From: Actinomycetota bacterium
Lineage (GTDB): Bacteria > Actinomycetota > Actinomycetes > S36-B12
DNA length: 38,754 bases
Direction: 5' to 3'
Assembly: GCA_029978585.1 (NCBI GenBank)
Contig: JAPOJD010000005.1
Span: forward strand, 1 to 38,754
Of the stretch, positions 1 to 38,754 are shown one piece after another. Position numbers and translations under genes: made by a program. The notes beneath the pieces are model-generated. The model was not told the origin of the DNA, ran no database searches, and saw only the letters and a list, made by a program, of their open reading frames with translations. Position 1 is the first letter of the stretch; each line of letters opens with the position of its first letter.

Positions 1-105
1 AACGTGCTGCTCGCCGAGGCCGACATCCCCTACGAGAAGCTCCGGGAGATGGACGACATCAACCCAACCTTCCCCGAGACCGACGTGGCCATCGTGATCG
101 GTGCC
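1..105 (+). pseudogene. pntB: 3' fragment of a second NAD(P) transhydrogenase beta subunit (pntB), cut off at an inverted junction
   Basis: Frame 1 reads [35 protein letters not shown], a PntB NADP-binding domain segment. It is about 23/35 identical to the segment encoded on the opposite strand by 30..1292. Homology stops at about 105. Confidence 0.85.
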
Positions 106-1292
106 GACTTGTCGGAGCGCGCCGCGGGGTTGACGTCGTCGTTGGCGCCCACCACCAGCACGACATCGGTGGAGGAGAAGTACGGATTGACCTCGTCCAT
201 CTCCTTCAACTGCTCGTAGGGGACGTTGGCCTCGGCCAGCAAGACGTTCATGTGGCCCGGCATGCGCCCCGCTACCGGATGGATCGCGTAGTCCACCGCG
301 ATCCCCTTCTCCGTGAGCAGGTCAGCGAGTTCGCGCAATGTCGACTGCGCCTGGGCGACCGCGAGCCCGTAGCCGGGTACGAGGATCACCTTGTTGGCGT
401 AGCCGAGCATGATCGCCACGTCGTTGGGCCCGGCCGAGCGCACGGGACGGTCCTCCCCCACCGACGCCGCTCCCTGCGTGGTGCCCGAGAAGGCCCCGAA
501 CAGCGTCGATGTCAGCGGCCGGCCCATTGCCTTGGCCATGAGGCTGGTGAGCAGGGTGCCCGACGCCCCGACCAGGGTGCCCGCGATGAGCAGGAGCACG
601 TTGCCGAGCACGTAGCCCGACGCCGCGACCGCGAGGCCCGTGCACGCATTGAGGAGGGAGATGACGATGGGTACGTCGGCCCCGCCCACGGGCAGCACGA
701 AGAGCACGCCGAAGACCAGCGACAGCAGCATCAGGATCAGGACGAGCCAGAACTGCGGGCTGACCATCAGCCACACCGCGAAGCCGATCGTCGCCACTGC
801 GACGAGGATGGTGATCCACTTGCCGAGCGGGATCACGACAGGCCGGGTCGTCATGATCTCCTGCAGCTTGAGGAAGGTCACGATCGAGCCGCTGAACGCC
901 ACCGAGCCGATGATGATCGTGAGGACGGTGAAGAAGGAGAAGAGCACTCCCCCTTCGGCCCCGATGTGGAGGAACTCCACGACCGCGATCAGCCCGGCCG
1001 CTCCGCCGCCGACGCCGTTGAACAGCGCCACCAACTGCGGCATCGCCGTCATCTTCACCCGCCGGGCGGACACCCAGCCGATCACCGAGCCCACCACGAT
1101 GGCACCGATGATGAGCGCGAGGTTGCGCAACTCGATGCCGGTGAAGAAGAGCGCCACGGTCGCCACGAGGGCGCCTATCGCGCCGAGCGCCGTGCCCATG
1201 CGGGCGCTCTTGGGCGAGGAGAGCCCCTTGAGCGACAGGATGAACAGGACGGCGACGCCCAGGTTGACCAGCTGGGCCCAGGTGGGGGTCAT
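96..1292 (-). CDS. pntB: NAD(P)(+) transhydrogenase (Re/Si-specific) subunit beta, C-terminus truncated by the junction (the open frame continues to 30)
   Basis: [33 protein letters not shown]...[55 protein letters not shown] is typical PntB. The last ~25 residues ([22 protein letters not shown]) are antisense read-through of the other pntB fragment. Confidence 0.92.
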
Positions 1293-1606
1293 CGTCCGGC
1301 CCCCTCGTCGCTGCTGGACTCCGCCTTGCGCGGCTTGAACATCTCCAGCATGCGGTCGGTGACGACGAACCCGCCGACCAGGTTGATGGCGCCGAGGAGC
1401 ACGGCCAGCGTGCTGAGGATGATCTCGAGGATTCCCTCAGAACTGCCGAGCACGATGATTCCGCCGATGAGCACGATGCCGTGGATCGCGTTGGCACCGG
1501 ACATCAGCGGGGTGTGCAGGATCGTCGAAACCTTGGAGACGACCTCGAACCCGACGAAGATGCTGAGCACGAAGATCGTGAGGAGGGCTACCCCATCCAC
1601 GGTCAC
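1289..1606 (-). CDS. pntAb: NAD(P) transhydrogenase subunit alpha, membrane part (PntAb/PntA2)
   Basis: VTVDGVALLTIFVLSIFVGFEVVSKVSTILHTPLMSGANAIHGIVLIGGI. The GTG start overlaps the pntAa stop (GTGA) and the stop overlaps the pntB ATG (ATGA). Confidence 0.9.
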   Translation of the reverse strand: MTVDGVALLTIFVLSIFVGFEVVSKVSTILHTPLMSGANAIHGIVLIGGIIVLGSSEGILEIILSTLAVLLGAINLVGGFVVTDRMLEMFKPRKAESSSDEGAGR

Positions 1607-2745
1607 GCACCTCCTAGCGCGGCCTGCGCCGCCTCGTTGCGGACCTTGCCATCCAGCACGACAGCGCAGCCGTCGATGATCTCGTCCTCCGGGTCGGCCG
1701 CCACCTGGCCGTCCTTCACGAGCAGGGTGCACAGCGAGTACACGTTCATCGCGTAGAGCTGCGAGGCGTGCACCGGCATCTCGCTCGGAACGTCACGGCC
1801 GCCCCACACCAGCACCTCCCCGAAGAGGAGTTCCTCTCCGGCCACCGACCCCTCGACGTTGCCCCCGGTCTCGCTCGCGAGGTCCACGACAACCGAGCCC
1901 GCCCGCATGGTGTCGACCATGGCCCGGGTCACGAGGAGCGGTGCCTGCCGGCCGGGCAGCGCGGCCGTCGTGATCACCGCGTCGGACTCGGCGATGAACG
2001 GCGTGAGGAGCTCGCGCTGGCGTGCCGCGCGCTCCTCGGTCATCTCGCGGGCGTATCCGCCCGCCCCCTCGAGCGTGTCGAGCTCGAGGTGCACGAACGT
2101 CGCTCCCATCGAGCGCACCTCGTCCTCGCTCGCAGCGCGGACGTCGTAGGCGGACACGCGCGCCCCGAGTCGCTTGGCCGTTGCGATGGCCTGCAGGCCC
2201 GCGACGCCGGCGCCGAGGACGAGCACCTTCGCTGGCTGGATGGTCCCGGCGGCCGTCATGAAGAGGGGGAAGAACTTGGGCAGCCGGTCTGCCGCGACCA
2301 GGGAGGCGCGATACCCGCTCACCAGTGCCTGCGAGGTCAGCGCGTCCATCGACTGGGCGCGAGAGATACGGGGCACGAGGTCGAACGACAACCCGGTGGC
2401 GCCAGCGTCGTGCAGGCCGCGCACCGTGTCGACGTCGATGGCCGGCGAGAGGAAGGAGAGCGTGATGGTGCCGGGGCTCAACTTCTTGGCGCGGACGTAG
2501 TCCAGCGGTCGGACCGTCGCGATGACGTCGGCACCGAGCATCGCGTCATCCATGCCCGACAATGGGACCACCGCCGCGCCGGCCGCGACGTAGTTGGCAT
2601 CGGACGCGAAAGCCAGGTCGCCGGCCCCCGACTCCACGAACACTTCGAAGCCCAATTGCCGGAACTTGCCGACGACCGAGGGCACGACCGCGACACGACG
2701 CTCGCCGGGTCGCGTCTCCCGGGGGACCAGCAGTCTCATGTCCAC
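1603..2745 (-). CDS. pntAa: Re/Si-specific NAD(P)(+) transhydrogenase subunit alpha (PntAa), NAD-binding
   Basis: MRLLVPRETRPGERRVAVVPSVVGKFRQLGFEVFVESGAG; VLVLGAGVAGLQAIATAKRLGARVSAYDVR. Confidence 0.93.
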   Translation of the reverse strand: MDMRLLVPRETRPGERRVAVVPSVVGKFRQLGFEVFVESGAGDLAFASDANYVAAGAAVVPLSGMDDAMLGADVIATVRPLDYVRAKKLSPGTITLSFLSPAIDVDTVRGLHDAGATGLSFDLVPRISRAQSMDALTSQALVSGYRASLVAADRLPKFFPLFMTAAGTIQPAKVLVLGAGVAGLQAIATAKRLGARVSAYDVRAASEDEVRSMGATFVHLELDTLEGAGGYAREMTEERAARQRELLTPFIAESDAVITTAALPGRQAPLLVTRAMVDTMRAGSVVVDLASETGGNVEGSVAGEELLFGEVLVWGGRDVPSEMPVHASQLYAMNVYSLCTLLVKDGQVAADPEDEIIDGCAVVLDGKVRNEAAQAALGGA

Positions 2746-2779
2746 CTCCGCGGGTCACCCTATTGGCTACCGTGAGGAG

Positions 2780-3781
2780 GTGCGCGGTCCTATCGCCTTC
2801 GCCCGGGGTATTCGCCACCCCGAGGCCTTCCACGGCACCGGCGTCGGCGGGGGCTTCTTCGAGGGCTGGTACGTCAAGGCCGTCGCCGCGGAGCAGGACG
2901 CGCGGTGGGCGTTCATCCCGGGAGTCTTCCGGGGACGCGACGGCCAGACCGTCACGGACGAGGCATTCGTCCAGGTTCTCGATGGCAGCACGGGTCGGTC
3001 CTGGTACCACCGCTACGACGTCGCCGACTTCCACGCCTCCGACGACCGCTTCGACGTCACCGTGGGACCGAACCGCTTCCACTCCCGCGGGTTCACCGTC
3101 AACCTCCCCGGCATCGCGGGTGACATCAGGTACGGCGCCCCCCTCGACGGATGGCCGGTCACGCTGCGTCGACCCGGGATCATGGGCTGGTACGCGTGGG
3201 TCCCGCTCATGGAGTGCTATCACGGCGTCGTGTCCTTTGGTCATCCGCTGCGCGGCTCGCTCGAGGTCGACGGACATGACGTCGACTTCGACGGCGGTCG
3301 CGGCTACATCGAGAAGGACTGGGGCCGTGCCTTCCCTTCCGGGTACGTGTGGATGCACTCCAACCACATCGAGGGTCATCCAGACGCCAGCCTCGTCGCT
3401 TCCGTTGCCATCATCCCGTGGCTGCGGTCGTCGTTTCGCGGCTTCATCGTCGGACTGCGCACCGGCACGGGCCTGCATACTTGGGCGACCTACAACGGGT
3501 CGCGCGAGAGCGCCCTGCGCATTGACGAGACCACGGTGAGGTGGTCGATGGCGGGTCCGGCCGGCACCCTGGAACTGGAGGCCGAGCGGGTGCGCGGTGG
3601 CCTCCTCAAGGCACCTGTGCGCACGCGCATGCACGAGCGTGTCGAGGAGACCTTGGACGCCAGGATCCGGGTGCGCTTCGTCGATCCCGCCGGACGCATG
3701 CGCATCGACTCGGTCGGCACAAGCGGTGGCCTCGAGGTGCACGGCGACCTCGAGCGGCTGCTGGCGATCGGCACTCGCTAG
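2780..3781 (+). CDS. Tocopherol-cyclase-like family protein
   Basis: FFEGWYVKAV...AFIPGVF...GIMGWYAWVPLMECYHGVVSFGHPLRGSLEVDGHDVDFDGGRGYIEKDWGRAFPSGYVWMHSNHI matches the tocopherol cyclase family signature. Start chosen at GTG 2780, preceded by TACCGT-N6; uncertain. Confidence 0.82.
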   Translation: MRGPIAFARGIRHPEAFHGTGVGGGFFEGWYVKAVAAEQDARWAFIPGVFRGRDGQTVTDEAFVQVLDGSTGRSWYHRYDVADFHASDDRFDVTVGPNRFHSRGFTVNLPGIAGDIRYGAPLDGWPVTLRRPGIMGWYAWVPLMECYHGVVSFGHPLRGSLEVDGHDVDFDGGRGYIEKDWGRAFPSGYVWMHSNHIEGHPDASLVASVAIIPWLRSSFRGFIVGLRTGTGLHTWATYNGSRESALRIDETTVRWSMAGPAGTLELEAERVRGGLLKAPVRTRMHERVEETLDARIRVRFVDPAGRMRIDSVGTSGGLEVHGDLERLLAIGTR

Positions 3782-5772
3782 AGCGGGTCGTCGGGGTCCC
3801 GGTCGTTGAGGATCTGCGCGACGACACGCATCAGCATGACCGAGGACAGTCCCAGTCCCACCAGTCCGACGATCGTCAGGGCATTGCCGACATCGTCGTT
3901 CCCCGGCAGCCCCGCCGCTATCAGGACGACCGCGGACCCGAGCAGCCCCATCACGCCGATGGTGGTGAAGAGCACCCGGTTCACCCAGTTCTCGACCCGC
4001 TGCCCGTCGGGGCCCTCGAACCGGTCGACGCGCATGGTGAATCGGCCCGCCCGGGCCTGCAGGGCCACGTCCTCGCCGATCTGGGGCAGCGACTTCAGGG
4101 CAGGAAGCGAGCGCACCAGCTCGCGGGTGAGCTGGTCCCGGGGGTTGAGCTCGGATTCGGTGACGATCTGGCCCATCCGCGCCTGGGCAGCCGGACCCAT
4201 GCGGTAGTCCGGGTCCAGCATCCGGAGCGTGCCGTCGAGCGTGAGCACGGCACGAGCGAGGATCGTGAGCGAGCGCGGCGCGCCCACGCCGTGGCGGTTG
4301 AGGACGCGGATGATCTCGGACAGCGCGCGGGGGTCGAAGCCGCCGCCCTGGGTGTCGGTGAGCACCGTGCCGATGTCGAACTCCAGCGAGGCGATGTCGA
4401 TGGACTCCCCGGCCCGCCCCGCGATCCGGCGAACCCCGCGGGCGAGGACGGCCGGGTCGCGCAGCGCGAAGCCGAGGGCGAGTTGCTGCAGGCCCTCGAG
4501 GGTGACCGGGTCGATGTGGCCCACCGCGCCGTAGTCGATGAACGAGACGGTCCCGTCGGGCCCGATGATGAGGTTCCCCGGGTGCGGGTCGGCGTGGTAG
4601 ACGCCGTCCTCGAGCACCTGCCCGAGGAACGAGTCCATGATCCGGTCGTCGATCACCCGGGGCGGCACTCCGGTGTCCGCGACCGCGTCGGCATCCGACA
4701 CGGGGGCGCCCTCCACCTCGTCCATGACCAGCACGCGACGGGTGGTGAGGTCCGGGTAGATCTCCGGGAAGCGGATGCCGACGTCCGCGGGACGCGCCAG
4801 GCGCATGGCCGCGTTGTTCTGCGCCTCCAGGGTGAAGTCGAGTTCGTCGGTGATGCCCTCCACCAGTTCCTCGGCGAGATCCGTGAGCCCCATGGCCCGC
4901 GCGGACTCCGAGCGCGCGGACAGCTGCCGCGCCGCCCAGAGCAGGACGCGCCCATCGCGGCGGACGCTCTCCTCCACCCCGGGCCGCTGAACCTTGACGA
5001 TGACCCTGCGCCCGTCATGCAGGACGGCGCGGTGCGTGACGCCGATCGATGCGGCGGCCAGGGGCTCCTCATCGAACTCCGCGAAGAGGGCGCTCACCGG
5101 TGAGCCGAGCTCTTCCTGGATCACCAGTTCCACGACCTCCGGCGGGAGGCCGGGGACCGACGTGCGCAACTCGGCGAGCTCTTCGGTGATGACCGGGGGC
5201 AGCAGGTCCTCTCGCGTCGAGGCGATCTGCCCGAACTTCACCAGCATCCCGCCGGACTCCTCGAGCGTCTTGCGCAGCGCCCGCGCACCCTCGGGGGTGG
5301 CGAGGCCGGCCCGCGACGCGAGGTGGGGCCCGACCAGCCCATTGCGTCGCGCTGCAGCAGCAATGTCGCGCACCCGCGAGAGGACCGCGATCCGGTCCTT
5401 GATCGCACGGATCGGGTGCGGCATGCGCCATCCGCGACGGCGTCGCGGGCGGAGGATGGCAGCGATGACGACGCTGGCGAGCAGGGTGATGATGAGCGTG
5501 TAGCCGAGGAACCCGAGGAGGAACTCGAAGAACAGCCCCCAGTCGGTGTCCTCGGCGGTGACATTGAGCGCCTCGGTGAGGTGCTCGCCCTCCTGGAGGT
5601 CGATGAGCAGCAGGCCGCCGAGGAAGCCGACGACGCCCGCGGCCACCGATCGCGCAAAGCCGCGCCGCACGCCCAGGATGCGTCCCGACAGCCAGCCCAT
5701 GAGGACGGCGGCCAGGAAGAGCAGGGCGAGGATCAGCAGGACGTCCCACACCCCGCCCTGGCCGTCATTCAC
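3778..5772 (-). CDS. AarF/UbiB (ABC1) atypical kinase family protein with N-terminal transmembrane segments
   Basis: LRKTLEESGGMLVKFGQIASTREDLLPPVITEELAELRTSVPGLP, ASIGVTHRAVLHDGRRVIVKVQRPGV, YHADPHPGNLIIGPDGTVSFIDYGAVG. Start trimmed from the ORF-track start to GTG 5772. Confidence 0.9.
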   Translation of the reverse strand: MNDGQGGVWDVLLILALLFLAAVLMGWLSGRILGVRRGFARSVAAGVVGFLGGLLLIDLQEGEHLTEALNVTAEDTDWGLFFEFLLGFLGYTLIITLLASVVIAAILRPRRRRGWRMPHPIRAIKDRIAVLSRVRDIAAAARRNGLVGPHLASRAGLATPEGARALRKTLEESGGMLVKFGQIASTREDLLPPVITEELAELRTSVPGLPPEVVELVIQEELGSPVSALFAEFDEEPLAAASIGVTHRAVLHDGRRVIVKVQRPGVEESVRRDGRVLLWAARQLSARSESARAMGLTDLAEELVEGITDELDFTLEAQNNAAMRLARPADVGIRFPEIYPDLTTRRVLVMDEVEGAPVSDADAVADTGVPPRVIDDRIMDSFLGQVLEDGVYHADPHPGNLIIGPDGTVSFIDYGAVGHIDPVTLEGLQQLALGFALRDPAVLARGVRRIAGRAGESIDIASLEFDIGTVLTDTQGGGFDPRALSEIIRVLNRHGVGAPRSLTILARAVLTLDGTLRMLDPDYRMGPAAQARMGQIVTESELNPRDQLTRELVRSLPALKSLPQIGEDVALQARAGRFTMRVDRFEGPDGQRVENWVNRVLFTTIGVMGLLGSAVVLIAAGLPGNDDVGNALTIVGLVGLGLSSVMLMRVVAQILNDRDPDDPL

Positions 5773-5800
5773 GCGGACATGCTCCCACGCGGGCGTGGCG

Positions 5801-7501
5801 CTACGAGCCGCCCTCCGCCACCCAGGCCTGGTACGCCGCCACCGCCGTCGGCAGGGTCGGGAAGACGAACTCCGGCCCGATCGCCGCGAGTACCCCGTGA
5901 CGCTCCATCTCATCCACGAGCTCAGACTTGGCGCGCACCAGCGCCAGACGGATGCCGCGCTTGGTGCACCGGCGCTGGAGCTCGGCGAGGGCGTCCAGGC
6001 CCGTGATGTCGACCTCGACGATCCCCTCGACGTTGATGAGTAGCCATCGCGGCGGGGGATCGGCAGCATCCACGGCCTCGAGCGCACGCGTGATGAAGTC
6101 GTCGGCATTGGCGAAGAACAGCGGGGAGTCATAGCGGAAGACCACGAGCCCGTCGATGGTCTGCCCGTCGGGGTAGTCGCCGAGGTCGTGCCAACCCGCG
6201 AGGTCCGGGAAGGTGCCCAGCACCGCGGCGTGCGGCCGGGCAACCCGGATGAGGAGGTCCAGGATCGACAGGCCGACCGCGATGAGGATCCCGTAGAGGA
6301 CGTCGAACACGAGCACGCCGACCACGGCTGACACGGCGAGGGCGAACTCCCGCTTGCGGAACCCCCATAGGCGCCGGAACTCCGCGAGGTCGATGAGCCG
6401 GATGGCGGCGTACACGACCACCCCGCCGAGGGCGGCGGAGGGGAACGCGGCCAGCAGGCCGCCGAAGAGGAGCACGATGAGGATCACCGATGCCGACGCC
6501 ACGAGGGAATGCAGCTGAGTACGCGCGCCCGCGGCCTCGGCGATGGCCACGCGGCTGGCACTGGAGCTCACCGGGTAGCCGCGCACCAGCGAGACTGCGA
6601 CGTTCGAGCCCGCGAGCGCGAGGAGCTCCTGGTTGCTGTCGATCCGGTGTCCCTGGCGCTGGGCGAAGGACCTCGCCGTGAGGACGTTGTCGGCGTAGGC
6701 GACCACGAAGACGCCGAGAGCGGGCAGCAGGAGTTGCTGGACGTCGGCCGCCGTGATGCCCGCCCAGCCCATGGCGGGAAGCCCGGTGGGTACGGCGCCC
6801 ACTGTCTCCACGGGGATGCCTCTGGCGTTGAGGAGGGCCGCGATGCCGGTCGCGGCCAGCATCACCATGAGCACCATCGGCAAGCGCGGGAAGCGGCCGG
6901 CGAAGAGTAGGAGAGCGGCCGCGACCGACAGGCCGAGGAGGAACTCGACTGGAGTGAATGCCGCAGCGTCGAAGCTCGTCATGAAGCTGGACACCTGCTG
7001 GGGCAGCGTCTCCCCCGCTGTGTCGATGCCCGTGAGCCGCTCGACCTGGCTGGCGATCATGATCACGGCGATGCCTGCCATGTATCCAACGAGAACGGGG
7101 CGGGACAGCAGATCGGCGATGACCCCGGCGCGCAGGGCCCAGGCCACCAGCGCCATGAGTCCGCACAGGAGAGCGAGGGCCGCGGCGAGGGTTCCGTAGC
7201 GCTGGGGGTCCCCGACGGCGAACGGGGCGAGGGTTGCCGCCGTGAGAAGCGCCGTGGTGGACTCGGGCCCGACCGACAGCGTGCGCGAGCTGCCGAGGAC
7301 GGCGTAGACGACCATCGCCACCGCCGCGGCCCAGAGCCCGGTCTGGGCGGGCAGTCCGGCCAGGATTGTGTAGGCCATGACCTGGGGAACGAGGTACGCC
7401 GCGACCGTGACGCCGCCCATCAGGTCCCCGCGCAGATCCCCGCGCTGGTAGTGGAGCAGGCGCGGAATGCCCGGTGCCAGGGTCGACCACGTCACGGCCA
7501 C
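5801..7501 (-). CDS. SulP family inorganic anion transporter with C-terminal STAS domain
   Basis: DLMGGVTVAAYLVPQVMAYTILAGLPAQTGLWAA... and a C-terminal STAS segment (LLINVEGIVEVDITGLDALAEL). Confidence 0.93.
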   Translation of the reverse strand: MAVTWSTLAPGIPRLLHYQRGDLRGDLMGGVTVAAYLVPQVMAYTILAGLPAQTGLWAAAVAMVVYAVLGSSRTLSVGPESTTALLTAATLAPFAVGDPQRYGTLAAALALLCGLMALVAWALRAGVIADLLSRPVLVGYMAGIAVIMIASQVERLTGIDTAGETLPQQVSSFMTSFDAAAFTPVEFLLGLSVAAALLLFAGRFPRLPMVLMVMLAATGIAALLNARGIPVETVGAVPTGLPAMGWAGITAADVQQLLLPALGVFVVAYADNVLTARSFAQRQGHRIDSNQELLALAGSNVAVSLVRGYPVSSSASRVAIAEAAGARTQLHSLVASASVILIVLLFGGLLAAFPSAALGGVVVYAAIRLIDLAEFRRLWGFRKREFALAVSAVVGVLVFDVLYGILIAVGLSILDLLIRVARPHAAVLGTFPDLAGWHDLGDYPDGQTIDGLVVFRYDSPLFFANADDFITRALEAVDAADPPPRWLLINVEGIVEVDITGLDALAELQRRCTKRGIRLALVRAKSELVDEMERHGVLAAIGPEFVFPTLPTAVAAYQAWVAEGGS

Positions 7502-7641
7502 GGCACCACGGTAGGGGAGCCAGTGGACTCCCGGATCGTGTGACGGGGTTCACGGTTTTGCGGGGGATCGGTCAGCGCGCGATCAGCGGACCGCATGCTG
7601 GAGTACACCACTGCATCACACGTCAGGAGTACACCGGTCGC

Positions 7642-7812
7642 ATGAGAGACACTCAGCACCTTCGCACCCTCGGCACCACCCCCGCCGAGGTCACCTCACC
7701 CCTGTCCGGCACCTGGTTCAGCCGCTGGGGCACCCAGCCGTACGAGCTTCTGGGGCTCTATCCCACCCGGGCGCTCCCCGAGCCTCCCGCCCGGGTCCGC
7801 CTCGCCGCTTAG
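7642..7812 (+). CDS. Hypothetical small protein (56 aa)
   Basis: ATG ORF MRDTQHLRTLGTTPAEVTSPLSGTWFSRWGTQPYELLGLYPTRALPEPPARVRLAA fills the gap between SulP and the ABC permease. No family recognised. Confidence 0.45.
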   Translation: MRDTQHLRTLGTTPAEVTSPLSGTWFSRWGTQPYELLGLYPTRALPEPPARVRLAA

Positions 7813-7827
7813 CCGCTGCGCGGTTCG

Positions 7828-8589
7828 CTAGGGCTTGCCCATCCGCACCCAGGCGCGGATGGAGATGTAGGCGCCGACCACGGTGAGGCCGACGATCCAC
7901 AGCAGCGACCACCCCACGGCAGGGGTCACCTCGGGTACGAGGGTGAGCCCGCGCACGGCGTTGGCGAACTGCGTGACGGGGTTTATCCGGGCGAATGCCG
8001 CCAGCCAATCCGGCATCGTCGCCACCGGGACGAACACGCTCGACGCGAAGGTGAGCGGGAAGATCCAGATGAACCCCGCGCTCTGGGCTACCTCGGGGTT
8101 GCGGACGGAGACGCCGATGGCGACGGCCAGCCACGAGAAGCCGAACGCGATGAGCATGAGCAGGATCCAGGCGCCGAGCAGGCCCCAGCTCCACACCGGC
8201 CGGAAGCCCACGATGATCCCCACGATGAAGATCACCACCACAAGCAGGCCCGCGCGCAGGGTATCCGCGAGCACACGTCCGCTCAGGGGGGCCAGTCGGG
8301 CGGTGGGAAGTGAGCGGAGACGATCGGTGAACCCGCTCGCCAGGTCGTCGGAGACGGCGACGCTTGCGGCCGCGGCGGAGAAGACGGCGTTCTGAACCAC
8401 GATGCCCGGAATGAGCAGGTTCACATAACTCACTCCGGGGGGAGTCTGGATCGCTCCTCCGAAGACGTAGACGAAAAGCAGCACGAACATCACCGGCTGG
8501 ATCAGGGTGAAGACGATGGCCTGGGGATTGCGGCGGTAGCGCACGAGGTTGCGGCGCGTGAGGGCCCAGGTGTCGGTGGCGAACTTCAC
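7828..8589 (-). CDS. ABC-2 type transporter permease (DrrB-like)
   Basis: TWALTRRNLVRYRRNPQAIVFTLIQPVMFVLLFVYVFGGAI...; overlaps the upstream ATPase gene. Confidence 0.92.
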   Translation of the reverse strand: MKFATDTWALTRRNLVRYRRNPQAIVFTLIQPVMFVLLFVYVFGGAIQTPPGVSYVNLLIPGIVVQNAVFSAAAASVAVSDDLASGFTDRLRSLPTARLAPLSGRVLADTLRAGLLVVVIFIVGIIVGFRPVWSWGLLGAWILLMLIAFGFSWLAVAIGVSVRNPEVAQSAGFIWIFPLTFASSVFVPVATMPDWLAAFARINPVTQFANAVRGLTLVPEVTPAVGWSLLWIVGLTVVGAYISIRAWVRMGKP

Positions 8590-9566
8590 GACCGCCGCCT
8601 CCTTCTCCCTCGCGGGGCCGAGGGTTCCTCGGCATCAGCGGTCTCGCCCGCCTCCTCGGCCACGTGCCCTGTGTAGGCGAGGAACACGTCGTCGAGGCTC
8701 GCCGACGCGGTGGAGACGGCGAAGAGGGGCACCTCGCCCACGACGCGCTCCAGGATCACGTCCAGGCCGGCGACGCTGGTGCCCACGCGCACCGAGCCCG
8801 CGACGATGTCGCCGCCGGCCACCTCGGCCAGCCGCGGGAGATCGGCTTCCGACACCGGCGTCAGGGTCACGATCTCCTCGCCCACCGTGGACTTCAACTC
8901 CTCGGGCGTCCCCGACGCGACGACGCGCCCGTGGTCGATGATCGTGATCGATGAGGCAAGCGCGTCGGCCTCCTCGAGGTACTGGGTGGTGAGCACGACG
9001 GTGACCCCGCGCGCGGCGATGGCGCGCACCTCCTCCCACAGCGCATTGCGCGTGCGCACGTCGAGGCCGGTGGTGGGCTCGTCGAGGAAAAGGATCTTCG
9101 GCTCGCCCATGAGGGATGCCGCCAGATCGAGCCGTCGGCGCATGCCCCCGGAGTACGTTCGCGCGACCCGGCTGCCCGCGTCGGCAAGGTTGAAGGACTC
9201 GAGCAGGCGTGCCGCCCGCGCGCGGCACTCGTCACGGCGCAGGCCGTAGAGGGTGCCGGTGAGCATGAGGTTCTCCATGCCCGTCAGGTTCTCGTCCACC
9301 GTGGCGTACTGGCCCGCCACGCCGATGATGTCGCGCACGCGACCGGGCTGGCGGACCACGTCGAGGCCACCCACCGTCACCTCGCCGGACGTGGGCACGA
9401 GCAGCGTGGTGGCCACCCTGATGAAGGTGGTCTTGCCCGCCCCATTCGGCCCGAGGATCGCGTGGATGGTCGCGGCCGGGATCTCGAGGTCGAGGCCGTC
9501 GAGCGCCTTGGTCTCTCCGTAGGTCACCCGGACATCCCGCGCCTGTACCGCCAGTTCGGTCGTCAC
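8586..9566 (-). CDS. ABC transporter ATP-binding protein (DrrA-like daunorubicin-resistance family)
   Basis: AILGPNGAGKTTFI (Walker A), YSGGMRRRLDLAASLMGEPKILFLDEPTTGLD, TTQYLEEADALA. Start at GTG 9566 (VTTELAVQARDVRVTYGETKAL); a start at 9593 is possible. Confidence 0.92.
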   Translation of the reverse strand: MTTELAVQARDVRVTYGETKALDGLDLEIPAATIHAILGPNGAGKTTFIRVATTLLVPTSGEVTVGGLDVVRQPGRVRDIIGVAGQYATVDENLTGMENLMLTGTLYGLRRDECRARAARLLESFNLADAGSRVARTYSGGMRRRLDLAASLMGEPKILFLDEPTTGLDVRTRNALWEEVRAIAARGVTVVLTTQYLEEADALASSITIIDHGRVVASGTPEELKSTVGEEIVTLTPVSEADLPRLAEVAGGDIVAGSVRVGTSVAGLDVILERVVGEVPLFAVSTASASLDDVFLAYTGHVAEEAGETADAEEPSAPRGRRRRRS

Positions 9567-9621
9567 GGGGTCACCGTACGTGGCCCCCGGCATGATGGAC
9601 CCCTCGACCCCGGGAGGACCC

Positions 9622-10623
9622 ATGACCCGCACCCCGTTGCAGACCCATCGCTGGCATCCGCCACGAGACCTCGGCCGGCAGGGGCCGTTCGCGCCCAATG
9701 CCCTCCTGGCATCGCTGGAGCTCATGCCGATCCCCGGGAGCGGTGCCGAGGACGTCGCGGTCGATGCCGAGGGACGCATCTACACGGGAACCCGCGAGGG
9801 CTACCTGCTGAGGCTCAGCCCGGATGGCCGCCACGTCGAGCGCATCGCGCAGACCGGCGGACGCCCCCTGGGCATCGAGGTGCACCCCGACGGATCCCTC
9901 GTCGTCTGCGACGCCCACCGCGGCCTGCTGCGAGTGGATCCCGAGACGGGAGACATCACGGTTCTGGTGAGCGAGGTCGAGGGAAAGCCACTCACGCTCA
10001 CGAACAACTGCTCGATCGCTGGCGACGGCACCGTCTACTTCTCAGAATCCTCCCAGCGCTTCAGCCTCGACGAGTTCAAGGGCGACATCCTGGAGCACAG
10101 TTCCACCGGGCGGCTGCTCCGGCGCAACCCCGACGGCTCAGTCGACGTGCTGCTCACCGGACTGTCCTTCGCGAACGGCGTCGCCCTCGCGGAGGACGAG
10201 TCCTTCGTCCTGGTGGCGGAGACCGGCGCCTACTGTGTCACCCGCCTGGACCTCACCGGACCTACGGCTGGACGGCGTTCGCTCATCATCGAGAACCTTC
10301 CGGGTATGCCGGACAATATGAGCCGGGGCAGTAACGGGGTGTTCTGGATCGCGATGCCGACGGAGCGCAACAAATTGCTGGATCAGTTGCTGCCGCGCGG
10401 CGGTGCCCTGCGGAAGGCCATCTGGGCGATGCCGGAACGCCTGCAGCCCGACGTCACGCGAATCGCGTGGGCGGTCGGGATCGATGGCGAGGGCTCGGTC
10501 GTGCGCAATCTCCAGGGACCGGGTACGGCGTACCACTATGTGACCGGCGTCCGCGAGCATGATGGGCGCCTCTACCTGGGTAGCCTCGTCGAACCGGCCG
10601 TGGCGGTGGCCGACCTGCAATGA
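9622..10623 (+). CDS. SMP-30/gluconolactonase/strictosidine-synthase-like beta-propeller protein
   Basis: EDVAVDAEGRIYTGTREGYLLRL...GRPLGIEVHPDGSLVVCDAHRGLLRVDPETG...LTNNCSIAGDGTVYFSESS...PDNMSRGSNGVFWIA. Start ATG 9622 has a GGGAGG ribosome site upstream. Confidence 0.88.
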   Translation: MTRTPLQTHRWHPPRDLGRQGPFAPNALLASLELMPIPGSGAEDVAVDAEGRIYTGTREGYLLRLSPDGRHVERIAQTGGRPLGIEVHPDGSLVVCDAHRGLLRVDPETGDITVLVSEVEGKPLTLTNNCSIAGDGTVYFSESSQRFSLDEFKGDILEHSSTGRLLRRNPDGSVDVLLTGLSFANGVALAEDESFVLVAETGAYCVTRLDLTGPTAGRRSLIIENLPGMPDNMSRGSNGVFWIAMPTERNKLLDQLLPRGGALRKAIWAMPERLQPDVTRIAWAVGIDGEGSVVRNLQGPGTAYHYVTGVREHDGRLYLGSLVEPAVAVADLQ

Positions 10624-10644
10624 TCGCGCTAGTGCCCGGGCCGG

Positions 10645-12273
10645 TCAGACCTTGCGGCCCAGGGCGTCCGTGAGGCGCTTGAGCGCCGGGCTGCGGTCCC
10701 CCTGGGGAACCACGGCGCGCACGATCGCCACGTCGTCACTCGCCATCGCCTCGCTCAGCGCCATGTCGAGTTCGTCTTCCGTGTGCGCGAGCCAGCCGCG
10801 CCCGGTGCCGATTACCGCGGGGAGGTTCTCCGGCGCCAGCGCCGGGATGTCATTGAAGGGCCCGTCGAGCATGGGACGCTGCGTTCCGTAGCCGCCGTTG
10901 TCGAGCACGACGACGACCGGCTTCACGCCGTGGAAGGCCGCGGCTGCGATCTCCAAACCCGTCATGGCGAAGGCCCCGTCCCCGACGAGCACAACGGGCC
11001 GCAGGTGCGGCTCGGCCAGTCCGGCTCCCAGCGCGGCGGGTACGGCGTAACCCATCGTGGCGTAGTAGGCACTGGCAAGGCACCAGTTGGGCGCGGAGAG
11101 ATCGACCGACGCGAAGAGCGACTCGCCCGGGTCGACGATGAGTCCGTGGCGTTCGTCGAGGTGCGCGTCCAGGGCTGCGATGACGCGGGCGACCGTCAGC
11201 ATCACACCCGACTCAGGCTCGAATGTCGGCTCGTACGGCGACTCTTCGTGATGCGGTCTCAGGCCCTCCGCCTCGGCCGCGGCGGCAACGGCGGGCAGGA
11301 GCGCCCACAGCGGGACGTGGCGATAGGTGCGCAGGCCGATGGTGACCTCGGTGTCGGATGCCTCGACGAGGCGAGCCTCCTCGCGCCGGGCCGTGAATGC
11401 GCCCATGGTGAGGTCGGTGTTGAGGACGCCGAGGCTGAGGATCAGGCTTGCGCTCTCGATGCGGTCGACGACCTTCTGCGGGGACACCGCGCCCATGTAG
11501 ACGCCGAGCGCTAGCGGATGGCGCTCCGGGAACAACCCCTTGGCGAGGGAACTCGTCGCGACAAGGATCCCGGCGTGCTCGGCCGCCTGGAAGAGGTCTT
11601 GGCCCAGCCCGCGGCGCCAGACCATGGCGCCGACCTGCACCACGGGGCTCTCGCTACCGCGCAGGTGGTCCATGATGTCGTCGACGGCCGCGGCCAGCCG
11701 GGCCTCGTCGACCGGCGGCAGGTGCGGGCGGACGCCGTGCCGCGGGGGATCGATGGGCACCTCGACCATGTCGCGCGGGATCTCCAGGTAGCCCGGTCGC
11801 TGGTAGGACAGGATCTCGGTGAGGACGCGGTCGATTTCATCGGCCGCCGTCGCCGGATTGTCGAGGACGGCCTGCGCTTGCGTGAGGTCCTGGAAGACCT
11901 TCAATTGCGTGTCGAAGTTCTTGATCCGGTGGTGGAGCAGTGCGTCGGTGGCAGCCTCGCGCAGGCCCGGGGCACCGGAGACGACGAGCAGGGGGACGTT
12001 CTCCGCCCACGCCCCGGCCACGGCATTCGTCACCTTGAGGCCGCCGACGCCGTACGTCACGGCAACCACCCCCAGGCCCCGCAGCCGTGCGTAGGCGTCC
12101 GCGGCGAAGGCGGCACCCTGCTCGTCCTCGGTGACGTGGATCGGGAAGCCCTCCTCGTACAGGTCCGCGAAGAGGCGAAGGGCGTAGTCCCCGACGATGC
12201 CGAAGCCGCACTCAACCTTGCGCTGCTTGAGCCGCGAGGCGAGGAAGGACGGGATGGTGAGCACGTCAGCCAC
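10645..12273 (-). CDS. ThDP-dependent alpha-keto acid decarboxylase (indolepyruvate/phenylpyruvate decarboxylase-like)
   Basis: GIVGDYALRLFADLYEEGFPIHVTEDEQGAAFAADAYARLRGLGVVAVTYGVGGL (ThDP Glu region) and LVGDGAFAMTGLEIAAAAFHGVKPVVVVLDNGGYGTQR (GDG...N ThDP-Mg motif). Confidence 0.88.
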   Translation of the reverse strand: MADVLTIPSFLASRLKQRKVECGFGIVGDYALRLFADLYEEGFPIHVTEDEQGAAFAADAYARLRGLGVVAVTYGVGGLKVTNAVAGAWAENVPLLVVSGAPGLREAATDALLHHRIKNFDTQLKVFQDLTQAQAVLDNPATAADEIDRVLTEILSYQRPGYLEIPRDMVEVPIDPPRHGVRPHLPPVDEARLAAAVDDIMDHLRGSESPVVQVGAMVWRRGLGQDLFQAAEHAGILVATSSLAKGLFPERHPLALGVYMGAVSPQKVVDRIESASLILSLGVLNTDLTMGAFTARREEARLVEASDTEVTIGLRTYRHVPLWALLPAVAAAAEAEGLRPHHEESPYEPTFEPESGVMLTVARVIAALDAHLDERHGLIVDPGESLFASVDLSAPNWCLASAYYATMGYAVPAALGAGLAEPHLRPVVLVGDGAFAMTGLEIAAAAFHGVKPVVVVLDNGGYGTQRPMLDGPFNDIPALAPENLPAVIGTGRGWLAHTEDELDMALSEAMASDDVAIVRAVVPQGDRSPALKRLTDALGRKV

Positions 12274-12294
12274 GCGGAAGACCCTAGACCCTCG

Positions 12295-13017
12295 TCAGGC
12301 TTCGAGCTCTGGATGGACGTCCTCTTCTGCGAGCGGGATGGTCTGGGAGCTGCCCGCGAGCCAGCCGACGAGACGAAGTCCGTAACCCACTGAGGGGCCA
12401 ATGAGCAGCGCGAACAGCAGCGTTGCGAGCCCCACCTTGCCTCCGAGTAGCCACCCGACCGCGAGGACCACTACCTCGATGCTGAGGCGGATGGGAGTGA
12501 CCGCGATCCCGGTGCGTTCATGGATGCCCGTCATGAGACCGTCGCGTGGGCCGGGTCCGAGGTTGGTGGTGAGGTAGAGGCCACTGCCGATCCCCACGAG
12601 GACGATTCCCGCCAGTGCCTGGGCGAGTCGCCAGCCGAACGACGTGGGCGCGGGCAGCACCATGATCATCACCTGCAGGGCCGTGGCGATGACGATGGCG
12701 TTGGCGATCGTTCCCAGGCCCGGCTTCTCTCGCAGCGGGATCCACAGGAGCAGGACGGCGACACTGGTGAAGAAGGTCGCGAGTCCGATCGAGATTCCGG
12801 TGCGCAGGGAGATGCCCTGGGCGAAGACGGTCCATGGGGCGTTGCCGAGGGCTGCGTCTACGAGCATCGCCTCGCCCGTCCCGAAGAGCCACAGCCCGCA
12901 CACGAGGACGACGAAGGTCAGGGGCCCAGTGCGCCAGCGTGAGCCTTCGCTGCGCCATCGCGTGCGCGGGATCGTGCGCGAGGGCACGATGCGGCGCCAG
13001 GCGTCTCCTATCGACAC
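12295..13017 (-). CDS. YczE/YitT-like integral membrane protein
   Basis: GLWLFGTGEAMLVDAALGNAPWTVFAQGISLRTGISIGLATFFTSVAVLLLW; GIGSGLYLTTNLGPGPRDGLMTGI. Confidence 0.8.
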   Translation of the reverse strand: MSIGDAWRRIVPSRTIPRTRWRSEGSRWRTGPLTFVVLVCGLWLFGTGEAMLVDAALGNAPWTVFAQGISLRTGISIGLATFFTSVAVLLLWIPLREKPGLGTIANAIVIATALQVMIMVLPAPTSFGWRLAQALAGIVLVGIGSGLYLTTNLGPGPRDGLMTGIHERTGIAVTPIRLSIEVVVLAVGWLLGGKVGLATLLFALLIGPSVGYGLRLVGWLAGSSQTIPLAEEDVHPELEA

Positions 13018-13024
13018 GGCGCCC

Positions 13025-14251
13025 TCAATCGATGACGGCGCGACGGGGACCGATACCCCAGGCGAGGTAGTTCCAGCACCAGTCCGCGACGACGCTCACC
13101 CGGTTGCGACCACCAGCGAGGTAGGCGACGTGGAGGGCCAGCCAGGCAAGCCACGCGGGGGTCCCGTGCAGCCGGATGCCCTGCGGGGTCTCGGCGACAG
13201 CACGCCGCCGCCCGATCGTTGCCATCTGCCCCTTGTCGGCGTACCGGAACGGCTCGAGCAGGCGCCCTGAGACGAGCGCTGCGATATTGCGGACCACGTG
13301 GCGGCCCTGCTGCATCGCCACCGGGGCGACCATCGGCAGGGGAGGATCGCCGTCCTCGGAGAACGCGGCCGTGTCGCCGACGACCCACACGTCGGGGACG
13401 CCGGGCACCCGCAGGAACTCGTCCACGATCACCCGCCGACTCGAGCCGGTGCGCGCCAGGGACGACCACTGCTCCGGGGCCGCGACACCGGCAGCCCACA
13501 CGACCGTCCCGGCCGGGAGGATCTCGCCCGACTTCAGGTGGACGTCCTTCTCGTACATCCGGTCCACCGCACAGTCCAACTTGACGGTGACTCCGAGATC
13601 CTCCAGTTCCTCGCGCGCATGATTGCTCGACTCCTCGCTGAATGACGGAAGCAGGCGCGGACCGGCCTCGACGAGGGAGACACTCGCGTAACTCGCGATC
13701 TCCGGGTACTCGCGGTCCATGCTTCGCTGGAGCTCAGCCACGGATCCGGCGACCTCGACTCCGGTGGGCCCGCCTCCGACAACGACGACGCGCAGCGCTT
13801 CACGAGGGAGCCGTCCCTCCTGCACGTCCTCGTAGGTGCCGAACAGGCGCTGCTTGATGGTGCGGGCATCCTTCAGTGACTTCATCTGGAGGGCGTGCTC
13901 CTCGACGCCCGGGATGCCGAACGTCGTCCCGACGCTGCCCGTGGCGATGATGAGTTGGTCATAGTCCAGGTCCTGGCCGTCGCTCAGGCGCACCCGGTGA
14001 CGCTGAGCGTCGACGCTCACAACCTCGCCACGCACGAAGGTCACGCCCGGGATCGCCGCGCGCACCGGGTAGGCGATGTCGTCCTCGGGGAGGCCACCGG
14101 TCGCGACCTGGTAGAGCAGGGGGCTGAAGAGCTGGTAGGGGTGCCGGTCGACGAGCACGACCTCGACGCCCTTCACGCGATGCGCCGCCTTCGCGGCCTC
14201 CAAGCCGGCGAAGCCCGCTCCGATCACCAGGACCCTCGTTGCGCCAGCCAC
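13025..14251 (-). CDS. ndh: Type II NADH dehydrogenase / NAD(P)/FAD-dependent oxidoreductase
   Basis: RVLVIGAGFAGLEAAKAA, VVVVGGGPTGVEVAGSVAEL, VWVVGDTAAF, C-terminal AWLAWLALHVAYLAGGRNRVSVVADWCWNYL. Confidence 0.9.
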   Translation of the reverse strand: MAGATRVLVIGAGFAGLEAAKAAHRVKGVEVVLVDRHPYQLFSPLLYQVATGGLPEDDIAYPVRAAIPGVTFVRGEVVSVDAQRHRVRLSDGQDLDYDQLIIATGSVGTTFGIPGVEEHALQMKSLKDARTIKQRLFGTYEDVQEGRLPREALRVVVVGGGPTGVEVAGSVAELQRSMDREYPEIASYASVSLVEAGPRLLPSFSEESSNHAREELEDLGVTVKLDCAVDRMYEKDVHLKSGEILPAGTVVWAAGVAAPEQWSSLARTGSSRRVIVDEFLRVPGVPDVWVVGDTAAFSEDGDPPLPMVAPVAMQQGRHVVRNIAALVSGRLLEPFRYADKGQMATIGRRRAVAETPQGIRLHGTPAWLAWLALHVAYLAGGRNRVSVVADWCWNYLAWGIGPRRAVID

Positions 14252-14280
14252 GTGCGCATCCTCTCAGCAGAAGCCCGATG

Positions 14281-14745
14281 TCACGACCGGGGACAGACCT
14301 CCCCCGGCGTCGACGCGGGGGAACTCCCCTTGGCGAGCGCGAGATAGAGATTCGCGCAGTTGGCCGCGACGTCGGGACTCACCTTCGCGGCATCGCCCAG
14401 GATGAGAAGCGCCGCATCGACACCTTCAGCCTCCTTGACAGCCTGCAGTTGCGGCAGGACTTGGTCGTAGGCAGAGATGGACGCGGCGGCCGTCGGCGGG
14501 GCACTCAGCCGCGCAATCTCGTCCTCGGAGAGTTCGGGTACGTTGATGCCGTGACGATGGGCTTGGGCGGCGACCACCTCCTTGACCGACGGCAGGTCAT
14601 CCACAGCGGCGTCGTCTGAGGAACGCCACGCACCGATGAGCAGGAGGGCGGCGACGGCAAGGCACACCAGCGCCACGCCGCCCGCGACGATGCCGCCCGC
14701 CCTCTCCACGATTCGATGGTCCCCTTGAGCGCGCTGACTGTCCAC
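14281..14745 (-). CDS. Hypothetical protein with one N-terminal transmembrane helix
   Basis: ORF MDSQRAQGDHRIVERAGGIVAGGVALVCLAVAALLLIGAW..., intact, no family recognised. Confidence 0.6.
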   Translation of the reverse strand: MDSQRAQGDHRIVERAGGIVAGGVALVCLAVAALLLIGAWRSSDDAAVDDLPSVKEVVAAQAHRHGINVPELSEDEIARLSAPPTAAASISAYDQVLPQLQAVKEAEGVDAALLILGDAAKVSPDVAANCANLYLALAKGSSPASTPGEVCPRS

Positions 14746-14796
14746 TCGCGCCGGGCTCCGAGGGAATCAGGGCCCTGCGGCGTAGTGTCCTGTCCC

Positions 14797-16326
14797 GTGA
14801 CCGAGGCCAAGGTGGAAACGCAGGCGTACCCGCGCAGGTGGTGGAGTCTCGTCGGACTCTGCCTCGTGACGGCCCTGGTCTGGGTGACCGCCAGCGATAT
14901 CAGCATCGCCCTGCCGACCATCGGGCGCGAGCTGGGCGGCAGCATGGACAGCCTCCAGTGGGCGGTCAACGGCTACTTCCTCGCCGGAGCATTCATCATC
15001 GTGGGAGGTCGCCTCGGCGACATCTACGGACGTCGCCTCATCTTCGTCATCGGTACAGCCCTGGTCATGATCGGCTCGGTCGTGGCGGGGATCGCGCCCA
15101 GTTCCATGATCCTCATCGCCGGCCGGGTCATCGAGGGTCTCGGTGCCGCGCTGATCCTGCCGACCGCGCTGTCCACGATCGCGGTCATCTTCACCGGCAA
15201 GCAGCGCGACACCGCCATCGCGGCGTGGATTGCCGTGTGCTGGGGAGCTCAGGCTTTCGGGCCCCTTGTCGGCGGGCTCGTCGTCGACAGCCTCGGGTGG
15301 CGCTGGCTGTTCTGGCTCAACCTCCCGATCGCGGCCGGAGCCATCGCCCTCATCTGGTGGTCGACGCCGGAGACCCGCGATTCGGGGGCCGACCGCCGCA
15401 TCGACTACCTCGGGGTCCTCACGCTCGTCGGCGGCATCTTCGTCATGTCCTACGCCCTGGTGCAGGCCGACACTCTCCCCATTCCCGCCTTCCTGGGGCT
15501 GCTCGGCCTGTCCGTGCTCATCCTGGTCCTGTTCGTGGTCATCGAGCGACGGGTCTCCACGCCGATCGTCGTCCTGTCCATCTTCCGCAAGGTGCGATTC
15601 GACGGCGCGGTCCTGTCGAACCTCATCGCGAACTTCGTCTTCGGCGCGGTGATCTTCTTCATGGCGCTCTACCTGCAGGTCGTGGAGGGCTACGGCCCGT
15701 TGCAGGCCGGGCTGCTGCTCCTGCCCGCGACCATCCCCATCCTCATCATCAATCCACTCGGCACGTGGCTCGGTCAGCGACTCGGCGCGCGCTGGCCGAC
15801 CGCGGCCGGAATGGTGCTGCTCGCGATCGCGGCATTCCTGCTCACCGATCTGAGCGGGGTCTACAGCTCGGCGATCATGCCGTTCATCCTCATCGGCGCC
15901 GGCATCGGCCTGCAGATCACCCCGTGCGCCGTCACCGCGGTGGAGGATCCCGGCGATGCAGGTGAGGGTGTCGCATCAGGCATCTTCAAGGCCGCGTCGA
16001 TGATCGGCGGCTCGCTCGGTGTCGCAGTGGCGACAGCGGTGTTCCAGTCCGACGCTCGCTCGCAGGTCACCACCCTGCTCCAGTCGCCAACGGCGGACAC
16101 GATGGAGAAGGTCATCTCCACGCTCACCGGGGGGCTCTCGGTCCGAGACCTTGCCTCGGTGGTCCCCGGCGACGCTCAGGCCCTCGTGGACCAGGTGTTC
16201 GAGCATGCGGTGGGCCGGGCCATGTGGCCCTCCATTGCCGTCTCGATCCTCGGCGTCATCATCGCGCTGGTGCTACTACGCCAGCGCCGCGAGCCGGGAG
16301 CCAGCACCGACCGGCTGGAATCCTGA
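14797..16326 (+). CDS. MFS transporter, DHA2 (14-TMS, EmrB/QacA) type
   Basis: VWVTASDISIALPTIGRELGGSMDSLQWAVNGYFLAGAFIIVGGRLGDIYGRRLIFVIG. Start at GTG 14797. Confidence 0.92.
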   Translation: MTEAKVETQAYPRRWWSLVGLCLVTALVWVTASDISIALPTIGRELGGSMDSLQWAVNGYFLAGAFIIVGGRLGDIYGRRLIFVIGTALVMIGSVVAGIAPSSMILIAGRVIEGLGAALILPTALSTIAVIFTGKQRDTAIAAWIAVCWGAQAFGPLVGGLVVDSLGWRWLFWLNLPIAAGAIALIWWSTPETRDSGADRRIDYLGVLTLVGGIFVMSYALVQADTLPIPAFLGLLGLSVLILVLFVVIERRVSTPIVVLSIFRKVRFDGAVLSNLIANFVFGAVIFFMALYLQVVEGYGPLQAGLLLLPATIPILIINPLGTWLGQRLGARWPTAAGMVLLAIAAFLLTDLSGVYSSAIMPFILIGAGIGLQITPCAVTAVEDPGDAGEGVASGIFKAASMIGGSLGVAVATAVFQSDARSQVTTLLQSPTADTMEKVISTLTGGLSVRDLASVVPGDAQALVDQVFEHAVGRAMWPSIAVSILGVIIALVLLRQRREPGASTDRLES

Positions 16327-16349
16327 CCGGGCCGGTGCCGTCGGCCGGG
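16327..16349. terminator. Possible bidirectional terminator hairpin between convergent genes
   Basis: CCGGGCCG-gtgccgt-CGGCCGGG, near-perfect inverted repeat (one mismatch) immediately after the MFS stop; no obvious U-tract. Confidence 0.45.
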
Positions 16350-16351
16350 AA

Positions 16352-18622
16352 CTAGCCTTCCGCGGACATGCCAGCGGGAAGGGCGCCCGCATGGGCGATG
16401 ACCAGTTCGCGAGTGGCCCGGGTGAGCGCAACGTAGAGGTCGCTCCCCGGCCGCGGCGATTCCGCTTCGATCATGCCCGGTTCGCTCACCACGACCGCGT
16501 CGAACTCCAGTCCCTTCGCCTGGGTGACCGTGAGAACGCTCACCACCGCATCCAGCCGGCGGTCTCCGGTCCCGACGAGATGATCCGGAAGCGCCCTGTT
16601 GAGGGCCTCCTGCACCACTGCGGCGAGTGCCCGAGGCGCAATGACGGCGACACGTCCGATCTCAGGATCCTCCGCCAGTTCGCGCACGATCGGGGCAACC
16701 CCGCTCGGCCCCTGCACCGGGACATAGCGCGGCGGGGGCCCCTCGCGGATGGACTCCAGCGGCTCAGGCTCCCGGCCGGCCGCTCGAAGGACGCGACGCG
16801 CGAGGTCCATGAACGGGCGCGGGGTGCGGTAGTTGACGGTGAGCCGCTCCAGACGCCACCGGTCGTCGCGCACGGCGCGCTTGCTCACCGAACCCACCGC
16901 GTCCGCCCAGGTGCGGGGAGCGGACCTCGAACCGGCCTGGTCGAGGTCGCCGACGACCGTCATCGAAAGGGATGGGCAGCGCCGACCCAGCATCCGCCAC
17001 ATCATGGGCGAGACGTCCTGCGCCTCGTCGACGACGACGTGGCCGTAGACCCACTCCCGGTCTGCCGCCGCACGCTCAGCGACGGGCGTGGAGGCGCCCG
17101 CGGTCGCGTAGCGGTCGATGAGTTGGTCCGCCGACACCCCCCGCGTTCCCGTCATCTCCAACACGGACTGCGCGTAGTCGACCTCGGCGCGGCGTTCGGC
17201 ACTAGCCACCGCCTGGGCGCGGCGGTCTGCCTCGTCGTCGATACCGAGCAGCTCCGCCGCCTCGTCCAGGAGTGGCACATCCGCGGGTGTCCAGGCGGAG
17301 CCGCGAGGGCGGTGCAGCAGTGCCCGCGCACGTGCATCGAGTCGTGGAGCGGCCTGAGCGAGGCGAGCCGGATCGGCCCATAGATCGGCGATCACGCGCT
17401 CCGGTGACAGCGGCATCCAACAGAGGTTGACCTCGCGGCGCACATCGGGGCTCTCACGGAGATCGGCAATCAGGAGATCCCGATGCGTGTCGGGATCGAC
17501 GCCGGTCTCCTCGGCCAGGGCGCGTGCGAGTGCCTCCAGCAGAGTGAGTCCGAAGGTGCGGCGAGCGACGTTGTGAGGCCGGCGACCCGAGCGAGCGCGG
17601 TCCTGGGCGGCGCGGACCATCTCGGGCGTCATGGCAATGCGTACAGACCCCACGGTGAGCATGACCGGCCGATCCGGAACGCGCTGGCGCTGGCGCACCG
17701 CGCGAGCGACCACATCGACCATCCGAGTGCTCCCCTTGAGCGTCGCCACCTCGTCCGGCTCGGTCCCCGTGGCATCGATCCCGGGGAACAGCTGGCCCGG
17801 CGTTGCCAGGACCGCCGCCGTCTCGCCCAGCGCGGGTAGCACCTGCTCGATGTAGTGCAGGAAGATCCGGTTGGGCCCGACGACGAGCACCCCGCTGCGC
17901 GCGAGTTTCTCGCGGTGCGTGTAAAGGAGGAAGGCCGCTCGGTGAAGGGCCACGACCGTCTTGCCGCAACCCGGACCACCCTCCACCACGAGGATCCCCG
18001 ACAGCGGTGAGCGGACGATGGCGTCCTGCTCGGCCTGCATGGTCGCGACGATGTCCTGCATGCGGCCGGTCCGGCGCGCGGCCAGCGCCGCCATGAGGAC
18101 ACCGCCGCCTTGGATCTCCGCGGCATCGACCCCGCCCTCGCCCTCGGCAAGGGCCTCGAGGTCGAGGATGTCGTCCTCCAGAGCGGTCACTGTGCGGCCA
18201 TCGGTGGTGATGTGGCGACGGCGTACGACGTCGCGCGGATCCGCCGACGTCGCCTGGTAGAACGCCTCCGCGGCTGGCGCGCGCCAGTCGGTGAGCATCG
18301 GCTGCTGGTCGTCGTCGGCAAGCCCGATGCGGCCGATATACCGGGAGCGGCCGTCCCGCAGATCCAGCCGACCGAAGCACAGTCGCTGCTCGGCCGCGGC
18401 CAGGGCGGCCAGTCGGTCGGCGTACAGCCTCACGAACGCCTCCTGCTCGGTGACCGAAGCCGGAGTGCCGGTGGTCTGCTCGTGCTGGGAGCGCTGGAGG
18501 TCCCGCCGGGTGCGCTCCCGCAACTCGTCGAGGCGGGCGTAGAGCGTCGAGACCACGTCGGCCTCGACCGCGAGTTGCGCGTCGCCGCGGGTCAACGGGA
18601 CCAGCATCGGCAGATGAGGCAT
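16352..18622 (-). CDS. UvrD-like superfamily 1 ATPase/helicase, HelD/HelR (RNA polymerase-associated) type
   Basis: VVEGGPGCGKTVVALHRAAFLLYTHREKLARSGVLVVGPNRIFLHYIEQVLPALGE; VVVDEAQDVSPMMWRMLGRRCPSLSMTVVGDLDQAGSRSA; LTVTQAKGLEFDAVVVSEP; LYVALTRATREL. Confidence 0.87.
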   Translation of the reverse strand: MPHLPMLVPLTRGDAQLAVEADVVSTLYARLDELRERTRRDLQRSQHEQTTGTPASVTEQEAFVRLYADRLAALAAAEQRLCFGRLDLRDGRSRYIGRIGLADDDQQPMLTDWRAPAAEAFYQATSADPRDVVRRRHITTDGRTVTALEDDILDLEALAEGEGGVDAAEIQGGGVLMAALAARRTGRMQDIVATMQAEQDAIVRSPLSGILVVEGGPGCGKTVVALHRAAFLLYTHREKLARSGVLVVGPNRIFLHYIEQVLPALGETAAVLATPGQLFPGIDATGTEPDEVATLKGSTRMVDVVARAVRQRQRVPDRPVMLTVGSVRIAMTPEMVRAAQDRARSGRRPHNVARRTFGLTLLEALARALAEETGVDPDTHRDLLIADLRESPDVRREVNLCWMPLSPERVIADLWADPARLAQAAPRLDARARALLHRPRGSAWTPADVPLLDEAAELLGIDDEADRRAQAVASAERRAEVDYAQSVLEMTGTRGVSADQLIDRYATAGASTPVAERAAADREWVYGHVVVDEAQDVSPMMWRMLGRRCPSLSMTVVGDLDQAGSRSAPRTWADAVGSVSKRAVRDDRWRLERLTVNYRTPRPFMDLARRVLRAAGREPEPLESIREGPPPRYVPVQGPSGVAPIVRELAEDPEIGRVAVIAPRALAAVVQEALNRALPDHLVGTGDRRLDAVVSVLTVTQAKGLEFDAVVVSEPGMIEAESPRPGSDLYVALTRATRELVIAHAGALPAGMSAEG

Positions 18623-18742
18623 CGACAGCGCAAGGGCAGGTCATCCCGCATGGCGATCCTCCGACGGAAGGGGGCATCGATCATGCCGCACGTCGTCGCG
18701 GGACGCCTCGCCGACCCCGCCCCTGGATACCGGATCGGCGCG

Positions 18743-19846
18743 CTACGGGAGGTTGCGGCTGTTGGCCAGCCACTGCTCCCAGGGGATGTTGAACATCGCC
18801 CCGGGTCCTTCGTACCAGTCGATGTCGACACCGGTCCCGGTCGTGACCACGGGATCGCCCTCGAGTGCGTTCTCGTAGAACCACTGCCCGTCAACGTAGG
18901 AGACATTGGTGCAGCCGTGAGAGGTCGGGTTATACCCGAGGTTGTACTCGTTCCACGGGGCCGCGTGCAGGAACTCCCCGCTCGGCGTCAGCCTGAGCGA
19001 GTAGGGGACGTTGACGTCGTAGAGGCCCGGGTTGATCATGCGCTTGACCTCGTAGCGCTCCATGATCGCCTTCACACCCGAGCCCGTGGCCCACCCCGCC
19101 TTGCCCAGGGACACCGGCACATTGCGAATGAGCACGCCGTCGCGCTTGAGCTTGCCCATCTGCGTGCTGTACTTGATGGACAGCACCTGCGACCGGCCCA
19201 CGTAGAACTTGACCTCGGGGTCCACGTCGGCGAGACCATTGTTGACCCAGTCGAACTTCACCTTGACGTCGGTGCGCGCGGGCCAGAAGTCCTTCGGCCG
19301 GTACGCCATCGTGTAGTCATCCGGCCAGCTCCAGGCTGCGGGGCCGATCGGCTGACTCGTCTCCACGACCGCCGTGCGCTCGAGCATCTCCTTCATCCGG
19401 TCGGAGACGGGGTAGCCGAACTCGATGCGAATCACGATGCCGACGCCGTAGGTCTCGTTGACCTGCGACGGGTACACCGACGAGACCACGGCGGGATCGC
19501 CGTAGGCCACGACGATCTGCTCGTCGGGGCGATCCGGCAGCGGACTGAAGACCGGTTCCGGCACCGCGCTGTCCGACGGTGCGGGCACCGGCTCGACCGT
19601 CGCAGTGGGCGTCGGACTGGGGCTGGGAGTTGGCCGGGCGCTCGGGGTCTTCTCGGCGCTGGGCGTCGCCATCGAGGCCACCGCCTGCTGGGATCCCTGG
19701 CCCCACGGGACAAACGACCCGAAGGCCACCCCGCCGACCAGCGCCACCAGCCCGAGGGCGAGGAGCCCGAGGGTCACTCCCAGGGCACGGAGCCACCCGC
19801 TCCGGCGCCCCTCCGCCGGAGCTGGCTTCGCATGCTGCCCGCTCAT
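18743..19846 (-). CDS. L,D-transpeptidase (YkuD domain), mycobacterial Ldt-like with Ig-like domain
   Basis: N-terminal TM, then a catalytic segment NLGYNPTSHGCTNVSYVDGQWFYENALEGDPVVTTGTG resembling the HGCxNVS motif of actinobacterial Ldts. Start at ATG 19846. Confidence 0.9.
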   Translation of the reverse strand: MSGQHAKPAPAEGRRSGWLRALGVTLGLLALGLVALVGGVAFGSFVPWGQGSQQAVASMATPSAEKTPSARPTPSPSPTPTATVEPVPAPSDSAVPEPVFSPLPDRPDEQIVVAYGDPAVVSSVYPSQVNETYGVGIVIRIEFGYPVSDRMKEMLERTAVVETSQPIGPAAWSWPDDYTMAYRPKDFWPARTDVKVKFDWVNNGLADVDPEVKFYVGRSQVLSIKYSTQMGKLKRDGVLIRNVPVSLGKAGWATGSGVKAIMERYEVKRMINPGLYDVNVPYSLRLTPSGEFLHAAPWNEYNLGYNPTSHGCTNVSYVDGQWFYENALEGDPVVTTGTGVDIDWYEGPGAMFNIPWEQWLANSRNLP

Positions 19847-19879
19847 CGTGTCTATGGTGCCAAGCCGGTCGCCGAATAG

Positions 19880-19901
19880 CCACGCGCACCCCCCCGCGTG
19901 G
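19880..19901. repeat. Intergenic inverted repeat (7-bp perfect arms, 8-nt loop)
   Basis: CCACGCG-caccccc c-CGCGTGG between the divergent ldt and Lrp-family genes. Confidence 0.6.
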
Positions 19902-19985
19902 CGCACAGTGTTATGCGTCCGTGACGGTAGGACTCCGACTCTGCCGTGGCACCCCCGGCAATCCGACCTGTGCGAGGCTTCATCC

Positions 19986-20429
19986 GTGGACGACGACGTT
20001 GACCGGTCACTCCTGCGGCTGCTGGGCCGGGACGGTCGGATGTCCTTCGCCGACCTGGCTCGCGAGACGGGACTGTCGACCTCCGCCGTGCATCAGCGGG
20101 TACGTCGACTTGAGCAACGAGGGATCATCACCGGCTACCAGGCCCTGGTCGACCCCCGACTGGTCGGGCTGCCGCTGACCGCCCTGATCGACCTGACCCC
20201 GCTCGACCCGGCCGCCCCTGACGACGTTCCAGACCGGTTGCGCGACTTCGGGGAGATCGAGTCATGCTGGTCGGTGGCAGGGGCGGCGTCGTACGTTGTC
20301 AAGGTGCGGGTGGGCGAGCCCGCGGAATTGGAGTCCCTCCTCGCGCGGATCCGGTCCGCGGCGGAGGTGGCCACGAGGACCACCATCGTTCTGTCGACGC
20401 CCTTCGAGTCCCGGCCCCCGCAGCTCTAG
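19986..20429 (+). CDS. Lrp/AsnC family transcriptional regulator
   Basis: DDDVDRSLLRLLGRDGRMSFADLARETGLSTSAVHQRVRRLEQRGIITGYQALVDPRLVGLPL, then a RAM-like domain. GTG start at 19986. Confidence 0.92.
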   Translation: MDDDVDRSLLRLLGRDGRMSFADLARETGLSTSAVHQRVRRLEQRGIITGYQALVDPRLVGLPLTALIDLTPLDPAAPDDVPDRLRDFGEIESCWSVAGAASYVVKVRVGEPAELESLLARIRSAAEVATRTTIVLSTPFESRPPQL

Positions 20430-20453
20430 CGGGGCGGCGTCTCCGGGCCGTCG

Positions 20454-21509
20454 TCACTCCTCGAAGAGGGGGACCGCGGCGTCGTCGGCCCACGTGAGTC
20501 CGCAGGCTTCATCGCGACGCGGAAGCGCGTGGTCACCGTGATCCCGCAGCGCAGCGAGGAACATCTCTCCGCCCACGCGGACCTGACACAGCGCATGGTC
20601 CCCCTGGAAGAAGACTTCGACAACCTCGCCCCGGACCCGCGATCCCTCCGAGCCTTCGGGCACCAAGGTGACAGCCTCCGGTCGCAGGGCGATCGCGATC
20701 GCCTCCCGGGCACTATCCGCGACTGCGAACGGCGGAACTCCGTCCGCCATCCATTGGCCGTGACCGTAGGTCCCTCTCAGGATGGTGCTGTTGCCGATGA
20801 AGTCGGCAACAAAGATGCTGCGGGGCCTTCGATACAGATCCATGGGACTTGCCAGTTGGCGCACAACACCGCGGTCCAGCACAGCGACCCGGTCGGCCAA
20901 GCTCATCGCCTCGTCCTGGTCGTGGGTGACGACGACGAAGGTGATCCCCACCTCGTGCTGGAGTCGCTTCAACTCCATCTGCATCTCACCGCGGATCTTG
21001 CGGTCAAGGGCGGAAAGCGGCTCGTCCAGGAGGAGGAGGCGAGGCCGCTTCACGATGGCACGGGCAAGGGCCACCCGCTGGCGCTGCCCCCCGCTGAGGG
21101 TCTTCGGAAGGGCATCACGCTTGTCCGTGAGGCCCACGGTGGCGAGTACCTCGCCCACCCGTGTGCGGATCTCATCGCGCGGGACCTTGTCGCACACGAG
21201 CCCATATCCCACATTGCGCTCCACGGTCATGTGGGGGAAGAGCGCGTACGACTGGAACATGAGGTTGACGGCCCGCTTCTCCGGGGGGATCGGCAGCAGG
21301 TCCTGCCCATCGAGGGTGACCGTCCCCGAGTCCGGCTGCTCGAATCCCGCGATGACTCGTAGCAGCGTGGTCTTGCCGCAGCCCGACGGTCCCAGCAGAG
21401 CAAAGAACTCGTTTTCGCGGATCTGGAGGCTCACGTCATCGAGGGCGCGGACATCACCGAACGATCGGCTGACGGAATGAATGTCCAGGAGCACGTCACC
21501 CGACGCCAT
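20454..21509 (-). CDS. potA: Spermidine/putrescine-type ABC transporter ATP-binding protein (PotA-like)
   Basis: FFALLGPSGCGKTTLLRVIAGFEQPDSGTVTLDGQDLLPIPPEKRAVNLMFQSYALFPHMTV; LSGGQRQRVALARAIVKRPRLLLLDEPLSALD; C-terminal TOBE-like region. Confidence 0.9.
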   Translation of the reverse strand: MASGDVLLDIHSVSRSFGDVRALDDVSLQIRENEFFALLGPSGCGKTTLLRVIAGFEQPDSGTVTLDGQDLLPIPPEKRAVNLMFQSYALFPHMTVERNVGYGLVCDKVPRDEIRTRVGEVLATVGLTDKRDALPKTLSGGQRQRVALARAIVKRPRLLLLDEPLSALDRKIRGEMQMELKRLQHEVGITFVVVTHDQDEAMSLADRVAVLDRGVVRQLASPMDLYRRPRSIFVADFIGNSTILRGTYGHGQWMADGVPPFAVADSAREAIAIALRPEAVTLVPEGSEGSRVRGEVVEVFFQGDHALCQVRVGGEMFLAALRDHGDHALPRRDEACGLTWADDAAVPLFEE

Positions 21510-21510
21510 G

Positions 21511-22293
21511 TCAGGACCTGCTTCCGCGCAGCGAGTCGCTGAGTCGAGCCGTTCGTTGCGCCAGCAAGACTGCGACGAAGGACACCAGGAGGAGCAGGGT
21601 CGCGAGCGCGTTCACCTGGGGTGAAACACCGAATCGCACACTGGAGTAGATCACGATTGGCAGCGTCGGCTCGGCTGGAGAGGCAGTGAAGAACGCCACG
21701 GTGAACTCGTCCAGGCTCAGGGTGAAGGCGAGCAGGGCGCCGGCCAGGACCGCCGGGCGAATGCCCGGCAGTGTGATACTCCAGAACGTCTTGATGCTCG
21801 ACGCCCCCAGGTCGCGACTGGCCTCCTCGAGGCTCGGATCGAGGCTCGACAGCCGCACGCGGACGACGGCGGCGACGAACGCGATCCCGAACACGGAATG
21901 GGCCAGGATCACGCTCACCGGTCCCAGGGTGAAGCCAACCAGCGTGTAGAACGCCAGCAGCCCGATCGCGAGCATGATGTCGGGCATGACTGCCGGAGCG
22001 GCCGCCGCGGCATCGAGGAACCTCGAGGGGAAGTACCTCTCCAGTGCCAGGGCGAGCAGGGTGCCCAGGACCACCGAGATGATTGTCGTTCCTATTGCCA
22101 CGATGAGCGTGGTCCGCAGGCCTCCCATGATGTCCGCGTCCTGCAGCAGGGCCGGATACCACTCGAGGGAGAAGCCGGTCCACAGGTAGGCGCTGTCCGA
22201 AGCATTGAAGCTCATGACGACGACGACCAGGATCGGAATGTAGAGGAATGCGTAAAGGATCCAAAGCGGTAGGGCGCTGATCGCTTTCGACAT
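21511..22293 (-). CDS. potC: ABC transporter permease, PotC-like
   Basis: ILYAFLYIPILVVVVMSFNASDSAYLWTGFSLEWYPALL; SLEEASRDLGASSIKTFWSITLPGIRPAVLAGALLAFTLSLDEFTVAFF (EAA loop). TGATG overlap with potB. Confidence 0.9.
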   Translation of the reverse strand: MSKAISALPLWILYAFLYIPILVVVVMSFNASDSAYLWTGFSLEWYPALLQDADIMGGLRTTLIVAIGTTIISVVLGTLLALALERYFPSRFLDAAAAAPAVMPDIMLAIGLLAFYTLVGFTLGPVSVILAHSVFGIAFVAAVVRVRLSSLDPSLEEASRDLGASSIKTFWSITLPGIRPAVLAGALLAFTLSLDEFTVAFFTASPAEPTLPIVIYSSVRFGVSPQVNALATLLLLVSFVAVLLAQRTARLSDSLRGSRS

Positions 22294-23171
22294 CAGGCCC
22301 CCCACCTGCGAGTCCGCCGCGATGCACTGGCCTGGAACATGACGATAACCACCAGCAGGGCCAGCACCATGAGGGCGAGCGCGGACCCGAACGGCCAATC
22401 CCGCGACTTGAGGAACTGGTCGCGCACCAGGTTGCCGATCATCTGTGAGTTCCCGCCGCCCAGGAGCTCGGGGATCACGAAGTTGCCCAGGCTGGGAATG
22501 AACACGAAGAGGCAGCCGGTGATGATGCCCGGCAGCGTTAGCGGCAGGAGGATGGTGCGGAACCGTCGCCATGGTCCGGCACCGAGATTGCGGGCGGCCT
22601 CGAGGAGAGTCGGGTCGAGTCGCTGCAGCGAGGCATAGATCGGCAGCACCATGAGGGGGATGTAGGCGTAGGTGAGTCCCAGGATCACGGCCTGCCTGGT
22701 GTAGAGGAAATCAACCGGTCCCAGGCCGACCAGCCCGAGGGCGTCGCTCAGGATCCCCTCGCGATTGAGCAGGATGATCCAGGCGTACGTGCGGATCAGG
22801 AAGTTCGTCCAGAAGGGAAGCACCACGGCCACCAACGCCGCCGTCTGCCATGTTGCCGGCAGCCGCGTGATGGCGAGCGCGGCCGGGAACCCGATGAGGA
22901 ACGCGAAGAAGGTGGCCAGGCCGGCGTTCACGACGCTCGACACCAGGATCCCGAGGTAGAGCGGCTCGAAGAGGCGGCCGATGTTGTCCAGGGTGACCGG
23001 GCCCTGGACGCCGCCGAAGCGCCCTGCGGTCAGGAACGCATAGGCGATCACGAGGGTTAGCGGGACCACCATGAGGACGATGAGGTACGTCAGGGCGGGC
23101 ACGCTGGCAAGGGCACGCAGCAGGGGCCCGTCGCCGTGGCGACGGACCCCTGCTGACGTGCGTGAACTCAA
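22293..23171 (-). CDS. potB: ABC transporter permease, PotB-like
   Basis: LPFWTNFLIRTYAWIILLNREGILSDALGLVGLGPVDFLYTRQAVILGLTYAYIPLMVLPIYASLQRLDPTLLEAARNLGAGPWRRFRTILLPLTLPGI. Confidence 0.9.
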   Translation of the reverse strand: MSSRTSAGVRRHGDGPLLRALASVPALTYLIVLMVVPLTLVIAYAFLTAGRFGGVQGPVTLDNIGRLFEPLYLGILVSSVVNAGLATFFAFLIGFPAALAITRLPATWQTAALVAVVLPFWTNFLIRTYAWIILLNREGILSDALGLVGLGPVDFLYTRQAVILGLTYAYIPLMVLPIYASLQRLDPTLLEAARNLGAGPWRRFRTILLPLTLPGIITGCLFVFIPSLGNFVIPELLGGGNSQMIGNLVRDQFLKSRDWPFGSALALMVLALLVVIVMFQASASRRTRRWGA

Positions 23172-24286
23172 CTGGCTTGGACCTCAGTGGCGATCTGCTG
23201 GTAGATCTTGGCCGCCTCGCCCAGGTCGATGAGGCCTTCGCCCTTGGCCAGGTCCGCCGGCGTCATGGCGATGTTGGGGTAGTCGGCGCCAAGCTCAGCC
23301 GCTGCCTTCTCTGCCACGGCCTTGTTGGGGCTCTTGTAGAGGATGTTGTTCGTCATCCACGACTGCATCTCGTCGCCGATCATGAAGTTGATGTAGGCCA
23401 TCGCGGCCTCCTTGTTCTTGCTCGACTTCAAGACGACCATCGTGTCCGCCCACAGGTCAGCGCCCTCCTTCGGGACCACGAACTTGACGTTCGGGTCGCC
23501 GGAGTAGTTGCACCAGCCATCCCAGGCCACCGCCATGTTGACCTCACCGGACGCCAGCCGCTCGTAGAAGGTCACGTCGTCAAATCCGAGAAGGGTCGGC
23601 TTCGTCTTGAGGAGCTGCTGCTTGATCTGGTCCAGTTGCCCCTGATCCGTCGTGTTGGCGCTGAATCCCAGGGCCTTGGCCGCGGGGAGGTTCATCCACG
23701 GCTGGGTAGCCAGCATGAGCGTCTTCTTGACGTTCTCCGGAGCCGGGTTCAGCAGGTCATTCCACGAGGTGGGCGGGGCAGACATCAGGTCCTCGCGATA
23801 GCAAATGCCCGTCGTACCCCACGCGTAGGGCACGCTGAACTTGTTGCCCGGGTCGAAGGCCAGGTTCTTGCTCTCCGGGTAGAGGTTGGCCAGATTGGGC
23901 ACGAGCTTGGGATCGATGGGCTCGAGCAGTCCCGCCTCGTTCAGCGCCTGGGCGTACTGCCCTGAGACGAAGGCGACATCGATGCCCGGGTCACCGCCCG
24001 CGGTGAGCTTGCCGACGATCTCCTCGTTGGTGGCGTGCTTGGCCACAGTGATGTTCGCCTTCGTGGTGTCGGTGAACTTCAGGGCGACGTCAGGATCCAT
24101 GTAGGCATCCCAGTTGCTCACCACGATGGACTGCTTGCTCAGGTCGGCATTGGGATCGAGCGACGCCGAGGGGCTTGCCTCTCCGCCCGACGATCCCCCT
24201 CCGCATGCGGCCAGGAGGACGGCGCAGACCGCTCCCGCGATGCCGAGGATCGAGGCCCTGCTGGCCCGTGTCCGCTGTCGTGCCAT
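23168..24286 (-). CDS. potD: Extracellular substrate-binding lipoprotein, PotD-like
   Basis: Signal peptide with lipobox LLAAC-GGG; IVVSNWDAYMDPDVALKFTDTTKANITVAKHATNEEIVGKLTAGGDPGIDVAFVSG typical of PotD/PotF. Start at ATG 24286. Confidence 0.88.
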   Translation of the reverse strand: MARQRTRASRASILGIAGAVCAVLLAACGGGSSGGEASPSASLDPNADLSKQSIVVSNWDAYMDPDVALKFTDTTKANITVAKHATNEEIVGKLTAGGDPGIDVAFVSGQYAQALNEAGLLEPIDPKLVPNLANLYPESKNLAFDPGNKFSVPYAWGTTGICYREDLMSAPPTSWNDLLNPAPENVKKTLMLATQPWMNLPAAKALGFSANTTDQGQLDQIKQQLLKTKPTLLGFDDVTFYERLASGEVNMAVAWDGWCNYSGDPNVKFVVPKEGADLWADTMVVLKSSKNKEAAMAYINFMIGDEMQSWMTNNILYKSPNKAVAEKAAAELGADYPNIAMTPADLAKGEGLIDLGEAAKIYQQIATEVQAS

Positions 24287-24315
24287 CTCTTCTCCTTCTC
24301 TCCTGTGATGCCGGG

Positions 24316-24996
24316 TCACGAGGGCTCCTCGCGACGACTCAGTCGGATCTCGGGGAGGTCCTCCAGGGGAACCCCCAGCTGCTCGCAGGCGAAGGCCCGG
24401 AGCAGGTCACGCACTCGGTCAAGCGGGGTCCACGAGTAGCCGACCACCGTACGGAAGCACAGGCCGTCGACCATCGCGCTGATGCGCTCTGCCACGACCG
24501 ACGGCTCGGCCACGGGCCGGAAGACCCCCGACACGGTGCCGTCGTCGATCAACTTGACCATCTCGTCGCGGTAGTCGGCGGCGAGTTCCTCGCACAAAGG
24601 CTGAAGCGAGGCGTCATGCGTGACCGCTGTCCATAGCTCGAGCCACAGGACGTACTCGTCGAAGAGAACTCCCGGATAGGGGAGGCTGACCTCGAGGAGG
24701 GTCGCGAGTACGCGCATGTGATCGCCGTCGCGTCGCAGTTCGGCGAACCGCTCCGCCGGCTTCCCAATGGCCCAGCGCAGGGCGTCGACGAGCATCTCGT
24801 CCTTGCTGCCGAAGTAGTAGTGGACGATTCCGGTGGAAACCCCCGCCTCGACGGCGACGTCACGCACGCGCATGCCCGCGGACCCGTCACGGACGAGAAC
24901 GCGCGCCGCCGCGGCCATGAGGTGCTCCCGGCGGTTGAGGGCGTCATCCGCCGACAGATTCGGCGGAATCGCCACGCCCACGTCAGCCAGCGCCAT
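24316..24996 (-). CDS. TetR/AcrR family regulator (BetI-like C-terminal domain)
   Basis: REHLMAAAARVLVRDGSAGMRVRDVAVEAGVSTGIVHYYFGSKDEMLVDALRW. First gene of the minus-strand pot operon. Start at ATG 24996. Confidence 0.92.
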   Translation of the reverse strand: MALADVGVAIPPNLSADDALNRREHLMAAAARVLVRDGSAGMRVRDVAVEAGVSTGIVHYYFGSKDEMLVDALRWAIGKPAERFAELRRDGDHMRVLATLLEVSLPYPGVLFDEYVLWLELWTAVTHDASLQPLCEELAADYRDEMVKLIDDGTVSGVFRPVAEPSVVAERISAMVDGLCFRTVVGYSWTPLDRVRDLLRAFACEQLGVPLEDLPEIRLSRREEPS

Positions 24997-25013
24997 ACCG
25001 TGGGACTGTACTG

Positions 25014-25027
25014 ACTGGACGTCCAGT
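25014..25027. promoter_or_regulatory. Perfect 14-bp palindrome, putative TetR operator
   Basis: ACTGGAC|GTCCAGT between divergent tetR and the saccharopine-dehydrogenase-like gene, directly upstream of a minus-strand TACAGT -10-like element. Confidence 0.75.
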
Positions 25028-25056
25028 TGGGATCGGAATCCGGGAAAGGGGCCCTC

Positions 25057-26226
25057 GTGCGTATCGGCGTCGTCGGCGGGGCGGGTGCGATGGGATCGGT
25101 CACCGTCACCGACCTGGCCGGCTCGGCGGGGGTCGACGAGGTGGTGATCGTCGACGCCGACCTCGATCGGGCGGGCGCCCTCGCGGAGCGACTGGAGGGC
25201 CGGGGAGCCGGCCTCGTGGCTCTCGGGATCGATGTTCCGCTCGATCGGAGCCTGGACGGGTGCGACGCCGTCGTCAATGCTGCGGGCCACATCCACAACA
25301 TCGCGGTCATGCAGGCCAGTCTCGAGGTGGGAGCCCACTACACCGACCTGGGCGGTCTCTTCCACGTGGCCGTCCGGCAGTACGAATGGAACGACAGATT
25401 CGCTGATGCCGGTCTCACCGCAACCCTGTCCATGGGGTCAGCCCCCGGGCTGACCAACATGCTGGCCGCTCGCGGGGTGCACCTGGGGAGCATGGACAGC
25501 GTCGAGTCCATCGAGATCGCCGACGCCGTCGTCCCGGGCCGCGCGTACCACCCGTCCGAGCCCTACGGTCCACCGTACGCCGCCGTCACTCTCATCGAGG
25601 AGTACACCGCACCCGCTCCGCAGTTCCTCGAGGGAGAGATCCGCTACTTCCCGGCCGGCTCTGGAGCCCGCAACTACCCCTTCCCCGGGGGAGACGTGGA
25701 ATGCGTCTACACCATCCACTCTGAGCCGGCCACCCTCCCGCGCTCATACGCCGATCGCGGCCTCCGGCGAGTGGAGTGGCGACTCGGCCTGGCCCCGGCC
25801 GATCACGTGCGTCTGCTGTCCTTCGTGGCCGCGGGTCTGGCCAGCGAGGAGCCCGTGGAGGTCGACGGGACCCGCGTCCGACCCGCGGACGTCCTCGCCG
25901 CGGTGCTGACACGGCAGGCCCGCCGGGAGGTTGCGACTCCCGATCCCGCGGCGGTTGAGTGGTTCCGCGTCATCACGTCGGGAATGCGCCAGGATCGCCC
26001 GGTCACCGTCACCTGCGACGTGGAGGTTACTGACCCGCCGTCGGGGGAGTTCCCCGGAGGCGCCTGGGCGACCGGCGTGCCGCCCTCGATCGCAGCGCAG
26101 ATCATGGGGTCAGGCCGCGCCCTGCGGACCGGAGTGCACGGCCCGGAGCTCACCATGCCGCTGGACCTGTTCTTCACTGAACTTGCCGGGCGGGGCATGA
26201 TCCCGCTAGACCGGATCGACGACTGA
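25057..26226 (+). CDS. Saccharopine dehydrogenase / lysine-6-dehydrogenase-like NAD(P)-binding oxidoreductase
   Basis: RIGVVGGAGAMGSVTVTDLAGSAGVDEVVIVDADLDRA; DAVVNAAGHIHNIAVMQASLEVGAHYTDLGGLFHVAVRQYEWNDRFADAGLTATLSMGSAPGLTNMLA. Confidence 0.87.
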   Translation: MRIGVVGGAGAMGSVTVTDLAGSAGVDEVVIVDADLDRAGALAERLEGRGAGLVALGIDVPLDRSLDGCDAVVNAAGHIHNIAVMQASLEVGAHYTDLGGLFHVAVRQYEWNDRFADAGLTATLSMGSAPGLTNMLAARGVHLGSMDSVESIEIADAVVPGRAYHPSEPYGPPYAAVTLIEEYTAPAPQFLEGEIRYFPAGSGARNYPFPGGDVECVYTIHSEPATLPRSYADRGLRRVEWRLGLAPADHVRLLSFVAAGLASEEPVEVDGTRVRPADVLAAVLTRQARREVATPDPAAVEWFRVITSGMRQDRPVTVTCDVEVTDPPSGEFPGGAWATGVPPSIAAQIMGSGRALRTGVHGPELTMPLDLFFTELAGRGMIPLDRIDD

Positions 26227-26240
26227 ACCTCGGAGGCACC

Positions 26241-27530
26241 ATGCCGGACCGACCGCTCACCGTGCTGCTGGCTGCCGAGAGCGCCTACGGACCCACCAAC
26301 AACTGCATCGGGATCGGCGCCGAACTCGTCGCGAGGGGACACCGCGTCGTCTTCGCCGCTGAGGAATCCTGGGCGGGCAAGATCGAGCCGCTCGGGATCG
26401 AGGAGCGGCTCGTGTCCATGGCGCCCCCACCCGAGGAGGAGGCGGCCGCCGGGCAGTTCTGGATCGACTTCATTCGCGACACGTCACCCGAGTTCCGCAA
26501 GAGCACCTTCGAGCAGATCACGACCTTCATCGAGCCGGTGTGGCGCAGCCTGATGGACGGAGCGAAGTACGCCAATCCGCAGTTTGCCGACATCGTCGAG
26601 GATGTCCAGCCGGATGTCATCGTGCAGGACAACGTGTCGGCATTCCCTGCGCTCAAGGCCGCCGGTCGTCCCTTCGTGCGACTGGTCTCATGCCAGCCGC
26701 TCGAGATGACCGGCCCGGGACTCCCCCCTGCGCTCTCGGGCCTTCCCGCGGACGATCCGAGCCAATGGCAGGCATGGCGCGACGAGTACGCCCGCGTCAA
26801 CGCGAGCCTCTGGTCGGAGTACAACGAGTTCTCCCAGGAGTCCGGTGCCGGCCCACTCCCGGATGGGGAGTTCAACTACGTCGGTGACGCCAATATCTAC
26901 ATCTACCCGGCTGCCGTCGACTACGTCGATCGCCGGCCCCTCGACTCCACCTGGCATCGCGTGCAGTCATCCGTTCGCCGCACCGAGCAGCCCATCGACA
27001 TACCCGCGCACATCCTCGACGGTGACGGCTCGCTCATCTACCTATCCCTCGGATCGCTCGGGGGCGCCGACGTCGACCTCATGACGCGTCTCACCGGCTT
27101 CCTTGCAGACAGCCCCCATCGCTTCATCGTGAGCAAGGGCCCTCGCGCCGATGAGTGGGACCTCCCCGACAACATGTGGGGGGCCGCAATGGTTCCGCAG
27201 ACGACACTGCTGGAGAAGGTCGACCTCGTCATCACCCACGGTGGCAACAACACCACCTGCGAGTCCTTCCACTTCGGCAAGCCCATGGTGGTCCTGCCCC
27301 TGTTCTGGGACCAGTACGACAACGCTCAGCGGGTCGACGAGACCGGGTTCGGCAAGCGCCTGGACACCTACCGCGTCGAAAGGGATGAGCTGACCGGGAC
27401 CATCGACTCGCTCCTTGCCGACCGCGCACTGCGCGACCGCATGGCGGAGATCTCTCGCCAGATCAGGGCGGAGGATGGCGTACGCCGCGAGGCCGAGATC
27501 ATCGCCGAACTGGGACAGTCCGCGGCCTGA
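26241..27530 (+). CDS. GT1-type glycosyltransferase (MGT/UGT-like, nucleotide-sugar dependent)
   Basis: N-terminal NNCIGIGAELVARGHRVVFAAEESW; C-terminal sugar-nucleotide box DLVITHGGNNTTCESFHFGKPMVVLPLFWDQYDNAQRVDETGFGKRL. GGAGG ribosome site before ATG 26241. Confidence 0.87.
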   Translation: MPDRPLTVLLAAESAYGPTNNCIGIGAELVARGHRVVFAAEESWAGKIEPLGIEERLVSMAPPPEEEAAAGQFWIDFIRDTSPEFRKSTFEQITTFIEPVWRSLMDGAKYANPQFADIVEDVQPDVIVQDNVSAFPALKAAGRPFVRLVSCQPLEMTGPGLPPALSGLPADDPSQWQAWRDEYARVNASLWSEYNEFSQESGAGPLPDGEFNYVGDANIYIYPAAVDYVDRRPLDSTWHRVQSSVRRTEQPIDIPAHILDGDGSLIYLSLGSLGGADVDLMTRLTGFLADSPHRFIVSKGPRADEWDLPDNMWGAAMVPQTTLLEKVDLVITHGGNNTTCESFHFGKPMVVLPLFWDQYDNAQRVDETGFGKRLDTYRVERDELTGTIDSLLADRALRDRMAEISRQIRAEDGVRREAEIIAELGQSAA

Positions 27531-27532
27531 GG

Positions 27533-28480
27533 ATGAAGCCCGACCTCGTCGAACGCGATCTGCTCGAGATCCCCGCCCGTCTCGTCCAGCTCGCAACGGA
27601 GCTCGAGCACGACAATCCATGGCCCCCCCTGGCCCCCGCGGGTCCGCTGCTGAGCGGCATGGGCTCCTCTCAGTACGCCGCGCGCACGGTCTCGGGATGG
27701 CTGCGCGCCGCCGGGGTCGATGCCATTGACGAGATCGCGTCGACGGACCCCGGCTGGCCTGGCGGCGATGGCGCATGCGCGATCCTCATCTCTGCCTCGG
27801 GAGGCTCCGCGGAGACTCTCGACCGGATGGAGCGGCTTTCCGGAGGCACTCAGCGGATCGCTCTCGTCAACTCCCGTGACTCGGCCCTCGCACGGCAAGC
27901 CGACGTGGTCGTCGACATGCTCGCGGGTCCGGAGGACGGCGAGGTTGCGTGCCGCACCTACCGGCACACGCTGGCCCTGCTCCTCGCCCTCGCCCTGCCA
28001 CGCCGCGAGGTGGCCGCCGCGTGCCGCGCGGCCGCAGAGCGAACCGAGGAACTCCTCGCCGACTCCGCCTGGCTCGACCCCGTGGACGAGGTTCTCTGGC
28101 CCGCGGGAACGACGCACTGGATCGCGCCGGAGAGTCGGATCGGATCGGCGCTGCAGTCGGCGCTCATGGTCCGCGAGATCCCGCGTCGACCTGCGGTGGG
28201 ATGCGAGACCGGCGACTGGAGCCACGTCGACGTCTACCTCACCCTGACAACCGACTACCGATGCGTCGTATTCACGGGATCCCGGTGGGACGCGCAGGCG
28301 GCCGACTGGCTGTCCCGGCGTGGATCCCAGGTCGTCTGCGTGGGGGACGGGCTCGGCATCCCGGGGGAGACGACCCTGCCCATGCCTGCCGACCCTCTCG
28401 TCCGCATGCTCTGCGAGCCGCTCGTCGCAGAACTCCTCGCCCTGCGCTGGTGGCACCGAGACCCCGTCGTCGCTGCATGA
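27533..28480 (+). CDS. SIS-domain protein (sugar-phosphate isomerase/deaminase-like)
   Basis: GPLLSGMGSSQYAARTVSGWL, AILISASGGSAETLDRMERLSGGTQRIALVNSRDSALARQADVVVDMLAGPEDGEVACRTYRHTLALLLALA (GlmS/FrlB/AgaS-like SIS signatures). Confidence 0.82.
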   Translation: MKPDLVERDLLEIPARLVQLATELEHDNPWPPLAPAGPLLSGMGSSQYAARTVSGWLRAAGVDAIDEIASTDPGWPGGDGACAILISASGGSAETLDRMERLSGGTQRIALVNSRDSALARQADVVVDMLAGPEDGEVACRTYRHTLALLLALALPRREVAAACRAAAERTEELLADSAWLDPVDEVLWPAGTTHWIAPESRIGSALQSALMVREIPRRPAVGCETGDWSHVDVYLTLTTDYRCVVFTGSRWDAQAADWLSRRGSQVVCVGDGLGIPGETTLPMPADPLVRMLCEPLVAELLALRWWHRDPVVAA

Positions 28481-29751
28481 GCCTGCTCGACCAGGTGCGA
28501 GACAGCACCCGAGGGCTCAAGGCGGACGCGCTCCTCCCGGCCCTTCGCCGCGGCCACGACGACGACATCGAGGAGATCACCGACGTCGCCGCGCTGAGCG
28601 ATCGGTCGGCCGTGGCGGCCGTGCGACTCGTTGACGGACGCGACATCTTCGTGCCCATGGTGCTCGCCGCGCGGGACGGCTCAGCACGTCCTCGGGGGAC
28701 CCAGCCCGACAGGGCATGGCGTCGAGCCGAGCCGGCCGACGCGATCAGCATGAGCGCGCTTGGAGCGCCACCACCGCTTCGGGTGGACCACGTCAATCCG
28801 CTTCCCATGCTGGACCCTCAGCGAGAGCGGGGACTCGACGTCGACATGACAAATGACGTGCGCATTGTCGATGACGCGGTGGTCGCCAAGTGGCAGCTCC
28901 TTCGACAACCGGACGCGATCGTCGGCCAACGTGTCGTCGCTCACCTTTCCGCGGCCGGCTTCACCGACATGCCCGAGCCGTTCGCGACGGTGACCTGGGA
29001 TGACGACGTCGTCCTGACAGCGACCCGATTCCTCCCCGAGGCCGTTGACGGCTGGGACTGGATGCTCGACGAGGTCCTGCGGATGCTGGCTCACGGGGGA
29101 GCTAGCCCCTCATGGCCAGCCGAGATTGGAAGCCTGACCGCACGCATGCATGCCGCGGCCGCTCGACCGACTCCGGTGATCGACCGGCCCGTCGCTCGCG
29201 CTCCACTCCTCGACCTGGCCCAGCACTATCAGGCGCTGCTCGACACCGCGCTCGATCCCGAATTGCAGACCGCGGTGCAGAGGTGGCGCGCGCGTTTCAC
29301 CGAGGCCATCGATGTCCTCGCTGGCACGCAGGACGCCGAGGTGGTTCCCCTTCACCGCGATCTGCATCCGGGTCAGTTCCTACGCTGGCGGGGTGGCATT
29401 GCCATATGCGACTTCGATGGCAACCCGGCGTTCCGGGCTGAAGAGCAAGACATGCGCGGACCGACCGCCTACGACGTGGCCGGCATGCTGCGCGGCTTCG
29501 ATCACGTGGCCATCGCCGCCGCCAATCGCGCCGGAGCATCCGACGCTCTCGACCATGCCCGGGCGTGGGCGCGCGATGCGCGCCGGCAAGCACTGGATGC
29601 CTACCTCGCGGAACCAGGACTCCCCCCGCTGGACACCACCATCCTCGGCGCCCTCGAATCCCTGTCACCGTTGCACGAGGCGGTCTATGCCGCGACCTAC
29701 CTGCCGCGCTGGCGCTACGTACCTCTCGCCGTGCTCAATTGGGGCTGGTGA
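28477..29751 (+). CDS. Maltokinase/aminoglycoside-phosphotransferase-fold kinase, possibly glucosamine-kinase type
   Basis: VVPLHRDLHPGQFLRWRGGIAICDFDGNPAFRAEEQDMRGPTAYDVAGMLRGFDH (catalytic HxDLHxGQ plus DFDGNP); ATGA overlap with the SIS gene. Substrate is inference. Confidence 0.78.
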   Translation: MSLLDQVRDSTRGLKADALLPALRRGHDDDIEEITDVAALSDRSAVAAVRLVDGRDIFVPMVLAARDGSARPRGTQPDRAWRRAEPADAISMSALGAPPPLRVDHVNPLPMLDPQRERGLDVDMTNDVRIVDDAVVAKWQLLRQPDAIVGQRVVAHLSAAGFTDMPEPFATVTWDDDVVLTATRFLPEAVDGWDWMLDEVLRMLAHGGASPSWPAEIGSLTARMHAAAARPTPVIDRPVARAPLLDLAQHYQALLDTALDPELQTAVQRWRARFTEAIDVLAGTQDAEVVPLHRDLHPGQFLRWRGGIAICDFDGNPAFRAEEQDMRGPTAYDVAGMLRGFDHVAIAAANRAGASDALDHARAWARDARRQALDAYLAEPGLPPLDTTILGALESLSPLHEAVYAATYLPRWRYVPLAVLNWGW

Positions 29752-29752
29752 A

Positions 29753-30784
29753 TCAAGCGCTCATCTCGCGGGCGATCGCCGCGACGAACCCGTCGACGTC
29801 TTCGGCGGTCGTGTCCCACGAGCACATCCAGCGCACCTCGCCCGTCGCTTCATCCCACTCGTAGAATCTGTACTCACTTTGCAGCCTCGCCGTCACATCG
29901 CGGGGGATGATCGCGAAGACCGCATTGGCATCGACGCGTCGCCTGACCTCAACACCTGGGATCGCCTGAACCCCCGCGAGTAGTCGCTGGGCCATGCCGT
30001 TAGCGTGGCTGGCATTCCGCAACCACAGGTTGTCGGTGAGCAATGCACACAGTTGGGCACTCACGAAGCGCATCTTGCTCGCCAGCTGCATGGATGACTT
30101 GCGTAGAAACGGCACCGCCCGGGCCAGCGACGGGTTGAGTACAACGACCGCTTCGGCGCCCATGGCGCCGTTCTTTGTGCCACCGAAGGACAGGATGTCG
30201 ATTCCCACGTCCGTGGTGATAGCTCGCAGGGGAACGCCCAGGCCCGCCGCCGCGTTGGCAATGCGTGCACCGTCGAGGTGGACCTTCATACCGAGGGAAT
30301 GGACGTGTTCCACCAGCGAGCCGAGCTGGTCAACCGAATACGCGGTTCCGAGTTCGGACGACTGCGTGACGGTCACGACCGCCTGCTGCGATCGATGCAC
30401 GTCTCCGACGCGCACTGAGTGGACATCGACCGCGGCCGGGGTCAGCAGGCCATCTGCTACCGGCACGGTCCAGAGCTTCAGCCCGGCCACCTTCTCCGGG
30501 GCCCCTCCCTCATCGACGTTCACGTGAGCCGTCTCGGCGCAGATGACGGCCTCCCAGGGCCGGCAGATCGACTGCAGGGCGACGACATTGGCTCCCGTTC
30601 CATTGAATACCGGGAAGACCTCTGCCTGGCCGCCCAGATGATCGCGCATCAGGTCGCGTAGACAAGCCGTCTCGTCGTCCTCGCCATAGGCCACGGCGTG
30701 ACCGTCATTCGCTCGCGCGATGGCAGCGAGCACCTCGGGGTGCACTCCCGCGTAGTTGTCGCTCGCGAAGCCACGCCAGGTCAC
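29753..30784 (-). CDS. Low-specificity L-threonine aldolase-like PLP enzyme (beta-eliminating lyase family)
   Basis: FASDNYAGVHPEVLAAIARANDGHAVAYGEDDETACLRDLMRDHLG; MKVHLDGARIANAAAGLGV; DILSFGGTKNGAMGAEAVVV (PLP-Lys segment). Confidence 0.9.
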   Translation of the reverse strand: MTWRGFASDNYAGVHPEVLAAIARANDGHAVAYGEDDETACLRDLMRDHLGGQAEVFPVFNGTGANVVALQSICRPWEAVICAETAHVNVDEGGAPEKVAGLKLWTVPVADGLLTPAAVDVHSVRVGDVHRSQQAVVTVTQSSELGTAYSVDQLGSLVEHVHSLGMKVHLDGARIANAAAGLGVPLRAITTDVGIDILSFGGTKNGAMGAEAVVVLNPSLARAVPFLRKSSMQLASKMRFVSAQLCALLTDNLWLRNASHANGMAQRLLAGVQAIPGVEVRRRVDANAVFAIIPRDVTARLQSEYRFYEWDEATGEVRWMCSWDTTAEDVDGFVAAIAREMSA

Positions 30785-30785
30785 G

Positions 30786-31466
30786 TCAGCCCTCCGTGAG
30801 GTCAATGCGGCCGCTCTCCGGGGCGCCCGTCGGCTCCAGGATGCCAGCAATCACCTCGGCGAGTTCAGTCGTGTCGGTGTACCCGGGGAACTCCTTCTCC
30901 GGGCTTTCGACGCGCATGCTTTCGTTCACAAGGGCCTTGACCGCGACGATGATCGCCCGTGCGGACGTGTCCTTGAACGAGTTGTCGAGTCCGCCCACCC
31001 AGGTCTCTGCTGCCGCCTTGGCCGTCGCGTATGCCACGTTGCCGGCCGTGGGCTTGGCGGCGGCGGTGCTGGACACCATGACGTAGCGACCCGCATCGGA
31101 TCGCATCAGCGGCTCCCGGAACACGACCGTCGTGGTTCGCACGGTGCCGAAGACCCCCGGGGAGATGGCATCCCACGCTGCGAGCGCATCGCCGTCGACG
31201 GTCTTCGATCCGCGCCAGCCGCCCACCAGGTGGATGACCGCGTCGATCCGTCCGTGCCTCGCAAGAAGGTCGTCGCGGAACCCGGCTAGCGCGTGGACGT
31301 CGAGCAGGTCCACGACCGCCCAATCTCCACCGACGGACTCGGCAAGCGGGCGCGCCAGCGACTCCTCGCGGTCGACGACGATGACGAACCAGTCCTGGGC
31401 GAGTGCATGCGCGACCGCCGTTCCTCCCATGCCAGCGCCGAGAATCACCGCGACGGGGCGGTTCAC
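30786..31466 (-). CDS. SDR-family NAD(P)-dependent oxidoreductase
   Basis: VAVILGAGMGGTAVAHALAQDWFVIVVDREE; IDAVIHLVGGW; VMVSSTAAAKPTAGNVAYATAKAAAETW. Confidence 0.85.
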   Translation of the reverse strand: MNRPVAVILGAGMGGTAVAHALAQDWFVIVVDREESLARPLAESVGGDWAVVDLLDVHALAGFRDDLLARHGRIDAVIHLVGGWRGSKTVDGDALAAWDAISPGVFGTVRTTTVVFREPLMRSDAGRYVMVSSTAAAKPTAGNVAYATAKAAAETWVGGLDNSFKDTSARAIIVAVKALVNESMRVESPEKEFPGYTDTTELAEVIAGILEPTGAPESGRIDLTEG

Positions 31467-33550
31467 GCCGCCACCCCCGTGATCCCGCGGGCGGAATCAA
31501 TCGTGGGCGCCAGGGCCTTGCGAAGCGACTCATAGAAGACGTTGAGCGGGAACTCGTCGGGCAAGACCGCGTCGACCGCGTCCTTGGGATCGCTCGGCAG
31601 GGCGACGGGTCCCTGGGCCCACACCGACTTGGGGTGTGGGGGGACGAGCGAACTCACGAAGTCGTACGCGGCCAGCCAGTGGCCCATCCGGGATCGTTCG
31701 ATCCCCTCGCGATAGAGGGTCTCTACCTCGTCGCAGAGCTCGTCCATGCTGGCTTGCACCCGGCTCCAGTCGATGCGCAGCGTGTTGTCAGTCCACCTGA
31801 TGACCCCGCGCTGGTGCAGCCAAGCGAACACGATCTGTCCCGCGAGACCGTCGTAATTGCGGACACGCTCACCGGTGGTGGGGAACCGGAATAGCCGGTC
31901 GAAGAGGATGGCGATGCGTACGTAGGGGGCAAGCGTCACGCCACGTTCCTCGAGCCGTGCCGTCTCACGGAATGTCGACAGATCGCATCGCAATTCCTCG
32001 AGCCCGTACATCCAGTAAGGCATGCGCTGCTTGATCATGAAGGGATCGAATGGCAGGTCGCCGTGGCTGTGGGTTCGATCGTGTACGAGATCCCACAGGA
32101 CGAACGTCTCCTGCGCGAGTCGCTGGTCGTTAAGAAGCAACTCCGCCTCCGGCGGAAGGTCCACACGCAGGCGTTCGGCAGCGGCACGAGACACCCGTCG
32201 GAACCGGGCAGCCTCGCGATCGCAGAAGATGCCGCCCCAGCTGAAGGGCACGACCTCGCGCGTTGCCACGGTCTCGGGGAACAACACTGCGGAGTGGGTG
32301 TCGTACCCGGCAGTGAAGCCGAGGAACTCGATGGGGACGAAGGCGGCGTTGTCGTACGACGTGGCCTCGAGCTCAGCGATCCACTCAGGCCACACCGTGC
32401 GGATTGCCACGGCTTCGACGTTGCGATTCGGATTGCCGTTCTGCGTGTACATGGGGAACACGACAACGTGCTCGATCCCATCGCGTCGCACGGACTCGGG
32501 ATGAAACTCCATGAGCGAATCCAGGAAATCCGGAACGCCGAAGCCCCCGTCTCGCCACGCCGCGAAGTCGACAGCAACCGCATCCATGTAGTCCGCCTGG
32601 TGCGGGACGAGCGGAGCCAGCTGGCTGAGCGCGGCCATGATCTCGTCGACCCGCGCAGACGCGACCGCTGCATCCCCCGCGATGGAACCGTCCGCGGCTT
32701 GAAGGGGGCGCAGCGCCTCGACCGCCGTGACGAGGCGGAGCCACGCGGGACTCGAGAGCACCGGGCTCGCCGGCATCTCACCGGTCTCGTGACGGGCGCC
32801 GGCGTGCGCCCAGGTGACGATCGCGCGCCACAGGTGGCGGTTGTTCAGGTCTCCCAGGGAGTCATCGCCCGCGAAGTCGGAGTCGGCCGCGACGATGACG
32901 CGGCCCTGCCCGCACGAGACGCCCGCGAGGAGCGGGGCACCCGCGGGAGACGCCGTTGCCGAGGTGCGAGCGAAGACATACGTGTCGGCAGCATCGGCGG
33001 CCAGCCGGAGCGCACCGGCTCGATAGAACACGGCTTCGCCCCCGCCCGCGAAGATGTCACAGCCGTGGGCCGCGGATGGTTCCAGTACGACCCAGGTGGA
33101 GACGTCGTTGAACCGGCTTACGGGATCCTGGGCGGTCGCATTCACGATTCCAATGCCGAATCGCTCGGACATGGATGCGAGATTGTTGCCGTACTTGGCC
33201 TGCTCGGTCTCCGCCAAGATGACGAGGCCGCCTCCAGCGACCACGAACTCCTCGATCGCGGCGATCTCGGCCTCGCTATACACGGGGCTACCGGTGGCCA
33301 CCGTGGCCTCCCAGGCGTCCTCCGAACAGTGCGGGAGGACGAGCACGTCGATGTCCATGAGCGCATCCGGGGTGATCGGCCCCTCGATGTGGGCGGTCAC
33401 CGCGAAGCCAGCCGACTCCAGGGTGCGTGCCGCTTCGGCGTAGGAGGAGTCCGCCGGGTTGGCAGGGCTCATCGCCGATGCCACCTCAGGCCGGATGGAC
33501 CACGCCTGGCGATGACTTTCATCGACGAGGACACGGGCGAGGGGACGCAC
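31463..33550 (-). CDS. DUF6421-family protein with an N-terminal GATase/ThuA-like domain (695 aa fusion)
   Basis: N-terminal LVDESHRQAWSIR...DIDVLVLPHCSEDAWE...IEEFVVAGGGLVILAETEQAKYGNNLASMSERFGI resembles class-I GATase-like/DUF4350-type domains. The C-terminal ~440 aa (VHDRTHSHGDLPFDPFMIKQRMPYWMYGLEELRCDLSTFRE) resembles actinobacterial DUF6421. Confidence 0.75.
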   Translation of the reverse strand: MRPLARVLVDESHRQAWSIRPEVASAMSPANPADSSYAEAARTLESAGFAVTAHIEGPITPDALMDIDVLVLPHCSEDAWEATVATGSPVYSEAEIAAIEEFVVAGGGLVILAETEQAKYGNNLASMSERFGIGIVNATAQDPVSRFNDVSTWVVLEPSAAHGCDIFAGGGEAVFYRAGALRLAADAADTYVFARTSATASPAGAPLLAGVSCGQGRVIVAADSDFAGDDSLGDLNNRHLWRAIVTWAHAGARHETGEMPASPVLSSPAWLRLVTAVEALRPLQAADGSIAGDAAVASARVDEIMAALSQLAPLVPHQADYMDAVAVDFAAWRDGGFGVPDFLDSLMEFHPESVRRDGIEHVVVFPMYTQNGNPNRNVEAVAIRTVWPEWIAELEATSYDNAAFVPIEFLGFTAGYDTHSAVLFPETVATREVVPFSWGGIFCDREAARFRRVSRAAAERLRVDLPPEAELLLNDQRLAQETFVLWDLVHDRTHSHGDLPFDPFMIKQRMPYWMYGLEELRCDLSTFRETARLEERGVTLAPYVRIAILFDRLFRFPTTGERVRNYDGLAGQIVFAWLHQRGVIRWTDNTLRIDWSRVQASMDELCDEVETLYREGIERSRMGHWLAAYDFVSSLVPPHPKSVWAQGPVALPSDPKDAVDAVLPDEFPLNVFYESLRKALAPTIDSARGITGVAA

Positions 33551-33582
33551 GGATACCTCCAGGGGAGAATGATGGAAAGACT

Positions 33583-33591
33583 AGTGTAGCA
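33583..33591 (-). promoter_or_regulatory. Putative extended -10 promoter element of the DUF6421 operon
   Basis: Minus strand reads TG-C-TACACT in an AT-rich patch, about 33 bp upstream of GTG 33550, which has a GGAGG ribosome site. Confidence 0.5.
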
Positions 33592-33595
33592 ATAT

Positions 33596-33610
33596 CAGGA
33601 AATTCTCCTG
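33596..33610. promoter_or_regulatory. Interrupted palindrome, putative operator
   Basis: CAGGA-aattc-TCCTG, just upstream of the putative -10 and in the spacer between divergent genes. Confidence 0.6.
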
Positions 33611-33680
33611 CATTTTCTGAGTTCGGCCGTAGATCTTCCTGGATTGTGCCCTCGGGCTGCCCGCTCGCTAGCGTCGGCAC

Positions 33681-34925
33681 ATGCGTCGCAATTGGTCCGG
33701 GACCGTCGACTTCCCCCAGGATCTGCTGCTCCCTACGAGCGTGGCCGAGGTTCAGGGCCTCGTGCGCACCCAGGAACACGCCCTCGCGGTGGGGTCGGCG
33801 CATTCCTTCAGCCCCGCGGCCGTCGGACCTGGCCCCCACATCGGGACGGAGCGACTGCCGGCGCAGATCGACGTGGCACCGGATCGATCCTCGGTCGTCG
33901 TATCCGCCGGGACCCGGTACGCCGACCTCGGGCCCGTACTCCACTCGCACGGTCTCGCTCTCTCCGCGATGGCGTCCCTGCCGCATATCAGCGTGGGCGG
34001 CGCGATTGCCACGGGGACGCACGGGTCCGGCGACCGCATCGGAACGCTGTCCTCCGCCGTGCGAGGGCTCGAGGTCGTCACCGCAGATGGCGAGGTGCGC
34101 TGGATCCGGCGAGACATTGATTCTGACTTCGCGGGCTGGGTGGTCGCCCTTGGAGCCCTCGGCGTCGTCACGCGCATCGAGCTCTCCGTGGAACCGACGT
34201 ATGACGTCGCGCAGACCGTTCTGCTCGGGCTCGACCTGGACGTCGTCGAACGCGACTTCGATGCGGTGTTCTCTGCCGCGACATCTGTGAGCGTCTTCAC
34301 CCGGTGGCGACCCGAACCTGACGCGCAGCTGTGGCTCAAGCGGAGAGTCGACCGCGAGGGCGCCTGGGCGGGTTCACCGGACTTCGGTGCCCGGCAGTCC
34401 GGCGGGAAGGTGCACCCCCTCGAAGAACTCGACCCGGTCCACTGCACCGAGCAGGGCGGCCACGAAGGCCCCTGGTACGAGCGCCTTCCCCACTTCCGAG
34501 CCGAGTTCACCCCGAGTTCCGGCGACGAGATTCAGGCGGAGTACCTGCTGCCGAGGTCCCATGCGGTCGAAGGCATCCGGCGGATGCGGTCCATGGCATC
34601 GATGATCACCCCCCTCCTCCATGTGACGGAGATCCGCACCATGTGCGCCGACGACCTCTGGCTGAGCCCGGCCCAGGGTCGCGACACGGTGGGAATCCAT
34701 TTCACCTGGCAGAAGGATCGACGGATCTTCTCCGTGCTTCCCGCGATAGAGGAGGCGCTGCTGCCCCTCGGTGCCCGGCCGCACTGGGGCAAGGTGACCG
34801 TGGCCGCACCGGAGCGCATTGTCGAGGCATACCCGCTCTTCCCCAGCTTCGCGCGGCTCGTGGAGGCGGTCGACCCGCAGGGGAAGTTCCGCAGCGACAA
34901 CGTGGCGTCACTGCTGCGCGCCTGA
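33681..34925 (+). CDS. FAD-dependent alditol oxidase-like (xylitol/sorbitol oxidase, AldO family)
   Basis: NWSGTVDFPQDLLLPTSVAEVQGLVRTQEHALAVGSAHSF; LHSHGLALSAMASLPHISVGGAIATGTHGSG; SVSVFTRWRPEPDAQLWLKRR; C-terminal RPHWGKV. Confidence 0.88.
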   Translation: MRRNWSGTVDFPQDLLLPTSVAEVQGLVRTQEHALAVGSAHSFSPAAVGPGPHIGTERLPAQIDVAPDRSSVVVSAGTRYADLGPVLHSHGLALSAMASLPHISVGGAIATGTHGSGDRIGTLSSAVRGLEVVTADGEVRWIRRDIDSDFAGWVVALGALGVVTRIELSVEPTYDVAQTVLLGLDLDVVERDFDAVFSAATSVSVFTRWRPEPDAQLWLKRRVDREGAWAGSPDFGARQSGGKVHPLEELDPVHCTEQGGHEGPWYERLPHFRAEFTPSSGDEIQAEYLLPRSHAVEGIRRMRSMASMITPLLHVTEIRTMCADDLWLSPAQGRDTVGIHFTWQKDRRIFSVLPAIEEALLPLGARPHWGKVTVAAPERIVEAYPLFPSFARLVEAVDPQGKFRSDNVASLLRA

Positions 34926-34965
34926 TTGCGGGGCCCACCCCCGGTCTCCGTGAGAGGCTTGCCGC

Positions 34966-35628
34966 GTGACTGATCCGATCGTCGCGGTGCTCCCGTTCGC
35001 ACTGGGCGCCATGATCAGCCCCTTCGTCCTCACCGTTCAGGCACTCATCCTGATCGGCCCGAACCATCCCAAGGCGCGGGGATGGTTCTACACGCTCGGG
35101 TGCGCGGCGTTCACGATGCTCTACATCGTCGTCGTGTACCTCGGCTTCCGGCAGCTCCCCTTGGGGCAGGGCACCCCGAGCCCGGTGCTGCGCGGCGTGG
35201 AACTCGCTCTCGCCATCGTGTTCATCGTCCTCGCGATCCGCGCCTTCATCCGCAAGAAGCCGGCGGGCAGCGAGCACCAGAGTCGGGTCAAGCAGATGGT
35301 GACCGATGCCAAGTCGCCGGCCTTCTTCGTCGTCGGACTCGCTGTCATGGCCGTGGACCTCTCGTCCCTGCTCATCATCATCCCCGGCGTTCGCGTGGTC
35401 CAGGAGACCCAGGCCGCCTTCGCCCTGCAGGTCATCGCCCTTCTCGTGGTCCTGTTCTTCACGCTGCTGCCGGCACTCGTGCCGGTGGGCCTCGCCACGC
35501 TATTCGGGCGGAAGGCCGACGCCTTCCTCCAGCGCCTCAATCACTGGGTGAACGCGCACACCAAGCTCATCTCCGCCGGGATCTGCCTGATCCTCGCCGC
35601 GTTCCTCCTCTGGGGTGCCCTGAAGTAG
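34966..35628 (+). CDS. GAP-family (SfLAP/Sap-like) integral membrane protein
   Basis: LPFALGAMISPFVLTVQALILIGPNHPKARGWFYTLGCAAFTMLYIVVVYLG..., six hydrophobic segments. GTG start. Confidence 0.75.
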   Translation: MTDPIVAVLPFALGAMISPFVLTVQALILIGPNHPKARGWFYTLGCAAFTMLYIVVVYLGFRQLPLGQGTPSPVLRGVELALAIVFIVLAIRAFIRKKPAGSEHQSRVKQMVTDAKSPAFFVVGLAVMAVDLSSLLIIIPGVRVVQETQAAFALQVIALLVVLFFTLLPALVPVGLATLFGRKADAFLQRLNHWVNAHTKLISAGICLILAAFLLWGALK

Positions 35629-37053
35629 TCAGGCGGCCGCAGGCGTACGCGGCCAGGGCATGGCCTGCTCGAGCTCATAGGCCACCGAGAGGAGACGACG
35701 TTCCTCTCCCAGCGGGGCCGACACCTGGATCCCGATCGGGAGCCCGGAACTCGTCCGCGCCAGCGGGAGAGAGATCGCCGGAGCACCCGTGACGTTCTGC
35801 AGCGGCGTGAATGACGAGAAGCGAAGCAGCCGCACCATCTGCTCGCGGAAGGGAACGTTCGGACCGAGCTCGCCGAGTCGCGGAGCCGGGTGGCCCACCA
35901 CGGGCGACACCACGACATCCTGCTGGGTGTATGAAGCATCTGGCTCCCGGGTTGCGCGCACGAGGCGCCGGATACTGAGCGGCACGCGCACCATCTGCTG
36001 CAGGAACATCGCGCTCAGGCCCCGGGTCAGGAGCTCGGTGCGCGAGGAGTCGAACCCGGGCCCGAGGAGCCGTGAGCCGCCCTTCTGGAATGCGAAGGCG
36101 ATCAGCGCCCAGTACCTGAGGAAGTCCCGGCCGAACCGCTCGTCCACGGGCAGGCCCACCGGTGACACCACGTGCCCGAGTCCCTCCAGGACCGCACCCA
36201 CGCGCAGAACCGCCTCTCGGGTCTCAGGATCCACCGGGAGCCCGGCGACGCTGTCAGTGAGGATGCCCACCCGTAGCCGCTGCTTCTCCGGTCGCACAAC
36301 CATGCCAATGGGCGGCAGCGCGGGGTTCCGGTACATCCGCTCGGCCTCCGCGAAGTAGTACGCCGTGTCCCGCACGGTGCGAGTCACGACCCCCTGCGTC
36401 ACCAGGTTCACCGGCATGCGTTCGAGTTCAGGCAGGTCCACGAGCCGTCCACGCGAGGGCTTGAGCCCCACCAGGCCACAGACCGCGGCAGGGATGCGGA
36501 TCGAGCCGCCGCCGTCGTTGGCATGCGCGATGGGGACAGCTCCGGATGCCACCAGGGTGGCCGAACCGCCGCTGGATCCGCCGGGCGAATGATCGAGATT
36601 CCATGCGTTGCGGGTCGCGCCGTAGCGACTGGACTCGGTCGACGCGGTCAGGCCGAACTCCGGGAGCGTCGTCTTCGCCAGCGGCTCGAAGCCAAGGTCG
36701 AGGTACTGCCGCACCCACGGGCTGTTCGCCGCAGCGGGCCGTTCGTAAGGGGCCCACGAACCGTGCAGAGTGGGAAACCCCGCGAGGTCCTCATTGTCCT
36801 TGAGCACCGTGGGTATCCCAGCGAAAGGACCGCCCTCCGAGGCAGGCAGGTCCAGTTCCCGCACAACGGCATTGAGGGAGCCGTTGGCGCGACTGATGCG
36901 CTCCCGTGCGGCCTGGCGCAACTCCCCGGCGGAGACCTCGCGACGCTTCAGCCGGTGCAGCAACTCCATGACGTCGTCGTCCCCGAGCGCGTCGTCCGCG
37001 TGCGCGTCGACCACCCTCGCCGTCGCGCTGCTGGCGTTCCCTGGAGCGGACAC
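35629..37053 (-). CDS. Amidase (amidase signature family)
   Basis: GIPTVLKDNEDLAGFPTLHGS; GATRNAWNLDHSPGGSSGGSATLVASGAVPIAHANDGGGSIRIPAAVCGLVGLKPSRGR (Ser-cisSer-Lys amidase signature). Confidence 0.94.
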   Translation of the reverse strand: MSAPGNASSATARVVDAHADDALGDDDVMELLHRLKRREVSAGELRQAARERISRANGSLNAVVRELDLPASEGGPFAGIPTVLKDNEDLAGFPTLHGSWAPYERPAAANSPWVRQYLDLGFEPLAKTTLPEFGLTASTESSRYGATRNAWNLDHSPGGSSGGSATLVASGAVPIAHANDGGGSIRIPAAVCGLVGLKPSRGRLVDLPELERMPVNLVTQGVVTRTVRDTAYYFAEAERMYRNPALPPIGMVVRPEKQRLRVGILTDSVAGLPVDPETREAVLRVGAVLEGLGHVVSPVGLPVDERFGRDFLRYWALIAFAFQKGGSRLLGPGFDSSRTELLTRGLSAMFLQQMVRVPLSIRRLVRATREPDASYTQQDVVVSPVVGHPAPRLGELGPNVPFREQMVRLLRFSSFTPLQNVTGAPAISLPLARTSSGLPIGIQVSAPLGEERRLLSVAYELEQAMPWPRTPAAA

Positions 37054-37117
37054 GACACCTCACCTTCTCCCGGCGCGCCTGCTCGGGGCGAGCGCCCGCC
37101 CAACCTACAGTGACCGC

Positions 37118-37552
37118 ATGACCAAGAACAGGAAGTCGATCATGGCCGTATCCCTGCTCGCGGGGGGCATGCTCGCCCTGGCCGCTTGCGGTGGTGGCGG
37201 TAGCTCCTCGCAGAGCACCAGCGCAGCGCCGGCGCCGGCACCGGCCCCGACCGACTCCCCCATCGGAGGGGGCGCGGCGGAGTGCACCACGGACGCCCTG
37301 GAGAAGGCGACCGAGGAGGCGGCCTCGGCACAGGGACTCGACCTCATCAACACCAAGGACTACGACTGCGAGGACGGCTGGGCGATCGTCTTCGGCATCA
37401 CCAAGTCGGGTGACATCGAGCAGACCACGGCGTTCCTCTTCCAGGCCGAGGGCCCGTACTGGGTGACCAAGGACATCGGCACCATCTGCAGCGGCGGCGC
37501 CGATGACGGCATCCCGGCAGACATCAAGGACCAGGCCTGCGCTCTCCGCTAG
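37118..37552 (+). CDS. Hypothetical secreted lipoprotein
   Basis: MTKNRKSIMAVSLLAGGMLALAACGGGGSSSQ has a signal peptide and lipobox (LAAC). Start at ATG 37118. Confidence 0.75.
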   Translation: MTKNRKSIMAVSLLAGGMLALAACGGGGSSSQSTSAAPAPAPAPTDSPIGGGAAECTTDALEKATEEAASAQGLDLINTKDYDCEDGWAIVFGITKSGDIEQTTAFLFQAEGPYWVTKDIGTICSGGADDGIPADIKDQACALR

Positions 37553-37561
37553 TGGCGTGAT

Positions 37562-37587
37562 CCCCGGGGGGCTCAGGCTTCCCGGGG
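37562..37587. terminator. Bidirectional hairpin between convergent genes
   Basis: CCCCGGG-gggctcaggctt-CCCGGGG inverted repeat in the 36-bp gap between convergent stops; no strong U-tract. Confidence 0.55.
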
Positions 37588-37588
37588 C

Positions 37589-38059
37589 CTAGCGGTCGCA
37601 GACCACCACGTAGGGGTGGTCTGCCTCCGCGATGACCTCGCGCTTGCGGTCCTTGATCCACACCTTCGCGACGAACTCCGGGCGCTGCCGGTTCACTGCG
37701 GCGCACTGCTTCGCGGAAATGGCGTCGGTGTATCGATAGAAGCGCTCATAGCGCCATCCGGTCTTGGTGCGGACCATTCCCTTGTTCTGCGTGCTGAGGG
37801 CCTTCGACTCGCACAGGACAAACTCGTCCGCGGCAACGTTATAGCTGCAGGTCTTGATGATGTACGCCGCACGATCCCGATCCGTCACGACATAGGTGAG
37901 GTCGAACTTCGGTCCGGGACCCGTCGTGCGGACCTTGATCTCGTCCCCGGCTCGGATCGTCACCCGCACCGCGGCCGCCTGGACCATGGACGCCGGCATC
38001 GCGACTGCGAGCGCAGCGGACAGTGCCACCGCAGCGATAACCACCCGGGTTCGACGCAC
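37589..38059 (-). CDS. Hypothetical secreted protein
   Basis: MRRTRVVIAAVALSAALAVAMPASMVQAAAVRV signal peptide; GAGGAG ribosome site and TACACT -10-like element upstream. Confidence 0.65.
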   Translation of the reverse strand: MRRTRVVIAAVALSAALAVAMPASMVQAAAVRVTIRAGDEIKVRTTGPGPKFDLTYVVTDRDRAAYIIKTCSYNVAADEFVLCESKALSTQNKGMVRTKTGWRYERFYRYTDAISAKQCAAVNRQRPEFVAKVWIKDRKREVIAEADHPYVVVCDR

Positions 38060-38110
38060 TCGTGCTCCTCTGACGAAGGGACCTCGAGTGTAAGCCGAGA
38101 AAGACCGGAC

Positions 38111-38754
38111 TCACGCCGGAATGGATGCCGCGCGCGAGTGTTGGTCCTCGACGCCAGCGACCGCTCCACACTCTTGAGCGAGGAGCACGGCTTCGTGCCG
38201 AGTACGGGCCCCCAGTGCCCTGAAGATCGCCATGAGCTCCTGGCGCACCGTGGATTCACTGAAGCCGATTCGATGTGCGATAGCCGCGTTGGTGAGCCCG
38301 TCGGAGATGAGGCACAGGATCGCGGACTGGCGTTCCGTGAGGGTCCCCCGCTGATCCCCTGTCGCACGGTCAGGCGCGCGGGACGTATCCGCCGGCCAGA
38401 CGAGGAAGAGCAGGTCGGCGATGTGCTGGAGCTGTTCCACGCACTCAGCAGGCAAGCTCACGCTCGTGTCGAAGGTCACGGAGATGGCTCCGCACGCCCG
38501 CCCCGGTGCCATGACGGGCGCGGCGATGGCGGGACGACTCGGCGGTTCGCTTCCGCTCTCGGCCGCGCTGCAGGTCCCCTGCAGGATCGCCCCGCACAGC
38601 GGGTGGTCGTCCCATACGGACAGGCGGGAGTACCGGCCGCGCTCCGGGCCGGATAGCCCGAAGGACCCCACCAGCCGCAGGCGGGCGCCCGGGTCAATGG
38701 CGACGATCGCGCAGGACCGGGCCCGGAAGCCTCTCAGGGCGGCGAGCGTGACGT
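38111..38754 (-). CDS. LuxR-type HTH regulator with N-terminal GAF-like sensor domain, truncated at the window end
   Basis: C-terminal LTERQSAILCLISDGLTNAAIAHRIGFSESTVRQELMAIFRALGARTRHEAVLLAQ. The frame stays open to 38754 (VTLAALRGFRARSCAIVAIDPGARLRLVGSFGLS), so the ORF-track start at 38671 is not the true start. Confidence 0.82.
   Translation of the reverse strand, partial: VTLAALRGFRARSCAIVAIDPGARLRLVGSFGLSGPERGRYSRLSVWDDHPLCGAILQGTCSAAESGSEPPSRPAIAAPVMAPGRACGAISVTFDTSVSLPAECVEQLQHIADLLFLVWPADTSRAPDRATGDQRGTLTERQSAILCLISDGLTNAAIAHRIGFSESTVRQELMAIFRALGARTRHEAVLLAQECGAVAGVEDQHSRAASIPA

Follow-up and report, generated by a model that had tools for sequence, protein, structure and literature searches.

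The window, by which we mean the whole stretch of 38,754 nucleotides analysed, comes from what is probably a freshwater actinobacterium. Nine adjoining genes at 20454-29751 form two divergent arms, an importer arm that includes a TetR-family gene and an enzyme arm (Table 1). The minus-arm junctions are 4-bp and 1-bp overlaps and one 1-bp gap; in the plus arm, sdh and GT1 are 14 bp apart, GT1 and SIS are 2 bp apart, and the SIS and kinase genes share an ATGA overlap. The genes, order, spacing, and palindrome given in an earlier note on this DNA all agree with the coordinates and the Pfam/NCBIfam assignments. The threonine-aldolase-type PLP gene probably lies outside the system.

Table 1. Features of the divergent locus and its immediate neighbors
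Feature	Position	Strand	Basis or remark
Lrp/AsnC-type regulator beside potA	19986..20429	+	Same place in related genomes; part in the system only possible
potA-like importer ATPase (ABC_tran + TOBE_2)	20454..21509	-	Pfam/NCBIfam; TIGR01187 348.9 bits vs. cut-off 355.6
potC-like permease	21511..22293	-	BPD_transp_1; start ATG at 22293
potB-like permease	22293..23171	-	BPD_transp_1
PotD-like lipoprotein binding protein, altered ligand pocket	23168..24319	-	SBP domain; alternative start ATG 24286
TetR-family regulator	24316..24996	-	TetR_N + BetI-type C-domain
14-bp perfect palindrome ACTGGACGTCCAGT, likely operator	25014..25027	.	Divergent promoter region
sdh, saccharopine-dehydrogenase-like oxidoreductase	25057..26226	+	Saccharopine-DH N and C domains
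GT1-fold UDP-glycosyltransferase	26241..27530	+	EryCIII-like_C/UDPGT
Double-SIS phosphosugar protein (GlmS-isomerase/NagB-II fold)	27533..28480	+	SIS (Pfam), alignment, fold neighbors
Glucosamine-kinase-family kinase (maltokinase fold)	28477..29751	+	NF041273, structure 6hwj
Threonine-aldolase-type PLP enzyme, convergent neighbor	29753..30850	-	Retained in lineage

The palindrome ACTGGACGTCCAGT sits between the divergent starts at 24996 (tetR) and 25057 (sdh) and is the single match in the window at up to two mismatches (0.11 expected). The block around it, GACTGTACTGACTGGACGTCCAGTTGGGA, recurs without change in L058, L059, and L060, three further genomes of the lineage. The window TetR shares 27% identity with the TetR at the same place in sister lineages, and a sigma-70 scan of the divergent region returned no match. 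TetR, bound at the shared palindrome, may repress both arms until the substrate arrives.

The importer has the PotABCD layout, with a TOBE_2 ATPase, two permeases, and a binding protein in one operon. It resembles the PotABCD spermidine/putrescine importer in its four subunits, in fold family, and in an amine subsite (D257, W229, W255, W34, and Y37) that is kept; D257, W229, and W255 of the spermidine site are present in 55 of 55 aligned proteins. It differs in falling below the equivalog cut-offs and in its pocket (T168, W171, D210, D211, D230, and W232 in E. coli numbering), where T and W stand for the acidic D168 and E171, D for both S211 and N230, and W for S232. The changes D168->T and E171->W occur in 54 of the 55 aligned PotD-family proteins, the window protein included, and two PotD paralogues in the same genome (L001 and L002) retain D168 and E171. 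We rejected a canonical polyamine importer as the likeliest reading because the pocket residues are changed and the same-genome PotD paralogues are canonical. Judged from these residues, the importer is probably not an ordinary polyamine importer and its ligand is probably something other than spermidine or putrescine. The earlier label “polyamine-type” thus fits the protein family but not the binding site, where D168 and E171 are changed, and the statement that this is not a textbook polyamine pathway is supported.

We scored an even draw of 297 genomes from the class for window-type PotD and GT1. Window-type PotD was present in 21 genomes, and in 20 of them the distance between potD and a window-type GT1 gene was 1.2-4.8 kb; the chance of co-localization was estimated, to an order of magnitude, at ~0.002 per genome. 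The co-localization persists across scrambled gene orders and strands. SIS and GT1 relatives were no more than 12 kb apart in 33 of the 38 genomes having both, and a GT1-anchored scan of the collection placed SIS, kinase, potABC, and an aldehyde dehydrogenase within 9 kb in 43 of 55 loci, the 55 being those with enough flank. The usual partners elsewhere are an aminobutyraldehyde-type dehydrogenase, which scores above the cut-off of the aminobutyraldehyde dehydrogenase model NF010000 (630 vs. 615), a TetR, and sometimes an FAD amine oxidase, nearest to aminophosphonate/pipecolate oxidases. Many Actinobacteria and some Chloroflexi keep the gene set clustered; the unit is also found in a streamlined 1.3-Mb genome, so the retained genes likely matter.

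Because the GT1 subfamily lies within 5 kb in all but one of the genomes with the PotD subfamily, the two arms appear to belong together, and the comparison supports one functional unit. The earlier note had claimed such a unit and had named arms that are never linked as grounds for dropping it; the co-localization seen here bears the claim out. Part of the class does have the triad of GT1, SIS, and kinase without the importer, as would be expected of two unrelated operons that diverge by chance, but the frequency of co-localization, set against the chance estimate and held through scrambled orders and strands, makes that explanation extremely improbable, and we ruled it out. The triad occurs without importer and dehydrogenase at L160, L161, L163, L166, and L169, and may therefore have another job. 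No shared theme was found among the genes around these importer-free triads, or among those around importer-free GT1 loci in Streptomyces and Actinorugispora, and some GT1 relatives (L130, L133, and L134) lie in unrelated surroundings.

Of the enzyme-arm genes, GT1 is the best conserved. Its donor site is kept (HGGNNT..DQ motif, with H333 GGNNT, D357, and Q358 invariant); DQ donor residues are typical of UDP-glucose. The N-terminal catalytic His is replaced, by Pro18 in the window and by Pro in all relatives with a readable motif. The nearest solved structures, matched over the whole length, are spider-mite UGT202A2 and UGT203A2 (325.7 and 268.9 bits, respectively, vs. 110 for the next), and at the catalytic position these mite enzymes carry His, in contrast to the Pro of the bacterial cluster enzymes. 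This relationship to detoxifying glycosyltransferases would suit a detoxification role, in which glucosylation would inactivate an amine or aldehyde, whether imported or arising in the cell, and the kinase and SIS protein would only recycle the sugar. An importer for a toxic compound within the same regulon makes little sense, however, and the oxidizing enzymes point to catabolism; we regard detoxification as quite improbable.

The predicted model of the SIS protein (pLDDT 91) has GlmS-isomerase and NagB-II as fold neighbors, and the fold search matches isomerase, deaminase, and deglycase types without separating them. Residues E215 and H231 are invariant and lie 16 residues from each other, matching in spacing the catalytic Glu/His pair of GlmS. 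The protein scored 33.9 bits against the NagB-II model NF046059 (cut-off 430), and it matches the putative deglycase 3eua only weakly (9e-4).

The window kinase has no match in a Pfam search. It matches the glucosamine kinase model NF041273 at 2.6e-55, although its 188.2 bits fall short of the 550-bit cut-off, and it aligns with the SjGlcNK structure 6hwj at 2.9e-37; its catalytic loop and DFD motif are kept (hrDlHpGQf and cDFDGN). The glucosamine-kinase signature Q-x2-RE-x2-YA-x3-LP-x-W (PMC6520443) reads S-x2-HE-x2-YA-x3-LP-x-W in the window and its lineage, with the glucosamine-specificity residues changed (Q405S and R408H); most linked kinases elsewhere retain Q and RE. SjGlcNK itself acts at O6, and its Km for glucosamine is weak at 8 mM (PMC6520443), so its true substrate could be a different one. 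The earlier description of aminosugar enzymes therefore stands for the families and folds, a glucosamine kinase family and a GlmS-isomerase/NagB-II fold, but not for the glucosamine-specificity residues, which the window kinase lacks.

These two enzymes could instead serve hexosamine salvage alongside amine uptake, the kinase yielding glucosamine 6-phosphate (in this lineage perhaps a similar phosphorylated amino sugar) and the SIS protein acting on it as NagB-II does, by deamination to fructose 6-phosphate and ammonia, with a separate role for GT1. The glucosamine signature in cluster kinases elsewhere, the SIS matches to NagB-II and GlmS profiles and folds, and a PotD pocket rich in Trp and Asp that could suit an amino sugar are consistent with this, but Q405 and R408 are lost in the window kinase, the NagB-II score is 34 against 430, and GT1, the most constant partner, and the amine-type dehydrogenases are left unexplained. 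We consider salvage clearly unlikely.

The saccharopine-dehydrogenase-like (SDH-like) protein has Sacchrp_dh_NADP and Sacchrp_dh_C domains (50.7 and 52.3 bits, both over cut-offs); the solved proteins nearest to it are 4ina, 4rl6, and 8deb (saccharopine/carboxyspermidine dehydrogenases), and its predicted structure has a mean pLDDT of 49. It is like carboxyspermidine/carboxynorspermidine dehydrogenases in the saccharopine-DH N and C domains, and differs in its partner genes and in its score against NF043000, carboxynorspermidine synthase (29.5 bits vs. a cut-off of 800). Close relatives lie beside GT1 in the window's lineage only, and elsewhere an aldehyde dehydrogenase is in the cluster. On this distribution we rejected sdh as a core cluster gene, and the earlier view of it as a regular member is not supported. 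No aldehyde dehydrogenase or oxidase was seen beside the window cluster. By its gene content and signature residues, the window locus is a rewired form, particular to its lineage, of a cluster conserved in actinobacteria: its kinase carries Q->S and R->H, an SDH-like gene is present, and no dehydrogenase or oxidase of the usual kind adjoins it.

A conserved unit, an altered importer, the enzyme families and folds, and an operator-like site are all supported by the comparisons above. We tentatively read the locus, with somewhat less than even confidence, as one TetR-controlled unit for uptake and conversion of an amine via a sugar-linked intermediate; the substrate, step order, glucosylation, deglycation, and repression are what we infer. 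The importer, with its altered-specificity PotD, would take up a small cationic amine, and GT1 would glycosylate it, most likely by transferring glucose from UDP-glucose. The sugar-carrying amine would be oxidized by the aminobutyraldehyde-type dehydrogenase, with or without the FAD oxidase, in most relatives, and by the SDH-like enzyme in the window lineage. Phosphorylation of the sugar at C6 by the kinase would be followed by release of hexose 6-phosphate and an amino product, catalyzed by the SIS enzyme. The frl, fra, and mop operons, which are Amadori-compound pathways, share the logic of importer, sugar kinase, and SIS-type deglycase; the window differs in its maltokinase-fold kinase and in having a glycosyltransferase, so that, unlike in Amadori pathways, the cell would attach the sugar internally instead of importing it.

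A more specific version of the amine-conversion reading is possible but doubtful: sugar-masked amine catabolism, in which glucosylation would replace gamma-glutamylation, the far end would be oxidized, the sugar phosphorylated, the product cleaved by an SIS deglycase, and hexose 6-phosphate recycled, the window lineage having swapped the aldehyde dehydrogenase/oxidase for an SDH-type step and changed the sugar specificity of its kinase. Amine masking by gamma-glutamylation, via GlnA3, is known from Streptomyces coelicolor SCO5655-SCO5671 (PMC5403932), a set that shares with relatives of the window cluster a potABCD-type importer, a PuuB-like oxidoreductase, and aminobutyraldehyde-type dehydrogenases; the main text of that paper mentions no glycosyltransferase or kinase. 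Against the proposed pathway, kinases elsewhere recognize a 2-amino sugar and a glucosylated amine has its nitrogen at C1; no aldehyde dehydrogenase adjoins the window cluster, and the function of the SDH-like protein is only putative.

GT1, kinase, and SIS may also make a sugar donor. The triad of GT1, SIS, and glucosamine kinase in Actinobacteria, with SjGlcNK and MsGlcNK, was published by Manso et al. (2019; PMC6520443), and the combination, which the earlier note put forward as a candidate undescribed system, is therefore not wholly undescribed. The window has the same three enzyme families side by side, with the kinase catalytic motifs kept; it differs in its kinase, which is without the Q/R glucosamine signature, and in its SDH-like gene, and the importer, TetR, and dehydrogenase/oxidase are not described there as members of a unit. 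From phosphoglucomutase and uridylyltransferase neighbors and from biosynthetic gene clusters around the triad, Manso et al. proposed sugar-donor supply or glycoside synthesis (PMC6520443): the kinase and SIS protein would form amino-sugar 6-phosphates, or convert one into another, on the way to a nucleotide sugar, GT1 would glycosylate a small molecule, and the importer would bring in the amine acceptor or precursor. The SIS fold, nearest to GlmS isomerase domains, agrees with this. However, the usual companions are an importer, an aldehyde dehydrogenase, and an FAD oxidase, so the set looks catabolic; the window cluster showed neither a mutase nor a uridylyltransferase, and GT1 retains the DQ residues typical of UDP-glucose. 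Donor supply is, in our judgment, somewhat unlikely.

No physiological role has been assigned to the triad since its description in 2019, and one proposal tied it to antibiotic production. The genes that constantly adjoin it encode amine-type dehydrogenases and an amine importer whose pocket has changed; they favor a role in amine catabolism instead and give testable substrates and steps, and in the window lineage the kinase specificity residues and the oxidizing enzyme have changed together, which is useful for dissecting each step. A search of literature outside subscription found no paper describing the unit of importer, triad, and dehydrogenase, no sugar-masked amine pathway, and no later work on SjGlcNK. 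One further arrangement, which also speaks for amine chemistry, was seen at L158, where the run reads aminotransferase-Lrp-ALDH-potADBC-FAD oxidase-GT1-agmatinase; its GT1 is of the same family (50% identical), its agmatinase scores over cut-off, and a distant SDH relative (30%) lies near a GT1 there.

The nine-gene organization described in the earlier note is borne out. The minus-strand arm (tetR, potD, potB, potC and potA) has 4-bp and 1-bp overlaps and one 1-bp gap, and the plus-strand arm (sdh, encoding a saccharopine-dehydrogenase-like [SDH-like] oxidoreductase, then GT1 glycosyltransferase, SIS protein and kinase) has a 14-bp gap, a 2-bp gap and an ATGA overlap. Pfam and NCBIfam back all families, except that the kinase had no match in the Pfam search. 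A palindrome between the divergent starts is the sole match in the window when up to two mismatches are allowed (expected 0.11); it and its flanks are unchanged in three other genomes of the window's lineage (L058-L060), as expected of a shared operator. The two bordering genes (see table) occupy the same place in three related genomes.

Coordinates of the cluster, its surroundings and two loci of other genomes
Feature	Location	Position	Remark
Lrp-type regulator gene	window	19986-20429	borders cluster
Nine-gene cluster	window	20454-29751	
Palindrome ACTGGACGTCCAGT	window	25014-25027	divergent starts at 24996 and 25057
Region in mite-UGT comparison	window	26241-27530	
Threonine-aldolase-type gene	window	29753-30850	borders cluster
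L158 gene run	other genome	559-16042	
L152	other genome	G265:C5:151484-152578	

With the kinase as first anchor, GT1 and SIS adjoined it almost always in the 20 stretches inspected around its best relatives, and potDBCA was present in about half, in several gene orders and orientations. A GT1-anchored scan of genome contigs returned 80 loci, spanning Streptosporangiaceae, Micromonosporaceae, Agromyces, Leucobacter, Cellulomonas, Acidimicrobiales, Chloroflexota MAGs and others. Partners within 9 kb of GT1 were aldehyde dehydrogenase (64/80), a kinase match (61/80), SIS (58/80), potB and potC (57/80), TetR of one family (57/80) and FAD oxidase (18/80). For a count in which neither arm served as anchor, 297 genomes were drawn evenly from the class to which the window belongs. 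The PotD subfamily was present in 21 genomes and the GT1 subfamily in 43, and PotD and GT1 were 1.2-4.8 kb apart in 20 of the 21. SIS relatives were present in 52 genomes, 38 of which also had GT1, the two being at most 12 kb apart in 33 of these 38. Fisher tests on co-occurrence alone (PotD/GT1: P = 3e-18; SIS/GT1: P = 9e-31) are indicative, related genomes not being independent. The earlier note had held that arms never linked elsewhere would speak against a system; the proximity of PotD and GT1 in 20 of 21 genomes shows a linked unit.

The sole PotD-bearing genome without a GT1 relative (L152) has an aldehyde dehydrogenase (38%) near the PotD gene. In a streamlined 1.3-Mb genome (L150; G246, 1.33-Mb contig), the importer, dehydrogenase, GT1, kinase and SIS genes are all retained at one locus. 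Importer-free GT1-SIS-kinase triads in one actinobacterial family (L160, L161, L166) have recurrent VTT/PAP2 membrane-protein neighbours, with NmrA-DUF2867 and photolyase genes near the first two. Two loci (L159, L134) each carry two GT1 copies in tandem, with importer, kinase and SIS absent nearby.

We aligned 55 PotD-like proteins, including the window's, with E. coli PotD at residues that take part in spermidine binding. W229, W255 and D257 are kept in all 55 and W34, Y37 and Y293 in nearly all. In 54 proteins T replaces D168 and W replaces E171; S211 and N230 have mostly given way to D, and S232 to W. Paralogues L001 and L002 of the window's own genome carry the E. coli residues; a third (L003) has a different pattern and adjoins an aldehyde dehydrogenase that shares 58% identity with those of the cluster type. 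Given the altered pocket and the residues of L001 and L002, the window's importer most likely takes a cation other than ordinary polyamines, uptake of which is probably covered elsewhere in this genome.

The usual partner dehydrogenase of GT1 loci passes the model for aminobutyraldehyde dehydrogenase; aminophosphonate/pipecolate oxidases are the nearest match to the FAD partner. L158 is a run of aminotransferase, Lrp, aldehyde dehydrogenase, potA, potD, potB, potC, FAD oxidase, GT1 and agmatinase genes, after which comes a carboxynorspermidine-synthase-like gene (178.7 bits). In L158 the GT1 is of the same family (50% identity), the potD is just 28% identical, and the agmatinase exceeds the model cut-off. 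The run resembles S. coelicolor genes (PMC5403932) with a glycosyltransferase added, and is possibly an agmatine/polyamine pathway that includes this enzyme. Judged by its partner families and this run, GT1 is associated with amine oxidation in two different settings.

In sister lineages of the same family (L052, L054, L057, L165), importer, GT1, kinase and SIS occur with dehydrogenase and/or FAD oxidase. Both enzymes are absent beside the cluster in the window and L058-L060, a lineage that combines an SDH-like gene opening the plus-arm operon, a different TetR (27% identity to that of the sisters) and altered kinase residues (Q405 to S, R408 to H). Further aldehyde dehydrogenases are encoded elsewhere in the window's genome.

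The kinase matches the SjGlcNK structure and, at 188 bits and thus below the cut-off of 550, the glucosamine kinase model of NCBIfam. Manso et al. described a glucosamine signature, which most kinases of relatives carry. The Km of SjGlcNK for glucosamine, 8 mM (PMC6520443), is high for a dedicated substrate, so in nature the enzyme may act on a larger relative. The SIS model (pLDDT 91) is nearest in fold to GlmS isomerase domains and NagB-II deaminases. The protein keeps Glu and His 16 residues apart, a pair that corresponds to E488 and H504 of GlmS; these residues and the predicted fold do not separate isomerase, deaminase and deglycase.

The triad is already in the literature (PMC6520443), where antibiotic biosynthesis is proposed as its function and phosphoglucomutase and uridylyltransferase genes are noted as neighbours in one species. 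Our literature search found no paper on the importer-triad-dehydrogenase unit. One scheme, of which we infer every step, would use all constant cluster genes in sequence: the importer would take up a substrate that would then be glucosylated, oxidized, phosphorylated and finally deglycated. It has parallels in polyamine breakdown, which uses gamma-glutamyl masking, and in Amadori breakdown, which uses a kinase and an SIS deglycase. Its weak points are the triads without importer, the 2-amino specificity of sister kinases and the part played by the SDH-like protein.

GT1 is 54-61% identical across families, with the nucleotide-sugar site intact and Pro where relatives of known structure have the catalytic His. 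Amine acceptors depend less on deprotonation than hydroxyl acceptors do, so this change fits N-glycosylation without proving it. In a comparison covering the window's region and L058-L137, the family was nearest to spider-mite (Tetranychus urticae) UGT202A2 and UGT203A2 (325.7 and 268.9 bits), closer than to the best bacterial GT1 of known structure (110 bits). A bacterial origin has been reported for mite UGTs (Ahn et al. 2014, cited in PMC9167512), and this subfamily may lie near their donor.
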